64,000 nucleotides of DNA from contig NZ_JAKFYQ010000001.1 of NCBI RefSeq assembly GCF_021533835.1, positions 1,990,427-2,054,426 on the forward strand, written 5' to 3'. Under the pieces are notes generated by a model that was not told the origin of the DNA, made no database searches, and saw only the letters and a program-made list of their open reading frames with translations. The stretch comes from Synechococcus sp. Nb3U1 (GTDB lineage Bacteria; Cyanobacteriota; Cyanobacteriia; Thermostichales; Thermostichaceae). Shown piece after piece: positions 1 through 64,000 of the stretch. Position numbers and translations under genes: made by a program. Numbering within the stretch: position 1 is the stretch's first letter; each line of letters opens with the position of its first letter.

Positions 1-408
1 CCCGAGATCGAGCAAGCCTGTTCTGATTTGGCCCACACCCCGATCACGGTGCAATTTACCCCCCATTTGGTGCCAATGGTGCGAGGCATTCATGTCACCC
101 TGTATGCCACCCTGCGGGATCCCGGCCTGGTGGGGGAAGACCTGCTCACCATCTACAACGCCTTTTATCGCCAATCGGCTTGGGTGAGGGTTCTACCCCG
201 GGGCGTTTACCCGCAAACCAAATGGGTCTCGGGGACGAACAGCTGCATGATCGGGGTGGAGGTGGATAGCCGCACCAACCGTGTCATCGTCCTTTCAGTG
301 ATCGACAACCTAATGAAGGGCCAAGCGGGACAGGCGGTGCAGTGCCTAAATGTGATGATGGGTTGGCCAGAAACTCTGGGCTTGCCCCGGCTGGCCTTTT
401 ACCCCTAG
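1..408 (+). CDS. argC: N-acetyl-gamma-glutamyl-phosphate reductase, C-terminal part
   Basis: This is the 3' end of ArgC, the NADPH-dependent reductase that makes N-acetylglutamate semialdehyde, the third step of arginine synthesis in the cytoplasm. The reading frame is open from base 1, so the N-terminal NAD(P)-binding half lies outside the window. Visible C-terminal hallmarks are the HLVPMVRGI stretch, [14 protein letters not shown], and the closing [16 protein letters not shown] block, which is highly characteristic of ArgC. The stop is TAG at 406-408. The next gene on the same strand begins only a few bases later. Identity is secure from these blocks; the catalytic cysteine is in the missing part. 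Confidence 0.96.
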
Positions 409-446
409 CTATAATGCCGATAGCCCCTCTGAGGCCGATTTTGCCC

Positions 447-1904
447 ATGTCTAAGCCCCTGGATCCCCAGTCTGACTCTTCTTCATCTTCATCCACTGCA
501 ACTGCTGCCGACCCGGCTGCGTCGGAATCCGCTAATGGATCGGCCACATCCCCTGCTGCGGGCCTGAACTGGGAGGAGTTGTTGCGGCAACTGGAGGCAA
601 GCTGGCAGGAACTCCCACAACGCTCCGAAGAAACAGTGCAACAAACCCTAGCTCGGTTGCAACTGGAGTGGGGCGGGTTGTGTCGAGAAGCGCGGGATCG
701 CTTACAAAAAGCTTTGGAAGCCGCCGAAGCCACAGGATCCCTGCAGCCCATTCCGGCGGAGATCCGGGCTTTGTTGCCGCTACTGAACCCCAGCCAATGG
801 GAAGTGGTGATCGCCTCCTTGGCGCGTGCTTCCGACCGGGCGTTGGTGGCCAGCCTGCTATTCCACTGGGGGCAAGAGCAACCACATCCAGAGACCCCAA
901 CAGACGGGATCCCGTCTGTCTTATCCCCTGATCAGTGCTCCTCTTTGGAGACTATGAGCGCCCGCGCCTATGGCAACAGCCGCATGCCCCTGGTGATGGA
1001 CAAGTCGGGTCAGATCCAAGTGAAAGCCTCAGCTGCCCTGTTGGCCACCCTGATCGCCATCGAGATCGGCAGCGTGGGTTCGGCAGGTGCCTTGTCTTTG
1101 CTGGGCACACCGGAGCTGCGCAAACTCTTGAGTGCCGATGGCAAATTGCGGCAGACGGGCCTGAAACAGGGGCGCACCGCTCTCACAGAAGAGGAATGGC
1201 AAACCCTGCGTCGTTGGTTGGATCCCAAGGGATCCCCCCCTAGCAACGACTGGTATCTCAACCTCACCCAACTGGGGATCCAAACCACCCAAGTGGGGGA
1301 TTATGTGGCGCGGCGACTACGGGAATTTTTCCAGAGCGAGTGGATTAAGCTCCTCATTCCCCCGCTGTATCACCTGGTGATCGACGCGATGCGGCTGTTG
1401 ACGGGGGAAGTGTTTCTCAGCGTTGGCACCACCCTGGAGTCCGCCTTAGAATCCGCCGAAGCAGGACGTCGGCTGGAGTTGGTGTTACAAGCCTTGCCCC
1501 AAGCGCGGAATATCCCTACCCCAGAACGGATCCAGGCGGCCATTCCCGCTGTCACCGAAGCTGCCGAGAAAACCCTGAAGCCCCTGTTGGCACGGCAGTT
1601 GATGGCGGTGGCCGATACCTTCGATCCACCCATCCGTAACGAAGGCTTGAACGAATTGGGGCGGCAACTAAACCTTTGGAACCCCTTTCAGTTTTTGCTC
1701 ACCTGGAGCAGTGCCGGTTGGTTGGAGGCGCTTCTGGATCAGATCCAGCAACTGCAAACCACCTACCCAGAAATGCCCCTATGGGAGAGCTATGGCCAGG
1801 GCATTGAAGCGGCAGCAGAAGCCTCACGGGTCATGGATCAGGCAGAAGCCCTGCGCCTGACGGCTAAGAGTCTGGATCCGAAGTTGGAGCAGCCGGACGA
1901 TTAA
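447..1904 (+). CDS. hypothetical protein with Ser-rich N-terminus
   Basis: I do not recognise this protein of about 485 residues. It starts with a low-complexity Ser/Ala/Thr-rich segment (residues 9-35), followed by helical sequence rich in Leu, Glu and Gln, and one hydrophobic stretch (ASAALLATLIAIEIGSVGSAG) that could be a membrane-associated or buried helix. The rest looks helical and soluble, with no recognisable catalytic motif. I chose ATG 447. An in-frame ATG at 414 would add eleven residues and sits six bases after the argC stop, so coupling to argC is possible with that start. It is probably a cyanobacterial conserved protein of unknown role, judged only by coding quality and co-orientation with argC. 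Confidence 0.75.
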   Translation: MSKPLDPQSDSSSSSSTATAADPAASESANGSATSPAAGLNWEELLRQLEASWQELPQRSEETVQQTLARLQLEWGGLCREARDRLQKALEAAEATGSLQPIPAEIRALLPLLNPSQWEVVIASLARASDRALVASLLFHWGQEQPHPETPTDGIPSVLSPDQCSSLETMSARAYGNSRMPLVMDKSGQIQVKASAALLATLIAIEIGSVGSAGALSLLGTPELRKLLSADGKLRQTGLKQGRTALTEEEWQTLRRWLDPKGSPPSNDWYLNLTQLGIQTTQVGDYVARRLREFFQSEWIKLLIPPLYHLVIDAMRLLTGEVFLSVGTTLESALESAEAGRRLELVLQALPQARNIPTPERIQAAIPAVTEAAEKTLKPLLARQLMAVADTFDPPIRNEGLNELGRQLNLWNPFQFLLTWSSAGWLEALLDQIQQLQTTYPEMPLWESYGQGIEAAAEASRVMDQAEALRLTAKSLDPKLEQPDD

Positions 1905-1957
1905 ACCCCTCTGGTATGCTGTTGAGGTTCACCGGAGCCTACCGCTTGTGAGCCGTT

Positions 1958-2716
1958 ATGATCACCGTTCGCACCGCTGCCGATCTGCTGGAGCACTATG
2001 CCGCCTGGGAACGAGACTTTATCGGCATTTGCCTGCACGGCGCCAGCTTGCCAGCCGCCTACTTGCGAGAGATCAACCTCAAGGGATCCCATCTGCCGGG
2101 GATTGATCTGCAGGGGGCCATGCTGTGTGGATCCCATCTGGAGGGGGTTCATCTGCACGGGGGTAACCTCAGCCAAGCCAACCTAGAGAGCTGTAGCCTC
2201 CAGGATAGCCATCTGGAGGAGGTCGATCTGAGTGAGGCCAATTTGCGCGGCTCCAACCTGCACCGAGCCAATTTGCAGGGATCCCGTCTGGAGGGGGCGG
2301 ACTTGCGCATCACCATTTTGCGACGGGCTAACCTGCAGCAGGCACACCTACAAAGAGCTCAACTGACAGAGGCCGACCTGAATCTAGCGAATTTGCGCGG
2401 GGCCAATTTGTTTCAAGCCAACTTGAATGAAGCCAGCCTCGAACAAGCGGATCTGAGCGCCTGTACCCTCTGGCAGACCAACCTGAGGGGGGCGAATTTA
2501 CGTGGGGCTCTCCTACGCCTAGCCAACGGTCAAACGGCCAATCTCCAAGGTGTCAATTTGAGCCAGGCGGTGCTGATCGGAGCCAATTTGCGGGGGGCCG
2601 ATCTGCGAGGGGCACAGTTGACAGGAGCAGCCTTTGGCGGTGCCTATTTCGACAGCCTTACCCAATTTGATGCCGACTTTGATCCCATCGCTCAGGGTAT
2701 GCGGCGGCTATACTGA
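1958..2716 (+). CDS. pentapeptide repeat protein
   Basis: The 252-residue protein begins with about 25 non-repeat residues (MITVRTAADLLEHYAAWERDF) and then consists almost wholly of A(D/N)LXX pentapeptides, such as ANLRG, ADLRG, ANLQG and ANLSQ, to about residue 230. This pattern folds as a right-handed quadrilateral beta helix. The short tail FDSLTQFDADFDPIAQGMRRLY is typical of the cap of cyanobacterial members. There is no signal peptide, so it is probably cytoplasmic. Pentapeptide proteins are abundant in cyanobacteria and mostly of unknown function; a few elsewhere mimic DNA and inhibit gyrase, but nothing here shows that role. It stands alone between a hypothetical gene and convergent pdxA. 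Confidence 0.9.
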   Translation: MITVRTAADLLEHYAAWERDFIGICLHGASLPAAYLREINLKGSHLPGIDLQGAMLCGSHLEGVHLHGGNLSQANLESCSLQDSHLEEVDLSEANLRGSNLHRANLQGSRLEGADLRITILRRANLQQAHLQRAQLTEADLNLANLRGANLFQANLNEASLEQADLSACTLWQTNLRGANLRGALLRLANGQTANLQGVNLSQAVLIGANLRGADLRGAQLTGAAFGGAYFDSLTQFDADFDPIAQGMRRLY

Positions 2717-2754
2717 CCCAGCCTGAGCTATTTCTGTTCCTATTCACTAGAGAT

Positions 2755-3834
2755 TCAAGAGAGCACCCTGTCAATGGGGAACCGTTCTGCTGCCAATAAA
2801 ATTGCTTGCTTGAGGCTATCGGCACGGGCGACCCCTTTCCCAGCAATATCAAAAGCTGTGCCATGGTCGGGGGAGGTGCGAATAAAAGGCAGGCCAATTG
2901 TCATATTCACCGCCCGATCAAAAGCCAGCATCTTGACGGGGATCAACCCTTGGTCATGATAAAGGGCCACATAAGCATCAGCGACAGCGGCGGAGCCCAG
3001 ACTGTGCCAGGCTTGGGCGGGAGATAGCCACATCGTGTCCGGTGGGAGCGGCCCCCAGGTGCGTGCCTTGGAGTAGGTTTGGAGCAAATGGGTCAGCCAT
3101 CGCTGCTCTTCATCTCCCAGTTGACCTTGTTCGCCCGCGTGCGGATTCAGTCCAGCTACTGCGATCACCGGATCAGAAATTCCAAAGGTCTGTTGCAGGG
3201 ATCCCACTAGCAAGTCCAATTTGGCCCGCAGCAGATCTGGGGTGAGCCTATCTGGAACTTTGCGCAGGGGAATGTGGGTGGTTGCCAACAGGACCCGCAG
3301 CTGCCAGTGGCTGAAGGGGGAACGGGCCACGAATAACATGCCGTAGCGTTCAGAGTGGCTGAATTGCGCCAAAACTTCGGTTTGACCGGGGAAACGGTAG
3401 CCCGCTTGATGCCAGAGGTATTTGGCAATAGGAGCGGTGACAATCGCTTGAAACTGTCCCAGCAGAGTTTGTTCAATCGCCGTTTTGAGATAAATAAAAC
3501 TGGCAGCACCACTGTCAGGATTGCCCTGGCCAAGATCAGAGGGATGAAGCCGAAAATCCGTATCACATTCCCAAATCGAAAGATGGGCCGGATCGGCTAG
3601 GGGCGTGTGGGTTCTCTCCTTCAAGGCTTGGTAGGTGGCTTCTAACACCTGTCGGTTGCCCACCACCGTCATTTGTCCACAGGCTTGCACTTCAGATTCC
3701 GCAAGCGCCTTGAGAATAATTTCCGGGCCAATGCCGAGTGGATCCCCAAGGGTCAGGGCCAGTTTGGGGGGTGGAGAAGCAGGTAACATCATTTGGGTTG
3801 CGACTCTGGCAGGCTGGCAGAAGGGGCTCCTCAA
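2755..3834 (-). CDS. pdxA: 4-hydroxythreonine-4-phosphate dehydrogenase
   Basis: PdxA oxidises 4-phosphohydroxy-threonine to the amino-ketone that PdxJ condenses into pyridoxine 5'-phosphate (vitamin B6, DXP-dependent route). Diagnostic stretches are [15 protein letters not shown] near the N-terminus, IVTAPIAK in the middle, [24 protein letters not shown] and [14 protein letters not shown] near the C-terminus, which carry the metal-binding His and Asp residues. The length of about 350 residues is normal. The listed start overlaps the upstream membrane-protein gene by ATGA, suggesting translational coupling. An internal ATG at MMLPASPPP, giving a start about 15 residues shorter, is also plausible because conserved sequence only begins after it. 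Confidence 0.95.
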
Positions 3835-4619
3835 GGGTTGCGATGTAAGGAGGGATCCCCGGGGGCTTCGGAGCGGCTAAATTCATTCAGATCATTGAGG
3901 CGACGCAGGATCCCCCATCCTTGTAGGGCTTCCAGTAGGGCTTCACGCACAATGGCCACCGTCTCTTGATCAAGGGCCAAACGCAGATAGTCCACTGCCA
4001 AACGGGTTTGGTCAGCATCCAACTGGGGCATCAAACTTTGCAAACGACGAACGCCCACCAGCCGCTTAAACGAATCAGGGGAAGCAATATCGCTCAGATC
4101 CCGCTCCAATTGAGACCGTTGCCTCTCCTGTCGGCGATTTAACCACTCCCAAAGCAGCACCGCCAACAACCCCAAAGTAGCCAGTCCCTGCAAAATCGCG
4201 CCCGTAGCCAGCCAGCGTTGATTGGCTTCTGCCCAGATAGAAACGAGGGTATAGGTGCCAAGGGTAGCAGCTGCTCCAGAACCAATCGCCACCAACAGGG
4301 AGCGATCTCCTCGACGAAACCAAGCCTGAAGTTCTTGCCAGCGTCGGATCAGTTCCCGACCCCGCAAAGCATAGAGGCCCAACATCACCAACGAGCCGAC
4401 TAGCAGAGAAAGACCCAGCCGCCAATTCCAAACCGCCAATCCGACCAAGGCCAACCCCGAGAGAGCCAAAACACCCCAATGACCACGCGGGCCGCGCAAA
4501 GTCGAGACCAGCAGCAGCGCCACCTGGGATCCCATCTGAGCTGCACCTCGGTGGATCCGCCGCATGTAGTCTTGCCAGGATCCCTGACCGGAGGAAGGGG
4601 AACGCGAATGATCGTTCAC
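3831..4619 (-). CDS. conserved membrane protein, function unknown
   Basis: The 262-residue protein has a polar N-terminus and then four hydrophobic segments in the first 160 residues: [34 protein letters not shown], a pair around [22 protein letters not shown], and [20 protein letters not shown]. The remainder is a soluble domain of about 100 residues ([20 protein letters not shown] onward) with short helix repeats resembling HEAT-like packing. No catalytic motif is visible. Its stop overlaps the start of pdxA by four bases, so the two are probably co-transcribed. I do not assign a function; this arrangement recalls cyanobacterial conserved proteins annotated only as hypothetical. Confidence 0.82.
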
Positions 4620-4744
4620 AGATGGCGACTCCCAGAACTCTATCCTGTTCAGCTATTGGATCCTAGCTTGACCGCAGAAAAAGGGATAGAAGCCCCGTCC
4701 TACCCCTACGCGGAAGCAAGCTAGAAGCTAGAGCTCGTCAACAA

Positions 4745-5866
4745 TTAGGCTGCGGTGATGGCCTCTACAGCAGCTCGCACCTGCTCCAGGTTGACCTGAT
4801 CCGTCAGTTCCGCCTGGCCAATTTGGCGGGGCAAAATGAAACGAATCCGCCCCTGCTTGACTTTTTTATCCGCCTGCATCGCCTGCAACACTGCTTCCCA
4901 AGGGATCCCGGTCGGCCACTGGCTGGGCAAACCGGCTTTTTTAATCAGTTGTCGTTGCCGCTGGGCCTCTCCGGCACTCCACCACCCCAAGCGTTGGGCA
5001 ATTTCTCCGGCTGCTACCATGCCCACGGCGACGGCTTCCCCATGCAGATAACGGCGATAGTGGGTAACACTTTCGAGGGCATGGCCAAGGGTATGGCCGT
5101 AGTTGAGAATGGCCCGCAATCCCCCTTCTTTTTCATCTTGTTGAACCACCAGCGCTTTACACTCGGCAGAGCGCACCAACAGGTGATGCAGATCGGCGGG
5201 GGCAAAGTCGGCATAACGGCTCAGTTTGGGCCGATCTTCCAGAAACTCAAACACATCGGGGGCCTGGATAACGCCGTATTTGATTACCTCTGCCAAGGCA
5301 GAGGAGAACTCCCGAGCGGGTAGAGTTTTCAGCACCGTTGGGTCGATCCACACCAGACGGGGTTGATGAAAGGCCCCGATCAAATTCTTCCCCTGCGGGT
5401 GGTTGACTCCGGTTTTGCCGCCAATGGAAGCATCCACCATCGCCAGTAACGATGTGGGTACCTGCACGAACGGGATCCCGCGCAGCCAGGTTGCTGCCGC
5501 AAAGCCCGCCATATCCCCGATCACCCCACCCCCCAAGGCGATGAGGCTGGAGGAGCGCTCTAGGCCAAAGGCCAGGGCGGCATCGTGAATTTTGGCGATT
5601 GAGCGCGGTGTTTTGAAGCGTTCTCCGGCGGGGAGCAAACACAGCCGTGCCTCAAAGCCCGCTTCCTGTAGCCCCTGCATTAGCCCTGCCGCAAAGTGCT
5701 TGGCGATCACCGGATGGCTCACCACCATGGCCTTGCCGGAAAGCCCGCGCGCCTGCATCTGGGATCCCAACTGGATCAGGCTATGGCCGCTGGGGCCTTC
5801 GGGGGCATGGATGAGAATGTCGTATTGGCTGCTGGGCAGCTTGACGGGAATTAGACGGGGAGCCAT
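4745..5866 (-). CDS. aroB: 3-dehydroquinate synthase
   Basis: AroB converts DAHP into 3-dehydroquinate, step two of the shikimate pathway, using bound NAD and a divalent metal. The NAD-binding block ALGGGVIGDMAGFAAATWLRG and the following QVPTSLLAMVDASIGGKTGV are unmistakable. Metal ligands are expected in AEVIKYG, NYGHTLGHALE and LHGEAVAVGM, all present. At 373 residues it is full length. The gene stands alone on the minus strand, with a 125-bp gap to the upstream membrane-protein gene and a 77-bp gap to the TIR-TPR gene, so it probably has its own promoter. Confidence 0.97.
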   Translation of the reverse strand: MAPRLIPVKLPSSQYDILIHAPEGPSGHSLIQLGSQMQARGLSGKAMVVSHPVIAKHFAAGLMQGLQEAGFEARLCLLPAGERFKTPRSIAKIHDAALAFGLERSSSLIALGGGVIGDMAGFAAATWLRGIPFVQVPTSLLAMVDASIGGKTGVNHPQGKNLIGAFHQPRLVWIDPTVLKTLPAREFSSALAEVIKYGVIQAPDVFEFLEDRPKLSRYADFAPADLHHLLVRSAECKALVVQQDEKEGGLRAILNYGHTLGHALESVTHYRRYLHGEAVAVGMVAAGEIAQRLGWWSAGEAQRQRQLIKKAGLPSQWPTGIPWEAVLQAMQADKKVKQGRIRFILPRQIGQAELTDQVNLEQVRAAVEAITAA

Positions 5867-5943
5867 CGCGGTGCTGTGGAAAGGGTGGGATCCAGTGTGG
5901 CATGTTCTTCTGACCGAATCCCTGGATGAGCCTGATGAGCCAT

Positions 5944-8043
5944 TTATGAGCTACGGTCCAGCGGCTGGGGTTCTGGCTCCGGATTGAGGCTGTCCAACTC
6001 TGGCAACGCCGTTTGCGCCAGCGGGACGGAGTCCTTGTGGCCCAATGCCTCCAGGGCTGTTTTGGCCGGCTGAAACTGGGGATCCAGTTCCAGGCAGCGT
6101 TGCCAACTGGCTTGGGCCGGTGCTATCTGCCCCATTTTCTGTTGAACGGATCCCAGGGTATGCCAAAAGCCAGGGCGACTTGGCTCCAGTTGGATGGCTT
6201 GTTCGGCATCCGCTAGGGCGGCCTCCAGTTTCCCTAGCTTCAGAGCTTCCCAGGCGCGGTTGTTCAGGGCCACGGCATCTTCGGGGGTGAGCTGCAAAAC
6301 CCGCGAGTAAGCCTGCACCGCTTTTTCCGGATCCCCCAGATCGCTGTAGCTCAGTCCCAGGGCAAACCAGCCGAGGGGATCCCGGTCGTTGAGGCGGATC
6401 ATCTGCTGGCAGGCACTGCGAGCTTGTTCCAACCGCCCCAGGCGGCGCAAACTGGTCACTTGGCCAAACCAGCAGGCAAAGCTACGGGAACGTTGCTGCA
6501 ACAGACGCTCAAAATGATCCAGGCTGGCCTCGTATTGGCCCAAGTCCTGTCGGGCCAGAGCTAGAGCATAGCGGGCTGGAAAATGTTCGGGATCAATCTT
6601 CAGTGCCTCCTCGAAGTGGATGCAGGCTTCCTTCAGGTAGCCCAATTGCTGAAAGGCCATGCCACGGGCATACCAACTTTTCAGGTTGTCGGCATCGTAG
6701 CGCAGAGCTCGTTCTAGGGCATCGCTGGCCAACCGATATTGCCCCAGCCGCAGCAAGGCAACTCCTAGATTGTGCAGGGTGATTGGATCCCGTCGCCGCA
6801 GCCGCAAAGAGCGCTTGTAGCACTCGATGGCCGAGCGCAGCCGGTTGCACCGCAGCAGAGCATTGCCTTGAAAACGCCAAACCCGCGCACTTTTGGGGTT
6901 GATCTTCAAAACCCGAGCAAAACTGGCCGCCGCCGAACTGGGCCGACGCAAGCGGCGCAGCACGATCCCACGGGCCAACCAAGTGCGCGGCTGTTTCGGG
7001 CTGTAGCGCAGGGCCTTGTTGAGGCTATTCAGGGCTAGCTTCGGTCGCTTTAGTTGCAGCAGCCGAATGCCACGGTTGTGCCAGGCCAGCGCATCTTCCG
7101 GGTTGCTCTCCAGCACCTTGTCGTAGTTGACGACCGCTGACTTATATTGCCCTAAGCGCCCCAAAATCAAGGCCAGACTCAGGCGGGTCACCTCGTCGTA
7201 AGGGTTGATGGTCAGGGATCCGTTGTAGCTGTCCACCGCCTCCCGGTAGCGGGCCAACCGCACCAGCACATCCCCCCGCCGGCTCCAGGCCAAGGCGAAG
7301 TTGGGATCCATATTCAGGGCACGGTCGTAGGCGGCCAAAGCCTCCGTCAGGTTACCCCGTTTGCGCCAGTCTTCCCCCCGCTCAAATTGGATATCGGCGC
7401 TATTCCACTGAAATAAGCGCTGAATAAATTGCAGAATGGCGATCTGGCGGATCCCTTCTTCGGGGGTGACGGAGGGGGTTTCCCCGCTGGCAATGCGGAC
7501 AATCGCCGCTTGGATGGCCCGCAAAAAGCCCTGAAAGCCCCGCACCTCCTCATCTTCCACCGGCTCGGAGCGGCGATATTGCAGCCGGAACCGTTGCAGA
7601 TCCCCCGGCGGGGTAAAGCTGGGATCCAAAAAATGCATCAACTGCAGGGCGCGGTACTCGAACAGCACTGCATCCTCTTCTGAGCCGGTAAAGTCGAACA
7701 GTTCTGATTGTTCGATCGGTCGGGGCAAATCCACCGGCGTGTGGAGCAGAGCCAGCAACCGCTGATTTTGCCGGGCTGGGGCATGGGGAAAGCCACTGTA
7801 GAGCTCATCTTTCGGCCAGGGATCCCCGACAAATTCGGGCGAGACCACCAGCGCGATCCAGCGGCACTGTTCGATCGCCAGTTGCAGCTCCAGCCTGCGG
7901 TCATCCCCCGGCTGCAACATCCACTGGTCAAACCAAACTTTGAAGCCCTCTCGATCCAGCCGCTCCGCCAGTTGCCGCGCCCAACGAGCTTGAGCCCGGT
8001 GGTAGCGCAAAAAGAGATCGAATTTGTAATGTTCTGGAGACAT
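5944..8043 (-). CDS. TIR domain protein with about 13 TPR repeats
   Basis: Residues 5-140 form a TIR domain: FDLFLRYHR is box 1, KVWFDQWMLQPGD follows, then ALVVSPEFVGDPWPKDEL. In that last block W76 and E80 make the WxxxE pattern whose glutamate is catalytic in NAD-cleaving TIR enzymes. After a linker, residues about 216-658 contain roughly thirteen 34-residue tetratricopeptide repeats of the form LGxxLxxLGxYxxAxxxYxxALxxxP. The tail is Pro/Glu-rich. No signal peptide or membrane segment is seen, so it should be cytoplasmic. TIR fused to TPR suggests a TPR sensing or scaffolding module controlling an NADase or a TIR assembly; this is inference from domain families. The gene is monocistronic, with no recognisable defence genes beside it. 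Confidence 0.9.
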   Translation of the reverse strand: MSPEHYKFDLFLRYHRAQARWARQLAERLDREGFKVWFDQWMLQPGDDRRLELQLAIEQCRWIALVVSPEFVGDPWPKDELYSGFPHAPARQNQRLLALLHTPVDLPRPIEQSELFDFTGSEEDAVLFEYRALQLMHFLDPSFTPPGDLQRFRLQYRRSEPVEDEEVRGFQGFLRAIQAAIVRIASGETPSVTPEEGIRQIAILQFIQRLFQWNSADIQFERGEDWRKRGNLTEALAAYDRALNMDPNFALAWSRRGDVLVRLARYREAVDSYNGSLTINPYDEVTRLSLALILGRLGQYKSAVVNYDKVLESNPEDALAWHNRGIRLLQLKRPKLALNSLNKALRYSPKQPRTWLARGIVLRRLRRPSSAAASFARVLKINPKSARVWRFQGNALLRCNRLRSAIECYKRSLRLRRRDPITLHNLGVALLRLGQYRLASDALERALRYDADNLKSWYARGMAFQQLGYLKEACIHFEEALKIDPEHFPARYALALARQDLGQYEASLDHFERLLQQRSRSFACWFGQVTSLRRLGRLEQARSACQQMIRLNDRDPLGWFALGLSYSDLGDPEKAVQAYSRVLQLTPEDAVALNNRAWEALKLGKLEAALADAEQAIQLEPSRPGFWHTLGSVQQKMGQIAPAQASWQRCLELDPQFQPAKTALEALGHKDSVPLAQTALPELDSLNPEPEPQPLDRSS

Positions 8044-8154
8044 GAACGCCTGGTAGCCGCACTTCTACAGCTTATCTTTGCTATCCCCCGACTGGGTCTG
8101 GGGCAAGGGGCAAACCTTTCGCTGACCCTGACCGGCTCCCGATAGGCGATAGTT

Positions 8155-9735
8155 GTGGAAGGGTTGGAAAGGATGGGGCAAGTGGTAACCGGAGTTTTGG
8201 CGATTGCCGCTGCGATTGGCCTGGTAGTCCTCCTGTTGGAAGGGATCCGCTACCGTCGCTGGGGGGCGCTTCACCCTTGGGATCTGGGATTGGGGTTGGG
8301 CTTGGCGGCCCTGGTGGCGCTGGGGTTTTGGCTGGGACAATTGCCTGTGCCTGTCCCCATGGCTCTGTTGCTGGGGGGACTAGTAGGGGTAGGATTGCTG
8401 GGTTTAAGTGGCTGTGGACGGGCGGGGCAGGGGCTGGTGGTGCTGTTGCTCAGTTTGGCCACCGGGGCGAGTTTGCACGGGTTTGGGGCGGAAATGGGAG
8501 TGGCCGCGTTTGCCGCAGCAGGTCTGGGTCTGGGCCTGGTGGGGATCCCGCTGTTGGGGCGACTGTGCGGACGGGTATCTAGCCCGCTTGCGGAGACAGA
8601 AGGGATCCCGTTGCTGATGGCTCTGGGGCAAGGGTGGGTTGGTGTAGCGGCCTTTGCCTGGGGATCCCGGTTGATGGAGATGGGATCCCAGCAGGATTTA
8701 CCTTGGCAGGTGCTATTGCCGGTGGGGTTGGCGGCCTTGAGTTTAGTGGCGGGCACAGTGCCTCTGTTGACCACTCCCGAGGCGCAATCCACCTCCTCTG
8801 GGCTACTGTCGGCTTTGGGCCATGGGGTGGGTTGGCTGGTGGCCACCACCTTGGCACTCGTATTGGCTCGCAATGGGCTGTACCAGGATCCCTTTTTGGC
8901 CTTGTTATACGGGGTGGGGGGGCTGCTCTCCTGGGGTTTGTCGGGGTTACAGGCTCAACTTGCTCCCTTTTCTGGCCCTGTTGAAGCCGATTCACCGCAA
9001 TCGGGTCAATCCCGTGTTGAACGGGGCGTGCTGCTCTGGCGGGCTTGTTTGGGCCTGATGCTGGTGGGGGGAGGGGCGTTGTTGGCGCTGCGATTGGGGG
9101 GATCCTACGGGGCAGCTCTGCTGGGGTTGGGGTGTTTGGCTTTTCCCAGCCGTTGGGGGGCGCTGGCAGCGCTGTTTTTGGCGGCCCGGCCCTTGTTGCA
9201 AAACCTGTTGCACCAGTTCAATCTACAGACCGCCGGGATCGATCTCACCCAGCCCTATGTGTCAGCAGCGCTGTACTTGGGTATAGCGGGCATGGTGCTG
9301 GCGGCGCTCATTCATCGGCTGTACGGGCAGGACAACCCCCGCAGAACGGGGATTGGGTTGACGGTGGCTAGCCTGATGTTGCCGCTGGGGGTAGGGTACT
9401 TCATTCACGCACAACCACAGGCAGCCTTCTTATTGGGAGCCTTGATGATGGCTTTGGTGTGGGCGGCTTTGGAGCCGGTTTTTTGGAGTCAAGGATCCCG
9501 TCAGGGAACCGGGGAGGTAACTGTGGGCTTTTGGGGCGCACAAGGCTTGTGCCTGACGGTGATTGCCATTCTGGGTGCCAGTCTCAGCCACGATTGGACG
9601 GTGACCGGCTTTTATGCCACCCGCATCGAACGGGCCTTGGTGCTGGGGGGGATCAGCGGTATCCTGCTGCTATTCCTTTTGCTTTGGCAGGGTTGGAAAG
9701 TTTGGCAACAGGTGCGTTTGCGGCAACCGGGATGA
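8155..9735 (+). CDS. polytopic membrane protein, function unknown
   Basis: The 526-residue protein is almost entirely hydrophobic, with roughly fourteen predicted membrane-spanning helices, many rich in Gly, Ala and Leu (for example LGLGLAALVALGFWLGQL and LALVLARNGLYQDPFLALLYGVGG). I see no transporter signature that fixes a family. The start is uncertain: GTG 8155 gives MEGLERMGQ, while ATG 8173 gives MGQVVTGV, and neither has a well-spaced Shine-Dalgarno. The stop TGA overlaps the start ATG of the thioesterase gene (ATGA at 9732-9735), so the two are translationally coupled. The gene carries a dense cluster of GGGATCCC sites (four between 8540 and 8690). Confidence 0.82.
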   Translation: MEGLERMGQVVTGVLAIAAAIGLVVLLLEGIRYRRWGALHPWDLGLGLGLAALVALGFWLGQLPVPVPMALLLGGLVGVGLLGLSGCGRAGQGLVVLLLSLATGASLHGFGAEMGVAAFAAAGLGLGLVGIPLLGRLCGRVSSPLAETEGIPLLMALGQGWVGVAAFAWGSRLMEMGSQQDLPWQVLLPVGLAALSLVAGTVPLLTTPEAQSTSSGLLSALGHGVGWLVATTLALVLARNGLYQDPFLALLYGVGGLLSWGLSGLQAQLAPFSGPVEADSPQSGQSRVERGVLLWRACLGLMLVGGGALLALRLGGSYGAALLGLGCLAFPSRWGALAALFLAARPLLQNLLHQFNLQTAGIDLTQPYVSAALYLGIAGMVLAALIHRLYGQDNPRRTGIGLTVASLMLPLGVGYFIHAQPQAAFLLGALMMALVWAALEPVFWSQGSRQGTGEVTVGFWGAQGLCLTVIAILGASLSHDWTVTGFYATRIERALVLGGISGILLLFLLLWQGWKVWQQVRLRQPG

Positions 9736-10118
9736 AACCCCTTTCCCTCAGCACCACCGGCACTTGGCAAGGGATCCTAGGGCCCGAACAGACGGCTGAA
9801 GCCTTGGGTAACCCAGGGGTAAAGGTGATTGGATCCCCGGCCCTGTTGACCCTGATCGAGCAGTGCAGCCACACCACCCTACAACCTTTCTACGAAGCGG
9901 AGGAAGCCGCCGTAGGGATCCGCTTTGCCCTGGAACATGAGGCGGCGGCTTTACCGGGGGATTCCTTGCAGGTACAGGTGGAGGTGGTTGGTGTAGAAGG
10001 GAGGCGCATTGAATTTCAAGCGGAGATCCGGCAGCAGGGGCGGCTGATCATGCAGGGCTCCTACAGTTGCCTTGTGGTGAACTTGCCCCGTTTTTTGGCC
10101 CGTTATGGGCTAGCCTGA
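9732..10118 (+). CDS. hotdog-fold thioesterase, fluoroacetyl-CoA thioesterase-like
   Basis: The 128-residue protein has the size and layout of the single-domain hotdog thioesterases related to FlK: a central helix PALLTLIEQCSHTTLQPFY, then VGIRFALEHEAAALPGDSLQVQVEVVGVEGRRIEFQAEIRQQ with alternating strands. The substrate is not deducible; a housekeeping role hydrolysing acyl-CoA or acyl thioesters is likely. The start at ATG 9732 is fixed by the four-base overlap with the upstream membrane-protein stop. The product is cytoplasmic. The convergent GvpF/L-type gene ends two bases past its stop. Confidence 0.8.
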   Translation: MKPLSLSTTGTWQGILGPEQTAEALGNPGVKVIGSPALLTLIEQCSHTTLQPFYEAEEAAVGIRFALEHEAAALPGDSLQVQVEVVGVEGRRIEFQAEIRQQGRLIMQGSYSCLVVNLPRFLARYGLA

Positions 10119-10120
10119 GA

Positions 10121-10849
10121 CTAGAGCTTGACGAAGTTGTAGGGGGCGGTGAAGTTGTTGTAGCGAATGCGCAGCCGCCCCTGAAAGGCCTGATCCAGCT
10201 CCTCCACTTTCTTGGCAAAGCTGGGCTCGTCTTCCCAGTTGATCAAAAACGAGCCGTTGTAGGCCATATTTTCCGTGAGCAACTCTCCCTCCACCCGATC
10301 GCTGGCCAGGGGGCTGAGGGCTGTGGTGAAGGATTGGGCAATATACTGCCGCCGCTGCTCTAGGAGTTGCTCTAAGGCCCGCCCGATTTGCACCACCGCA
10401 TCCAACCCCAAGGGTGCTCCAACCATTTCATCCCGCTTGGCCTTCAGGGCCGGGTTTTCCGCCAATCCCAATTGGAGCTCCTGTTCGGGATCCCAGAAGA
10501 CCTTGACTCCCACCTCCCGTTTGCCCTCTAGATGCTGGAGCAAAGCCAAAAGATCTTCCAGGCGCGGCTCCACCAAGTCCCGTTCCACCTGTTCCCAACT
10601 GCCCACCACCAGGCCAAATTGCAAAGGCAGCAGAGCACGGTGCCCCTCGCTCATCACCTTTTCCAGCACCGCTTCATGGGCAAGCAAATTGGCGCGGCTG
10701 GCCAGGTAACGCTCCTGTTGGGCTTGTGAATAAACGAAGGTCAGGGAGCCCAGCAGATGAGTATGCACCGGCTGCTTATCCAGACCCACCCCACTCAAAT
10801 GGCGCGGGCCGGGGGCAGCGACAATCCCATACAGGTAAAGGGCACTCAT
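10121..10849 (-). CDS. GvpF/GvpL family gas vesicle protein
   Basis: The 242-residue protein has the family pattern of GvpF/GvpL: an N-terminal LYLYGIV strand, a first ferredoxin-like domain with HEAVLEKVMSEGHRALLPLQFG, a second with VGVKVFWD, and a C-terminal LLTENMAYNGSFLINWEDEPSFAKKVEELDQ followed by GRLRIRYNNFTAPYNFV. GvpF/L proteins are structural or assembly factors of gas vesicles. No gvpA, gvpC, gvpN or other gas vesicle genes lie within this window, so it is an isolated copy. It could be a remnant of a lost cluster, part of a cluster split elsewhere, or repurposed. It faces the thioesterase gene, with a two-base gap between the stops. Confidence 0.85.
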   Translation of the reverse strand: MSALYLYGIVAAPGPRHLSGVGLDKQPVHTHLLGSLTFVYSQAQQERYLASRANLLAHEAVLEKVMSEGHRALLPLQFGLVVGSWEQVERDLVEPRLEDLLALLQHLEGKREVGVKVFWDPEQELQLGLAENPALKAKRDEMVGAPLGLDAVVQIGRALEQLLEQRRQYIAQSFTTALSPLASDRVEGELLTENMAYNGSFLINWEDEPSFAKKVEELDQAFQGRLRIRYNNFTAPYNFVKL

Positions 10850-10992
10850 GGGTCACTCAGAAAGGGCAGAGCAGGGAGATCTTCGTAAATATCTGTAGAT
10901 ATCTTTGTAGATACAGGATCCATATCAAAAACTCATCAGAACTCATCAGCAGCGGCACGTAGGGCAACCGAAATCCTCAGCCCAATCGCGGC

Positions 10993-12120
10993 TTAGACAG
11001 AAACTTTGCTGCCATTGGCGCTGGAGCGAGCATCCCCAATCAGCCAGGTGAGGTTGGATTCTTCTGTGTCAATCGCGTTGCCATCCGAGGAAATGCAGTA
11101 CCGACCCATCACCATTTGGTGGCGCAAGGTGATCCCTGCCGCAATCTGGGTGTAGTTAAAAATCAAGCTGCCATCCAGAGTACACCCTTCATTCAACACG
11201 CATCCGTAACCAATCGCGGTAGGGCCAATCAGTTTTACCCCATCCGCCAAATGGCTGCTGGCCCCGATATACACCGGTGGCTTAATGTGAATGCGATCCC
11301 AGTTGGCACGGATGTTGATCCCAGTCCACACCCCCGGCTGGATCTGAAACCCCGGTACCTGTACCCCCTTGATCTCGCCCCGCAACACCTTCTGCACCGC
11401 CAACCAGTAGTCGGGAGTGCGCCCAATATCCACCCACTGAAAATCGGCAGTCACCCCGTAGAAAGGGGCACCCGCTTTCACCAGGGCTGGAAACAGGTCA
11501 CCCCCAATATCGTAGGGACAATCGCGGGGAATGTAGTCAAACACCTCCGGCTCAAAAATGTAAATGCCGGTGTTGATGGTATTGCTCAGGGCCTCTTCTT
11601 GGCTGGGCTTCTCCTGAAACGTGATGATCCGGCCCATCTCGTCTGTAACCACCACCCCATAGCTGGAGACTTCGCTGGGATCCACCTGCCGCAGCACCAC
11701 TGTCGCCAGTGCCCCTCGAGCTTTGTGGAAATTGACCACCTCTGTGATGTTCAGATCGATCAGGGCATCACCACAGAGCACCACGAACGTACTGTCGAAG
11801 AAACCAGAAAAATCCTGGATCTTGCGCATGCCGCCAGCCGAGCCGAGGGCTTGGGCCACCGGTTGGCCATTCTCGAAGTGCCCCTCAAAGGAAAAGCCAA
11901 TCTGTACCCCCCACTGCTGCCCATCTCGAAAGTAATCTTCGATTTGGTGGGCCAGATGGCTGGTGTTGATCATGATCTGGTTAAACCCGTGTTCCCGGAG
12001 CAACTCCACCAAAAATTCCATCACGGGCTTGTGCAAAATCGGGATCATCGGTTTGGGCATCATGTAGGTGATGGGTCGTACCCGTGTACCCTTGCCCGCT
12101 GCCAGGATCATGGCTTTCAT
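10993..12120 (-). CDS. sugar-phosphate nucleotidyltransferase (mannose-1-phosphate guanylyltransferase-like)
   Basis: The protein is 375 residues from the ATG at 12120, which is preceded by GAGGAG at about 10-nt spacing; an upstream open extension to 12291 lacks conserved sequence. The N-terminus MKAMILAAGKGTRVRPIT, then PKPMIPILHKPVMEFLVE, VLCGDALIDLNI, FQEKP and NTGIYIFEPE are the nucleotide-binding and active-site blocks of GDP-mannose/dTDP-glucose pyrophosphorylases. From about residue 255 a left-handed beta-helix follows (IHIKPPVYIGASSHLADGVKLIGPTAIG). This class makes GDP-mannose or a related NDP-sugar for polysaccharides and glycolipids. The exact sugar cannot be told from sequence alone. 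It is divergent from hisG across a 245-bp gap. Confidence 0.9.
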   Translation of the reverse strand: MKAMILAAGKGTRVRPITYMMPKPMIPILHKPVMEFLVELLREHGFNQIMINTSHLAHQIEDYFRDGQQWGVQIGFSFEGHFENGQPVAQALGSAGGMRKIQDFSGFFDSTFVVLCGDALIDLNITEVVNFHKARGALATVVLRQVDPSEVSSYGVVVTDEMGRIITFQEKPSQEEALSNTINTGIYIFEPEVFDYIPRDCPYDIGGDLFPALVKAGAPFYGVTADFQWVDIGRTPDYWLAVQKVLRGEIKGVQVPGFQIQPGVWTGINIRANWDRIHIKPPVYIGASSHLADGVKLIGPTAIGYGCVLNEGCTLDGSLIFNYTQIAAGITLRHQMVMGRYCISSDGNAIDTEESNLTWLIGDARSSANGSKVSV

Positions 12121-12365
12121 GCCGTTGTTACTCCTCGGGGTTAACCGTGCTCTGACTTTATCACCCCAGTACCGGGATCCCTCTCCTATGGGATAGAACA
12201 GAGCTTCCAAAGGTCTGAGTATCTGTTTCATCTGCTCCCGTTGAAGCCAACTGAGCTTCGCGGAGTCAACCCACCCCTCCAGCGCCGCCACAAGGATAAA
12301 ATCAGTAGCGCCTGCTCTCTTGCAGAGGGCATTTCATACCCAGCAAGGGGGATCCCTGCACTTCG

Positions 12366-13115
12366 ATGTTGATGGCTCCCAGCAACAGACCAGCTCCAGA
12401 TCCAGAGGCTCTTGATTTGGATCCCGGCAATCGACCGATCACCGTTGCCCTAGCCAAAGGCGCCTTACTGCCAGAGGCCATCCAATGCTTTCAACAGGTA
12501 GGCATCGATTTTAGCCGCTTTTTGGATCCCGGCAATCGTCTGTTGCGGATTGAGTCTCCCACCCCGTTGAATGGACAGCGCTACGCAGCCCTGCTGGTGC
12601 GCACCCACGATGTGCCGGTATACGTGGAATATGGTCAAGCGCAGTTGGGCATTGTCGGCTACGATGTGTTGCGGGAGCGCTATGCCAGTACCGAAGCACG
12701 GGTGGCTCACCTATTGGATTTGAAATTTGGCTACTGTCGCATGTCGGTGGCGCTGCGCCAAGATAGTCCTTACACCTCCGCCGCTCAGTTACCTCCCCAT
12801 GCGCGAGTGGCCTCTAAGTTTGTCGGCTGCGCACGGGAGTACTTTAACCGTCTGGATCTGCCGGTGGAGGTGATCTCTCTGTATGGGTCGGTCGAGCTGG
12901 CACCGATAACAGGCATGGCGGATGCAATTGTGGATTTGGTGGCAACAGGGCGCACCTTAAAAGAAAATGGCCTCATCGAACGGGACTGCCTGTTTGAGAG
13001 TACGGCCCGCCTGATCGCCCATCCGATTAGCTACCGCATTGATCAGCAGCCGATCCGCGAGTTGGTGGCTCAAATACGGGAACAGTGGCTTGGCTCCCCG
13101 TTGGTCAGCCTCTAA
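12366..13115 (+). CDS. hisG: ATP phosphoribosyltransferase, short form
   Basis: HisG catalyses the first committed step of histidine synthesis, joining PRPP and ATP. Conserved blocks are [55 protein letters not shown] and [27 protein letters not shown]. At 249 residues it lacks the C-terminal regulatory domain, so it is the short type that needs HisZ as partner; hisZ is not in the window. It has an N-terminal extension of about 24 residues before ITVALAKG, including LDPGNRP. The DNA there repeats almost exactly inside the gene at about 12526 (encoding LDPGNRL), sharing TTGGATCCCGGCAATCG. Confidence 0.95.
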
Positions 13116-13291
13116 GCCCCCGACTGGTCAACCTGGCCTCAACCCTTTCCCTCTCAACACCGATTTGGGCAGCAAAGAAACTTCTCGAAACGAGGCAAAA
13201 GAGAGGATCACTATTGCGTACAATGGGGGCATTCTGGCTTGTTTTCCCCAGCAGCGTTCAGATTCAAAAAAGGTTTTTTCGAGGTTCGACC

Positions 13292-14086
13292 ATGCGGTAT
13301 CGTCCACTGCTCGCCATTCTGTTGGCGCTTTGCTTGAGCGTCTTCGCCTTTCGGGCTGAGGCTGCCAAGGCTCCGCTGACCTATGACCAGATCCGCAACA
13401 CCGGTAAGGCGGCTATTTGTCCTTCGGTCTCCGACAACTCTCGGGGCCGCATCGAAATACCCAGCGGGGGATCCCTGAAACTAACCGATGTTTGCTTCCA
13501 GCCGGTGCAAATTGAGGTGGAAGAAGAAAAGCGCAATGGTGAGAAAGAGTTTATCAAAGCCAAAAACATTCTGATTTCAGCCGCTACTCTTGGCCCTATC
13601 AAGGCAGAGGTTACCCCCAAAGACAGTGGCTTAGAGCTGAGGGTAGTGGATGGGATGACCTCTCAGCCGACCACCGGCCAAATGCCCCGCCGCGAACTGG
13701 TGCCGCTGCTGTTTAGTGTGAAAGATTTGGTCGCCAGCGCCCAGGGATCCGCCATCGACCCCTCAACGGATTTTGAAGGGGAGTTTTTGGTGCCCGGCTA
13801 CCACAGCAGTTCTTTCTTGGATCCGCGTGGACGGGGTTCCAACACCGGCTACGACACCGCCGTAGGGTTGCAGGCTGCCAAAGATGAATTTGCCCCCAAC
13901 CGCAAGGTGGATGAAGTCTCGGAAGGGAAAATGTCGCTGCGGATCGCCCGTGTTGACCCCAGTACTGGCGAAATGGCGGGCTCTTTTGTCAGCATTCAGC
14001 CCTCCAGCACTGAGCAGGGGGCAATGGAGCCCCACACCGTCCGCATTCAGGGCCTGTTTTATGCCCGCTTGGCAGAAGATGCCTAA
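13292..14086 (+). CDS. psbO: photosystem II manganese-stabilizing protein
   Basis: PsbO is the lumenal 33-kDa extrinsic subunit that stabilises the Mn4CaO5 oxygen-evolving cluster of photosystem II. From ATG 13292 the product is 264 residues, with a cleavable signal MRYRPLLAILLALCLSVFAFRAEA. The mature start KAPLTYDQIRNTGKAAICP and LTDVCFQPVQIEVEEE hold the two cysteines that form its disulfide. LVPLLFSVKDLVA, FEGEFLVPGYHSSSFLDPRGRG and GSFVSIQPS are family blocks. A GAGG Shine-Dalgarno lies about 8 nt upstream. A possible -10 (TACAAT, 13219-13224) is visible upstream without a convincing -35. The stop region contains a small duplication of AGATGCCTAA, giving two tandem TAA triplets. Confidence 0.98.
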   Translation: MRYRPLLAILLALCLSVFAFRAEAAKAPLTYDQIRNTGKAAICPSVSDNSRGRIEIPSGGSLKLTDVCFQPVQIEVEEEKRNGEKEFIKAKNILISAATLGPIKAEVTPKDSGLELRVVDGMTSQPTTGQMPRRELVPLLFSVKDLVASAQGSAIDPSTDFEGEFLVPGYHSSSFLDPRGRGSNTGYDTAVGLQAAKDEFAPNRKVDEVSEGKMSLRIARVDPSTGEMAGSFVSIQPSSTEQGAMEPHTVRIQGLFYARLAEDA

Positions 14087-14222
14087 AGATGCCTAAGTTG
14101 GGGATCCCTGACTGAGGTGAACAACAGGCAAACCAGGAATCAGTCTCGTTGCTCTAAGATGGGCTGGGATCCAAAGGGTCTTGGCCCATTGTTTTGTTTG
14201 AGTGCACTAGGAGCGCGCAGAA

Positions 14223-15026
14223 ATGGTGCAATCCTACAGCGTCTGTTTTGATCGGGCGGCGGGCTTTTACGATGCGACCCGTGGCTTCCCTGTTGGCGTA
14301 GATGAAGAAATTGCTGATGCAATCCTGACTGCGGTGGGGGCCACCCCGGATACACACTTTCTGGAGGTGGGCATTGGGACGGGACGCATTGCCTTACCCT
14401 TGATCCGTCGCGGCTATTCCTATTCCGGCATTGATATTTCTGAAGAGATGTTGGCGGAGTTACGGCGCAAGTTACGGGAAAGGCTGGGGCAGATCCCGCC
14501 GCAGGTGTCGGTTCAGCTTGCCGATGCTACAGCTTTGCCCTTTCCTGAGGGATCCGTGGATGTGGCGATTACGGTGCATGTGCTGCATTTGATTCGGGAG
14601 TGGCAGCAGGTGATTGGCCAGATTCGCCGCGTGTTAAGGCCGGGTGGGGTCTATCTCTACGGCTATGGGGATCGGGTGGTGAGCGCCCGAGGCGAGTTTG
14701 AGCCCCGCTGGACAGAGATTTTGGCGGGGCTAGGCTTTGAACCCCAACGGGTGGGGGCCAATGCTGAGCAGGTGGAGCAGTATCTGCAAGCTGAGGGTGC
14801 CCAGTTAGAACGGGTGGTGGCCGCAGAATGGCAAACGGCGGTCAGTGCCCAGGCGCTCTTTGATTTGTATGCACAGCGCTCCTACAGCGCCTCTTGGCAG
14901 ATCCCGGAAGAGATCTTCATGCTTGCCATCCGGCAATTTCAGGAGTGGTTTCGGGACACCTATCCTAACCCGCAGATCACCCTGCTGGGGGAGAGCCAGT
15001 TCCAGATGCTGCTGGCCCGTTGGTAG
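14223..15026 (+). CDS. class I SAM-dependent methyltransferase
   Basis: The 267-residue protein shows the Rossmann methyltransferase motifs in order: HFLEVGIGTGRIALPL (motif I, SAM binding), YSGIDISEEMLAELR (post I), LADATALPFPEGSVDVAITVHVLHLI (II/III), and VLRPGGVYLYGYGD (motif IV). The opening SYSVCFDRAAGFYDATRGFP is like the UbiE/COQ5-type Methyltransf_11 family. The substrate is unknown. It has no signal peptide and is cytoplasmic. The gene is alone on the plus strand between psbO and the convergent purE, whose stop lies 15 bp from its own. Confidence 0.9.
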   Translation: MVQSYSVCFDRAAGFYDATRGFPVGVDEEIADAILTAVGATPDTHFLEVGIGTGRIALPLIRRGYSYSGIDISEEMLAELRRKLRERLGQIPPQVSVQLADATALPFPEGSVDVAITVHVLHLIREWQQVIGQIRRVLRPGGVYLYGYGDRVVSARGEFEPRWTEILAGLGFEPQRVGANAEQVEQYLQAEGAQLERVVAAEWQTAVSAQALFDLYAQRSYSASWQIPEEIFMLAIRQFQEWFRDTYPNPQITLLGESQFQMLLARW

Positions 15027-15041
15027 GGATCCCTGCCATTT

Positions 15042-15566
15042 TCACTGGTCGGCCAAATAGTCTTTCCAGCCTTGGGCCTGCAATTGGATATTTTTTTCTT
15101 GTACTGACTGTTTCAGGCTTTCCCGATAGGCGATCACCTGCTGCAATAGGTCGGGATCCCCGCAGGCCAAAATCTGCACCGCCAGTAACCCAGCATTTTG
15201 TCCATTGCCGATGGCGACGGTTGCCACCGGGATCCCACGCGGCATTTGCACAATCGAGTAAAGAGCATCCAATCCCTGTAGGGACTGGCTCGCCATCGGC
15301 ACGCCAACCACTGGCAGAGGGGTTAACGCAGCCACCATCCCCGGCAAATGGGCGGCCCCCCCTGCCCCGGCGATGATCACTCGGATCCCTTGGGTATGGG
15401 CGGAGCGGGCAAACTCCAGCATTGCTTCGGGGGTGCGGTGAGCACTGAGAATCTGAAGGTGATAGGGGATCTCAAACTGTTCACACACTTGTGCCGCAGC
15501 AGCCATCGTCGGCAAATCCGAATCGCTGCCCATGACAATCGCAATCAAGGGGGGGGAGGGTTCCAT
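15042..15566 (-). CDS. purE: N5-carboxyaminoimidazole ribonucleotide mutase
   Basis: PurE moves the carboxyl group of N5-CAIR to C4, giving CAIR in purine synthesis. The family core is all present: IVMGSDSDLPTM near the N-terminus, LSAHRTPEAM, VIIAGAGGAAHLPGMVAALT, PVVGVPM and QMPRGIPVATVAIGNGQNAGLLAVQIL. At 174 residues it is a normal class I PurE. The start overlaps the end of sua5 by 22 bases, and yihY lies just upstream of sua5, so yihY-sua5-purE is a likely operon. The partner PurK is not in the window. Confidence 0.97.
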   Translation of the reverse strand: MEPSPPLIAIVMGSDSDLPTMAAAAQVCEQFEIPYHLQILSAHRTPEAMLEFARSAHTQGIRVIIAGAGGAAHLPGMVAALTPLPVVGVPMASQSLQGLDALYSIVQMPRGIPVATVAIGNGQNAGLLAVQILACGDPDLLQQVIAYRESLKQSVQEKNIQLQAQGWKDYLADQ

Positions 15567-16648
15567 GGCGTGCTGGCCCGTCGTAGCCGATCCATGATCG
15601 CATGACCCAGTCCCTGCCGGAGCGGTGGTGGTTCCGCCAAAAGCAGAGTCGCGGATCCCTCATCCAGATGGCGCAAACGGTCAAACAGAGAGGGAGCCGC
15701 CAAGCTGGGATCCGGATCCAGCAGTTCAAGATGCAAGATGGCTTCGGCAAAGTGGGGTTGCAGGCGCTCCAGCAGCTTCTCAGGATCCCGGGCAAACCCC
15801 AATATTCCCACGTGAGCATGTCCTGAAACCTGGCTTTGGATTGGCTGCCAATCCGCAGGCTGAAGCTGCAAAACCCTTGCAGGCAGGAGAAATAAGGGTT
15901 TATTGGGGGCATAGTGGCTCCTCAGTTGTCCGGGAGATTCTAGCCCTTCCGAGTGGGTAGAAGCGTTGGCCCAGTCAGCGGGTAACCGGATCCGCAAACC
16001 CAGATGGGCTTCCAAAGTCTCCACAGGGATCCCGCCCGGTCGCAACAGAGTTGGGATCCCCTCTGGGCTGAGCTTGAGCACCGTGGACTCCAACCCCACT
16101 GAACAGTTGCCCCCATCCAAAATGTAGGGGATCCGCCCCGACAACTCGGCATATACTGCCTGGGCAGAAGTAGGGCTGATGCGACCAAATCGGTTGGCAC
16201 TGGGGGCGGCCAGAGGCATTTGCACCGCTTGCAACAGCGCTTGAGCCACAGGATGAGCAGGCACGCGCAGCGCCACCGTAGGCAATCCACTACTGACCAA
16301 ATCCGGTACTACAGCCGATTTCGGCAGTACCAACGTCAAAGGCCCCGGCCAAAAGGTCGTACACAGGGATTCAAGCCGTTCCCGAGCAGCAGGGGTAAAC
16401 TCCGCCAGATCCAGCAGCCACCCCTGCAGTTTTTCCAAAGGGATCGCAGGGGCCAGATGCAGGATCAAAGGATTAAAGTGGGGCCGCTCTTTCACCGCAA
16501 AAATCTGGGCCACCGCTGCCGTATCCAAGCCATGACCCGCCAGACCATACACGGTTTCGGTGGGCATAGCCACCAACTGTCCTCGACGCAGCGCTGCCGC
16601 CGCCAGTTCAATGTGGCCAGAGCTGGGGGAAAGGATGTCCGTTTGCAT
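15545..16648 (-). CDS. sua5: L-threonylcarbamoyladenylate synthase, Sua5 type
   Basis: Sua5 makes threonylcarbamoyl-AMP from threonine, bicarbonate and ATP, the donor for t6A37 in ANN-decoding tRNAs. Residues 1-200 are the YrdC domain: LVAMPTETVYGLAGHG, VKERPHFNPLILHL, FWPGPLTLVL, TVALRVPAHPVAQALL and APSANRFGRISPT. An SHYAPNKPLFLL linker leads to the C-terminal Sua5 domain, so it is the long Sua5 form rather than the short TsaC. The start ATG (16648-16646) shares a base with the TAA stop of yihY (TAATG), which argues for this start and for translational coupling; an open upstream extension to 16846 lies wholly inside yihY and is rejected. Confidence 0.95.
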   Translation of the reverse strand: MQTDILSPSSGHIELAAAALRRGQLVAMPTETVYGLAGHGLDTAAVAQIFAVKERPHFNPLILHLAPAIPLEKLQGWLLDLAEFTPAARERLESLCTTFWPGPLTLVLPKSAVVPDLVSSGLPTVALRVPAHPVAQALLQAVQMPLAAPSANRFGRISPTSAQAVYAELSGRIPYILDGGNCSVGLESTVLKLSPEGIPTLLRPGGIPVETLEAHLGLRIRLPADWANASTHSEGLESPGQLRSHYAPNKPLFLLPARVLQLQPADWQPIQSQVSGHAHVGILGFARDPEKLLERLQPHFAEAILHLELLDPDPSLAAPSLFDRLRHLDEGSATLLLAEPPPLRQGLGHAIMDRLRRASTPWNPPPP

Positions 16649-17628
16649 TATTTCTGCTGCCGTTTTCGGATCAATTGTCGGGCTTGGAAGAGGGCAATGT
16701 TGATCTGATCCCCGAATAGCAGAGCCAAGGAGGTGAGCCAAACCCACAGCAGTAGGATGATCACAGCTCCAACGGTGCCATAGGCTTGGTTGAACTGGCC
16801 AAAATGCCCCACATAAAACCGCAACCCTCCGGACACCACCACCCACAGCACGCTGGCGGCAATGGCCCCTGGCAAAATCGGCATTTTACGTCGCCGCAAA
16901 CTGGGGCCAAAGCGGTAGAGCACCCAACAGGAGACGATGATCAACCCCAAAGAAATGGGCAAAGTGAGAATCCCCCATAGATTGAGCCATATTTCCCGGA
17001 ATGGATCCAAACGGGTTGGGCCTGCCACCCCTTCCGGCAGGGATCCCGCCTGCAAAGCCAAGAGGCGGAAAAAACTGGCACTGAACAAGAAAATCAAACT
17101 GGCCAAGCCCGTCAATCCCAGCGTGGCCAGCATCCACACGAGAGAGATCAACTTGCGTTTCCAAAATGGACGGCGCATGTCCTGCGGGATTTCATGACTC
17201 AGATCCAATGCCGTCATCACCGCCCCCAACGCCCCAGAAGCTGCCCAGAGTGTGCCCAAGAAGCTCAGAGAGAGCAAACCACGATTTTGCCCAAAGCTAA
17301 TGTCGCGCACATAGCGATCTACAATCACCAGTGCCTCCTGCGGAGCGAACTGGCCTAACCTGGCCATCAACCCTTGAAAAGTTTGCTCAGGGGATCCCGA
17401 AAACAACCCGATGGCGGTCAGGATGGTGAGAATAAAGGGAAACAGCGCCAACATCGAGCTGTAGGCCATTTCAGATGCGAGCCCAAACAGCCGGTAGCGC
17501 ATCGCATTTTCCCACGCCAACCGCAGAGTCAGCCTCACCAGCTCCCAACTGGGGATCTGCTGTAACCAAGAGGGTGGAATTCGCAATTTACCCAGCCGAT
17601 CGATCAGCCGCATTGCCCAGTCCAGCAC
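16648..17628 (-). CDS. YihY/BrkB family inner membrane protein
   Basis: The 326-residue protein has about six membrane helices in the pattern of the YihY/virulence factor BrkB family. Diagnostic stretches are YSSMLALFPFILTILTAIGLFSG, GLLSLSFLGTLWAASGALGAVMTALD, PGAIAASVLWVVVSGGLRFYVGHFG and QAYGTVGAVIILLLWVWLTSLALLFGDQINI. The family was once called ribonuclease BN by error; its function is unsettled, possibly transport or envelope integrity. The stop overlaps the sua5 start as TAATG, so it is the first gene of a likely yihY-sua5-purE unit. Confidence 0.93.
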   Translation of the reverse strand: MLDWAMRLIDRLGKLRIPPSWLQQIPSWELVRLTLRLAWENAMRYRLFGLASEMAYSSMLALFPFILTILTAIGLFSGSPEQTFQGLMARLGQFAPQEALVIVDRYVRDISFGQNRGLLSLSFLGTLWAASGALGAVMTALDLSHEIPQDMRRPFWKRKLISLVWMLATLGLTGLASLIFLFSASFFRLLALQAGSLPEGVAGPTRLDPFREIWLNLWGILTLPISLGLIIVSCWVLYRFGPSLRRRKMPILPGAIAASVLWVVVSGGLRFYVGHFGQFNQAYGTVGAVIILLLWVWLTSLALLFGDQINIALFQARQLIRKRQQK

Positions 17629-17744
17629 ACGTTTCGAGCTTAGCAGCCATGACCCAAACCGGTTCTAGGGGGATCCCTTCTTAGCGGCTGTTTGGAAATA
17701 CAGAGAAAGGAAGCTAGCTCCCCAGCCAATCGCCGCAAATTTGG

Positions 17745-19202
17745 TTAGCCCTCCAACTCCAGCGCCAACACATCCGTCAGTACCCGACTGGTGGTATCCC
17801 GAAACTCCGCTACACTCACCCGCCCCAGCAAATACACCGCCAGCAACATCACCCCTGCTTCCACTCCAAAAACGGTGGCATAAGTCAGCACTGGCGAGCT
17901 GGGGAAGAGAATCCGCCCCACATCCAGCAATGCCCCCCCAATCAGAGTGGAAAGAGCCTGCGACATCGCCTGCGAAAGGCCCCACGCACCGATGAAAGTA
18001 CCTGCCGTTTCTGCTGCCGTCAAATCCAACATCAAGCTGATCGCACCGTTGGTGGTGATACCCGAGGCCAAGCCAAACAGGATCATGCACAGTTGCAGCA
18101 GCAGGGGGTCACCTGTAACCCCCGACAGAATGGTTAGCAGAAAGGATGCCGCCACCAACAAACAGCCGAGGCGTGCCGTCCTCTGTTTGCCCAGCTTCGG
18201 CACGATCAAAAACCCCGTCAGCACGATCCCGGCCAAAATGCCCAGGCTCCAGAAGGCATTCAGTTGAGTGGTTTGGGCCACGGTCATGCCAAACACATCC
18301 CCACCATAGGGTTCCAACACCGGCTGCTGAATAAACAGCCCCATCGTCATCAGGGCCAAAAAGCTGAAGAAGATCAGGGTTTGACGGCTGGCGGTCAGCA
18401 CTTTGAGGGCGGTGCCAAGGGTGATCTGATCTTCTCGTCCAGCCAAAGTAGAACGGGATCCATAGCGGGAATAGCGTTTTTCTACTCCCCAAGTGGCGAT
18501 CCAGGCCAGCAGGATCACCACCGCCGGGATCACCAGAAACAACTGGTTGATCGTGCTCTGCAGATTCTCGGGAGTGAGGCCGCGCAACAAAACAGCCGAG
18601 CTAATCGCCCCACCCGCAATGCCTACCATCAACATCGACCAAACGATCCCCACCAATTTGGAGCGATTGTCTTCATCCGACACATCCACCAGTAGAGCGG
18701 CAAAGGGCGTGGAGCAGGTGCCGATGCAAAGGCCGTAGAGGGCGAACACCAGGGCCGTCAGCCCAATCCAGCCGTAGGTGGCCCAAGACCATCCCGTCGT
18801 AGCAAAGCTATCTCCCAACTCCCAGACCACCTGTACCGCCAAGAAAATGCACAGGGTGAACAGCACGGCCCCTAGGCGCACATAGCCGGTGCGGTGCGAC
18901 CCGAACAGCGGCTTGGCATCCGAGAGTTGCCCAAACCAAACGCGGGACGGGGAAACAAACTGGTACATGGCCAGGGATCCCCCCACCACTGTTGCCGGAA
19001 TGGCCAGCAACTCGGCATCGATCATGACTCGGTTCAACACTCCCAAGGTGAGCAACGACATCATGCCCAGACCCATTTGAAACAGGCCCAAGCGAAACAT
19101 CGTGTGCAGCGGCAAAGGGGGCGGAGAGAGCTGAAACTGTACCTGAGGCTCGGCAGAAGCAGCAGACGAGATTACCTCGGGATCTTGGAAGGTATCGGTC
19201 AT
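17745..19202 (-). CDS. BCD family MFS transporter (chlorophyll-delivery/PucC-like)
   Basis: The 485-residue protein has 12 expected membrane helices of the major facilitator fold and the family marks of the BCD (bacteriochlorophyll delivery) branch, which includes PucC: FRLGLFQMGLGMMSLLTLGVLNRVM near the N-terminus, then FVSPSRVWFGQLSDAKPLFGSHRTGYVRLGA (loop 2-3), and CSTPFAALLVDVSDEDNRSKLVGIVWSMLMVG. Members in phototrophs are thought to supply (bacterio)chlorophyll to antenna assembly in the membrane; the function of cyanobacterial copies is inferred. It is monocistronic, with a start at ATG 19202 after a polar N-terminal segment of about 30 residues. Confidence 0.9.
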   Translation of the reverse strand: MTDTFQDPEVISSAASAEPQVQFQLSPPPLPLHTMFRLGLFQMGLGMMSLLTLGVLNRVMIDAELLAIPATVVGGSLAMYQFVSPSRVWFGQLSDAKPLFGSHRTGYVRLGAVLFTLCIFLAVQVVWELGDSFATTGWSWATYGWIGLTALVFALYGLCIGTCSTPFAALLVDVSDEDNRSKLVGIVWSMLMVGIAGGAISSAVLLRGLTPENLQSTINQLFLVIPAVVILLAWIATWGVEKRYSRYGSRSTLAGREDQITLGTALKVLTASRQTLIFFSFLALMTMGLFIQQPVLEPYGGDVFGMTVAQTTQLNAFWSLGILAGIVLTGFLIVPKLGKQRTARLGCLLVAASFLLTILSGVTGDPLLLQLCMILFGLASGITTNGAISLMLDLTAAETAGTFIGAWGLSQAMSQALSTLIGGALLDVGRILFPSSPVLTYATVFGVEAGVMLLAVYLLGRVSVAEFRDTTSRVLTDVLALELEG

Positions 19203-19390
19203 GATTCTGCAAAGAGTGCTACAGCCTCTTATCCTAGCCCAGGCGGCCTGTGGCGCTTACAGGGACTGAATTTGCCTTCTGAGCCAGTTAGGCATGGATG
19301 CAGGGGATGGGATCGGGATCCCGTTACCAAAAGCGAAACTGACCCAATATCCCCTTTTTTCCGAGTTAGCGTCAGGGCATCTTCCCCCAC

Positions 19391-20803
19391 ATGCACAAGG
19401 GATCCTTCCTGCTTATGCGCACCCCGATAACACTGCTCCTGAGTTCACTGAGCTGGGTAAGCCTTTCTCTGGTAGCCCTAGCCCCCAACCTGACTGTTCC
19501 CACTGCTGAGGCCTCTCCATTAGATTTTCTTCTGGGACAAACCCCGTCCCGGCCCACCTCCCCCTCCCTCGTGGACAAATGGCAGGAGTACCAAGCCTAT
19601 AAGCGTGTCATCGACCAAACCGTTTCCATGACCGGGGATCCACAAGCTCGTGCTTTGGCAGAGCGCTATGGCCTGGACATAGTCAACGTCACCTGGGAAG
19701 ATACCGGACGCCACAAGGGATCCGCCCTCGGCCCCAACATCAGCGATATGACCATCCAGGTGCAGCAGCTCAACCCTGGGACGGGCCGCTATGAACTCAG
19801 CCTCATGCCCGTCATCCGATATCCCAATTTCACCGATTTATCTGCCGATCTGCCGATGGATGGATTAAGGCTGTTGGTCGGCAATGAAAAAGGAGAAGCC
19901 CTGCAACCTGTCCTGCTACGCGACCTGCTGGCAGATTTACGCCGTTATTTGCACGATAGCAGCTCTTGGGCCGGCAACCGGCGCTCTCTACTGGCCCCCC
20001 CCCGCGATAGCCATGTTTTGGTGAGCGCCCAAGCAGCCTTTTTACCCATTCCTCAAGGGGGAGCCGCCCAATTTAACCCGGTGCTGTTCAACTACCAGTC
20101 TTATCCCGGTAACCCAGCCGTACTGACGATCTTGGCCACCCGCGAGGGCACCAGCATCACCATCATCGACAACCAACGGGATGGCGGACTGGGCTCTAGT
20201 CCACAGGGCTTGGAAGCGGGCTATTCCTGGGGGCAACGGCTCTTTTTTAATAAGAATGGCGAACGGGCCAGCTTGACCGGGCAGCGCCTCAGCGATTTTC
20301 AGGCCGAGCCAGCCACCGACCCCACCCCCCGGGATCCCACCTCCGTGGAGGTGGCAGAAGAAGCCCTGAACAGGGTGATGCTCATCCAAGTGCCCCTCAA
20401 GCAACGGCAGCCGCAACGAGTGGCGTTTGGATGGCCCATACCGGCTGCCCCACAAGCGTTGATGAGTGCCGAATCGGGTATGGCCAGCCGCAGCAATGTG
20501 GAAGCCGCTGTGATCGGGCATGGGGAGGTGGAAGGCCCCTTCACCGAAATCAATAACCTGGAGATAGAAAGGGATCCGCGCTTTCCGATTCGGGTAACGG
20601 TACAGTTCTACAAGGGCACCAGCAATGGTGTGGTCTCCGCCGAAGATATGGCCCAGATTCATGACCAGATTGCCCGTGTGTATCAGGAGGCGGACTACCT
20701 GGGTAGCTTGGTGATTCAGGAGGATACAGGCCGCCCCACCGAGTATGACCGCAAGGCAGAAACCGAACGCCCCTTTCGCTTTCCCTGGTGGCCCCGACGC
20801 TAG
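19391..20803 (+). CDS. secreted conserved protein, function unknown
   Basis: The protein is up to 470 residues. A signal peptide is clear: MRTPITLLLSSLSWVSLSLVALAPNLTVPTAEA, best read from an internal ATG at 19415; the upstream ATG 19391 adds MHKGSFLL. The mature part is mixed alpha/beta with no motif I can assign. Stretches such as YGLDIVNVTWEDTGRHKGSALGPNISDMTIQV and FPIRVTVQFYKGTSNGVVSAEDMAQI suggest a globular enzyme-like or binding domain and recall a conserved cyanobacterial hypothetical family. It ends with a basic/aromatic FPWWPRR. It should be exported to the periplasm or lumen. A 237-bp gap follows, containing a GTCTCA/TGAGAC hairpin. Confidence 0.78.
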   Translation: MHKGSFLLMRTPITLLLSSLSWVSLSLVALAPNLTVPTAEASPLDFLLGQTPSRPTSPSLVDKWQEYQAYKRVIDQTVSMTGDPQARALAERYGLDIVNVTWEDTGRHKGSALGPNISDMTIQVQQLNPGTGRYELSLMPVIRYPNFTDLSADLPMDGLRLLVGNEKGEALQPVLLRDLLADLRRYLHDSSSWAGNRRSLLAPPRDSHVLVSAQAAFLPIPQGGAAQFNPVLFNYQSYPGNPAVLTILATREGTSITIIDNQRDGGLGSSPQGLEAGYSWGQRLFFNKNGERASLTGQRLSDFQAEPATDPTPRDPTSVEVAEEALNRVMLIQVPLKQRQPQRVAFGWPIPAAPQALMSAESGMASRSNVEAAVIGHGEVEGPFTEINNLEIERDPRFPIRVTVQFYKGTSNGVVSAEDMAQIHDQIARVYQEADYLGSLVIQEDTGRPTEYDRKAETERPFRFPWWPRR

Positions 20804-21040
20804 AGTTTTATGAATTTTTCTTACAGCCCGATGGCAGGTGTCAAAATCTTCTCACCCCTGGGTTTCTCCATTACACTGACAACTGACTCGAGGTGCAGCG
20901 GAATCAAGGGATAATCCGATGGGTTCAGAAGAGTCGTAATCCTGTCGTAATCCCTTAGTGAGGGTCTCAGCTTTTGAGACAAGGCGTGTGTACGTGGCAG
21001 CTTTTACCCCAGGCGGTGCGGAGCCTTTTTCTGCAACACT

Positions 21041-22504
21041 ATGGTTGACGCAGTTTCAGTTCAGCGCTATGACCTATTCGTACAGGCTTCACGGCTTCTG
21101 CAGCGGTATCGGCAGTTAACCCCCGAACTGCGACCGATTGGGGTGGAAGTGGCTTTGGCCATTCAATATCATCGTGCCCAAGCTGGCTCGGGATCCCTGT
21201 TGCCTTGGGTGGGATCCGCCCAGGGGCTGCCCCTGCAGCAGGTGGCCGAACACATTTGTGATCCGTTCTACAGCAAAACCCATCCCCTTCTCCCCACCCT
21301 ACCCGAGAGCGGGGATCCCTTGGTGTGGCCCCTGTTTAACCAATCGGAAAACGGCCTGGTGCAGCCCTTAGCTCCCAGTGCTGTGGGCGGAAAGTTAGCA
21401 GAGCGGCGCTGGCTCAAAGGCTGCAACAGCCAGGAGGGCATCGGCTGTCATGCTCTAGCAGCCCACCTCTGGCAGGATGAACGCTTTCTGGCCGAAGACC
21501 GGGATCTCTGTCCATTTCGCCTCTACGACGGGCGCTATCCCCTCAGTGTGGATCAGGGGCGGCAGACCTGTGGCTTCGACGATCACCCCTGCGGTTGGCA
21601 GCCGGGGCACCCGAAAATGTTGCAGGTGGTAGGCAAGGGCAAACAAGCCGAGATTTTGCTTCCCCACTGGACGGATGCCATGTGGGCTATGTTGCTTCCC
21701 ACCCACCGTCCGCTGCCAGTGTACCCATTGTTGGTGATGCTCTACTTTGGCCAAGAAACTTTACAACAGGGACGCAGCAGCCTTTCCATAGAGCAATTTC
21801 GTCTGGATTTTCAGTTTGGTCAGGCACAATTTCGCCAGTTGTTCGATACCCACCCCGAGCACCCCCTCAACCGCCATCTGCTCACCTGGGCGGCACAACC
21901 GGAAATGCACTGGGGATCCGCCCATTTGCCGCAGATGCCACCCCTACTCCACCAACCGGCTGGGGGCAGAGTGGTTCTGGATCCGGATGAACCGCCGCAA
22001 TTTCGCAGCAGCGGAATCCCCCACAGTGCCGGAGCAGACCCGATGATGGCGGAGCGGCGGCGGCGGCGGCAATTGGAGCGCAGCGAACGTCACAACGAGA
22101 TTTTGCACCATTTTCGCCGTTGGTTCCGTCTGGCTGGGTTGGAGGTGCGGGAAGACCAACACACCTTCGACTTTCTGGCGGTGGCAGAGGGGCACTTGCT
22201 CTTGGCGGAAGTGAAGCTCTTGCACCACAAAGATGCGGCAGAAAGCCTGCAAGAGGTGGTGGGGCAGTTGTTATATTACGAACGGTTTGCCCTCGGCTCC
22301 TGGCTAGAGCAGGGCTTTTCCGTACAAAAGGCCGCCGTTTTTGATGGGCCACCTCCTGATCTGTACATCGACTTTTTGGAGGATCTGGGCATTGCCACTT
22401 ACTGGATCAACGAGCAGCAGATGATCGACGGGCCAGAGGGATCCCTGCGCTTGTTGCGACAGATGGAAGTGCGAGTTCGCCCGGATCCAGAATTGGGGGA
22501 TTAG
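21041..22504 (+). CDS. uncharacterised protein with C-terminal PD-(D/E)XK nuclease-like domain
   Basis: I do not recognise the N-terminal two thirds of this 487-residue protein. It contains a cysteine/histidine-rich stretch (CNSQEGIGCHALAAHLW through CPFRLYDG to CGFDDHPCGW, about residues 128-188) that could bind metal. The C-terminal domain, residues 345-470, has the layout of the PD-(D/E)XK superfamily: E353 in RHNEILHHF, D377 in HTFDFLAV, E390-x-K392 in LLLAEVKLL, and Q409 in VVGQLLYYERF. A very basic segment (MAERRRRRQLERSERHNE) precedes it. This suggests a DNA-acting nuclease of the Mrr/restriction type or a decayed relative. It stands alone with no methylase beside it. Nuclease activity is inference from motif spacing. 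Confidence 0.72.
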   Translation: MVDAVSVQRYDLFVQASRLLQRYRQLTPELRPIGVEVALAIQYHRAQAGSGSLLPWVGSAQGLPLQQVAEHICDPFYSKTHPLLPTLPESGDPLVWPLFNQSENGLVQPLAPSAVGGKLAERRWLKGCNSQEGIGCHALAAHLWQDERFLAEDRDLCPFRLYDGRYPLSVDQGRQTCGFDDHPCGWQPGHPKMLQVVGKGKQAEILLPHWTDAMWAMLLPTHRPLPVYPLLVMLYFGQETLQQGRSSLSIEQFRLDFQFGQAQFRQLFDTHPEHPLNRHLLTWAAQPEMHWGSAHLPQMPPLLHQPAGGRVVLDPDEPPQFRSSGIPHSAGADPMMAERRRRRQLERSERHNEILHHFRRWFRLAGLEVREDQHTFDFLAVAEGHLLLAEVKLLHHKDAAESLQEVVGQLLYYERFALGSWLEQGFSVQKAAVFDGPPPDLYIDFLEDLGIATYWINEQQMIDGPEGSLRLLRQMEVRVRPDPELGD

Positions 22505-22649
22505 GGAAACACGCCTGCCTCTGTCCACCCACAGATTTCGATACAGACTGAGGCAACTTCATAAAAACTTGATTTTTAAGCACACCTTAACTCCCCCTTT
22601 ACTCAGGTTCTCCCCTGAGGATGGTACTGATGGAAGGGCATGAAAAGAT

Positions 22650-22678
22650 GGGATCCCTGATGGGATCCCCAAAGGAGG
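22650..22678 (+). promoter_or_regulatory. paired GGGATCCC hairpin followed by AAAGGAGG
   Basis: Two GGGATCCC octamers (22650-22657 and 22662-22669) are separated by TGAT and could pair as an eight-base stem. An unusually strong Shine-Dalgarno AAAGGAGG follows at 22671-22678, ahead of the frameshifted nuclease gene. The nearest ATG (22683) is not in the nuclease frame. Confidence 0.45.
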
Positions 22679-22728
22679 AGTGATGCAGCCGTGGGTCTCA
22701 AGCGGCTCTGCGTTGTGCTGGCCAACTG

Positions 22729-25700
22729 ATGGTGGGGCTGGTGGTGGGGCTGGTGTTCTTGATTGTTCTAAAAGGATGTGGCTCTGGCGGGGGATCCCCG
22801 CTGGTGGTGCTACCGGAACAAACCACCTCCACCACAACCTCCTCTGTCATCGAAGAGTTGACCACGGGCGACCTAGACGAAGAGAGTTTTAGTCCGGTTG
22901 CTTTTGCCCCCAGCTACTTAACCCTCTCCGGCACCGCCTACACCCAAACTTTTGATGAAATTGGTGCTGGCTTGCCTGCCGGGTGGACTCTACGTACCGG
23001 AGCAACCACGACCAACTTGGGCACTGAGCCAACGTTCAATACCGCCCCCACCGCCTGGGCGGATACCGCCGGAAGATTTAAGAACTTTGCCTCTGGTGAA
23101 GCCTTAGGGGAAGCCGCGACTGCGGGGGAGCAAAGTGCGGCGCTAGATCGGGCTTTGGGGATCCGGCAAACTGGGGCTTTCGGGGATCCAGGGGCAGCCT
23201 TTGTCTTCGAGATCGACGACACCGTGGGTTTGGAGAACTTCAGCCTATCTCTGAAGGCGCAGATGTTGAGTGTGCAGACTCGTTCCACCACCTGGACGAT
23301 CGACTATCGAGTGGGGGATAGCGGTTCTTTCATCCCTTTGGGCTCCTATGCTGACCCGGGAGTGTTTGGCTCGACAACATTAGCCACAGGAGCCGGACTC
23401 AATGCCTTTGGCACGGATATCAACAATCAATGTGAGCCGGTCTACATTCGCGTTGCTGCCCTCTCGGGTTCAACTGGCACAGGATCCCGCGATAGTTTCG
23501 GCCTTGATGATGTTGAGCTGAGCTATAGCGCTGCCAGTACCCCCGCCATTTGCGGTGGGGATCCCACACCTACACCCTCTCCCTCTCCTACTCCACCGAC
23601 CCCCGTCAATTTACCTCTAACCGAAGGCTTTGACTCCTGTAGTCCTGCCCCGGCAGGTTGGCAAATTGTGGATGTGGACGGGGACACCACCCGTTCTTGG
23701 CGTTGTGTTAATTCTTTGGCCGAGGCCAATAATTTTGGTGGTCAACTGCCGGCCAACGATTGGCTGATTACACCACCCTTGAACTTGGCCTCCGTCAACA
23801 ATCCAGCCCTGACCTTCCGCAACGAGAGTTTTTTCAGCGACAATGGTCTAGCCTTCCCTCAGCTGAGCGTTCTCTACTCCACCAACTACAGCGGTGCGGG
23901 CACCCCAGCGGCGGTGAATGCTGCCATCTGGACGGCTCTGACTCTTCCTATCCTAATATCTCTACCGGCTCCTTCGTCGATTCCGGCGAGATCGATCTGT
24001 CCGGGATCCCTTCTACCAGCCCTGTTTATATCGCCTTCCGCTATCGGTCTTCGGGTACCGGTTCCGGCTCTGCCTCCCGTTGGCGGGTGGATAGCGTCAG
24101 CTTTGCCGAGGGATCCGGCGGAGGCCAACCCGGTGGTGGGTGCGATCCCAATGCCACCCTGACTCCGATTGGCGCTGTTCAAGGGGATGGCTTCGCCTCG
24201 CTAATTGTCGGCCAAACCCGCACCATTTCTGGGATTGTGGTGGGCGACTTTGAAAATGAAGGGGTGGCCGGCCAAACCTACCTACAGGGTTACTACGTGC
24301 AAGATGCTGGGGATGGGGATCCAACCACTTCCGATGGCATTTTTGTGTTTAGCAGCACCGCTAACAATGTCAGCCTTGGGGATGTAGTGCAGGTGACCGG
24401 CACCGTCGCGGAATTCCGGGAGCAAACCCAGCTCACTAATGTCTTTAACAACTTCGCCATCTGTAGTTCTGGCAATCCTCTGCCTGCCCCGGTGCAAATC
24501 ACTTTGCCCCTCACTCCCAATGAGCGGGAAGCCCTGGAGGGGATGTTGGTCACCTTTGGGGATCAGCCCCTGTTTGTGACGGATTCCTTCCTGCTCAGAC
24601 GGCACGGAGAACTGAGTGTTGCCACAGGTGGGCGCTTGTTTAACCCCACCCAAATTGCCGATCCCAGCCAGGCAGCTGCCCTTCAGGCGCAGAATGACCT
24701 CAACCGGATTCGCATCGACGATCGCTTCCTCACCCAAAACCCCGATCCGGTCATCTACCCTGCTCCGGCGGGCCTCAGCGCTGCCAATACCGTACGCGGT
24801 GGCGATCGCATCAGCAACATCACCGGGGTCATGACCCAGTTGCGGGGCCGAAACGTGGGCGGATCCCAGGAGGCCCTCGATGCCACCATCGACTATCGCA
24901 TCCACCCCAACGACCCCAACAATCTGCCCACCTTTACCGCTATCAACCCACGCCCGCAAACTCCACCCTCAGTGGGGGGGATCCCTCAAGGTGGCCAGCT
25001 TTAATGTGCTCAACTACTTCAATACCTTCGGCAATGGCAACTGTTTCCCGATTCCCTCCGACTGTCGCGGGGCCAGCAACGCCACCGAGTTCACCCGCCA
25101 ACGGGACAAGATCATCGATGCCATCCGCCTGATCAATGCCGATATTTTGGGTCTGATCGAGCTAGAGAATGATGGTTTTGGGCCAGCTAGCGCCATCCAG
25201 GATTTGGTCAATGGCCTCAATGCTGTCATGGGGCCAGCCACCTATGCCTTGGTGGATGTAGGGGTGTCCAACTTGGGGGGAGATGCCATTACCAATGGCT
25301 TTATTTACAAGCCCTCCACGGTTGAAATCGCGCCGGGTACCGTTCCCGCCTTTTTGAATACAGGAGAACTAACCCAAGGCCCTGGGCGTTTTCATCGTCC
25401 TCCGCTTGCGGTCACCTTCCGGCAGTTGAGCACCGATGCCACCTTTACGGCGGTGGTCAATCACCTCAAATCCAAGGGATCCGCTTGTGATCCTGCCGAC
25501 AACGATCCTTTCCAGGGCAATTGCAATGGCAACCGCACCCGCGCCGCCCAGCAAATCCTCACCTGGTTGGCCACCAACCCCAGCGGCTCAAACGATCCTG
25601 ACGTACTGATCATGGGGGATATCAACGCCTACGCCATGGAAGACCCGATCAAAACCCTGGAGGCGGGCGGATTCACCAATCTGAATAGCCCCAACAGCTA

Positions 25701-26298
25701 CTCCTTCAGCTTCCAAGGGCAGTGGGGATCCCTAGACCATGCCTTGGCCAACAGCAGCCTCAACAGCCAGGTCACTGGGTCAGACAAATGGCATATCAAC
25801 GCCGACGAGCCGGTCATTTTAGACTATGGCCTCAGTTTCAAGAGTCCCTCGCAACAGAGCCTGTTCTACTCCAATGATCCCTTCCGGTCTTCCGACCACG
25901 ACCCAGTGATCGTCGGCTTGAGCCTGACCGGCAATGGCCCCACAGAGCCGACAGCGCCAGTGGTGGTTTCCACCAGCCCAGCCAACGGAGCGATTGGTGT
26001 ACCCCGAAATACCCAAATCATTCTCACCTTTGATCAGCCGATCCAGAAAGGAACCGGCACCATCATCTTGCGGCGGCGGGTGTTGCCCATTCTCGATACC
26101 CGTACCACCGATATTGCCACCAGCCCTCGGGTGACCCTTGATGGGAACCGTTTTATCCTCACGGTTAGCGGTCGAGGCACGCTGTTGAATCGGCTCACCC
26201 TCTACGATTTCACCTTCCCTGCCGGCGGTGTCACCAGTTTGGGTGGATCCCCTCTGGCCAATCCGGTCAACTTCAGTTTCCGCACTCGATTTGACTAA
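22729..26298 (+). pseudogene. secreted endonuclease/exonuclease/phosphatase-family nuclease lipoprotein, broken by two frameshifts
   Basis: The product is readable as one protein of about 1190 residues in three segments. The first (22729 to about 23940) has a lipoprotein signal VGLVFLIVLKGC-GSGGG and beta-sandwich domains. The second (about 23940 to about 24970) has a domain like those of extracellular nucleases ExeM/NucH (IGAVQGDGFASLIVGQTRTISGIVVGDF). The third (about 24975-26298) is an EEP catalytic domain: VASFNVLNYF, ADILGLIELENDG, VLIMGDINAYAMEDP and SSDHDPVIVG, followed by a Big_5-like Ig domain (VVSTSPANGAIGVPRNTQIILTF). Shift 1 is a one-base loss near 23940 (ALDSSYPN expected); shift 2 is a one-base gain in a G7 run at 24974-24980. 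The two cancel, so the 3' frame is restored. The N-terminus may hide a third shift: another frame at 22691 reads VGLKRLCVVLAN, a better signal start. Confidence 0.8.
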
Positions 26299-26335
26299 CC
26301 GCTGCGCTCCTAATATTTTTTATTATTATTTATTG

Positions 26336-26368
26336 ACGGGATCCTTCTGGTGAGGGATCCCGTTTTTT
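26336..26368 (+). terminator. rho-independent terminator built on GGGATCCC
   Basis: ACGGGATCC (26336-26344) pairs with GGATCCCGT (26355-26363) around a 10-base loop and is followed by a run of T to 26368. It follows the secreted nuclease gene by 38 bases and overlaps the stop codon of the convergent cbiD. Confidence 0.8.
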
Positions 26369-27488
26369 ATCCTCGGATCCCGGACTGAGTGAGGATCTGC
26401 CCCTGTCGATCAAACAAGGTAACCCCCAGCTCCACCGCACAATTGGCATATTTCTGGATATAGCGATCCACTCGCCCCAGGATTTGAGTTGCCACTTCCT
26501 CCATCACCTGGGACCCCCAACCGAGGCCGCTCAGATAACCAACAGCGGCATCTACCGTTCCAAAAGTGAGCACCTGCCGAGCTTGTTCTGCCCCTCCCCC
26601 ACAGCGAATCAGCGTTGCCGCCAAAATCTCCAGTCGGCCATCAGCGACATGGCTAGAAGTATTAAAAATCCCCCCCGCCAGCTTGATCAACTTGCCGTGG
26701 TAGCCCAGCAGATGAATGGAGTCTACCCCCCGCAGGGCTGCCTCCACTAACAAAGGCCCAAGCCAATTGGCCACCACCAGAACCCGTTCCGCCGGGATCC
26801 CTTGCCGCAGCGCCACCTGTTGCCCGTGGCTACCCACACAAAAGGCCAACTGCTTGTGTTGCTCCAGCCTCTGTTGCAACGCTCGGCGAGCCTTCTCTAA
26901 GCTGTCTGCACTGGAGGAGGGCTCTACCTCCGCCCGCGTCCCCAAAAGCGCTAACCCCTCTAGCACCCCGAAGGCCGCATTGGAGGTTCGCTCCGCTAGG
27001 CGTCTTCCCTCCGGCAAGATGATACGTACCCGCAGCTGGCACTGAACAGGAAGATGAGACAAAAGATTGACCTCAAAGAGCCGCCTTGCATAGGCGTAAA
27101 TGGCCGGTGTGCCATCCGCTTGGCGGCCTAACCCTTCTCCAGCCTCCAAGATCAACCTTGGATAGCCCTCAACCCAGGGTTCCCGTTTCACCCAGGCCCA
27201 AATGGGGGTGTTGCGGGTGAGATCCAGGTGCGGGCCTGGATCGGAACGGGTGATGGCTAGAGCCGTATCGATGTCCACACAGGCCAGTTGCTGCACAGGG
27301 ATCCCTACTGCATCTCCTCGGTTGTGTTCGGGCTGCAATTGGACGGCAATGGTGGGCTGTTCCGGCTCCCCCTGCAACGGGATCCCCAGCAGATGATACA
27401 ACGCCGCCTTGGCCGCAGCCACAGCAAATACAGGCAGGGTATATCCACTCGCTTGCGGGCTCCCCATGGGCTGGTCGGAGGTCTTCAC
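26367..27488 (-). CDS. cbiD: cobalt-precorrin-5B (C1)-methyltransferase
   Basis: CbiD adds the C1 methyl group to cobalt-precorrin-5B in the anaerobic cobalamin pathway, using SAM. The 373-residue sequence has the family pattern [21 protein letters not shown] near the N-terminus, [95 protein letters not shown] and ILTQSG at the end. Length is normal. No other cob/cbi genes adjoin; cyanobacteria often scatter them. I looked for a cobalamin riboswitch in the 339-bp upstream gap and did not see one, unlike for hupE in the same window. Confidence 0.94.
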
Positions 27489-27827
27489 AGTCTTTCTTCA
27501 CCCAACAAACGCCAACCGATTGTAATGAAATTCAAAATACTCTGGGAAAATCCTTGCTTCTAGGCGGGGATGTTCGGAGCCTGGATCGCCTCCTGAAAGG
27601 ACTTCAATCATCACGTTGGCAGCTATTGGGATCCCTGTCAAAAGTCGCTCCCATCCAGCGAAAGCATCTCTTTTTGTTGTTGGATCCCTATCTGATTGTC
27701 CAACCTTAAGGGAATCTGTGAATTCACAGAACAAACCCCAGAGCCAATCGTTAAATGATCTGGAGGAAGTGGGGGCAGAACAGGAATTTGTCTCTTTCAA
27801 TGAGAGTAGTCAAAGAATAGGGCAGTT
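27489..27827. other. 339-bp gap with a 16-bp perfect palindrome
   Basis: No convincing gene is seen. It contains TCTGTGAATTCACAGA (27715-27730), a perfect 16-base palindrome of operator size about 100 bases before the coiled-coil gene, and two GGATCCC sites. An open frame on the minus strand has poor coding character and is not called. Confidence 0.5.
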
Positions 27828-28181
27828 ATGAGCGAAGCATTGCAGCACCATTTTGAGCGTCTGGAATCGCAAGTACAGGAGCTAAAAGCTGCCATCGAGC
27901 GTATGCCCGAACAATTGGTCGCTGTTCTCCTGGCTGCTCAAGATGCCAAAAGAAGTAGCCCCACTCCCTCCCGTTACAGCGTTTTAACCTCTGATCTAGT
28001 AGAAGATGGCAGCCACAGCTTTTTGCTGGATGAGGAGATGCCTACGGTGAGCAGCCGCAGCATGGGGCACGACATTGCCCCAGAAGCTCAGGTTCAGCGT
28101 TTGAGTGCTCAGTTAACTGCCGCCTACAACCGCATTGCTGCGCTAGAAGAACAGCTCTTGGCCCAGCGCCTGCAGCATTGA
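27828..28181 (+). CDS. small coiled-coil protein, function unknown
   Basis: The 117-residue product begins MSEALQHHFERLESQVQELKAAIERMPEQLVAVLLAAQ, a strongly helical segment with heptad spacing of L, V and I residues. A polar, probably disordered middle follows (residues 42-85), then a second coiled-coil segment QVQRLSAQLTAAYNRIAALEEQLLAQRL. There is no signal peptide. The two coiled coils suggest a scaffold or partner-binding role, but no family is recognised. It is monocistronic, preceded by the palindrome at 27715-27730 that could be its operator. After the stop, a short direct repeat (GAGTCTAATGAAT, twice) occurs. Confidence 0.7.
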   Translation: MSEALQHHFERLESQVQELKAAIERMPEQLVAVLLAAQDAKRSSPTPSRYSVLTSDLVEDGSHSFLLDEEMPTVSSRSMGHDIAPEAQVQRLSAQLTAAYNRIAALEEQLLAQRLQH

Positions 28182-28425
28182 GTCTAATGAATGAGTCTAA
28201 TGAAAATAAATCTGAATCCCAATTGAGTCCAAATAGATCCAGATAGATCCAGATTAGCCCTACAGCCTTTTCCAGCATTATCTGATATAGAAGATTCAGG
28301 TCAATCCCTTGCTCCATAAAGCTTTTTGCCTGGCTCAAGGGCCTGTGTGAAGTCGGCTGTAAGCCCTGACCGAGCTATCTAAAGCCTGAAATCTCCTGTT
28401 GCCGTTCAAACTCGGCAGCAAGCGC

Positions 28426-29016
28426 TTACCTTTTCCGTTGCACATCCTGCATGTGGAAGCCGTGCTTGCGTAGCTCCTGATCCAGCACCAGCTCATTTTC
28501 CACGTAATCCACAAATAGCACACCATTCAGGTGGTCGATTTCGTGTTGGATTACCCGCGCCAACAGATCATCCGCTTGGATGGTGCGAGGCCGCCCCGTC
28601 TCATCCTTAAAAGAAACCACAATCCCTGCCGGACGCATGACATCGCAAAATACCCCCGGAATACTCAGGCAACCCTCCTGACCGGCAACGGTTTCGCCAA
28701 GGTACTCACGGATCTCCGGGTTGATCAGCACCAAGGGGGGCACCTCTGCCTTGTCGGGATAGGGATCCACCACAATTATGCGCTTGTGAATACCCACCTG
28801 TGGAGCCGCTAGGCCTATGCCGTCGGAACTATACATGGTTTGCAGCATGTCCCGAGCCAGTTGGCGGATTTCATCGTTAACTTGGCTGATGCGCTTAGCG
28901 GGCTGCCGCAACACTTTATCCCCCATGTGATGAATACGCAAAGGGGGGTGCTTTAACTTCACCTTAGGGACGGAAAGGGTGGCAACCATCAGGTTTCTCA
29001 AAAAAACAGCAGACAA
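28426..29016 (-). CDS. def: peptide deformylase
   Basis: Def removes the N-formyl group from nascent proteins in the cytoplasm with a bound metal. All three active-site motifs are present: GIGLAAPQVG, EGCLSIPG (metal-ligand Cys) and QHEIDHLNG (two metal-ligand His and the catalytic Glu). At 196 residues, the N-terminal 25 residues before PPLRIHHMGDKVLR are extra but common in cyanobacterial copies. An internal ATG at MVATLSVP, ten residues in, is an alternative start. The downstream gap to 28181 carries short tandem direct repeats. It lies 14 bp downstream of the nblA-ycf49-DUF3593 run and may be read from the same transcript. Confidence 0.96.
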   Translation of the reverse strand: MSAVFLRNLMVATLSVPKVKLKHPPLRIHHMGDKVLRQPAKRISQVNDEIRQLARDMLQTMYSSDGIGLAAPQVGIHKRIIVVDPYPDKAEVPPLVLINPEIREYLGETVAGQEGCLSIPGVFCDVMRPAGIVVSFKDETGRPRTIQADDLLARVIQHEIDHLNGVLFVDYVENELVLDQELRKHGFHMQDVQRKR

Positions 29017-29030
29017 TCCAAGCAGGACTC

Positions 29031-29342
29031 TTATTCTAGCTCAGGGTTCTTCGACTCTGGCGGTCGCTCGGCTTGCTGGTCAATCCCCTGTTTGAAGCCC
29101 AAAACCACCAAAATGTTGGAAAGAGTAAGGAACGCCTCTGCCCCCCCATGCAAGGGATCCACATTGGCCAAAGAGGTACCGTAACGCATCTGTGCGTACA
29201 AGCTTGCTGGGATGGTCACGGCCACAAACAGCAACAACATCCAAAACCCAACCAGAGCCAAACGCGGGATCCGACGTAGCCGCGATAAGAAAAACAAAAA
29301 GGCCAAATAAGGAAACAAAGAGAGGGCAAACAGACTGCTCAT
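29031..29342 (-). CDS. DUF3593 family membrane protein
   Basis: From the ATG at 29342 the product is 103 residues with three membrane segments: LFALSLFPYLAFLFFLSRL, LALVGFWMLLLFVAVTIPASLYA and AFLTLSNILVVLGF, then a polar tail ending PESKNPELE. The sequence between them (YAQMRYGTSLANVDPLHGGAEAFLTLSN) fits DUF3593, a family found in cyanobacteria and plastid-bearing plants. The start overlaps the stop of the Ycf49 gene by ATGA. The function is unknown; co-occurrence with DUF2499 suggests a two-component thylakoid or inner-membrane complex, which is inference. Confidence 0.85.
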   Translation of the reverse strand: MSSLFALSLFPYLAFLFFLSRLRRIPRLALVGFWMLLLFVAVTIPASLYAQMRYGTSLANVDPLHGGAEAFLTLSNILVVLGFKQGIDQQAERPPESKNPELE

Positions 29343-29671
29343 TTCGGATCCTGTTTCTCCTCCTGCAAACGCTGCCGTACCTTCTGAACTTGCCAAATGT
29401 GATAGGCGGCCCAAGCCAAGGTACAGTTGCCCAACAAGGTCAAACTAGCCTGAGCCGTCACGATCCAGTCCAGATTCGGATCGTTATCAAACCAGTGCCA
29501 GGTAATCGCACACATCGCCCCCAGCAGAGCAGGCAGCATTGCCCAGCTTAAACCCCGCCATTCCAGTTGGCCAATTCGCTCTCCAAAGCGCCACACCAGA
29601 AGGATAGCGGCAATCCACTCCAAGACACTGGCAATATGAATCCACCAAGTGGGCAGCGAAAGGGCGTGCAT
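29339..29671 (-). CDS. ycf49: DUF2499 / Ycf49-like membrane protein
   Basis: The 110-residue product has membrane segments HIASVLEWIAAILLVWRFG, LSWAMLPALLGAMCAITWHWFDN and DWIVTAQASLTLLGNCTLAWAAYHIW. The LPTWWIHIASVLEW opening and the CAITWHWFDNDPNLDW block are typical of DUF2499, known as Ycf49 from algal plastid genomes. The function is not established. The start ATG overlaps the nblA stop by one base (TGATG), and its own stop overlaps the next start by ATGA, so the three genes are tightly coupled. Confidence 0.88.
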   Translation of the reverse strand: MHALSLPTWWIHIASVLEWIAAILLVWRFGERIGQLEWRGLSWAMLPALLGAMCAITWHWFDNDPNLDWIVTAQASLTLLGNCTLAWAAYHIWQVQKVRQRLQEEKQDPK

Positions 29672-29847
29672 CAGGCGCTGAGGGAGTGACGAAGCAGATG
29701 ACGGTAGGTGGCTTCTTGCAAGAGCATTTGCTTGTGCAACTTAACCAGGATCTCTTGAGCCTGCTCATGGCTCATCCGAGAGACTAGGCTCTCGAAAGCC
29801 CGCTGGCGGAACTGTTGCTCCAAAGACAGATCTAGCATTTCATCCAT
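29671..29847 (-). CDS. nblA: NblA phycobilisome degradation protein
   Basis: NblA is a small adaptor that binds phycobiliproteins and delivers phycobilisomes to the Clp protease during nutrient starvation. The 58-residue product MDEMLDLSLEQQFRQRAFES continues through SHEQAQEILVKLHKQMLLQEATYRHLLRHSL, matching the family pattern LxLEQQF at the front, EQAQExL in the middle and a (Y)RxL-type end. I chose the ATG at 29847, which has GAGG eight bases upstream; GTG and ATG codons just before it would add three residues and sit too near the Shine-Dalgarno. It heads an operon with ycf49 and DUF3593. A sigma-70-like promoter is upstream. Confidence 0.88.
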   Translation of the reverse strand: MDEMLDLSLEQQFRQRAFESLVSRMSHEQAQEILVKLHKQMLLQEATYRHLLRHSLSA

Positions 29848-29928
29848 TATCATCACCTCAGAGGCCTAAAGAACGGGAAACTGCGAAGGGATTCGCTAAT
29901 GGGAATTCGGCGATGCAATGCAAGCAAG

Positions 29929-29957
29929 ATAATACATATCTTAACAAGTTGCAACAA
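29929..29957 (-). promoter_or_regulatory. candidate nblA promoter with overlapping inverted repeat
   Basis: On the minus strand TTGTTG (29957-29952) and TATTAT (29934-29929) are separated by 17 bases, a good sigma-70 match, giving a leader of about 75 nt before nblA. The -10 sits within AAGATA-N5-TATCTT (29926-29942), which may be a regulator site. I found no perfect NtcA box (GTA-N8-TAC). Confidence 0.5.
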
Positions 29958-30228
29958 AACGACAAGGTGCGGGATCCCGTCGGCGCGTGAGTGAGGGGGC
30001 AGTGGTGAGGGGAGAAGAGTTGAATGAACAAAGCAGCAGAGAAAGTACAGGCCCGTAAAGTTTGAGAAATGCACATTTCTTGATAGTGAAGTGCGAAGAT
30101 TTTCTGACAGGGATCCCTTTACATCCCGTCATGTTGTGCGATCAAGTAAGGCCCCATGATAGAAGTAAAGTGTCCCGAGGTTTCGCTACCATTCCTGTTG
30201 ATTTGTGATGCACTTTGCTTGAATTGCC
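29958..30228. other. divergent nblA/RRM intergenic region
   Basis: No convincing gene is seen. It contains an inverted repeat AGAAATG-CA-CATTTCT at 30065-30080 and the presumed promoter of the RNA-binding protein gene. One GGGATCCC lies near 29970 and one near 30111. Minus-strand open frames here lack conserved sequence and are not called. Confidence 0.45.
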
Positions 30229-30480
30229 ATGACCATCTTTGTCGGAAACCTAAACTATAAAGCCTCAACAGAAGAACTCACGGCTTTCTTCCAGCAGAGG
30301 TGGAACGTTAAGTCGGTTACAATCCCGACAGACCGAGAGACCGGGCAAACACGGGGCTTTGCGTTTGTGGATCTGGCCACGGATGCCGAAGAGGACGAAG
30401 CCATCGATAGCGCCAACGGGGAGGACTTTATGGGGCGACCTTTGCGTTTGGATCGGGCCAGACCTCGCCGACAAGCTTAA
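30229..30480 (+). CDS. RRM RNA-binding protein
   Basis: The 83-residue protein is one RNA recognition motif: RNP2 TIFVGNLN at residues 2-9 and RNP1 TRGFAFVDL around residue 44, with aromatic residues in both for RNA stacking. The tail after the domain is short and basic (RARPRRQA), without the glycine-rich extension found in some cold-induced cyanobacterial Rbp proteins. Cyanobacterial RRM proteins act as RNA chaperones, stabilisers or localisers, often induced by cold. It is monocistronic and divergent from nblA. There is no clear terminator after it. Confidence 0.94.
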   Translation: MTIFVGNLNYKASTEELTAFFQQRWNVKSVTIPTDRETGQTRGFAFVDLATDAEEDEAIDSANGEDFMGRPLRLDRARPRRQA

Positions 30481-30704
30481 GCAAAGAGTTTCTGAATATC
30501 CTCCCGACGCTGTAGCTTACTTCCGGCAGGGTTGCTGTGCACACCGTACGGGGTTCCTCTTTTAACCAGTCGACTTGTCCCAACCAATGGCTTGATTTAG
30601 ATAGGAGTTGTTCTACCCAGAAGTGTTGATTTCTGTAGGCCCTACGTCCCTCTAGTCCCTCTAGAAAGGATTGATCAGGATTGATCTCCCTCAAGCAGAA
30701 TGCT

Positions 30705-31049
30705 TTAGCCGGAGGTTTCCGGGGTTTCTACCTCTTCTTTCGCTTCCTCTGACAAGGCAGAATCAACAGGGCTCACTGCCGGTTCTTGAGCAGATGATTC
30801 TTTAGGTGTTTCTTTGGGGACAGGTTCAGCAGAAGAGGATACCGTCGGGATCCCTGCCTCCGCTTCTGGGGGTTCTGCCGGTTGCGATGATTGGGCCACT
30901 GCAGCGGCAGCTTGTTCTGCTTGCTCTTGTTTCTGTTGTTCGTAGCGACGTCGTTTCGTACCCTCATCCACCAGCACATACACCAGGGTGAGGAGAGAGA
31001 TGCCCGCTGTTCCGATCAAAACCCAGAGTAGAGTGTTGTCTATTGCCAT
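30705..31049 (-). CDS. small single-pass membrane protein with acidic tail
   Basis: From ATG 31049 the product is 114 residues. Residues 4-25 (NTLLWVLIGTAGISLLTLVYVLV) form one membrane helix, followed by a basic patch GTKRRRYEQQ, consistent with a cytoplasmic C-terminus, then an Ala/Gln/Glu/Pro-rich disordered tail. It has no recognised domain. The longer open frame to 31091 adds MAGVIPGVIHGSHL, which does not look conserved. The function is unknown. The upstream region has a short tandem AATTACACCTG repeat. Confidence 0.65.
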   Translation of the reverse strand: MAIDNTLLWVLIGTAGISLLTLVYVLVDEGTKRRRYEQQKQEQAEQAAAAVAQSSQPAEPPEAEAGIPTVSSSAEPVPKETPKESSAQEPAVSPVDSALSEEAKEEVETPETSG

Positions 31050-31181
31050 GAGGTGGGATCCGTGAATTACACCTGGAATTACACCTGCCACTGAGGGATG
31101 CTCTTCCCTTAAGGATTGATCTTACCGTTGAAGCCGCCCCCGCAAATCTTAAGGATCTAAAGAACCGCCATTGTTGGGATC

Positions 31182-31781
31182 ATGCGTTATCTCAAGTTTT
31201 ACAAACCCTACGGTGTCCTCACCCAATTCACCGATAGCCTTCTGGGATCTCCAGAGGATGCTCAATCGGGGCGTCTTACCCTCAAGGCTTTCATCGCGGT
31301 GCCCAAGGTCTATCCAGTGGGGCGGCTGGATCGCGACAGTGAGGGCTTGCTCCTGCTCACGGATGATGGCATCCTCAATGCCCGTTTGATCAATCCCAAG
31401 TTTGGCCATGAGCGCACCTATTGGGTTCAAGTGGAAGGGATCCCAACCCCACAAGCCCTAGAACAACTGCGACAAGGAGTGATGATCCAAGGCCGCAAAA
31501 CCCGCCCCGCCCAAGCCCGCATTCTCTCTACAGAACCCGATCTCCCCCCACGGGATCCGCCCATACGCTTTCGCCGTGCCATCCCCACCACCTGGCTTGA
31601 ACTCACCTTGCGGGAGGGGCGTAATCGTCAGGTACGCCGTATGACTGCTGCTGTCGGGATCCCGACCTTGAGATTGGTTCGGGTTGAATTGGGGCCACTC
31701 TCTTTACAGGGGCTCACTCCTGGCGAGTGGCAAGACCTGAGCGAGACAGAACTAGCCCAGCTCCGACACTACTGCTCTTGA
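31182..31781 (+). CDS. rluE: rRNA pseudouridine synthase, RluE-like (RsuA family)
   Basis: The 199-residue protein is a single-domain RsuA-family pseudouridine synthase without an S4 domain, the size of RluE, which modifies U2457 of 23S rRNA in E. coli. Motifs are [37 protein letters not shown] (catalytic Asp in GRLD), RTYWVQVEG and [26 protein letters not shown]. The exact target in cyanobacteria is inferred. It is monocistronic and ends about 75 bp before the convergent J-domain gene. Confidence 0.9.
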
Positions 31782-31857
31782 ATGTTTCTGAACTTGTTTC
31801 TGAACTGCTGCGCGAGTTACCGGGATCCCTCTCGGAGGATCAGAAGTAGCTAGTTCA

Positions 31858-32541
31858 CTACTGTTTTAGGTGGGCACGGAGTTCTGTCAGCCGCTGTAAA
31901 GCAATCAAGATTTCGTCTTCCACCAAAGCTGCTAGCTCCAGCAGCAGATCCCGCCCGTGGGTCTTAGCCGTTTGGGCTTTATCCATCAACTGGTAGAGAT
32001 CGGAATGCTGTAGTGCTGTTGTTTCGTTCTGTAAAACCTGAATGCGACGGCGAACTTGCTGAATCTTGCGGCTGATCCGCTCTAAGTCCGCTTCTGTTCC
32101 TTCCCCGCGCACCGACTCTGGGCTTTGCTCCCAAGCGATCAGAACTTGCCGTAACCCCGCTTCATCTCCGACTGCATAGGCTTGGTTGGCTGCTGCCATC
32201 AGTTCCTGCCGCCGTTCATATTCCAGCGGATCGGTAGCCAGATCGGGATGAATACGCTTGGCCACCTCACGATACAGTTGCTTCAAACTGGCAGAGGGAT
32301 GGAAGTGGCTCATGGCCTCCAGCGCCAGGGTGTACTGATGAATTTGTTCTTCGATGCGCTGTAACTCTTGCCGCCGACTGAGCACCACCCGCCGATAGCT
32401 CTGTTCAAACGCCCGCAATTCCCCCTGTAAGTTGACAAAGGCCAACTCTTGTTCCGACAGATCCGCCTGCAAAGCTGCTAGTTCCTCTTGCCGCAGAACC
32501 AACTCCTGCTCCGGCTCGGCCGATGGGATGCTGTCGTTCAT
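31858..32541 (-). CDS. J-domain and coiled-coil protein
   Basis: The 227-residue protein has three parts. Residues 8-75 are a coiled coil (QEELAALQADLSEQELAFVNLQ onward). Residues about 80-130 form a J-domain-like segment: LKQLYREVAKRIHPDLATD with the HPD tripeptide, then ERRQELMAAANQAYAVGD. A second coiled coil follows (ISRKIQQVRRRIQVLQNETTAL). The HPD motif stimulates Hsp70 ATPase activity, so this may be a specialised DnaK co-chaperone with substrate-specific coiled coils. It lacks the Gly/Phe and zinc regions of DnaJ. The J-helix I is weak, so the domain could be degenerate. It is monocistronic. Confidence 0.82.
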   Translation of the reverse strand: MNDSIPSAEPEQELVLRQEELAALQADLSEQELAFVNLQGELRAFEQSYRRVVLSRRQELQRIEEQIHQYTLALEAMSHFHPSASLKQLYREVAKRIHPDLATDPLEYERRQELMAAANQAYAVGDEAGLRQVLIAWEQSPESVRGEGTEADLERISRKIQQVRRRIQVLQNETTALQHSDLYQLMDKAQTAKTHGRDLLLELAALVEDEILIALQRLTELRAHLKQ

Positions 32542-32690
32542 ATCCGTAGCTTAATGTGTGAACTATTACATAATTTACCCTCACTCAAGTATAGCGACAT
32601 ACCTGCACAGTCTTAGAACGCCAACTGAGCACGGGATCCCGTTGGATGGGTTAGGATCCGCTCGAATCAGTTCAACCTGATGTTTTCAGG

Positions 32691-34040
32691 TTAATCAGGC
32701 ATGAGAGCATGGACGCGCTTACCGCCATTGGGATATAAGAGGGCACGCTTGGGGCCGTGGATTGGGTCTTCGACGATGATCGTCTGGTCGCGGCTAGCCC
32801 CCAAAGAGACGATGGCGATCGGCACCTGCATCAGTTGCGCCAAAAACTTCAAATAGTCATGGGCTTCTAGAGGCAGTTCTTCAATAGAGCGGCAACCCTC
32901 TGTAGAACATTTCCATCCGGGCAAGGTTTCGTAAATCGGTCGGCACTGGGCAAAGATTCGGGCATCGCTGGGGAAGTGGCGAATCTCCCGGCCCTGGCAC
33001 TCGTAGGCCACGCACACCTTGATTTGATCCAAACCATCCAGCACATCCAACTTGGTGATGGCCAGACAATCTAAACCATTCACCCGTACCGCGTAGCGCC
33101 CGATCACCCCATCAAACCAGCCACAACGCCGTTGCCGCCCGGTAGTGGTGCCAAACTCTGCTCCGGTGGCCCCCAAGTAAGCCCCAGTTTCGTCTTTCAG
33201 CTCGGTGGGGAACGGGCCTTCTCCCACGCGGGTGGTATAAGCTTTGGCCACCCCGATCACCCGGTCGATGCTGGTTGGGCCGATGCCAGCGCCAATACAA
33301 GCGCCGCCAGCAACGGGATGGGAAGAGGTGACGTAGGGATAGGTGCCATAGTCCAGATCCAATAGCGTCCCTTGCGCCCCTTCAAACAAAATGTTTTCCC
33401 GCTCTTGAATGGCTTCGGTAAGGAGCAAGGCCGCATCGGTGACATAAGGGCGTAGCCGTTCGGCATAGGTCAGGTATTGCTCGATAATCGGCTCCGGATC
33501 CAGGGGTGGCAGGTTGTAGATTTTTTCTAGCAGGACATTTTTGTAGGGAATGGCCCAACTGAGGCGCTCCCGCAACTGGTCGGGATACATCAAATCCACA
33601 ACCCGAATGCCCATGCGCTCGGATTTGTCAGCATAGGTGGGGCCGATCCCCCGTCCGGTGGTGCCCAGCTTGTAAATGCCGCGCCGTTCTTCTTCTGCCA
33701 GATCGATGACGCGATGGTAGGGCAGGGTGACATGGGCGGTTTCGGCAATAAATAGGTTAGCGGTGGAAATGCCCAGTTGATGTAGTTGGTCGATCTCCCC
33801 AAGGAGCACCCCCGGATCGATAACCGTGCCACTGGCGATGATGCAGCGTTTATCGGGGTAGAGAATGCCAGAAGGGATCAGGTGCAGTTTGAAGGTTTGA
33901 CCCGCCACCACCAGGGTATGACCTGCATTCACCCCCCCTTGATAGCGGACAACAACATGGGCTTTTTCGCTCAACAGATCTGTGATCTTGCCTTTCCCTT
34001 CATCGCCCCATTGGGCACCGACAACCACAACGTTTGCCAA
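32691..34040 (-). CDS. purA: adenylosuccinate synthetase
   Basis: PurA joins IMP and aspartate using GTP, the first step from IMP to AMP. The hallmark [16 protein letters not shown] is at the N-terminus, followed by [82 protein letters not shown] and the loop GASRDQTI. At 449 residues it is slightly longer than the usual 430. It is a single gene; the 150-bp upstream gap is AT-rich and likely holds the promoter. Confidence 0.97.
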
Positions 34041-34191
34041 GAGCTTCTCCAGTCCGTAGACGGCACAAAAAATCCCCTTTGCGGGGGTTGCTGCACTAAT
34101 CTACCGCATCGCTCCCGGTGCTGTTGAGGGCTTGTGACAAAAACGTTAACAATTGATTAACTTTTCTCCCCTACCCAGGTCAACGGGATCC

Positions 34192-34887
34192 CTAGAGCCC
34201 ATCGGGATCCAATCCCATCTGACGCAGGCGTTCTGCCAAGCGATCCGCCCGTTCTCGCTCTTGTTCTGCTCGTTGCCGCTCTTGTTCCGCCTGTTGTCGG
34301 GCCTGTGTCGCTTGCTCTAGGGCTTCTGAGAAGTTGATAAACGGTTGCCCATCAGGATAGGTGAGCTGAAGTTCGCCATCGACCAAATCGAAAAAGATAC
34401 CCAAGTAAGGGCTACGCCATCCCTGCATGGGCTGGATCTCTACTAAATTCTCTCCCTGGCGGATAAAGCCTTCTAACGTGCCCTGGTCTGGATCGTAGAT
34501 GTAATACTCTTCTACCCCGTAGCGTTCGTAGAAGCGCAGCTTTTCCAGCATTTGGCTGAAACGATTGCCGGGGGAGAGAATCTCAAAGACTACCTGAGGA
34601 GGGATCCCTTCTTCTCGCCACTGCAAGTAAGAACCGCGATCCCCTTTCGGGCGCCCAAACACCACCATCACATCCGGCGCCATGCGAATGTTGGGATCCC
34701 CTTTGACGGGGTACCAAAGCAAATCCCCTGCAACAAAAACATCAGGGCGATGGCGCATCCAATAGTCAATTCCTTCTTTAACCCGGACAATCCAACGGAA
34801 TTGCTTGGTGTTATCGGCCATCGGTTGACCGTCGCTTTCGGGGTAAAGAATACCGTCATCTATGGCACGAGGAAGCTGCTGTACCAT
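34192..34887 (-). CDS. Uma2 family endonuclease-like protein (DUF820)
   Basis: The 231-residue protein belongs to the DUF820/Uma2 family, a PD-(D/E)XK-fold group expanded hugely in cyanobacteria. The motif residues are in IRMAPDVMVVFG (Asp), QVVFEILSPGN (the Glu of the core) and VEEYYIYDPDQGTLEGFIR. A C-terminal coiled coil rich in repeated QAEQER-type units (residues 195-225) is common in this family. The role is unknown; nuclease activity is presumed from fold only. It is monocistronic and divergent from the VOC gene. Confidence 0.9.
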   Translation of the reverse strand: MVQQLPRAIDDGILYPESDGQPMADNTKQFRWIVRVKEGIDYWMRHRPDVFVAGDLLWYPVKGDPNIRMAPDVMVVFGRPKGDRGSYLQWREEGIPPQVVFEILSPGNRFSQMLEKLRFYERYGVEEYYIYDPDQGTLEGFIRQGENLVEIQPMQGWRSPYLGIFFDLVDGELQLTYPDGQPFINFSEALEQATQARQQAEQERQRAEQERERADRLAERLRQMGLDPDGL

Positions 34888-35012
34888 CTGAGGCTATCGG
34901 AAGTGGCTTGTTTGCAGTATGGCAAAGCAGAGTCCCTTCTGACAGAGGGCAAGCGATTGCACCCTAGGGTGAATGTCAAAATGGGTGGGTGGAGGATGAG
35001 GCTCTCTAACCG

Positions 35013-35657
35013 ATGTTGACCTACCATCATCTGCACACTGCCCTTTGGGTTACGGATTTGGCCAGGGCAGAACATTTTTACGGCACGGTGCTCGGGATTC
35101 CGAAAGCGGAGCGTTTACCCTTTGATTTTCCAGGAGCTTGGTATCAGGTGGGTGCCTCGCAAATTCATTTGATTGTGGCAGAGGATCCCATGAATCAAGG
35201 TCATACAGCCGCAAAGTGGGGGCGTAATCCCCATCTGGCTTTGGGGGTAGATAATCTGGATGTGGTGAAAACTCGCCTTGTGCAATTAGGCTATGAAGTC
35301 CAGATGAGTGCTTCTGGTCGGGCGGCTTTGTTTGTACGGGATCCGGATGGAAATGTGATAGAGCTAAGCTCCGCTAACGCGAAAGAGCTAAGCTCCGCTA
35401 ACGCGAAAGAGCTAAGCTCCGCTAACGCGAAAGAGCTAAGCTCCGCTAACGCGAAAGAGCTAAGCTCCGCTAACGCGAAAGAGCTAAGCTCCGCTAACGC
35501 GAAAGAGCTAAGCTCCGCTAACGCGAAAGAGCTAAGCTCCGCTAACGCGAAAGAGCTAAGCTCCGCTAACGCGAAAGAGCTAAGCTCCGCTAACGCGAAA
35601 GAGCTAAGCTCCGCTAACGCGAAAGAGCTAAGCTCCGCTAACGCGAAAGAGCTATGA
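35013..35657 (+). CDS. VOC/glyoxalase family protein extended by 12 octapeptide repeats
   Basis: Residues 1-118 are a VOC (vicinal oxygen chelate) fold: MLTYHHLHTALWVTDLARAE, VGASQIHLIVAED, HLALGVDNLDVVKTRLVQLGY, and ALFVRDPDGNVIEL, with His and Glu candidates for metal binding. VOC proteins usually end just after the DPDGNxIEL strand. Here that end continues as ELSSANAK repeated twelve times with no change, then EL and stop. The array is 12 identical 24-bp units (35361-35648) inserted within GAGCTA, with the original GAGCTA and TGA kept at the end, so the stop was not lost. The stop overlaps the nnr start by ATGA. The enzymatic reaction is unknown; the tail is probably unstructured. Confidence 0.88.
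   Translation: MLTYHHLHTALWVTDLARAEHFYGTVLGIPKAERLPFDFPGAWYQVGASQIHLIVAEDPMNQGHTAAKWGRNPHLALGVDNLDVVKTRLVQLGYEVQMSASGRAALFVRDPDGNVIELSSANAKELSSANAKELSSANAKELSSANAKELSSANAKELSSANAKELSSANAKELSSANAKELSSANAKELSSANAKELSSANAKELSSANAKEL
35361..35654 (+). repeat. tandem repeat, 12 identical 24-bp units plus 6 bp
   Basis: Each unit starts GAGCTAAGCTC (an odd palindrome) and ends CGCTAACGCGAAA. All units are identical and in frame (24 = 8 codons). Both strands stay open: plus gives ELSSANAK, minus gives ELSSFALA. There are no spacers, so it is not a CRISPR. Perfect identity implies recent expansion or active homogenisation. It sits directly before the nnr start codon. Confidence 0.97.
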
Positions 35658-37249
35658 GCCACCCTTTCTGGAGGCATTCCATTCCAAAGACACAGGAAGA
35701 AGGTGTCTCTTCATCCAGAATTGATCCTGCCACCGAATTGGTCAGTTCTGAGCAGATGCGGCAAGTGGAGGAGCGCCTTTTTGCTGCCGGGATGCCCGTT
35801 GCGGCTCTGATGGAAAAGGTGGGGCTGGCGATTTTCGCCCAATTACAAAGGGATTTTCCGCAGGCCCATCGGGTTGGGATCCTCTGTGGGACGGGGCACA
35901 ACGGCGGCGATGGGTTGGTGGTGGGTCGGGAACTGCTACTGTCCCAAAAAACTGTAAAAGTTTGGCTGGGCAAGCCGGATCTGAAGCCACTGACGGCAGA
36001 TCATGCCCGCTACCTCAAGGCTTTGGGGGCCGAGTTTGTCACAGATATTGGGGAGTTGGCAGATTGTGACTTGCTCATCGATGCTCTTTTCGGGATTGGT
36101 CTGAATCGGCAGTTGGCGGATCCCTGGGTGGGGGCGGTGGGGTGGGCTAACTCCAGCGGGATCCCGATTCTTAGCCTCGACTTGCCTTCGGGCCTTAACG
36201 ATCAAACGGGGCAGATCTGGGGCTGCTGTACACGGGCAACTCGCACCTATGCTCTGGGCCTGTGGAAGCGCGGGTTATGGCAGGAGGCAGCTTTGCCTTG
36301 GGTGGGGCAGTTGCATCGCATCGAGTTTGGCATCCCGGGCTGGGCCTTGATAAAGCCAGAGGGATCCCCGAATATCCCCCAGTTGTTGCTGCAGCCTTGG
36401 TCTCACTTCCCGCCGGCTCCCCCTCTGGATACCCACAAATATCGCCAGGGATCCCTGTTGATCGTGGCCGGTTCGGCGGCCTATGCGGGGGCATCTGTGT
36501 TGGCGGGGTTGGGGGCGCGCGGGAGTGGGGCGGGAATGGTGACAATGGCGGTGCCAACTGAGTTGAAACCCCTGATCCATACTGTTTTGCCGGAGGTTTT
36601 GGTGCATGCCTGGGAAGGGATCCCCTCTTTGCCGCCGGTCTCAGAAAAGCCCTTTCAGGCGGTGGCACTGGGGCCAGGTTTGGGAGAAACCCGTTTGCCT
36701 CTGCTGGATGTCCTATTGCGGGATTGGACGGGGATCCCGTGGGTGGTCGATGCAGATGGGCTGAATGGATTGGCGCAGCTAGGGGTGGATCACTTGCGAC
36801 AGCATCGGATTCAGGCAATTTTGACTCCTCACCTGGGGGAGTTTCGACGCCTGTTTCCAGGGATCCCCTTAGACGATCGGATTGAGGCAGCTCAAAGGGC
36901 GGCGACCCGAAGTGGGGCAGTGGTGGTGTTGAAGGGATCCCGAACGGTGATCGCGGCCCCTAGTGGCCGGTGTTGGCTCAATCCGGCCAGTACCCCGGCT
37001 TTGGCCCGTGGTGGCAGTGGTGATGTGTTGACGGGGTTAATCGGGGGGTTGTTGGCCCGCTGGGGTGGACAGGGATCGCTCATAGACGAATCGATCCTGC
37101 TCAGTTGTGCTTGCGCGGGAGTGTGGTGGCATGGCCAGACGGCTTTACAACTGGTGGAAGAACGCGGTCTAACGGGGGTAGATCCAGCTCGGTTAGCGGA
37201 GCATTTGCCCCAGGCGCTGCAAACTCTCCAACAGGAGCAAGCAGGTTAG
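35654..37249 (+). CDS. nnr: bifunctional NAD(P)H-hydrate epimerase / ADP-dependent NAD(P)H-hydrate dehydratase
   Basis: Nnr repairs damaged NAD(P)H hydrates: the N-terminal domain (residues 25-235) epimerises R and S forms, and the C-terminal domain (250-525) dehydrates the S form using ADP. N-terminal marks are SEQMRQVEERLFAAGMPVAALMEKVG, GILCGTGHNGGDGLVVGREL and LPSGLNDQTG. C-terminal marks are HKYRQGSLLIVAGSAAYAGA, LGPGLG, VVDADGLNGL, ILTPHLGEFRRL, VVLKGSRTVIAAP and ARGGSGDVLTGLIGGLLA. At 531 residues it is full length. The start overlaps the VOC stop (ATGA), so its translation may depend on ribosomes passing the 24-bp repeat array. Confidence 0.96.
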   Translation: MSHPFWRHSIPKTQEEGVSSSRIDPATELVSSEQMRQVEERLFAAGMPVAALMEKVGLAIFAQLQRDFPQAHRVGILCGTGHNGGDGLVVGRELLLSQKTVKVWLGKPDLKPLTADHARYLKALGAEFVTDIGELADCDLLIDALFGIGLNRQLADPWVGAVGWANSSGIPILSLDLPSGLNDQTGQIWGCCTRATRTYALGLWKRGLWQEAALPWVGQLHRIEFGIPGWALIKPEGSPNIPQLLLQPWSHFPPAPPLDTHKYRQGSLLIVAGSAAYAGASVLAGLGARGSGAGMVTMAVPTELKPLIHTVLPEVLVHAWEGIPSLPPVSEKPFQAVALGPGLGETRLPLLDVLLRDWTGIPWVVDADGLNGLAQLGVDHLRQHRIQAILTPHLGEFRRLFPGIPLDDRIEAAQRAATRSGAVVVLKGSRTVIAAPSGRCWLNPASTPALARGGSGDVLTGLIGGLLARWGGQGSLIDESILLSCACAGVWWHGQTALQLVEERGLTGVDPARLAEHLPQALQTLQQEQAG

Positions 37250-37442
37250 TTGTCCATGCCGTGTCGCAGGCGGGTAAAGACCCGAAGCATAGCCCAAACC
37301 CCCCTGCTTTCTTCCACCCACCCTCCACCCGGTCAAGGGCACAGGAATAGCACTCCATTTCACACAAGTTCACACAAGGACGATATCCTGCGAACGGGAA
37401 GGAGTGACCTGTCGGCTGAGCGGGCCCAATCGCTGCCGATAA

Positions 37443-38519
37443 CTAGGGAGTGGCCACCGAGACGGGGCGATTTTGCAGAAAGGATCCCCGCAGTTGGCCA
37501 CAGGCGGCATTGCCATCTAAGCCCCGGGTTTGGCGCACACTGGCCCGCACATGGTGTTGCTCTAGCTGTCGGACAAACTCTTCGACCCGTGTCGGGTGAG
37601 GGCGTTGATAGTCGGCCTCGGAGATGGGGTTGTAAGGGATCAAGTTCACATGCAGCTGTACCCCTGACTGACTGGCGCTGCGCAACAGTTCCGCCAATTG
37701 CCGGGCATGGACTGGCAGATCATTAACCCCCCCCAGCAAGGTGTACTCAAAACTCACCCGCCGCCGGCTGCTGAGCATATAGTCTCGGCAATCCTGGATT
37801 AAAGACTCCAATGGATAGTGGACTGCCGACGGGATCAACTGTTGCCGCAGATCCTGGTTAGGGGCATGGAGACTGACGGCCAAGGTGATGTGCAAATCTT
37901 GCTGGGCTAGCCAGGGAATTTGGCGGGGAACACCGACGGTAGATAGGGTGATGTGCCGCTGGCCGATGCCCATATCTTGGTTAAGACTGCGAATAGCTTG
38001 CACGACCGTATCGCGGTTGAGCAGAGGTTCTCCCATGCCCATAAACACAATATGGCTAACGCGGCGGCCAAAATCCTCCTGCACCGTCAAAACCTGATCC
38101 AAAATTTCATGCAGCTCCAGGTTGCGACGATAACCCATTTTGCCTGTGGCACAGAAGTTGCAGGCCATGGGGCAGCCCACCTGAGAGGAGACACACACCG
38201 TCAGACGCTTGCTGGTCGGGATCCCCACCGTTTCGATCAACTGCCCATCCCTCAACCCCAGCAGATATTTCACCGTGCCATCTCGGGCTTCCGTCCGTTG
38301 CACCATCTGGGATCGCCCCACCGGGTAGTTCTGCAGCTTCTCCCGCCACCCTTTGGGAAACACCGTCACCTGCTCCAGAGAGCGGATCCCTTTTTGGTAA
38401 ACCCAGTCGTGGAGTTGTTGCCCACGATAGGCAGGTTGACCTTGGGCAATGGCCCAGTCTTTTAGTGTGGATAAAGATTGCCCAAGCAGGGGAATGGATG
38501 GGGCGGACATAAATCTCAA
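37443..38519 (-). CDS. rlmN: 23S rRNA (adenine2503-C2)-methyltransferase, radical SAM
   Basis: RlmN methylates C2 of A2503 in 23S rRNA and A37 in some tRNAs. The [4Fe-4S] radical-SAM motif CxxxCxxC is in [13 protein letters not shown]. Other marks are [19 protein letters not shown] near the N-terminus, [60 protein letters not shown] and near the C-terminus [18 protein letters not shown] with the catalytic Cys. At 358 residues it is full length. It is monocistronic, with a 193-bp gap before nnr and a 298-bp gap before divergent leuC. Confidence 0.97.
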
Positions 38520-38736
38520 ACGACTCTCAAGCGAGATCAGAGGTATGGTGGCTTGGCTTCTCCACTCTAGCCCCTTTCCTCAACCCAACCCCGAAGCCAT
38601 GTTTGACCAAAAAGGGAAGAATCCCCCAGCTTCTCTCTCTTCCTCCGCTCAAAGCGGGATGGCCAAAGACTATCTCTCCCTCTTGTTGGCCTGATGAGTA
38701 TGCGATGAGTATACGTTTGCCCTGTCCCATACTCCA

Positions 38737-38762
38737 TTCGGCTTGACAAGCTCCCAGCCGAA
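38737..38762 (+). promoter_or_regulatory. inverted repeat in the leuC upstream region
   Basis: TTCGGCT (38737-38743) and AGCCGAA (38756-38762) form a seven-base inverted repeat around 12 bases, 55 bases before the leuC start. A TTGACA lies inside the loop. It could be a regulator site or a leader hairpin. A short tandem GATGAGTATGC repeat is just upstream. Confidence 0.35.
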
Positions 38763-38817
38763 GATGACATTGGAAATCTATCAGAAATCTGCCTGGGGTC
38801 TAGAGGAGAGGGGGAGG

Positions 38818-40221
38818 ATGAGCGAGAGGACGTTATTCGATAAGGTGTGGGATGCCCATACGGTGCGCATTTTGCCCTCCGGGCAGACACAACTGTTCAT
38901 CGGCCTGCACCTAATCCACGAAGTCACCAGTCCTCAAGCTTTTGCCATGCTGCGGGAACGCCATCTGCCCGTTCTCTTCCCGGAGCGTACCGTCGCCACC
39001 GTCGATCACATCATTCCCACCGAGAATGTGGCCCGTCCTTTTGCGGATCCCTTGGCAGAAGCGATGATTCAGGAGTTGGAGCGCAACTGTCAGGACTACG
39101 GCATTCGCTTCTACAACAGCGGCTCCGGTAGACAAGGGGTCGTCCACGTTATTGCCCCGGAGCAAGGCCTGACACAACCGGGGATGACCATTGCCTGTGG
39201 GGACAGCCATACTTCTACCCACGGAGCCTTTGGCGCGATTGCTTTTGGCATTGGCACCAGCCAGGTACGGGATGTGTTGGCCAGCCAAACCCTTACTCTG
39301 TCTAAGTTGAAGGTGCGCCGCATTGAGGTGAACGGTCGCCTCGGCCCTGGGGTTTACGCCAAAGATGTGATCTTGCATATCATCCGCAAGTTGGGGGTCA
39401 AGGGCGGCGTCGGCTATGCCTACGAGTATGGGGGCAGCGCCATTGAGCAGATGAACATGGAAGAGCGCATGACCCTCTGCAATATGTCGATTGAGGGGGG
39501 GGCTCGCTGTGGCTATGTCAACCCGGATGCAGTGACTTTTGAGTATTTACAGGGACGAGACTTTGCCCCTCAGGGCGCTGCTTGGGAGGAGGCAGTAGCT
39601 TGGTGGCAGGGTCTGGCTAGCGATAGCGATGCTGTGTATGATGACCGGGTGGTCTTTGACGCTGCCGATATTGCTCCAACGGTCACCTGGGGGATTACCC
39701 CCGGCCAGGGGATCGGGGTGGATGAGCGGATCCCTGCGCCGGAGAAGCTGTCGGAAAGTGAGCGGGTTTTGGCCCAAGAAGCCTATGCCTACATGGATCT
39801 AGAACCCGGCCAGCCGATTTTGGGTACGCCGGTGGATGTGTGCTTCATCGGCAGTTGTACCAATGGCCGCTTGAGTGACCTGCGGGAGGCCGCCAAGATC
39901 GCCAAAGGTCGGCAGGTGGCAGCGGGGGTGAAGGCTTTTGTGGTGCCCGGGTCGGAACGGGTAAAGCAGCAGGCGGAGCAGGAAGGCTTACAAGAGATCT
40001 TTGAGGCGGCAGGATTTGAGTGGCGGGATCCCGGCTGCTCCATGTGTTTAGCGATGAACCCCGACAAATTGGTGGGTCGGCAACTCAGCGCCTCTTCGTC
40101 GAACCGCAATTTTAAGGGGCGCCAGGGATCCGCCAGCGGACGCACGCTGTTGATGAGTCCAGCCATGGTAGCGGCGGCGGCGGTCAGTGGCAAGATCGTC
40201 GATGTGCGGACATTGCTTTGA
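38818..40221 (+). CDS. leuC: 3-isopropylmalate dehydratase large subunit
   Basis: LeuC with LeuD isomerises 2-isopropylmalate to 3-isopropylmalate in leucine synthesis, through a [4Fe-4S] cluster. From ATG 38818, preceded by a GGGGGAGG Shine-Dalgarno, the product is 467 residues, the usual length. The frame is open further upstream but without conserved sequence. Motifs are [58 protein letters not shown] and [13 protein letters not shown], giving the three cluster cysteines, and [12 protein letters not shown]. leuD does not follow; the next genes are unrelated. Confidence 0.97.
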
Positions 40222-40250
40222 AGACTGTGAAGATATTAGCGCTAGCCTGC

Positions 40251-40342
40251 CGCGAGGGGATGATCCTTCGGGTCATGCGGTGGTAGCCGAGCGAATCGTG
40301 GGATCCGGGTTTCGCGCGAGGGGATGATCCTTCGGGTCATGC
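40251..40342 (+). repeat. two 28-bp direct repeats with UUCG hairpins
   Basis: The 28-bp sequence at 40251-40278 recurs exactly at 40315-40342. It contains GGGATGATCCTTCGGGTCAT, which can fold as a short stem with a bulge and a TTCG tetraloop. There is no T-run, so it is not a normal terminator. It lies between leuC and the convergent channel gene, where a transcript end or stability element would be useful. Confidence 0.75.
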
Positions 40343-40403
40343 AGAGCACGATCCAGAACCGCTGTAGGGGCGGATCTCAAGCTCAACTCTAGACCTAGAA
40401 GAC

Positions 40404-41873
40404 CTAGACGCGGGGAGCCTGTCGAGCGATCACCACGATCAAGTCGTCCTCCAAAAGCTCGGTATCTGCCGGGGGATTGACCAAGGAAGTGCGGGATCCC
40501 CCTTGGCGGCGTTCTAGGGCGAGCAAGATGCCATCAAAGTCCTGTTTGGCTCGCAGGGATCCCTGGGCAAAGGTGAGTCCCGCCCATGTTTTCGGCAAAG
40601 GCACTTTATAAAATTGGTTGCCGATCTGCACCGTGAGCAATTCCGACAGGATATCTGTAAGGCCACGGTTGCGGGTGGAGGTGGCGATCAGGTGGCTGGT
40701 CATTTCGTCGCCGACGACCACATCTTCTACCCCGGCGACCCGCATTTGCACATCGTTCTTGCGATCCAGCAATTGGGCACAGGTGTGAATGCTGGGGTTG
40801 AGCTTCTCGATCGTCAGGGCGGCCAGCACAGTGCGGGCATCGCGGTCTTGGTCACTACGGGGGCGTGTAGAATCCGCCAGCAAGATGGCCTGGCTAGCCT
40901 GTCGAATGCCAATGCTCTCCAGTACGTCCAAAGCGGTATAGTCCCCTGTATGAAAGTAGAGCTGGGAGCGATCGACCTTGCGCAGATCCCGCTCCGGGGT
41001 TTCTACAAATTCCGCCACGATCACGATCGGGCAATCCCGCAGCTTTGCATCCGATTGCAACTCCTCGATCACCAAATGCCCGCTGCGATTCCAGCCACAA
41101 ATGACGATGTGCCCGCGTAGCTCATCCAACTCCATCAGGCGTACCTCAAGAGCCTCCCTCAGCCGCTCGATCATCACTGCCGAGACAATCCCCGTCAAGA
41201 CCGCAAACATGGTCAAACCGCTCAGGGTCACCACCAGCGTCACCAGCCGTCCTGCGCCGGTGCTGGCTTCGGCTCCGATTGGTTCTGCCGCAATCATGGT
41301 GAAGACGCTCCACCAAAAGGCTTCATTCAGGTTGGAAAAGCTACCGGCAGGATCCCCTTCAAATTGGTAAATGGCCAGGGTGCCGCCAATGAGGATCAGC
41401 CCAATCACCAGGAAAATGCCGATCTGCAAACTGAGACTGGTGGACAGGGGGCCAGCCCGCCGGGCGAGGCGACGATTCAGGAGAATACCCAAGCGCAGCA
41501 GGCGCAACAACCGTAACAGGCGCAGCCCCCGCCACAGCGGCACCACCGAGAGAATATCCAGCCAGTAGTTCTGAAAAAACCGGGCTTTGCGATGGGCCGT
41601 CCAGTAACGTAGCGACAACTCCAGCACGAACAGGCCGTTGATCCCATCCCCCAACCGCTGCAAAGGCTGACCTAGCCCTGTGCGGTTCAGTTCCGCTTCT
41701 GCCACGACGAGCAGGACTGAAGCCACGATCAACCCCATCAACAAAAACTCCAATCCAGGTTCCTGCAGCAGTCGCGACACTTGATCTTTGAGGGTTTGCT
41801 GAGAAGAGGAAGTCGAGGAATCGCGGGAACGGAAGCTGGGCAACGGCAGCATAGCAAGAGCCCTCGGTTGCAA
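40404..41873 (-). CDS. ion channel with C-terminal TrkA-N (RCK) domains and non-canonical filter
   Basis: The 489-residue protein has a voltage-channel-like transmembrane part: FLLMGLIVASVLLVVAEAEL, LSLRYW, an S4-like run of Arg every three residues (RGLRLLRLLRLLRLG), then LQIGIFLVIGLILIGGTLAIYQF and the pore. From about residue 265, ELRGHIVICGWNRSGHLVIEEL begins a Rossmann RCK/TrkA-N domain that binds a nucleotide and gates the pore, and a TrkA-C-like part ends the protein (LPKTWAGLTFAQGSL). The pore loop reads SVFTMIAAEPIGAEAST where K+ channels have TVGYGD, so selectivity is uncertain. It resembles CASTOR/POLLUX-type architecture. It is followed 26 bases upstream by the NHL gene end. Confidence 0.86.
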   Translation of the reverse strand: MQPRALAMLPLPSFRSRDSSTSSSQQTLKDQVSRLLQEPGLEFLLMGLIVASVLLVVAEAELNRTGLGQPLQRLGDGINGLFVLELSLRYWTAHRKARFFQNYWLDILSVVPLWRGLRLLRLLRLLRLGILLNRRLARRAGPLSTSLSLQIGIFLVIGLILIGGTLAIYQFEGDPAGSFSNLNEAFWWSVFTMIAAEPIGAEASTGAGRLVTLVVTLSGLTMFAVLTGIVSAVMIERLREALEVRLMELDELRGHIVICGWNRSGHLVIEELQSDAKLRDCPIVIVAEFVETPERDLRKVDRSQLYFHTGDYTALDVLESIGIRQASQAILLADSTRPRSDQDRDARTVLAALTIEKLNPSIHTCAQLLDRKNDVQMRVAGVEDVVVGDEMTSHLIATSTRNRGLTDILSELLTVQIGNQFYKVPLPKTWAGLTFAQGSLRAKQDFDGILLALERRQGGSRTSLVNPPADTELLEDDLIVVIARQAPRV

Positions 41874-41899
41874 TCAGGTCGTAGGCAGGCAGCAATATC

Positions 41900-43828
41900 C
41901 TACAGGGCTCCCACCGGCGCGGGAGTGGCTGGTACCGTGGGGGCAAGGCTTAAGCGGCGCAATCCTGGCAATCCGGCATCCGCCACCACTACACTGCCAT
42001 CCGGCAACAGAGCCAGAACCGAGGGCTGTTCAAAGCGGGCCTGAGCAGCGGGGCCATCCTGCCAGCCGGGCTCATTTTGGCCTGCCAAGGTAGAGACTTG
42101 CCCTCTGGGATTGAGGCGACGAATGCGATGATTCTCTCGATCGGCCACCCAGAGGATCCCGGTGGCATCAAAGGCCAGCCCACTAGGGAACTGAAAGCGG
42201 GCCTCCGTCAGAGGGCCATCCGCATAGCCCGCCTCTTGCCCCGATAAGGTGGTCAGTTGCCCGCCGGGCGATAACACCCGAATGCGATGGTTGCCTTGAT
42301 CCGCGATCCAAACCCGTCCGTTGGCTTCCACGGCAATGGCTGTTGGTTGAGACAACTGCGCTTGCTCTGCCGTGCCATCCGCGGATCCCGCCTGCCCCGT
42401 ACCGGCCACAGTCGTGACTTCCCCTTCAGCGGTGATGCGGCGGATGCGGTGGTCAGCCCGATCCGCAACATAAAGGCTGCCATCTGGCCCCAGCGCTAGC
42501 CCAAATGGCGCACGAAATTGGGCCTGAGTGGGATCCCCATCCCGGTATCCGGCCACACAGGTGCCAGCAAAGGTAGTGACTTGTTGCTGTCTGTCGATAT
42601 GGCGTAGGCAATGGTTGCCACTGTCGGCCACCCACAACCCCCCCTCGGGATCCCAGAGCAGCCCTTGAGGCGCGTCGAATTGTGCCTGATCAGCTGCCCC
42701 ATCCTGGTAGCCAGCTGTGCCGGTACCTGCCCAAACTTTCAGCTCTCCCTCGGGAGAGAGACGAAAGATCAAGTTTTGGGCTGCATCCGTCAAGTAAAGA
42801 TACCCCTCAGGATCCACGGCAATGCCGCCGATCTCTTGCACCGAGATTGGGGATTCTGTTTCAGCGTTGGCAATGGAAGTACTGCTGATCGGTAAGGTTT
42901 CTACGATCCAAGCTGGCGTTACTGTGGCGGTGGGTGTGGGAGAGGGACTGGGGGAAGGCGTCGCCACCGGCCAATCAAGGACGAGCGTGCCCAGGCCCTG
43001 CCCTGAAGCATCTGCAAGGGCCACCCAGACAGAACCCGACAGGGAAGAAGGGGGCATCACCGTCAGGCGGCCATCGCTGCGGGAGCGGATCTCTCCCCTT
43101 AAGGGTCGATTGGGGCTGGTGACCGGAGCAAAGAGAACTGCTTCCACCCGTTCCAGATTTTCCCCTGAGAGCAGCAACGGTTGCCCCGGAGTCACCTCTG
43201 GAGATCTGGCATGGAGTAAAGGCACTTCCACCTCGGAGAGCACCAACAGGGAAAGGCGGCGACTGGCACTGTTGTTGGTACTGCCGCCAGAACCGCTGGG
43301 CCGAGCAGAAAGGGTCAGGGATCCCTTCCCTTGCGCCAGAGTGGTCGAGCCTCGATAGGCGATGGCACTTAGCTCCGCTTCCCCAGCGGGGGGATGGGTA
43401 AAGGTGAAGGTGGCAGGCTGCCCTTGGCGCAGGGTGGCAGTGGCGGTTTGGCGATAGGAGCCCCGGGTAATGCTCAGGTCGATCCCTTCTACCCCCGGCC
43501 ACTCAGAGGTGCGAGCCAGCCAACGATCCACTTCTGAGGCCGGTAGCTGTGCCACCAAGTCGGATCCCTGTTCTTGGAGCAACAGCACAATGCGGTTGTC
43601 TGGCACCGATAAACCGGCCTGACGGGCTTGTTGCAGAGTCAGAGCATCCGCCGCAGGCGGAGATGGGCTGGGGGTTAAAACCGGTTGTAGAGCTGAGGGC
43701 GGAACAACACTGGGGGGCAGGGTCGAAGAAGAGAGATTGCCACAAGCAGAGAGAGCCAGTACTAGGGCACCCAAAACAGGCAGAGTTGGCGGCGTAGAAG
43801 GAACCCGTCGTGGCATGATCCGACTCAT
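41900..43828 (-). CDS. NHL-repeat lipoprotein
   Basis: The 642-residue protein has a lipoprotein signal ending ALVLALSAC-GN (lipobox LSAC), a Pro/Ser-rich linker, an N-terminal region with an IPT/Ig-like segment (SPEVTPGQPLLLSGENLERVEAVLFAPV), a Pro/Ser/Thr linker (PSPSPSPTPTATVTP), and from about residue 325 five or six NHL units of the type QFDAPQGLLWDPEGGLWVAD-SGNHCLRHI. These make a beta propeller, often for ligand or protein binding outside the cell. It should be anchored to a membrane facing the periplasm. No catalytic residue is visible. It is downstream of a 504-bp gap. Confidence 0.9.
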   Translation of the reverse strand: MSRIMPRRVPSTPPTLPVLGALVLALSACGNLSSSTLPPSVVPPSALQPVLTPSPSPPAADALTLQQARQAGLSVPDNRIVLLLQEQGSDLVAQLPASEVDRWLARTSEWPGVEGIDLSITRGSYRQTATATLRQGQPATFTFTHPPAGEAELSAIAYRGSTTLAQGKGSLTLSARPSGSGGSTNNSASRRLSLLVLSEVEVPLLHARSPEVTPGQPLLLSGENLERVEAVLFAPVTSPNRPLRGEIRSRSDGRLTVMPPSSLSGSVWVALADASGQGLGTLVLDWPVATPSPSPSPTPTATVTPAWIVETLPISSTSIANAETESPISVQEIGGIAVDPEGYLYLTDAAQNLIFRLSPEGELKVWAGTGTAGYQDGAADQAQFDAPQGLLWDPEGGLWVADSGNHCLRHIDRQQQVTTFAGTCVAGYRDGDPTQAQFRAPFGLALGPDGSLYVADRADHRIRRITAEGEVTTVAGTGQAGSADGTAEQAQLSQPTAIAVEANGRVWIADQGNHRIRVLSPGGQLTTLSGQEAGYADGPLTEARFQFPSGLAFDATGILWVADRENHRIRRLNPRGQVSTLAGQNEPGWQDGPAAQARFEQPSVLALLPDGSVVVADAGLPGLRRLSLAPTVPATPAPVGAL

Positions 43829-44332
43829 CCTCTCCTACAGACTGGAGATTGGCGGAAACCCAAACTTACTAGCCCGCAACCAGAAGCTGCCTGCTCTCTC
43901 TGTCTGAAACGCTAGACTATCTTTCCCAAACGAGGCCCCGGGCGAATTGGGCAAATGCCCCAACCCCTGAACGCGATTCATGATTAACCACCCTCACCCA
44001 CAGGTGAGCCACACTCCTCACTTCCTCTATCCTTACTCGAATCCCCACCGAAAGGCTAGATGAAGAAGCGAAAAGACGACCGGGCTTGAAATGGCAAATT
44101 CACCGAATGGAGCAGGGATTCTCTAGGATCCCGTTCTACTCATCCAGCATTAGGGATCCAACCCACAATTGCACCGGGATAGCCACCATACCTAGATATT
44201 CCCTACCATTCTATACAAAATACAAAATAGGCTGGAGCGATGGCTAAGCCCCTGGGCGTGGAGGTGCTGCGAATGTCGTTCAATGTTTTGGGATAAAGTT
44301 GGGCCTAGCCTTTCCTGTTGCGCCAAGAACAC
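43829..44332. other. 504-bp intergenic region, no gene recognised
   Basis: It lies between the 3' end of rpiA and the 5' end of the NHL gene, both on the minus strand. I see no credible open frame, tRNA or terminator. An ACTCCTCAC stretch near 44010 recalls the Yfr1 core but lacks its flanking hairpin and terminator. A small ACAAAAT direct repeat is near 44215. Confidence 0.45.
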
Positions 44333-45025
44333 TCAAGAGGGAACCAAGCTTTCGATCCCATCCTGGAGCGCGATGATGGCTTCTTTGGCCATGCCGATGA
44401 ACAGGCCATGCTCTACCACCCCAACCGTGCCCTTCAGTTGATCGGCAATCTGGGCAGGATCCGTCATGGGGCCAAACTGGCAATCGAGAATGTAGTGCTG
44501 CTCGTCCGTTAGGTAGGGATCCCCTTTCTCATTCAGTCGCAGCACCGGGGTACACCCAATCGCCTCCACGCGGGCAAAGGTGGCTTTCCACCCAAACCGC
44601 ACCACTTCCACCGGCAGGGCAAATCGAGTACCCAACTGGGTCACTTTTTTCGAGGCATCGGCGATGATGATCAGCGCTGCGGCGCTGGCCTCCACCAACT
44701 TTTCCCGCAGCAAGGCCCCACCGGCCCCCTTGATCAAATTCAAAGATCCGATCTCGATTTCATCAGCCCCATCGATGGCCATATCCAAATGGGGTTGCTC
44801 TTCTAAAGTGGCCAACGGGATCCCGAGGGAACGAGCTTGTTCGGCTGTACGAACCGAGGTGGGCACCCCGATCAGCTGCAGCCCCTCCGTCTGCATCCGC
44901 TCAGCCAGGGCACTGACCGCAAAAGCGGCGGTGGATCCCGTACCCAAACCCACCACCATGCCAGATTGCACCTTATTGGCGGCAGCCCGAGCGGCAGCTT
45001 GCTTCAATTCATCTTGTGTGGCCAT
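44333..45025 (-). CDS. rpiA: ribose-5-phosphate isomerase A
   Basis: RpiA interconverts ribose 5-phosphate and ribulose 5-phosphate in the Calvin cycle and pentose phosphate pathway, so in a cyanobacterium it is central to carbon fixation. Family motifs are VGLGTGSTAAFAV, GVPTSVRTAEQARSLGIPL, LDMAIDGADEIEIG, LIKGAGGALLREKLVE and IADASKKVTQLG. At 230 residues it is full length. It has its own start at ATG 45025, and a 145-bp gap separates it from rimO upstream. Confidence 0.97.
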   Translation of the reverse strand: MATQDELKQAAARAAANKVQSGMVVGLGTGSTAAFAVSALAERMQTEGLQLIGVPTSVRTAEQARSLGIPLATLEEQPHLDMAIDGADEIEIGSLNLIKGAGGALLREKLVEASAAALIIIADASKKVTQLGTRFALPVEVVRFGWKATFARVEAIGCTPVLRLNEKGDPYLTDEQHYILDCQFGPMTDPAQIADQLKGTVGVVEHGLFIGMAKEAIIALQDGIESLVPS

Positions 45026-45169
45026 TCCCGGTTCCTCTTTCGCTGAGCCCCTTTCGCCTGCGGAAATCCTTCCATTGGGACAGAAGTTAACGCACTAGCA
45101 GTGTAGGCTAAAAGGCTAATCTCCAAAAGGCTGATCCATTGATCTCCCGACCGCCCATCCACGGACGTG

Positions 45170-46597
45170 CTACCGCCCACTCCAACTAAACTCCTCTGGG
45201 GCAGCCACCACTTGGCCAAACAAGTCATAGGGTTCGGCACGGGTAATTTGGACCGGCACCAGGGATCCCAGGGATCCTCCGCCCCGCACATACATCACCC
45301 CATCCACCTCAGGGGCAAAGCGGGGGGAACGACCCATCCACTCTCCGGTTTGGGGGTTTTCCTGCTCCAAGAGTACAGGCACGATTCGGCCCACCTGCTC
45401 ACGGTTACGTCGGAAGGCGATCCCCTGTTGCACCTGCATGAGCCGCTCCCGACGCTCTTGTTTCACAGACTCTGGGATTGGATCGGGACGATCATAGGCG
45501 GGGGTGCCCTCCTCTGGAGAGAAAGTAAAAACCCCGACATGGTCGAATTGATGACGCTGCACAAACTCCAACAGATGCCCAAAATGCGCTTCCGTTTCCC
45601 CTGGGAACCCCACAATGAACGTGGTTCGCAGCACCGCCTGAGGCAGCACCTGGCGCAACCGCTCAATTACCCGGTCGTTCACCTGCCCTTGCCAGGGGCG
45701 ATTCATGCCCTTGAGCACCTCTGGATGGCTGTGTTGCAGGGGCAAATCCAGGTAGGGCAAGAAGTTGGGGGTTTCCTGAATCGCCTCCAACACCTTGGGG
45801 GTCAAGCCGGTGGGGTAGGCGTAGAGCATGCGGATCCAAGGAATGTCGATTTCCCCTAGAGCACGGATCAATTCGGCCAGCCGCGGTTCTCCGTACAGGT
45901 CTAGGCCGTAATTGGTGGTGATTTGGGAGATCAAGATCAACTCTTGCACCCCTTCGGCCGCCAGTTGTTCCGCTTCCCGCACAATTGAGTCAATGGAACG
46001 GGAGCGTTGGTTGCCCCGCAGATGAGGAATGATGCAGAAAGCACAGCGATAATCACAGCCCTCCGCCACCCGTAAATAGGCCACCGGAGCATGGGTGGTG
46101 CGGTAGCGTGGAACCGTTTCGTCGGCAATATAGTCCAGATCGGCGGTGACGGCATTCACCCGTTCCCCCCGCTCTACCCGTTTGATCACCTGCACGATCT
46201 GGTGATAATCGCCGGTGCCCACCAGAGCGACTGCTTCCGGGATCTCATCCAAGAGTTCCTGTTGAAAGTGCTGGGCCAAGCAACCGGAGATGACAATCTT
46301 TTTGCCCTGTACCGCTAACTCCATCAGGGTGCTGACCGACTCGCGCCGCGCCGCCTCAATGAAACTGCAGGTGTTGACGATGACATAATCTGCAGTCTCT
46401 TCGTCCCCATCGACCCGATAGCCCGCCGTAGCCAGTAAGCCCAGCATATGCTCCGTATCCACCCGGTTTTTCTCACAGCCTAGGTGCAGGATGGCAATGG
46501 ATTTAGAGGTTGGGGCGGATGGGATGAGAGGGGCAGTGTCCAATCGATTCATAAAGGGTGAGTCAGGAGAAGCCGTTCGCCTCAAAGGAGGGTTCAA
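45170..46597 (-). CDS. rimO: ribosomal protein S12 methylthiotransferase
   Basis: RimO adds a methylthio group to an aspartate of ribosomal protein S12. It has the three-domain layout of the MTTase family: UPF0004 with cysteines in [27 protein letters not shown] and IVISGCLAQ; radical SAM with CxxxCxxC in [17 protein letters not shown], which is closer to RimO than to MiaB; and a C-terminal TRAM domain ([36 protein letters not shown]). An internal ATG at 46552 (MNRLDTAPL) would remove 15 non-conserved residues and is the likelier start. The gene is not visibly in an operon. Confidence 0.95.
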
Positions 46598-46679
46598 GCC
46601 TTGTGCCAGGGCGCTGATCTATTTTAGTGCGCCTTAGTGGGCACGGTTGGTGATCGCGGTATGAACCTGGGGCTTGAGG

Positions 46680-47129
46680 CTATTCGTAGATCCAGCTTTG
46701 GGCGATACTCGTCCAGCTCACCAGTTCTGAGTCGCTAAACCAGAGGGCGATCTCTCGTTGGGCGGTTTCCACCCCATCGGAGCCGTGGATGATATTCCGG
46801 CCAATATCAATGCCGAAGTCGCCACGAATCGTGCCCGGTTCTGAATCGAGGGGGTTGGTCTTGCCGATCAGCTTGCGGGCGGCAGCTACCACGCCCTTGC
46901 CTTCCCAAACCATCGCCACCACCGGCCCAGAGGTGATGAACTGAACCAAGCCGGGGAAGAAGGGCCGCTCTTTGTGCTCGGCATAGTGGGTTTCCGCCAG
47001 CTCTTGGCTCACCTGCAGCAGCTTCATGCCCACCAATTGGTAGCCTCGGCTTTCCAGACGTTGAATGATGGTGCCCACCAAGCCCCGCTGCACACCGTCC
47101 GGTTTGATGGCGATAAAGGTGCGCTCCAT
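46680..47129 (-). CDS. ndk: nucleoside diphosphate kinase
   Basis: Ndk transfers phosphate between nucleoside tri- and diphosphates through a phosphohistidine. The 149-residue protein opens [18 protein letters not shown] and contains [49 protein letters not shown] and [20 protein letters not shown], where the His of NIIHGSD is the catalytic one. Length is normal. It is monocistronic between rimO and hupE. Confidence 0.98.
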
Positions 47130-47223
47130 GTGTCTTCCCCTCGTTGTTACAGATCTTCACCGTTATCCTTGTACTGGATTAGGGATCCCCAGCGCAAGAG
47201 AGCAGCAGATTGAGTGCATGCCG

Positions 47224-47901
47224 TTAGCCCACCACCGCCAAGGTCAGAAACACCGACCCCACCAGCGTAATGCCCCATCCTGCCCAGCGCCTCAGCCCAG
47301 GAAAACGGGATCCCCAAAACTCCGCCCCCAACAAACTCACCAGCGCGATCCCGTACTGGGTGATTGTGAACCCAATCAAATAGGACAGCAAAGGCATCAA
47401 TCCCGCCCCGATGATCACCTCGGCGTAGGCATAGCCATGAAACAACCCCGCCAGGGATCCGAACAGCAGCAGCACCCACCCCTGCACCTGCCGCGTCTGT
47501 ACCAGCAGCAGCCCGAAGATCACGACCGAAGCGGCAATGCCCAGTTCCGTTAGCCCCAGATCGATACCGGCAATGTGGAGCGCCGTTCCCCCCAGAGCCG
47601 CCAGCACAAACCCCAACGGGATCCCGTAGCGCCAGTTTTGACCGGCGGAAATCAGCCCAATGGCCACAATAAAAGCCAGATGATCCAACCCAATCAGCGG
47701 GTGAGCCAACCCCGATAGGAACCCCTGCCACCACACCTGCGGGATCTCCCCACCGAAGGCATGGTGGGCGAACGCCGGGGCCAAGCAAGATAGGGCCAAT
47801 AGGGATCCCACCCCGAGCCCAACAATCTTGAGGAAGGGTCTGGCCCACAAACCAAAAGAACCGCGAGATCCCGCCAGGGATCCCTGCCAAAATGGAGACA
47901 T
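47224..47901 (-). CDS. hupE: HupE/UreJ family metal transporter, cobalamin-regulated
   Basis: The 225-residue protein has an N-terminal signal-like hydrophobic segment ending APAFAHHAFGG, then six membrane helices. The family signature HPLIGLDHLAFIVAIGL (HPxxGxDH, a likely metal-binding site) and FHGYAYAE with a second His are present. HupE/UreJ proteins transport nickel or cobalt. The cobalamin riboswitch directly upstream argues for cobalt uptake rather than nickel for hydrogenase or urease. The location is the inner membrane. Confidence 0.92.
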   Translation of the reverse strand: MSPFWQGSLAGSRGSFGLWARPFLKIVGLGVGSLLALSCLAPAFAHHAFGGEIPQVWWQGFLSGLAHPLIGLDHLAFIVAIGLISAGQNWRYGIPLGFVLAALGGTALHIAGIDLGLTELGIAASVVIFGLLLVQTRQVQGWVLLLFGSLAGLFHGYAYAEVIIGAGLMPLLSYLIGFTITQYGIALVSLLGAEFWGSRFPGLRRWAGWGITLVGSVFLTLAVVG

Positions 47902-47938
47902 ACTTCTGTACCTCGCAGAATAGAAATTGCGTTAGCTG

Positions 47939-48079
47939 CAACAGACGGCGGGCATTCTGGCTGGGGTGAAATCACCCTTCACAGCTGCGGGACAGCGACG
48001 GTCTTGCACCGTACTTTCCCCCTCACCTCCGACGGCTGCTCCCCGCCGGAACCGCTGGCTCTGGAGTTGGGTTCTGTTG
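47939..48079 (-). ncRNA. cobalamin riboswitch
   Basis: On the minus strand this leader of hupE holds the conserved B12-box elements: GGGAAAGTACGGTGCAAGAC, then CCGTCGCTGTCCCGCAGCTG with TGA after it, and AGCCAGAATGCCCGCC at the 3' end. The ends pair as CAACAG/CTGTTG (48079-48074 with 47944-47939), giving P1. It is compact, about 141 nt. B12 binding is expected to shut off hupE. The 3' end is 38 bases before the start codon, suggesting control of translation start or a nearby terminator. Confidence 0.88.
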
Positions 48080-48205
48080 GATCCCTAAACCCTAAGAGCA
48101 ATCGCAACCCTATCACAGCTGGCCGTCACCGCCGATGACATTCGGTGAACTTCCCCTCTCTGGGTGGGCTGAGATTAGATGTATCGTTGAGAGATCTCAG
48201 GATCT

Positions 48206-48718
48206 TCAAGGGCGCTCGGTGTAGCCCTGTAGAGTCTCCGGCTCGAATTGCCGCAAAATGCGAGTTGCCTCTCGGAGGCGGACATCGGCATCTTCCTGCA
48301 GAACGAGCAAATATTTGCCCGCGTTCAATCGGTTGCGATAGGCCAAAGCATCTCCCGAACCACTGCTCAGGCCCACCCCGCCCCCCACAAAAAAACTTCC
48401 CATGGCCGCTGCTGCCCCACCCAACAGTCCACCAATTAGGTGGTTGCCAACGGATCCCGCCCAAGCAAAGGTCTCTAACCCACTCAAAATGCTAAACCCG
48501 ATCCCCGCTAAAAAGCCAAAGGGCACCAACCAAACCGCCATACGATTCATCAGCTGACGGGCTGACCGGGCTGGATCGATCAGGCCAAAGTCATCGGCAG
48601 TTTTGTAGCCTCTTCCCAAAAGATTGAGCTGACTTAGAGAAAATCCTGCCTTTTCCAGGGCGCCATAGGCAGCCTCGGCAGCGATGCGATCCGGCAATAC
48701 TGCGATCAAATAGCTCAT
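48206..48718 (-). CDS. glycine-rich membrane-associated stress-type protein
   Basis: The 170-residue protein starts SYLIAVLPDRIAAEAAYGALEKAGFSLSQLNLLGRG, a small ferredoxin-like domain seen in general-stress proteins of the YflT/DUF1269 type. Two glycine-rich hydrophobic segments follow: MAVWLVPFGFLAGIGFSILSG and LIGGLLGGAAAAMGSFFVGGGVGL. The end NAGKYLLVLQEDADVRLREATRILRQFEP is again strand-helix. It is probably membrane associated. The function is unknown; the family link is by pattern, not certain. It is monocistronic. Confidence 0.75.
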   Translation of the reverse strand: MSYLIAVLPDRIAAEAAYGALEKAGFSLSQLNLLGRGYKTADDFGLIDPARSARQLMNRMAVWLVPFGFLAGIGFSILSGLETFAWAGSVGNHLIGGLLGGAAAAMGSFFVGGGVGLSSGSGDALAYRNRLNAGKYLLVLQEDADVRLREATRILRQFEPETLQGYTERP

Positions 48719-48855
48719 GGCTTCTTTACCCTAGGACGGCTCCTTCCATTCTCGGCCAAGTTTGAATACAGCTCTTGCACGGGTTTCCTACAACCAACAA
48801 TGCTGGTGTCCTTAAAGGCTAAAATCCCCTTCGTGCAGACGATGCGGAGCAGCAG

Positions 48856-49209
48856 GTGCTTCCCCAACCGCCCTCTATTAATCTCTACCAGCGTTTTTAT
48901 GATGTTGTTCGGCGGATCCCGGCTGGACGGGTGGCAACCTACGGACAAGTGGCCCGTCTGGCGGGTTATCCCGGTTACGCGCGGCAGGTGGGTTATGCCC
49001 TGTTTCGGCTGCAAGGGGAAGAGACGGATATTCCCTGGCAACGGGTGATCAATGCCCAAGGACGCATTTCTTACTCGCCGTTTCGCATGGGCCAAGATGA
49101 CCTGCAAAAAGTTCTTTTGGAGGCGGAAGGGATCCCTTTTAACTCAGAAGAGCGGGTGGATTTGCAGCAGTATGGCTGGGATCCCGAAGTCCATGAACGG
49201 GAAGCTTAA
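48856..49209 (+). CDS. alkyltransferase-like protein (MGMT family lacking active cysteine)
   Basis: The 117-residue protein is the DNA-binding C-terminal domain of the O6-alkylguanine-DNA alkyltransferase family: NLYQRFYDVVRRIPAGRVATYGQVARLAGYPGYARQVGYAL, then TDIPWQRVINAQGRIS. Where active enzymes have PCHRV, this has PWQRV, a tryptophan in place of the reactive cysteine. It is therefore an ATL protein, which binds alkylated DNA and recruits nucleotide excision repair instead of repairing directly. The start is GTG 48856, the most upstream start in the frame. It is monocistronic. Confidence 0.92.
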   Translation: MLPQPPSINLYQRFYDVVRRIPAGRVATYGQVARLAGYPGYARQVGYALFRLQGEETDIPWQRVINAQGRISYSPFRMGQDDLQKVLLEAEGIPFNSEERVDLQQYGWDPEVHEREA

Positions 49210-49316
49210 CCTCAGCTTGATCCAAGCTTAAACTTGCCATAGCAAAACCTCTACCCCAAGCCTGGTAGCGTGAACGCGAACGCGCCTTGTCTTGTGGATG
49301 GAGTGAACCAATCGCT

Positions 49317-51368
49317 ATGAAAGCATCTCGTCTCGCGCCCCGATCTCCCTCTGAAAAGGGATGGGTCTGGGTCGGTTTTAACCCTTTGGCCAGATCCCTA
49401 TGGATCGGTCTTTTGTGTGTCCTGCTCAGCTGGGCCAGTGCCTGTGGTAGCAGCGGTAGTAGCTCAGTGGCTACCGGCGGCGGTGCAGGCTTTATCGGTA
49501 CGGATCCCGGTGTGGTCTTATCGACTCAGCCGCCGGCCTTTACCCTGCAAGTGCTGCATGCTAGCGACCTAGAAGCCTCTTTGGCGGCGGTGCAGGATGC
49601 CCCTCGTTTTTCAGCGGTGGTGAACGCCCTGCGCCCCCAATTTCCCAATACGGTAGTGCTCTCTAGCGGCGACAACTATATTCCCAGTCCCTTCTACAAC
49701 GCCAGCACGGATCCCTCTCTTGACAGCCGGTATAACCGCACTCCCGGCAAGGCGGATATCGAAATCCTCAATGCCATTGGATTTGAGGCTTCCGCCTTTG
49801 GTAACCACGAGTTTGACCAGGGCACTCGCCAAATCCGCGACCTGATTCGTCCCGACAGTGGGCGTGGCTATGCTGGGGCTCGCTTTCCTTATCTGAGTGC
49901 CAACCTTAGCTTTAGTGGCACCGGGGAGCTGTCCAGCTCTGATCTGACTGCCAATGGCCAGGAGGCCAGCTCTATTCGTGGCAAAATTGCCAAAACCGCT
50001 GTGATTACGGTGGGTGGAGAGCGAATTGGCCTGGTGGGGGCCACCACCACTCGTCTGGCAGGGATTTCTAGCCCTGGGCCTGAGGTCACCATTGAGGGCA
50101 GCTTTGACGAGACCGACCAAGTGAATGCTTTTGTGTTGCAGCCTTTTGTCGATGAGCTAACCGCTCAGGGCATTAACAAGATCTTTCTGCTGGCCCACTT
50201 GCAGCAGCTTCAAAACGAAGTGAACTTGGCCAGCCAATTGCGGAATGTGGATGTCATTATCGCGGGCGGATCCCACCGTGTGCTCGCTAAGCCCCAAGAT
50301 CGCTTGCGCACGGATCTGCCGGATCGCCGCACCGGTGACTACCCTATTTTGCGCATCTCTCCCAGTGGGCAGCCAGTGGCGGTGGTGAATGCGGCTTCCA
50401 ACTACCGCTATGTCGGTCGCTTGGTGGTTAGCTTTGATGCTAATGGGGTGATCAGTGCTGTGGATCCCCTCAGCGGGGCCTATGCCACCGATGACCAAGG
50501 GGTAGCAGCGGTGGGAGGCACCCCCAATCCCGATGTGCTACGGGTTGCCAACGATATCGGCAATATCATCCGTGCTAAGGATGGCCGTACCTTTGGCTCC
50601 ACCACCAATTTCTTGAATGGGTTGCGGGCTGAGGTGCGTACTGAAGAAACCAACCTGGGTAACTTAACTGCCGATGCCAACTTGGCCTACGCCAAAACCA
50701 TTGACCCCAGCACGGTAATCTCCCTCAAGAATGGCGGTGGTATTCGCGCTCCGATTGGAGCGACCACGGGTGGTGGCGGTGGTGAGCCGGTGCAACGGAT
50801 CCCTCCCCTGGCCAACCCGGATGCGGGCAAGCAGTCTGGGCAAATCTCCCAGTTGGATATTGAGAGTTCCCTGGCCTTCAATAATGGTCTGTCTCTCTTG
50901 ACGGTGACTGCTAGTGAGCTGAAACAGGTGGCCGAGCATGGGGTGGCTCAAACTCAGCCGGGTGCGACGCCCGGGCGCTTCCCGCAAATTGGTGGTTTTG
51001 CCTTCAGTTTCGATCCTTCTCGTCCGCCGGGATCCCGGGTGCTCTCGCTGCGGGTCGATACCCCCACTGGGCGGGATGTTGTGGTGCAAAATGGCCAGGT
51101 GCAAGGGGATCCCAACCGCACCTTCCGTATGGTGACACTAGGCTTCTTGGCCAACGGTGGGGATGACTATCCCTTCAAAAGCTTCTCGAATATCAATCAG
51201 GTGGATCTGGCTCCCAGATCTGGTATCACCTTCGATACCCCCGGCAGCGAACAAAATGCTCTGAGCCTATATCTACAGCAAATTGGCGTATTTACGGATC
51301 CCGATACCCCGGCAGCGGAAGATACCCGCATTCAGAATCTCTCGGTTCGCCGGGATACGGTGTTGTAG
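49317..51368 (+). CDS. 5'-nucleotidase/metallophosphatase lipoprotein
   Basis: From ATG 49317 the product is 683 residues. An N-terminal signal with lipobox (WIGLLCVLLSWASAC-GSS) makes it a lipoprotein. The metallophosphatase domain has [46 protein letters not shown] and VIIAGGSHRVLA, matching the metal-binding blocks of UshA-like enzymes, though the first block has DLE instead of DxHG. A C-terminal 5'-nucleotidase domain follows (TNLGNLTADANLAYA, LKNGGGIRAPIG, LSLLTVTASELKQVAEHGVA). It probably hydrolyses extracellular nucleotides or sugar nucleotides to release phosphate. A GGGATCCC-stem terminator follows. Confidence 0.92.
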   Translation: MKASRLAPRSPSEKGWVWVGFNPLARSLWIGLLCVLLSWASACGSSGSSSVATGGGAGFIGTDPGVVLSTQPPAFTLQVLHASDLEASLAAVQDAPRFSAVVNALRPQFPNTVVLSSGDNYIPSPFYNASTDPSLDSRYNRTPGKADIEILNAIGFEASAFGNHEFDQGTRQIRDLIRPDSGRGYAGARFPYLSANLSFSGTGELSSSDLTANGQEASSIRGKIAKTAVITVGGERIGLVGATTTRLAGISSPGPEVTIEGSFDETDQVNAFVLQPFVDELTAQGINKIFLLAHLQQLQNEVNLASQLRNVDVIIAGGSHRVLAKPQDRLRTDLPDRRTGDYPILRISPSGQPVAVVNAASNYRYVGRLVVSFDANGVISAVDPLSGAYATDDQGVAAVGGTPNPDVLRVANDIGNIIRAKDGRTFGSTTNFLNGLRAEVRTEETNLGNLTADANLAYAKTIDPSTVISLKNGGGIRAPIGATTGGGGGEPVQRIPPLANPDAGKQSGQISQLDIESSLAFNNGLSLLTVTASELKQVAEHGVAQTQPGATPGRFPQIGGFAFSFDPSRPPGSRVLSLRVDTPTGRDVVVQNGQVQGDPNRTFRMVTLGFLANGGDDYPFKSFSNINQVDLAPRSGITFDTPGSEQNALSLYLQQIGVFTDPDTPAAEDTRIQNLSVRRDTVL

Positions 51369-51403
51369 GTGGCGATTGCTCAATTCAATCTTGATTAAAG
51401 AAT

Positions 51404-51438
51404 GGGATCCCTGCTGTGGTAGGGATCCTTATTTTTTG
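51404..51438 (+). terminator. rho-independent terminator built on GGGATCCC
   Basis: GGATCCCT (51405-51412) pairs with AGGGATCC (51421-51428) around an 8-base loop, followed by TTATTTTTT. It ends the 5'-nucleotidase transcript and marks the last GGGATCCC before the island at 51.4-55 kb. Confidence 0.82.
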
Positions 51439-51474
51439 CTCAGTGCTGGGGCGGGCAAGTTGCGGTAGGCCTAA

Positions 51475-52597
51475 TATCAAATCTCCGAAGATTTGCTACA
51501 TATAAGAAGACGTTAGAGCTAACCGCCATGAGTGGAGTCCTCAAAATCGATATCGCTGAAACAGCAGAAGAACTAAAAGCCGTCTTGGAACAACAGCAAC
51601 GGTCATCACAGCGCCGTAAAGTACAGGTGTTGTGGTGGCTCAAAACAGGACAAGCGAAGCGTGTTGAGCAGTTAGCCCAACTGAGCGGTTGCCATCGCAC
51701 GACCGTGTCTCGGTGGCTGAGCCAGTATCGACAGAGTGGACTCGAAGGGTTGGTGGAGGTAGCATCTCGCAGTGGACGACCGCGAGCGATTAGCGGTGAA
51801 GTCCTGGCATCTTTAGAGCGGGAACTGCAAGATCCAGAAGGCTTTAGCAGTTATGGAGCGGTGCAGCAGTGGCTCGCAGCGGTGCATGGTCAACGGGTGC
51901 CCTACAAGACGGTGCATAAGACGGTGCGCTATCGGCTCAAAGCGAAGCTCAAAGTGCCCCGTCCGGTGTCAAAGAAGCAGACTCCTGGGGCGTGCGAATC
52001 CTTTAAGCAAACCTTGCAGCCCAGATCAGCCAGTCGCTTCCGCCAGCCTTGAGACAACGCTACAGGAGGCGAATCCGCTATTGGTGCAGCGATGAGAGCC
52101 GCGTCGGACTGCTGACGGTTCAACATCGCAAGTTGACGGGCTTTGGGGTGCAGCCGATGGGTTCAATTCAATGGGAGTTTGTGTATCGGTGGCTGTACGG
52201 TCTCGTGGAACCGCTGAGCGGTGCCTCGTGGATGGTCGAGTTTTCTCATCTCGACAGTTGTTGTTTTGAGGCGTTTTTGCACAGCTTTGCGGCTCAGTTC
52301 CCCGATGATTTACATCTGATTCAGGTGGATAATGCCGCAGCCCATACGGCTCAGAACCTGACGATAGCGGACAATGTCATCTTGGTGTTTCAGCCGCCTT
52401 ATTGCCCTGAGGTCAATCCCATTGAGCGGGTCTGGCGGGAACTCAAGCGGGAGCTAGCTTGGGTTCACTTTGATGATGTTGGCCAACTCCAGCACGCCAT
52501 CAGCCAGTGGGTTTGTCGGCTGAGTCGCTGCGATCGCTGACTCAGTGGGATTGGATTGTCGATTCTCTATGTGTAGCGGGTATTTAGAGAATTGATA
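51475..52597 (+). mobile_element. IS630-family insertion sequence, decayed
   Basis: Imperfect terminal inverted repeats match at both ends: the left end from 51475 reads TATCAAATCTCC and later GCTACATATA; the right end from 52597 on the opposite strand reads TATCAATTCTCT and later GCTACACATA. The element is bounded by TA on both sides, the IS630 target duplication. It is about 1.1 kb, the usual IS630 length. The transposase gene has two frameshifts. It ends 30 bases before the start codon of the TetR gene. Confidence 0.88.
51528..52587 (+). pseudogene. IS630-family transposase, frameshifted
   Basis: The transposase reads as one protein over three frames. Part one (51528 to about 52010) has a helix-turn-helix: QLSGCHRTTVSRWLSQYRQSGLEGL. 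Part two, reached by a -1 shift between about 51995 and 52050 (continuing QISQSLPPALRQRYRRRIRY), has the DDE core: WCSDESRVGL (D), HLIQVDNAAAHT (D) and EVNPIERVWRELKREL (E). Part three, by another -1 near 52515, is SAESLRSLTQWDWIVDSL to stop at 52587. The first shift could be programmed, as in some IS elements, but the second truncates the C-terminus, so the copy is probably inactive unless both are slip sites. It has a GCGATCGC site at 52530. Confidence 0.88.
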
Positions 52598-52627
52598 TCA
52601 CGTATTATCCGAAAAGTATGTTTCTCA

Positions 52628-53278
52628 ATGGATGCAAGCTCAGTAAACCCGACTGGCATGCGCCGCCAGCCGCGCCAAGTTCGCAGTCAGGAGCGGGTCA
52701 ACCGCATTCTCGATGTGGCGGCAGAGTTGTTTATGACCGAGGGCTACGGAGCCACCACCACCAATGCGATCGCTAAGGGTGCCAAGGTGTCGATCGGGTC
52801 GCTCTATCAGTTCTTCCCGGACAAGGCCGCCATTTTGCAGGCGTTGGCCCTGCGCTACGGCGAGCTGCTGCACCAGCGACTGTCAGCACTCGATCCGGTT
52901 GATATGGCGCAGCTGCCACTGCCTATCTACGTGGATCGGATCATTGATATCACCGATCAATTTTTCAGCGAGCATCCCGGCTACTACGCCATTTTTATGG
53001 AAGTGCAGGGGACGATGCCCGAACTGGATGCCATCGAAGCGGAGGCCGACGCTGAACTGATGGAGGATATGATCCTGTCCCTATCTCATCGCAATGCAGC
53101 GCTAGACCGGGCTGACTATGAGGCGATCGCCTTTGTACTGGTCAAAGCAATTGGTACATTACTATGGCTTGCCCTTGGGCAGGAAAAATCGTTTCGGCAA
53201 CGTCTAGTGACCGAAACGAAACGGCTCACTTTACACTACCTACAAAGCTATTTCTCAGTCAGAGATAATCTTAGCTAA
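52628..53278 (+). CDS. TetR/AcrR family transcriptional regulator
   Basis: From ATG 52628 the product is 216 residues. The N-terminal helix-turn-helix is RILDVAAELFMTEGYGATTTNAIAKGAKVSIGSLYQFFPDKAAILQAL, typical of the family. The C-terminal helical domain should bind a small ligand and dimerise (about residues 80-210, with FFSEHPGYYAIFMEVQGTMPE). The target genes are not deducible; the co-oriented C2-like gene and toxin-antitoxin pair follow at a distance. The IS630 element ends 30 bases upstream, so the native promoter is probably displaced and transcription may start inside the element. The gene carries GCGATCGC sites at 52766 and 53123. Confidence 0.92.
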   Translation: MDASSVNPTGMRRQPRQVRSQERVNRILDVAAELFMTEGYGATTTNAIAKGAKVSIGSLYQFFPDKAAILQALALRYGELLHQRLSALDPVDMAQLPLPIYVDRIIDITDQFFSEHPGYYAIFMEVQGTMPELDAIEAEADAELMEDMILSLSHRNAALDRADYEAIAFVLVKAIGTLLWLALGQEKSFRQRLVTETKRLTLHYLQSYFSVRDNLS

Positions 53279-53379
53279 CAACCCGACTGGAGCGGACTGA
53301 CAACATTGGTTGTTTTTAACTAAAGTTGCTTACAGCCGCTCGGCCGGAACGTTAGCTTGTACCTAATAGGAGGAAAGCG

Positions 53380-53724
53380 ATGGCTGCTGCTGCGGTAAAA
53401 ATTATAAGGTTGAGATGCGAAAATCCCCAAGATAATTTGACTGACGAAGTGAAGATGCAACAGGATGGTCGTCAGATTTGGCCAAATAGAGATGATGGAT
53501 ATTTTTCAATATCAACAGGCAACGAGGTTCCGCTAAACCTGGTTCTTGCATTTGATACCGTCACCCGAATCACTCTTTACGATGATGAAGACCTTGGTAG
53601 CGACGACAACCTTGGCACCGTAGAAATCTTCGACTACGAGGCAGGTGGCGAACGCACCAAGGACATCGCCGGATCCGGATCGCTCTACAAACTGACCTAC
53701 ATAGTTAGAACTCTCGATTTCTAG
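53380..53724 (+). CDS. small C2-like beta protein, function unknown
   Basis: The 114-residue protein is acidic and strand-rich: VKIIRLRCENPQDNLTDEV, QQDGRQIWPNRDDGYFSIST, LVLAFDTVTRITLYDDEDLGSDDNLGTVEIFDYEAGG and LYKLTYIVRTLDF. The clustered Asp residues in LYDDEDLGSDDNLG recall the calcium loops of C2-type domains and a bacterial/fungal family of small extracellular or toxin-associated proteins I know only by pattern. A strong AGGAGG lies seven bases before the ATG, so expression is likely high. No signal peptide is seen. It sits between TetR and the toxin-antitoxin pair in the HIP1-type island. Confidence 0.7.
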   Translation: MAAAAVKIIRLRCENPQDNLTDEVKMQQDGRQIWPNRDDGYFSISTGNEVPLNLVLAFDTVTRITLYDDEDLGSDDNLGTVEIFDYEAGGERTKDIAGSGSLYKLTYIVRTLDF

Positions 53725-53991
53725 CTGATTTCTGAAGCATTACTGGGTGTGGACGGAGACCAGTGCTCTTCGTCCTTGCCCCTCGGTTACGGTTTACTCA
53801 CATTGGGCTTGTTATCTCAATATGCTGCACTTCCAAAATCTTGGTTCCCGTTATCTGGGGCATCACCAAGTTTTTGCACTTCTTCCCGTAAAATTGCCGA
53901 TCAGAGCAAAAATAGACTTCAGGGTAATAAGATAGGTACACAATGCCAGTCACAGACTTAAAATTAAAAGTGATTGCGTGAGGACAACCCT

Positions 53992-54243
53992 ATGCAAATT
54001 ACTCTGAACCTACCTGATAGCCTCAGCCAAACTGAAACCTTTAACCAAAGCGACTGGCTTCGTGAAATTGCTATTGCCCTATTTCAGCAAGAGCGGATTT
54101 CCCTCAGCCGCGCCAGCAAAATCGCTGGGATGGAACTCATGGACTTTCAAAAGCTGCTGGCAGACCGTGGCATTTGCGTACATTACGATGTGGAAGATTT
54201 TGAGCAAGATGTTCAGCACCTGCGAGATCGGGGCTGGCTATGA
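53992..54243 (+). CDS. UPF0175 family antitoxin
   Basis: The 83-residue product from ATG 53992 (GAGGAC at about 9 nt) reads ITLNLPDSLSQTETFNQSDWLREIAIALFQQERISLSRASKIAGMELMDFQKLLADRG, the UPF0175 pattern: a short strand, then a helix-turn-helix-like segment (SLSRASKIAGMELMDFQKLL) that resembles a DNA-binding domain, and a short acidic tail. UPF0175 genes pair with DUF3368 PIN toxins. The stop overlaps the toxin ATG by four bases (ATGA), so they are coupled. It probably represses its own operon; this is inference. Confidence 0.9.
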   Translation: MQITLNLPDSLSQTETFNQSDWLREIAIALFQQERISLSRASKIAGMELMDFQKLLADRGICVHYDVEDFEQDVQHLRDRGWL

Positions 54244-54728
54244 TCGTTGTCAGCGATACCTCTGCCCTTTCCAATCTTGCCCTTGTCGGTCACCTCTGGT
54301 TGCTAGAAGCCCTCTACCAAAACGTTATTATTCCGGACGTTGTTGCTAGCGAACTCGCAGCCGCCAGCAATCCCACCATTCCAGCCATTCTTCAACTGAA
54401 CTGGATTCAAGCTCAACTCCTCACCAACTCCGAACTTGCCGACCAGCTTCAACAAGAACGGGGACTCGATGCCGGAGAAGCCAATGCTATTGCGTTGGCA
54501 TTTGAGCTACAAGCCGATGATTTGCTCATTGATGAACGCTTGGGACGACAAGAAGCTATTCGGCTTGGGCTGTCTATCATTGGTATCCTGGGTGTTCTGC
54601 TCGTAGCTAAACAAAGAAGCCTCATCCCTCAAGTTCAACCCGTTATGGATGCCTTGATTAACCAAGCCGGTTTTCGCGTCAGCCCTCAGCTATATCAGCG
54701 TATCTTAGCCTTTGCCCAAGAGCTTTAA
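54240..54728 (+). CDS. PIN-domain toxin, DUF3368 type
   Basis: The 162-residue product is a PIN-fold RNase candidate of the DUF3368 family: IVVSDTSALSNLALVGHLWLLEALY (catalytic Asp), NVIIPDVVASEL (Glu), GLDAGEANAIALAFE (Glu) and DDLLIDERLGRQEAIRLGLSIIGILGVLLVAK (Asp). Such toxins cleave RNA when free of the antitoxin. It is translationally coupled to the UPF0175 antitoxin. The downstream gap to the AmpG-like gene (54729-55000) has no recognisable feature. Confidence 0.92.
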   Translation: MIVVSDTSALSNLALVGHLWLLEALYQNVIIPDVVASELAAASNPTIPAILQLNWIQAQLLTNSELADQLQQERGLDAGEANAIALAFELQADDLLIDERLGRQEAIRLGLSIIGILGVLLVAKQRSLIPQVQPVMDALINQAGFRVSPQLYQRILAFAQEL

Positions 54729-55000
54729 TATTAGTAAAGGATAAGCCGAGATGGTCTGTGGAGAAAGCCAGCTAACACTGCGTGGCAGCGGACGGTCGAG
54801 AACTACTGGTGTTGAGTTCAAGGTTATCTGACGCCGCTGCACTTCACCGTTATGTTGCCAACCTCGGTGAAGAACTGGTTTGAGAGGGAGCAGATCCCTT
54901 TAGGGCCAGTCGTGGAGAATCCCGATGCTCTGACAAGTCACTGCACCTGACCTTGTGATAGGTTTTCCCTCGCGTTGAGGAGCCCAGGTGACGTTATTCC

Positions 55001-56404
55001 CTAGAACTCCCCAGGCTCTGCCGGTGGTTCTCTGCTCTCGGTAACCAGGGCTGGAGTTGCCAAAGGGATCCCGGTGGAAGGCCCGATCCAGAGCAGAAAC
55101 ATCATGGCTGGAAGAGCCGTGAACGCGGTGATCAAATAAAACATCGGCCAATTCACCGCAGCAGCCAAATAACCGGATACAGCTCCTGCCAAAGTTCCCC
55201 CGACGGCAAACACGCTGGTGAGCAAGGCATACTGAGTGGCGCTAAATTGTCGATCACACAGACTCATCAAAAAAGCCAAAAAGGCCGCAGTGCCCATCCC
55301 CCCGGCCATATTGTCAAAAATCGTTGCCCCTACCAGCAGCGGGTAATTTTGTCCCACTAACCCGATCGCCCCTAGGCCCAAATTGCCGATCCCTTGCAAG
55401 ACCGCAAAGATAAACAGACAGCGATAGGTGCCGATGCGGCTCACCAACTCTCCCCCCACAAAAGCCCCCGCCAAGGTGGCAAACAAGCCAACCCAACTGC
55501 GAATAATGCCCAGGTCGCTGGTGCTAAACCCCGTTTGCAACAAAAAAGTCGGGGTCATTTGTCCCGCCAGACTATCCGGCAGCTTAAAGCAAACCACAAA
55601 CAGCAGGATCACCAGAGCGAGGCGATGTTGCCAAAAGGATTGAAACGGCTCGAGGATGGCAGCTCGCAAAGAGGTGGGTTTCAGGGCGCTATTCTCCGGT
55701 TCCGGAGCCAGAAAAGAGGTGACCACCCCGATCGACATCAGCAGCGCCATAATGCCGTACACCTGCCACCAGGGCAGATAGTCCGCTAGGATCAACCCCA
55801 CTCCACTGCTCACTAGCAAAGCCATGCGGTAGCCAAACACAAAAATGGCCACCCCTGCTCCCATCTCCCGCTCTTCCAACACATCAGTACGGTAGGCATC
55901 CACGGCAATATCCTGGGAAGCCCCAAAGAAAGCCACCAAAAGCCCCACCCCAAAAATTGGGCGGGTCAGTACTGTAACACCAGGCCAAGTTTGGGCTAGC
56001 TCCTCTAAACCCAATCCCTCTAGCCAGGTTTGAGTGGGATCTTGAAAACCCAACAAACCCAAACTAAGGAGCAACAGCACTTGTGTAAGAGCCATCCACC
56101 CCCGCCGCCGACTGCCCCGCAGGGATCCCGGTGCGGGCAGCAAAAACCGATCCAAAAAGGGGGACCACAGGAACTTAAAGGAATAGGGCAAATTGAGCAG
56201 GTTAAACAAACCAATGGCGATAGTAGTCAAGCCCGCTTGGGTGAGCCAGGCATTCAAGGTGGTGTTGATCAACAACAACGGCAACCCTGAAGAAAAGCCC
56301 AACAGCAGCAATATGCCCATTTTGGGGCTACCGTATACTCCGAATGCCCGCCTTAGGCCGTTTGCCTCAGCCCCTGTCATCTTGACTCCTCCCCACAACC
56401 GCAT
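55001..56404 (-). CDS. AmpG-like MFS permease
   Basis: The protein is 459 residues from the ATG at 56380 (MTGAEANGLRRAFGVYGSPKM), or 467 from 56404. It shows 12 expected membrane helices with the AmpG pattern: KMGILLLLGFSSGLPLLLINTTLNAWLTQAGLTT, NLPYSFKFLWSPFLDRF, FFGASQDIAVDAYRTDVLEE and IFDNMAGGMGTAAFLAFLMSLCDRQFSATQYALLTSVFAVG. AmpG imports muropeptides for cell-wall recycling. In cyanobacteria the substrate is inferred. The protein is in the inner membrane. GGGATCCC sites resume inside this gene. Confidence 0.9.
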   Translation of the reverse strand: MRLWGGVKMTGAEANGLRRAFGVYGSPKMGILLLLGFSSGLPLLLINTTLNAWLTQAGLTTIAIGLFNLLNLPYSFKFLWSPFLDRFLLPAPGSLRGSRRRGWMALTQVLLLLSLGLLGFQDPTQTWLEGLGLEELAQTWPGVTVLTRPIFGVGLLVAFFGASQDIAVDAYRTDVLEEREMGAGVAIFVFGYRMALLVSSGVGLILADYLPWWQVYGIMALLMSIGVVTSFLAPEPENSALKPTSLRAAILEPFQSFWQHRLALVILLFVVCFKLPDSLAGQMTPTFLLQTGFSTSDLGIIRSWVGLFATLAGAFVGGELVSRIGTYRCLFIFAVLQGIGNLGLGAIGLVGQNYPLLVGATIFDNMAGGMGTAAFLAFLMSLCDRQFSATQYALLTSVFAVGGTLAGAVSGYLAAAVNWPMFYLITAFTALPAMMFLLWIGPSTGIPLATPALVTESREPPAEPGEF

Positions 56405-56505
56405 CCACTCTAGGGGATCCCTATGGATCCACGATCTTGCCAGTCACTTTAACAGGTTCCTTCCCTCGGAACCTGCTCCAACAGTGCTGGAGATGGGGAA
56501 AGCCT

Positions 56506-56763
56506 CTAGAGGCTGCTGCGAATCACAAACGAGTAGTTACTGCCTGGCTCCAACAAATAGTCCGATTTTTCTAGAAAGCGGCTCAAGGGCTCTCGAATCA
56601 GGGCCCGGCCCACAGAAGGTTCGACCTTGAGCTCCCCGGCTCGAAAACACCAGCAAAAGTGCCAAACCCAACCATTGGCATTCACTTCTCCCTCGATAGC
56701 ACCCTCCTGCCAGGAGTAACGGGTAATTTGTACATGGGCAGTGGTTTGGGGCAATCGACTCAT
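56506..56763 (-). CDS. DUF3146 family protein
   Basis: From ATG 56763 the product is 85 residues: MSRLPQTTAHVQITRYSWQE, then GEVNANGWVWHFCWCFRAGELKVEPSVGRALIREPLSRFLEKSDYLLEPGSNYSFVIRSSL. The pattern of alternating strands ending EPGxxYSFxIR matches DUF3146, a small cyanobacterium-restricted family. The longer frame to 56826 adds sequence without conservation. The function is unknown. It is cytoplasmic and monocistronic. Confidence 0.85.
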   Translation of the reverse strand: MSRLPQTTAHVQITRYSWQEGAIEGEVNANGWVWHFCWCFRAGELKVEPSVGRALIREPLSRFLEKSDYLLEPGSNYSFVIRSSL

Positions 56764-56956
56764 GGAAACTCTCCGGATCGGATCCCTTCCGGTGCCACAA
56801 GACTCACAACCGGAGTCTGAGAACAACCCATCCTAGGAACCGGCTCAGGTCAAGGGCCTGAACGGTCTAGATTCTTTTGAGAATGCTAGCAACAACCCCC
56901 CCAGAGAGGGGGGCTGCTTTGTCAAAATCATCCTGCTGGGAATGAGGAGCGTCAAT

Positions 56957-57298
56957 TTATCGAGCAGCCGTAGCAAGAGTCTTGGAGGCTTTTCGTTCAG
57001 GCTTCTCAGCTGCAACCTCGGCTAGTAAGGCTCGCAAGCTGGGGAAAAGGAAATGATTTTCCTCGACATACTGAGCCCCGAACAGTCCCTTCTCCGCCCA
57101 AAAAAATCGATCAATGGTATGCTCGTTTCGCCGAACCAGGATGAGTGCTGGTGGCTGGATAGACTGATCCTGAATATATTTCCGGGCAGCGGTTACCGAC
57201 TTCTCCTCACCACTATCCAAATTAAATTGAGGAATATGATCTAAAATTTTTCGCCCCTCCAAACGGCGGCGACTCTTACGCTTTCTTCTCCTAACCAA
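56957..57298 (-). CDS. small basic protein, function unknown
   Basis: The 113-residue product starts with a very basic stretch MVRRRKRKSRRRLEGRK, likely nucleic-acid binding, followed by ILDHIPQFNLDSGEEKSVTAARKYIQ, then VRRNEHTIDRFFWAEKGLFGAQYVEENHFLFPSLRALLAEV, a mixed strand-helix segment, and a Lys/Ala tail. No family is recognised. It has good coding composition. Between it and DUF3146 a CCCCCC/GGGGGG inverted repeat (about 56897-56920) may act as a transcription end. Confidence 0.65.
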   Translation of the reverse strand: MVRRRKRKSRRRLEGRKILDHIPQFNLDSGEEKSVTAARKYIQDQSIQPPALILVRRNEHTIDRFFWAEKGLFGAQYVEENHFLFPSLRALLAEVAAEKPERKASKTLATAAR

Positions 57299-57999
57299 TG
57301 TAAGCCTCCTGTAGAAGGATTACTAAACAACCGCACAAAATATATCAGCATTGCTTAAGAAAATCAATAACTTCTACCCCCTTTTTGTTGCCACTTTTTA
57401 CAAAACAACAAACATCTCGACTTTAGATGAAAGAAGGTGGAAATGTGCCTTCGGAGCCTCTGCAGAGCCTTTCGAAAATCGTTCATTAGACGAACAAAAA
57501 CAAGCTGACCCTCACCTGAAAGGAGCGCCGACAAAGGGCTCTGACGAAATCAGGTAAAGATAGCCGGGTGAAGAACCAGTGGCATTAGCACCCTGTGAAG
57601 CAAATCAACTGCCTGTGCAGAAGACCCTCTTCAGACTGAGTTTCTAAGTTAACATTAAAAAAATCGATACTCAACAGAACATATACCTAAACCCAGTCCC
57701 AAATGGGCTGCTGCTAGGTCGGAGCCTGCTAAGTGAATCGTAAAGATTGCAAAAGATTGCAAAAGATTGCAAATGTGGAGCTGCTCAGCCCAAGTGGGGT
57801 AGGGCCACACCCAGGTGCCGCACAGCGATCGGGTAGAGCATCATGACTTTACAACCAACTCCCGATTTCTACAATACGTTTCCAGCACTGCGCTGAACCG
57901 ATTAGACGGGGGACGGACATCTTGCTAGTCTGGCTTCAGGCTTGGCTTGGCCGCTACAGGCCAGGTTTAGCTGTGGAGTTTGGATAGGGAGTTTGGGGT
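57299..57999. other. 701-bp intergenic region with a small iteron-like repeat
   Basis: No credible gene is seen. It contains three tandem copies of a 10-bp unit AAAGATTGC plus one A at 57742-57772 and is AT-richer than its surroundings between 57300 and 57700. It may hold a promoter for the DUF4168 gene, but no clear -35/-10 pair is visible. Confidence 0.5.
57742..57772 (+). repeat. three tandem AAAGATTGC-type units
   Basis: The 10-bp unit occurs three times in a row with the same spacing, so all copies face the same side of the helix. It is 228 bases before the DUF4168 start and could be a protein-binding site or simple slippage. Confidence 0.7.
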
Positions 58000-58503
58000 A
58001 TGAGAAAATTGGCGTTTCTGATGGGTCTGTGGCTCAGCCTGGGATCCCTGCCGGTTTGGGCACAAGAGTCGACCCCGCTGCCTAGCCCGACTGCACCTGC
58101 TTCTCCCGGGGTGCCGCTCCCTGCCGCCACCCCCAGTCCAGCTCAGCCGGGCCCAGGTTCTCCCACGCCCAGTCTGACGGCAGAGCAGGTCACGGATGAC
58201 CAGGTGGAGCAGTTGGTGAACATTTTGCTGGAACTGGATCCCTTGATTCGCCGAGCCAGCACCCAACTGCGGGAAACTCAGGATGAAGATGAATACGAGC
58301 AAATTATGCAGCGCACCGAGGCCCAAGCCAGCCGCATCGTTGAGGAGCAAGGACTGACGGTGCCTCAATATCGCGAACTGATGACCCTGGCCAACGAAAA
58401 CCCCGTTCTCAATCAGCGGATCCGCGTGCGGTTACAGGAAGTGATAGAAGAAGCGGAATCTTCTGGTTCTCCAGAACCGGCCACTCCGGCGCCTACGCCT
58501 TAG
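58000..58503 (+). CDS. DUF4168-like secreted protein
   Basis: The 167-residue protein has a signal peptide MRKLAFLMGLWLSLGSLPVWA-QE, a Pro/Ser/Ala-rich linker (residues 23-58), then a helical domain SLTAEQVTDDQVEQLVNILLELDPLIRRASTQL onward, with IVEEQGLTVPQYRELMTLANENPVLNQRIRVRL, the DUF4168 pattern found in cyanobacteria. It ends with another Pro-rich tail. It is exported, function unknown. Its last 11 bases overlap the 3' end of the convergent histidine kinase gene. Confidence 0.82.
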   Translation: MRKLAFLMGLWLSLGSLPVWAQESTPLPSPTAPASPGVPLPAATPSPAQPGPGSPTPSLTAEQVTDDQVEQLVNILLELDPLIRRASTQLRETQDEDEYEQIMQRTEAQASRIVEEQGLTVPQYRELMTLANENPVLNQRIRVRLQEVIEEAESSGSPEPATPAPTP

Positions 58504-60307
58504 GCTGTGCTAGCTTGCCTTTGCCAGAAATAGAGAGCACCCAAGGTAACCGTAAAGTAAAGCAGGTGTGCTCAGCTTCGCTGCTCAGGTGAATGCTCCC
58601 TTGCAGCAGGTTCATCCGCTTTTGAACGAGGGCCAGCCCTAACCCTGTCCCCCCTTGTCGCCAGGGATCCGGATTGGGCACACGATAAAACTTCTCGAAT
58701 ACCCGCTCTTGCTCTTGTGGGGGGATGGTCACGCCGGTGTTGAGGATCTGGATCTCGAGGTGATCCGGATGGTTATGGACACTCAGGCTGATCAGTTGGT
58801 CAGTCGGGGTAAATTTGTGGGCATTTTGTAGCAATTCCGCCAGCACCGCGCGCAGCACCTCTGGCAAAGTGCAGATGGGGGGTAAATCGGGAGGATACTC
58901 CAGGCTAAAGAGCTGATTGTAGCTACGGGCCACTTCTGCGAATGGATCTGTGATTGGCGGCAACCACTCTTTCAAATCTAGCCAGTGGGGTTGCTGCGAT
59001 CCGATCAACACCTCCAGCCGCTGTAACTCCAGCAAATCCTCCACCAACTTGATTTCCCGCTCACATTCTCTGTTCAAAACATCCAGGTAACGGGCCACCT
59101 TTTCGGGGTCGGGGGGTTTGGCCACCCCGTTGCTGGGCAGTAGCGCCGAGCTGAGCAAACGGATCCCCATTTTGATGCTGGAAAGGGGGGTGCGCAGCTC
59201 GTGGGACACGGTGCTGAGAAAATCGTTTTTGAGGTGATCTAGCCGCTGTAACTCCTGCACCTGTCGGTCCAGTTGGGCGGTGCGGGCCTGTACTTTTTCT
59301 TCCAGAGTGTGGTTGAGCTCCTGAATTTGCTGGAACAGCTCCGCCTGCTGAATAGCAATCGAGAGGTGATCCGCCAAGGTCAAGATCAGATTGTGACTGG
59401 TGGCCAACCAGCCGGAACGGGCGGTTTTCAGTTGTAGGCACAAGCTACCCCAAAGGGTAGGGGGGGCGGATAAGGACTCCGTCCCGCTGACGCGACCGGA
59501 GCTTCCGCTGCCACCGTAGAGAGGTGCCAACAGCCAGCTACCGGGATAGGCTTTGGCCATAGAGGGGATGCAGATCCAGTCTTTAGCCTGGCTGACGGTT
59601 TCAAGGGTCACTACTTTCCCCTGCTTCAGGAGCTGCGCCATCCGGTTGTCAGAATCGGGAATCGAGCAGCCCAAGTAGCCATCTGCTTGGGTTTGATATT
59701 CGGAGATGACGCACCACTCTTGTTGCTGCGGTTGATAGCGGCTAATGCTGACCCGATCTGCCTCCAGCAAGTGACAAATTTCCCGAGTGGCCACCGAAAA
59801 GATTTTATCCAACTCCAATGAGGTGCGAATGGCTCGGATAACACGGTTCAGAGCCTGTTCACGAGCCGCTTGCTGGCGCACATTGAGTAGGTTTTGGCGG
59901 GCCTTGAGCAGGTGGTGAATTCGTTGTCGCATCACCGGCCAGTGGATGGGTTTGGTGATGTAGTCGCTTGCCCCAGCGGCAAAAGCTTTGTCTACAGAAG
60001 CTTGATCCTCCAGGGAAGTGATCATCAAACAGGGTAGATCCGCATCCAACACCTGTAACTTCTGGCAACACTCAAATCCATCCATCCCCGGCATAAGGGC
60101 ATCCAACAGGACGATTTGCGGCTGGCTCTGGGAGTAGAGGACGAGGGCCTGTTCACCTTCTTCTGCTTCCACAACTCGATAGCCTTCGTGAACCAACAAA
60201 TGCATCAAGTACACCCGTGTCGAGGGGTCATCATCCACCAGCAGCACAGTCGGAGATGAAAAGTTCGTCAATCGATCATCAGAGGTGTGGATGGGAGGGG
60301 GCTGCAC
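58493..60307 (-). CDS. response regulator-GAF-histidine kinase hybrid
   Basis: The 604-residue protein has an N-terminal receiver (residues 20-135: TVLLVDDDPSTRVYL, phosphoacceptor Asp in IVLLDALMPGMDG, Lys in SDYITKPIHW), then a GAF domain (about 150-330, LELDKIFSVATREICHLLEADRVSISRY), a coiled coil, and a histidine kinase: HisKA H-box FLSTVSHELRTPLSSIKMG, N-box LLQNAHKFTP and G-box GGTGLGLALVQKRMNLL. The receiver at the front with a kinase behind suggests it is a downstream member of a phosphorelay. There are no membrane segments, so it is cytoplasmic. The signal is unknown and no partner gene adjoins. Confidence 0.95.
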   Translation of the reverse strand: MQPPPIHTSDDRLTNFSSPTVLLVDDDPSTRVYLMHLLVHEGYRVVEAEEGEQALVLYSQSQPQIVLLDALMPGMDGFECCQKLQVLDADLPCLMITSLEDQASVDKAFAAGASDYITKPIHWPVMRQRIHHLLKARQNLLNVRQQAAREQALNRVIRAIRTSLELDKIFSVATREICHLLEADRVSISRYQPQQQEWCVISEYQTQADGYLGCSIPDSDNRMAQLLKQGKVVTLETVSQAKDWICIPSMAKAYPGSWLLAPLYGGSGSSGRVSGTESLSAPPTLWGSLCLQLKTARSGWLATSHNLILTLADHLSIAIQQAELFQQIQELNHTLEEKVQARTAQLDRQVQELQRLDHLKNDFLSTVSHELRTPLSSIKMGIRLLSSALLPSNGVAKPPDPEKVARYLDVLNRECEREIKLVEDLLELQRLEVLIGSQQPHWLDLKEWLPPITDPFAEVARSYNQLFSLEYPPDLPPICTLPEVLRAVLAELLQNAHKFTPTDQLISLSVHNHPDHLEIQILNTGVTIPPQEQERVFEKFYRVPNPDPWRQGGTGLGLALVQKRMNLLQGSIHLSSEAEHTCFTLRLPWVLSISGKGKLAQPKA

Positions 60308-60536
60308 CTGGGGTAACTCTATATCGCTGGTCGATTACTATCAGAACCCTAACAGCAACTGATCTAATTATTGTCTAGCTTAAAAGAGCTTTGAAGCATC
60401 TGGTATCAGCAAAAACCCAGATTGTCATAGGAGGTTTTACGCATCTTTGAGGAGGGATCCCTTTGGTAGGAAGCCTTTGATCAACCTGAGCCTGACTCAC
60501 TTTCCGTTAGGATCCATAACGGTGTGAGGAGATGTT

Positions 60537-62087
60537 ATGGCTACCTTTGAAGACGTTGTCCCACCCCTAGACGGGATCCCGGAGCAGGGAGTTGGATTGG
60601 AGTCAACCGTGGTGATTGGGGCGGGGCCTGCTGGGTTGAGTGCCGCTTATGAGTTAAATCGCAAGGGGTGGCCAGTGACAGTTTTGGAAGCAGATCCGGT
60701 GCAGGTGGGGGGTCTATCCCGCACGGTCATCTACCAGGGGTATCGATTTGATATTGGCGGGCACCGCTTTTTTTCCAAATCTGCCGAGATCGAGGCATTG
60801 TGGACAGAGATTCTTGGCTCGGAGATGCAGGTTTGTCAGCGGCTGTCTCGTATTCTTTACCAGGGTGTTTTCTTTGATTATCCGATTCGCCCTTTCGATG
60901 TCTTCAGCAAATTGGGGCCGGTATTCACCACCCTTTGTCTGCTCAGCTATCTAAAGGCGCGGCTATTGCCAAGATCTAAGCCAGTTTCTTTTGAAGATTG
61001 GGTGATCGATCAATTTGGGGAACGGCTGTACCGCACGTTTTTTAAGACCTATACCGAGAAGGTTTGGGGGATCCCTTGTAGCCAGATCAGCGCCGATTGG
61101 GCAGCCCAACGGATCAAGGGATTATCGATGGCCTCTTTAATCCGCAAAACTCTGTTCCCCGGCGGGGAGGGGGTGATTAAAACCTTGATCGACCGCTTTC
61201 GTTATCCCCGTTTGGGGCCGGGGCAGATGTGGGAGCGCATTCAAACCCTGTTGGCCGAGGCAGGGCAGCCGGTGCAATTGGATCGCAAGGTCACGGAAAT
61301 TGATTGGGATAAGGGCGGGATCTATAGGGTACAGGCGCGCTCCCGACGAGGGGAGATCTTTGGGGTGACGGGGCAGCATTTTATTTCCACCATGCCGTTG
61401 CGCTCTCTGGTGCGGTCTTTGGTGCCAGCAGCTCCGGAGCCGGTGCGAGCGGCTGCCGAACAGCTACGCTACCGAGATTTTTTGACGGTGGTTTTGGTGG
61501 TGGATGTACCCGATTTGTTTCCGGACAATTGGATTTATATTCACGATCCATCGGTGCGGGTGGGGCGCATTCAAAACTTCAAGAACTGGAGTGGCGATAT
61601 GGTGCCCAATGCTGAGGTCACTTGCTTGGGTTTGGAATATTTTTGCTCGGTATCGGATCCCTTTTGGCGGCAAACTCAGGCCGATTTGCTGGTTTTGGCA
61701 GAAACTGAATTGCGTCAGTTGGGTCTACTGAAGAAGGCCAATGTTTTGGATGGCACGGTGATTCGGGCCCCGAAAGCCTATCCGGTTTACGACCACGGCT
61801 ATCAAACCCATATCCAGATCATTCGTGCCTTTTTGGAAGAGGTCTTGCCCAATTTGCAGCTGGCGGGTCGCAATGGCATGCACCGCTACAACAACCAGGA
61901 TCACGCCATGATGACGGGCCTACTGGCTGCTCGCAACATTCTGGTTGGGGAACGGCGCTACGATTTGTGGCGAGTTAACCAGGATGCCGAGTATCTGGAG
62001 GAGGGGGATCCCACCGCAGCACCGATGGGGGGGCGAGCCGTGCCGCAGGCGATGGGTCGATGGGTCAATCGGGTTAGGTCGGGTTAG
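60537..62087 (+). CDS. NAD(P)/FAD-dependent oxidoreductase (UDP-galactopyranose-mutase-like)
   Basis: The 516-residue protein has a front FAD motif VVIGAGPAGLSAAYELNRKG, then VTVLEADPVQVGGLSRTVIYQGYRFDIGGHRFFSKS, which resembles the amine-oxidase/UDP-galactopyranose mutase class. ERLYRTFFKTYTEKVWGIPC and the C-terminal AGRNGMHRYNNQDHAMMTGLLAARNIL are also typical of a cyanobacterial group annotated as FAD-dependent oxidoreductases. The substrate could be a UDP-sugar or polyprenyl compound; I cannot tell. Its last 14 bases overlap the end of convergent lpxB. Confidence 0.88.
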   Translation: MATFEDVVPPLDGIPEQGVGLESTVVIGAGPAGLSAAYELNRKGWPVTVLEADPVQVGGLSRTVIYQGYRFDIGGHRFFSKSAEIEALWTEILGSEMQVCQRLSRILYQGVFFDYPIRPFDVFSKLGPVFTTLCLLSYLKARLLPRSKPVSFEDWVIDQFGERLYRTFFKTYTEKVWGIPCSQISADWAAQRIKGLSMASLIRKTLFPGGEGVIKTLIDRFRYPRLGPGQMWERIQTLLAEAGQPVQLDRKVTEIDWDKGGIYRVQARSRRGEIFGVTGQHFISTMPLRSLVRSLVPAAPEPVRAAAEQLRYRDFLTVVLVVDVPDLFPDNWIYIHDPSVRVGRIQNFKNWSGDMVPNAEVTCLGLEYFCSVSDPFWRQTQADLLVLAETELRQLGLLKKANVLDGTVIRAPKAYPVYDHGYQTHIQIIRAFLEEVLPNLQLAGRNGMHRYNNQDHAMMTGLLAARNILVGERRYDLWRVNQDAEYLEEGDPTAAPMGGRAVPQAMGRWVNRVRSG

Positions 62088-63297
62088 GCCGCTTGGAGCC
62101 CGTTTCGCCATCCAACACCTCTAGGATGGCCTTAGCCGCCCGACGCAGTACCCCAGGCTCTCCGAGAGCCGCTCGCATGGCGGCATAGTCAGCTTGGAGT
62201 TGGGCTTGCCGCTCTGGGTGGGTGAGCAAGGCCAGGGCCAGTTCCAGCACCGTTTCCGGCTGGGCTTGATCCTGGAGCAATTCCGGTACGATGGGGCGCA
62301 TCTGCACCAAGTTGGGGGGAGACATGAAGGGTACGGATACCTTCAGCCAATGGCGGGCGATCCAAAAGGTAATCGGGTTGAGGCGGTAGATGACCACCTG
62401 TGGGATCCCCAAAATGGCGGTTTCCAAATTGACGGTGCCGGATTTGGCCAAAACCAGGTCAGCCGCCGCCAGCGCTAGGTGATGGGCCGGAGAGGGCAAA
62501 GGTGACCCAGAGCCTGGGTCACAAGGCAGAGCTTGGGGATCCAGCAGGGTGAGATCCAACCCGAGGCGGCGGGCAGCCCGAGCGATCGGGGCCGCAAAGC
62601 GAGGCGAGGCCAAGGGCACCCAAAAGCGTACCTGCGGCAGGCGCTCCTGCAACAGGCGGGCGGACTCTAGCAGGATGGGCAGTACCGAGCGAATTTCCTG
62701 TTGGCGGGAGGCCGGCACCAACATCACCACCGTTTCATCGGCAGGGATCCCTAAATGGGCCCTGGCTTCGGCACGGCTGGGCACAGTCGCCAGAATATCC
62801 AGCAGTGGATGACCGACATGCTGAACATTAGCTCCCGCCGCTTGGTAATACTGGGCCTCCTGTGGAAAGATCGCCAACATCAGCTGCATCTGCTGGGCCA
62901 GTTGGTAGGTGATGCGGGTATCCTGCGACCACACCCACTCCTGGGGGGCGATGTAGTAGATGGTCGGGATGCCGCGCCGCTGCAACAGACGGGCAACGCG
63001 ACTATTGACCCCGACATAGTCCACCAGCACCGCTATATCTGGCGGATCTTGGGCCAGAAAGCGACGAATTTTCCATTCCGTCCAGAGGGCCGGGCCAATG
63101 AAGGGGAGGGCTTCCAAAACCCCGATCGAGCTGATCTCGGTGGTGCGGTGCAACAGGTGGGCGCCGGCTGCGGCCATACGCGCTCCCCCGACGGCTGTGA
63201 TGCGCAGGCGCGGACGTTGATGCCGCAATTCATGGATGAGATGGCTGGCCTGCAGATCCCCTGAGACCTCCCCCGTGCAGATGAACAGGTGGCTCAC
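62074..63297 (-). CDS. lpxB: lipid-A-disaccharide synthase
   Basis: LpxB joins UDP-2,3-diacylglucosamine and lipid X to make the lipid A disaccharide. It has the GT19 pattern: HLFICTGEVSGDLQASHLI near the start, ITAVGGARMAAAGAHLLH, GVLEALPFIGPALW, VLVDYVGVNSRVARLLQ, TIYYIAPQEWVWSQDTRITYQLAQQMQLMLAIFPQEAQYY, VGHPLLD, ASRQQEI, and near the end LVLAKSGTVNLETAILGIPQVVIYRLNPITF. At 407 residues it is slightly longer than the E. coli enzyme. The start overlaps the lpxA stop by ATGA, so lpxA-lpxB are coupled. Confidence 0.97.
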   Translation of the reverse strand: MSHLFICTGEVSGDLQASHLIHELRHQRPRLRITAVGGARMAAAGAHLLHRTTEISSIGVLEALPFIGPALWTEWKIRRFLAQDPPDIAVLVDYVGVNSRVARLLQRRGIPTIYYIAPQEWVWSQDTRITYQLAQQMQLMLAIFPQEAQYYQAAGANVQHVGHPLLDILATVPSRAEARAHLGIPADETVVMLVPASRQQEIRSVLPILLESARLLQERLPQVRFWVPLASPRFAAPIARAARRLGLDLTLLDPQALPCDPGSGSPLPSPAHHLALAAADLVLAKSGTVNLETAILGIPQVVIYRLNPITFWIARHWLKVSVPFMSPPNLVQMRPIVPELLQDQAQPETVLELALALLTHPERQAQLQADYAAMRAALGEPGVLRRAAKAILEVLDGETGSKRPNPT

Positions 63298-64000
63298 GCG
63301 TTACCCTTGTCATCCATCTCTAAACCATCCATCTCTGAGGCTCCTTGGCTCCCCTTACGCAAAACTGGCAAAGGGCCACGCCGCTGGGGCTGGGAGAGGG
63401 AGTCTTCCAAAAATTGCAGCAGATGCTGCAGGGATCCCGCCTCATCCACCAGATCTTTCCCCTTCACGGAGCGGAGGCTATTGCTGTTGCGCAAGGTTTG
63501 CAGGGCTTTTTCCAGAGGCAAGCCAGAGCGGTACAGCAACCGGTAGGCCTCGCGCAGCAAGGGTAGGGATCCCTCCATCGACTTGGCCCGCCGCAACCCC
63601 ACCAAATTCAAGCCGCGAATGCGGGCCGGGTGGCCTTCTGCCAACATGTAAGGGGGGACATCCCGGTCGATGCGGCTCATCGCCCCTACCATCGCCAGCC
63701 GTCCGACGCGGGTGAACTGATGGATCCCGACCATACCGCCGATACGGGCCTGCGACTCGATGTGGATATGTCCAGCCAAGGCAACGGCGTTGGTGATCAC
63801 CACCTGATTTTCAATCACACAATTGTGAGCCACGTGAGCATAGGCCATGAGCAAATTGTTGTCGCCGATTAGGGTGGCTTCCCCTTCATTGGTGGCTCGG
63901 TTGATGGTGACGAACTCGCGGATGCGGTTACCCCTGCCGATCACCACCTGGGAGGGAGCCCCGCTGTACTTGAGATCCTGCGGCTCGGTACCCAACACCG
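63294..64000 (-). CDS. lpxA: UDP-N-acetylglucosamine O-acyltransferase, N-terminus beyond window
   Basis: LpxA transfers a 3-hydroxyacyl chain to UDP-GlcNAc, the first step of lipid A synthesis. The visible part carries hexapeptide repeats of the left-handed beta helix and LpxA landmarks: IGRGNRIREFVTINRAT, NNLLMAYAHVAHNCVIENQVVITNAVALAGHI, IGGMVGIHQFTRVGRLAMVGAMSRIDRDVPPYMLAEGHPARIRGLNLVGLRR. The catalytic His is in AHVAHNC. The C-terminal helical domain is followed by an unusual tail (SQPQRRGPLPVLRKGSQG to MDDKGNA) of about 30 residues past the usual end. The start lies beyond the right edge of the window. Confidence 0.96.
   Translation of the reverse strand, partial: VLGTEPQDLKYSGAPSQVVIGRGNRIREFVTINRATNEGEATLIGDNNLLMAYAHVAHNCVIENQVVITNAVALAGHIHIESQARIGGMVGIHQFTRVGRLAMVGAMSRIDRDVPPYMLAEGHPARIRGLNLVGLRRAKSMEGSLPLLREAYRLLYRSGLPLEKALQTLRNSNSLRSVKGKDLVDEAGSLQHLLQFLEDSLSQPQRRGPLPVLRKGSQGASEMDGLEMDDKGNA

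Follow-up and report, generated by a model that had tools for sequence, protein, structure and literature searches.

SDRs of Nostoc and relatives, reportedly described by Elhai and colleagues in 2008 (Genome Res 18:1484, a work listed among the references of PMC3116915), are said to be dispersed sequences of 21 to 27 nt whose hairpin is kept by compensatory changes and for which recent mobility was inferred. An RNA intermediate was reportedly proposed for them in the same work. By that description, the element that we analyzed here is SDR-like on three points: it is a 24-nt dispersed repeat in many copies, its hairpins covary, and orthologous sites differ in its presence or absence. It differs from SDRs in belonging to another cyanobacterial lineage (the thermophilic Synechococcus A/B/T1 group), in being itself repeated in long tandem arrays, in having many in-frame coding copies, and in that no reverse transcriptase turned up in the six genus genomes.

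Other described repeats resemble the element in part. RPEs of Rickettsia are palindromic repeats of ~150 bp that lie in frame within ordinary protein genes (PMC10969869, PMC3733652). We likewise found an in-frame palindromic insert in ordinary genes, as seen from a 24-bp insert in nnr of one relative (G003) and from the 29 of 57 single copies that lie in confidently coding frames. However, RPEs measure roughly 100 to 150 bp, whereas the element here is 24 nt long and also occurs in tandem arrays. REPs and REPINs are hairpin repeats of 20 to 40 nt that are present in many copies, are mainly extragenic, carry a GTAG or CGTC tag, and are linked to Y1-type RAYT transposases (PMC3116915, PMC3733652). 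The family described here also consists of hairpin repeats in many copies, and Y1 genes are present in the same genomes. In contrast to REPs and REPINs, its alignments contain no invariant GTAG or terminal CGTC, many of its copies lie in genes, and the three Nb3U1 Y1 copies contain stops. It is also unlike MITEs, since there is no target duplication at the 24-bp insertions and no end-to-end inverted repeat. Coding minisatellites, or VNTRs, share with it perfect in-frame units, a unit length divisible by 3, and a copy number that varies among relatives, and we found perfect tandem units and relatives that differ in copy number at the locus studied here; in contrast to minisatellites, the repeated unit is dispersed, structured, and apparently mobile in its own right. 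As a whole, the array at this locus is best explained by a dispersed 24-nt double-hairpin element, one member of which was amplified in tandem here; we assign this reading a probability of about 0.8.

The array lies in a window of 64,000 nt, the whole stretch of Synechococcus sp. Nb3U1 DNA from which the analysis started. Within it, a VOC (glyoxalase-fold) gene of 214 aa (ORF at positions 35013 to 35657, forward strand) contains 12 mismatch-free tandem copies of the 24-nt unit GAGCTAAGCTCCGCTAACGCGAAA, followed by GAGCTATGA. The copies occupy positions 35361 to 35648 on the same strand, and the family model described below matched every one of them. TRF gave 12.3 copies with a 100% match and a score of 590, which made this the top-scoring array in the window, far above chance. 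Its reading frame is open and encodes (ELSSANAK)12-EL. A partial 13th unit, GAGCTA (positions 35649 to 35654, forward strand), continues into the TGA stop; the sister species G005 has GAGCCATGA here. The left edge of the array, which matches this partial unit, is host coding sequence for a conserved E-L-S, and the encoding of these residues by the left nine bases of the first unit counts against a clear insertion boundary. The first unit also overlaps the codons GAT GGA AAT GTG ATA GAG CTA AGC (35346 to 35369, forward strand), which are synonymously conserved genus-wide.

PF00903 matched residues 8 to 118 of the VOC protein (E value, 5.9e-10), and alignments with solved VOC structures extend to residue 119. 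Because Pfam and the structures place the end of the domain at residue ~118 to 121, the array is a C-terminal extension beyond the folded domain. The VOC stop overlaps by ATGA the start of nnr (positions 35654 to 37249, forward strand), which encodes a bifunctional NAD(P)H-hydrate dehydratase/epimerase of 531 aa (PF01256, PF03853, and TIGR00196/00197). The initial annotation had placed 12 perfect units, read as (ELSSANAK)12, past the usual VOC end, and the sequence, TRF, and the domain limit all confirm this. It had also noted the terminal GAGCTA-TGA and the ATGA shared with the nnr start, and both are present.

Each unit of the array consists of two small hairpins, GAGC-TAA-GCTC and CGC-TAAC-GCG, and a final AAA. 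The GAGCTAAGCTC at the start of the unit, earlier called a palindrome, is really a 4-3-4 hairpin (GAGC-TAA-GCTC) and no strict DNA palindrome. The array had further been described as open on both strands; this is true of one frame per strand, but the other two frames of each strand have a stop in every unit. An antisense gene over the array was rejected, because the antisense ORF follows from the open reverse frame of the unit and its protein is unsupported. We also rejected a CRISPR reading, since the units are contiguous and without spacers. Phase switching through copy number is impossible, as 24 is divisible by 3. Searching with the exact 24-mer at up to three mismatches returned the array locus as the sole site in the Nb3U1 genome and none in viral contigs. 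The array units had no match in Rfam, and GATAGAGCTAAGC, taken as a dispersed motif, showed no clear excess beyond the VOC-nnr locus.

The relatives of the unit came to light through another gene. A tandem-repeat scan of sampled Nb3U1 DNA revealed a second, near-perfect 24-bp array, in frame in hrcA; its hairpin GGCCTCCGGCC led to dispersed copies with CGCTRRCGCGA, and this 3' half is also present in the VOC unit. The unit is absent from the rest of the genome as an exact sequence but present as relatives with other stem sequences. The initial annotation, whose reading of the array as a recent expansion is supported, had missed its membership in a dispersed double-hairpin family with other arrays. 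The plan of the family is a 4-3-4 hairpin, a 3-4-3 hairpin, and 3 nt that are mostly A-rich, with GGACTCCGTCC-CGCTGACGCG-A as the commonest form.

We found that the 3'-half motif CGCTRRCGCGA alone occurred at 37 nonarray sites in 2.46 Mb, compared with 6 in the control. A perfect 4-bp stem 1 was present at 21 of these sites, and at least three of the four pairs were present at 32. When the 3' arms of 36 distinct units were permuted, the mean number of perfect stems was 5.2 (maximum, 12), compared with the 20 observed. Seven variants of stem 1 were seen (GGAC, GGCC, TTGC, TGCC, GAAC, CGCC, and GAGC), the last of which, GAGC/GCTC, is that of the VOC unit. Stem 2 also covaried among units picked by the 5' half alone (CGC/GCG, CAC/GTG, CCC/GGG, and GGC/GCC). 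An alignment of 33 units, part of which were chosen for structure, had 96% paired cells; because of this partial selection, we relied on the arm permutation rather than on the alignment. Across the whole Nb3U1 genome, the consensus pattern gave 90 matches, compared with 1 in the reversed control. A count of double hairpins restricted by loop gave 44 compared with 2. The latter count is informative, whereas the control for all double hairpins is not, because reversing a sequence preserves that count.

Copies of the family abound in each of the six genus genomes, and hardly any occur outside the genus. A covariance model, with scoring of up to 150 candidates per genome, found from at least 58 to at least 159 copies per genome in the six. 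With strict filters, and among the matches listed, there were 19 to 76 copies per genome within the genus; two other genera of the same taxonomic family had 2 and 7, and each of 108 further cyanobacteria had 0 to 3. When the VOC, HrcA, and ABC units were left out of its construction, a second model recovered the ABC units at 33.5 bits and the VOC units at 22.4 bits (E value of 0.01 in 124 kb); the HrcA unit reached 10.5 bits and was not convincingly recovered. We assigned the HrcA unit as a putative member by its architecture and stem 1 alone. The VOC unit, whose divergent stem 1 counts against easy assignment, is a member of this dispersed and covarying family, in which compensatory changes have kept both stems. 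Single dispersed copies also lie in the window, namely GGACTCCGTCCCGCTGACGCGACC at positions 59474 to 59497 of the forward strand (family model, 39.2 bits) and a copy of the GGACTCCGTCCCGCTGGCGCAA form at positions 6011 to 6034 of the reverse strand (28.9 bits). In G003, runs of GACGCGAGGACGCGA with an 8-bp period start with the 3' motif of the family (C1:36117, C10:122793, C13:15056, and C75:5424) and are possibly a derived repeat.

Nb3U1 has five tandem arrays of the family: the 12 units in VOC, 9 units with two interspersed variants at C2:625105-625318, 7 units in hrcA, 6 units in an ABC-transporter ATPase gene, and 4 units at C2:716024-716117. We read 2.46 Mb of the genome, and a pattern search covered the other ~1 Mb, including the arrays of 9 and 4 units. 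In the 2.46 Mb, the three family arrays located there were the only arrays with at least four copies, at least 90%, and units longer than 12 bp. The hrcA array (L136:11864-12045; G000:C1, about 231863-232045) comprises about 7.6 copies and encodes MTGLRPMD in frame in the heat-shock repressor; it has about two units in G002 and none in G005 and A/B-type relatives. The ABC array (L258:6854-7000, reverse strand) consists of six perfect in-frame 24-bp units that encode GLRPTNVN between the Walker A and signature motifs. Of the other genomes of the genus, G004, a single contig, has 14 units at C1:2805417-2805739, and several arrays occur in G003 and G005; at least seven G003 contigs begin with a family array. 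Because arrays recur in Nb3U1 and in other genomes of the genus, tandem amplification looks like a property of the element. Each array tends toward its own stem 1.

Many single copies lie inside genes. By heuristic gene calls, which were used throughout, 42 of 57 were within ORFs at a coding density of 0.87, and a codon-usage test left 29 of the 57 as confidently coding. Copies on the strand opposite to the gene mostly read as RVSGTES-like peptides (18 of 24; 13 of 18 confident ones), and those on the same strand mostly read as DSVPLTR-like peptides (12 of 18; 7 of 11 confident ones). A third frame is used by the three readable arrays, which encode ELSSANAK, GLRPMDMT, and GLRPTNVN. The frame preference of single copies in each orientation is not random and may reflect target preference or selection.

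As a test of mobility, the flanks of family copies were aligned between species. In three orthologous comparisons, the filled and empty sites differed by exactly 24 bp, this difference was the element, and there was no target duplication. One of these sites is in nnr, where G003 has an in-frame insertion at L119:4368-4391, GCCGGTTGCCGA[TCGCGACAGCGGGACGGAGTCCTT]GAAACCCT. Flank alignment placed the matching empty site between positions 36645 and 36646 of the window, and the site is also empty in G004 and other members of the genus. Gain is the simple reading here, because one of six species is filled. At L136:5179, Nb3U1 is filled and G005 is empty. The third site, upstream of VOC, is filled in G003 and G004 and empty in Nb3U1. 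Dispersal would proceed without target-site duplication.

We rejected a reverse transcriptase as the mobilizer because none was found in the six genomes, and dispersal through reverse transcription by a resident enzyme is unlikely. Y1-type transposases are present in all six genomes, and a resident single-strand transposase of this type is a possible helper of dispersal. Insertion without target duplication would be consistent with such an enzyme working in trans on a hairpin in single-stranded form. In a check of flanks in Nb3U1, two of its three Y1 copies had no family member within ~1.5 kb. All three (G000:C1:421387, C1:2141051, and C2:176235) contain an internal TAG; G001 has more than a dozen intact-looking Y1-type copies.

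We then compared the orthologous VOC tails, using one genome for each of the six species. VOC and nnr are adjacent in all six; among the other loci fetched, no such pair was seen within the 1.5 to 3 kb read. Outside the genus, VOC proteins mostly end 3 to 8 residues past the conserved IEL. All six species of the genus keep a tail of at least 6 residues past this motif. Its length is one unit in G001 (ELSAIGATEP), G003 (ELSSISATQP), and G004 (ELSSISAT), two units in G002 and G005 (ELSSASAK followed by ELSSANAK or ELSSADAK), and 12 units in Nb3U1. From these counts in three, two, and one species, we concluded that the expansion is recent, as had been proposed; the repeat number, which had been suggested to vary between strains, differs between these species. 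The last expansion or homogenization is also dated as recent by the 12 identical units in an otherwise divergent gene, with synonymous differences at 46% of comparable VOC codons among Nb3U1, G002, and G005. The one-unit state of the three relatives may be ordinary coding sequence and not a decayed element. In another cyanobacterium (L020 of G015), a 12-bp repeat has expanded independently, as (FNAE)3, at the corresponding place in the VOC C terminus.

The tails also bear on whether the array could be a private coding minisatellite, in which a short direct repeat of the VOC tail (GAGC...GAGC, 24 bp apart) slipped and the likeness to sequences elsewhere is due to chance. The 1, 2, and 12 units at an orthologous place are consistent with this, the GAGC copies are already 24 bp apart in the one-unit relative G001, and the (FNAE)3 of L020 suggests that VOC C termini tolerate repeats. 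However, the VOC unit has the 11-base core of the family, CGCTAACGCGA, together with a perfect stem 1 in register, and most tandem 24-bp arrays in the genus belong to the double-hairpin family. We consider a private minisatellite improbable. An assembly artifact is the least credible of the alternatives. The Nb3U1 genome, from Nakabusa hot spring, has 3,487,976 bases in 4 contigs, the largest of 2,215,988, and is a SPAdes hybrid assembly of Illumina reads of up to 151 bp and Nanopore R9.4.1 reads (PMC9119104). Because the assembly is of this hybrid kind, the units can fairly safely be taken as identical, and the count of 12 depends on the long reads. In favor of an artifact, the array exceeds the Illumina read length and the assembler was a hybrid one. 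Against it, two independent assemblies show two-unit VOC tails, similar long arrays are present in the single-contig genome G004 (3,046,682 bp), and the at least seven G003 contigs that start with such arrays are what real arrays that break short-read assemblies would produce. An artifact is disfavored for the existence of the array, and only the exact count rests on one hybrid assembly.

Other alternatives concern what the units do at the VOC-nnr junction. They might act in cis on nnr, as an element of RNA or DNA, through translation coupling, mRNA stability, or protein binding, with copy number tuning nnr. Conservation of the DNA argues for this. In Nb3U1, G002, and G005, 20 consecutive codons of the tail lack a synonymous change, compared with 46% elsewhere in VOC. 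The longest such run in 520 nnr columns was 8, and the 20-codon run was matched in 0 of 2,000 shuffles. The VOC units differ between species at 0 to 1 of 24 positions, compared with 4 to 7 of 24 for four other shared copies of the family. The rare codons ATA (3% of its codon family) and CTA (8%) are conserved, and the block GAT GGR AAT GTG ATA GAG CTA AGC is nearly constant across the genus. In addition, the VOC-nnr adjacency is confined to the genus among the loci read, and two units are predicted to be able to form one long hairpin. However, the stability of two-unit tails did not significantly exceed that of synonymous versions (P of about 0.14), and the extreme RNA-stability value of the 12-unit array is due to repetition itself. 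The nnr start is identical with 1, 2, or 12 units, and Rfam offers no match for such an element. Nor is the spacing from the units to nnr conserved, because in G004 the VOC gene stops before nnr begins and in G002 a further 13 residues separate the units from the nnr start. On balance, we regard a cis-acting role as unlikely. Selection for the repeat peptide, as a helical or disordered C-terminal tail useful to the VOC protein, is still more doubtful. AlphaFold2 gave residues 134 to 209 as one helix, and the retention of the tail in all six species would suit such a role, but the confidence of the helix is low (pLDDT of about 50 to 56), the other arrays encode the unrelated GLRPTNVN and GLRPMDMT in unrelated proteins, and amino acid selection cannot account for the synonymous conservation. 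The in-frame unit, the unmoved nnr start, and the low-confidence helix fit a neutral passenger. Against pure neutrality, neutral drift does not explain the conservation of the tail DNA among the three species.

Under the preferred reading, tandem amplification of a dispersed element, the element would have been inserted at the end of the VOC gene in an ancestor of the genus, and the 8-residue tail of three relatives would be a one-unit remnant. In the lineage of Nb3U1 the unit would then have been duplicated, and slipped-strand replication or unequal exchange would have expanded and homogenized it to 12 copies in Nb3U1. The hairpins and the GAGCTA repeat at both edges of the array may have helped this expansion, and hairpin-assisted slippage is probably the route of tandem amplification. 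Every change in copy number stays in frame because 24 is 3 × 8 and one forward frame of the unit is open. Each added unit would leave the nnr start codon untouched and lengthen the protein, past its folded domain, by eight residues (ELSSANAK) that are probably harmless.

The best reading of the family is a small mobile palindromic element that is SDR-like, lies in frame like Rickettsia RPEs, and amplifies in tandem. More tentatively, and with the odds against it, we suggest that the hot-spring Synechococcus (Thermostichus-type) lineage may carry in it one of the smallest known mobile elements compatible with proteins. This double hairpin of 24 nt would insert exactly, with neither target duplication nor a reverse transcriptase, would prefer tolerated reading frames of genes, and would then amplify in tandem, with the VOC-nnr copy taken up as a cis element. 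If true, this cis use would explain the DNA-level conservation of that copy. A family with filled and empty sites makes the movement of elements too short for known transposon ends directly testable. Genes could also gain repeated peptide tails cheaply in this way, from a structured insert of 24 nt that always keeps the frame and multiplies in tandem. The arrays could mark strains for typing in hot-spring mats, and they may account for contig breaks in short-read assemblies of the hot-spring Synechococcus group.

Apart from the family, imperfect 21-bp repeats are present at positions 34244 to 34296 of the window, at the coiled-coil C terminus of a Uma2-family gene. Repeats with this 21-bp period, or one like it, recur at L231:10220-10306 and L167:18294-18414, in other parts of the genome and in a relative.
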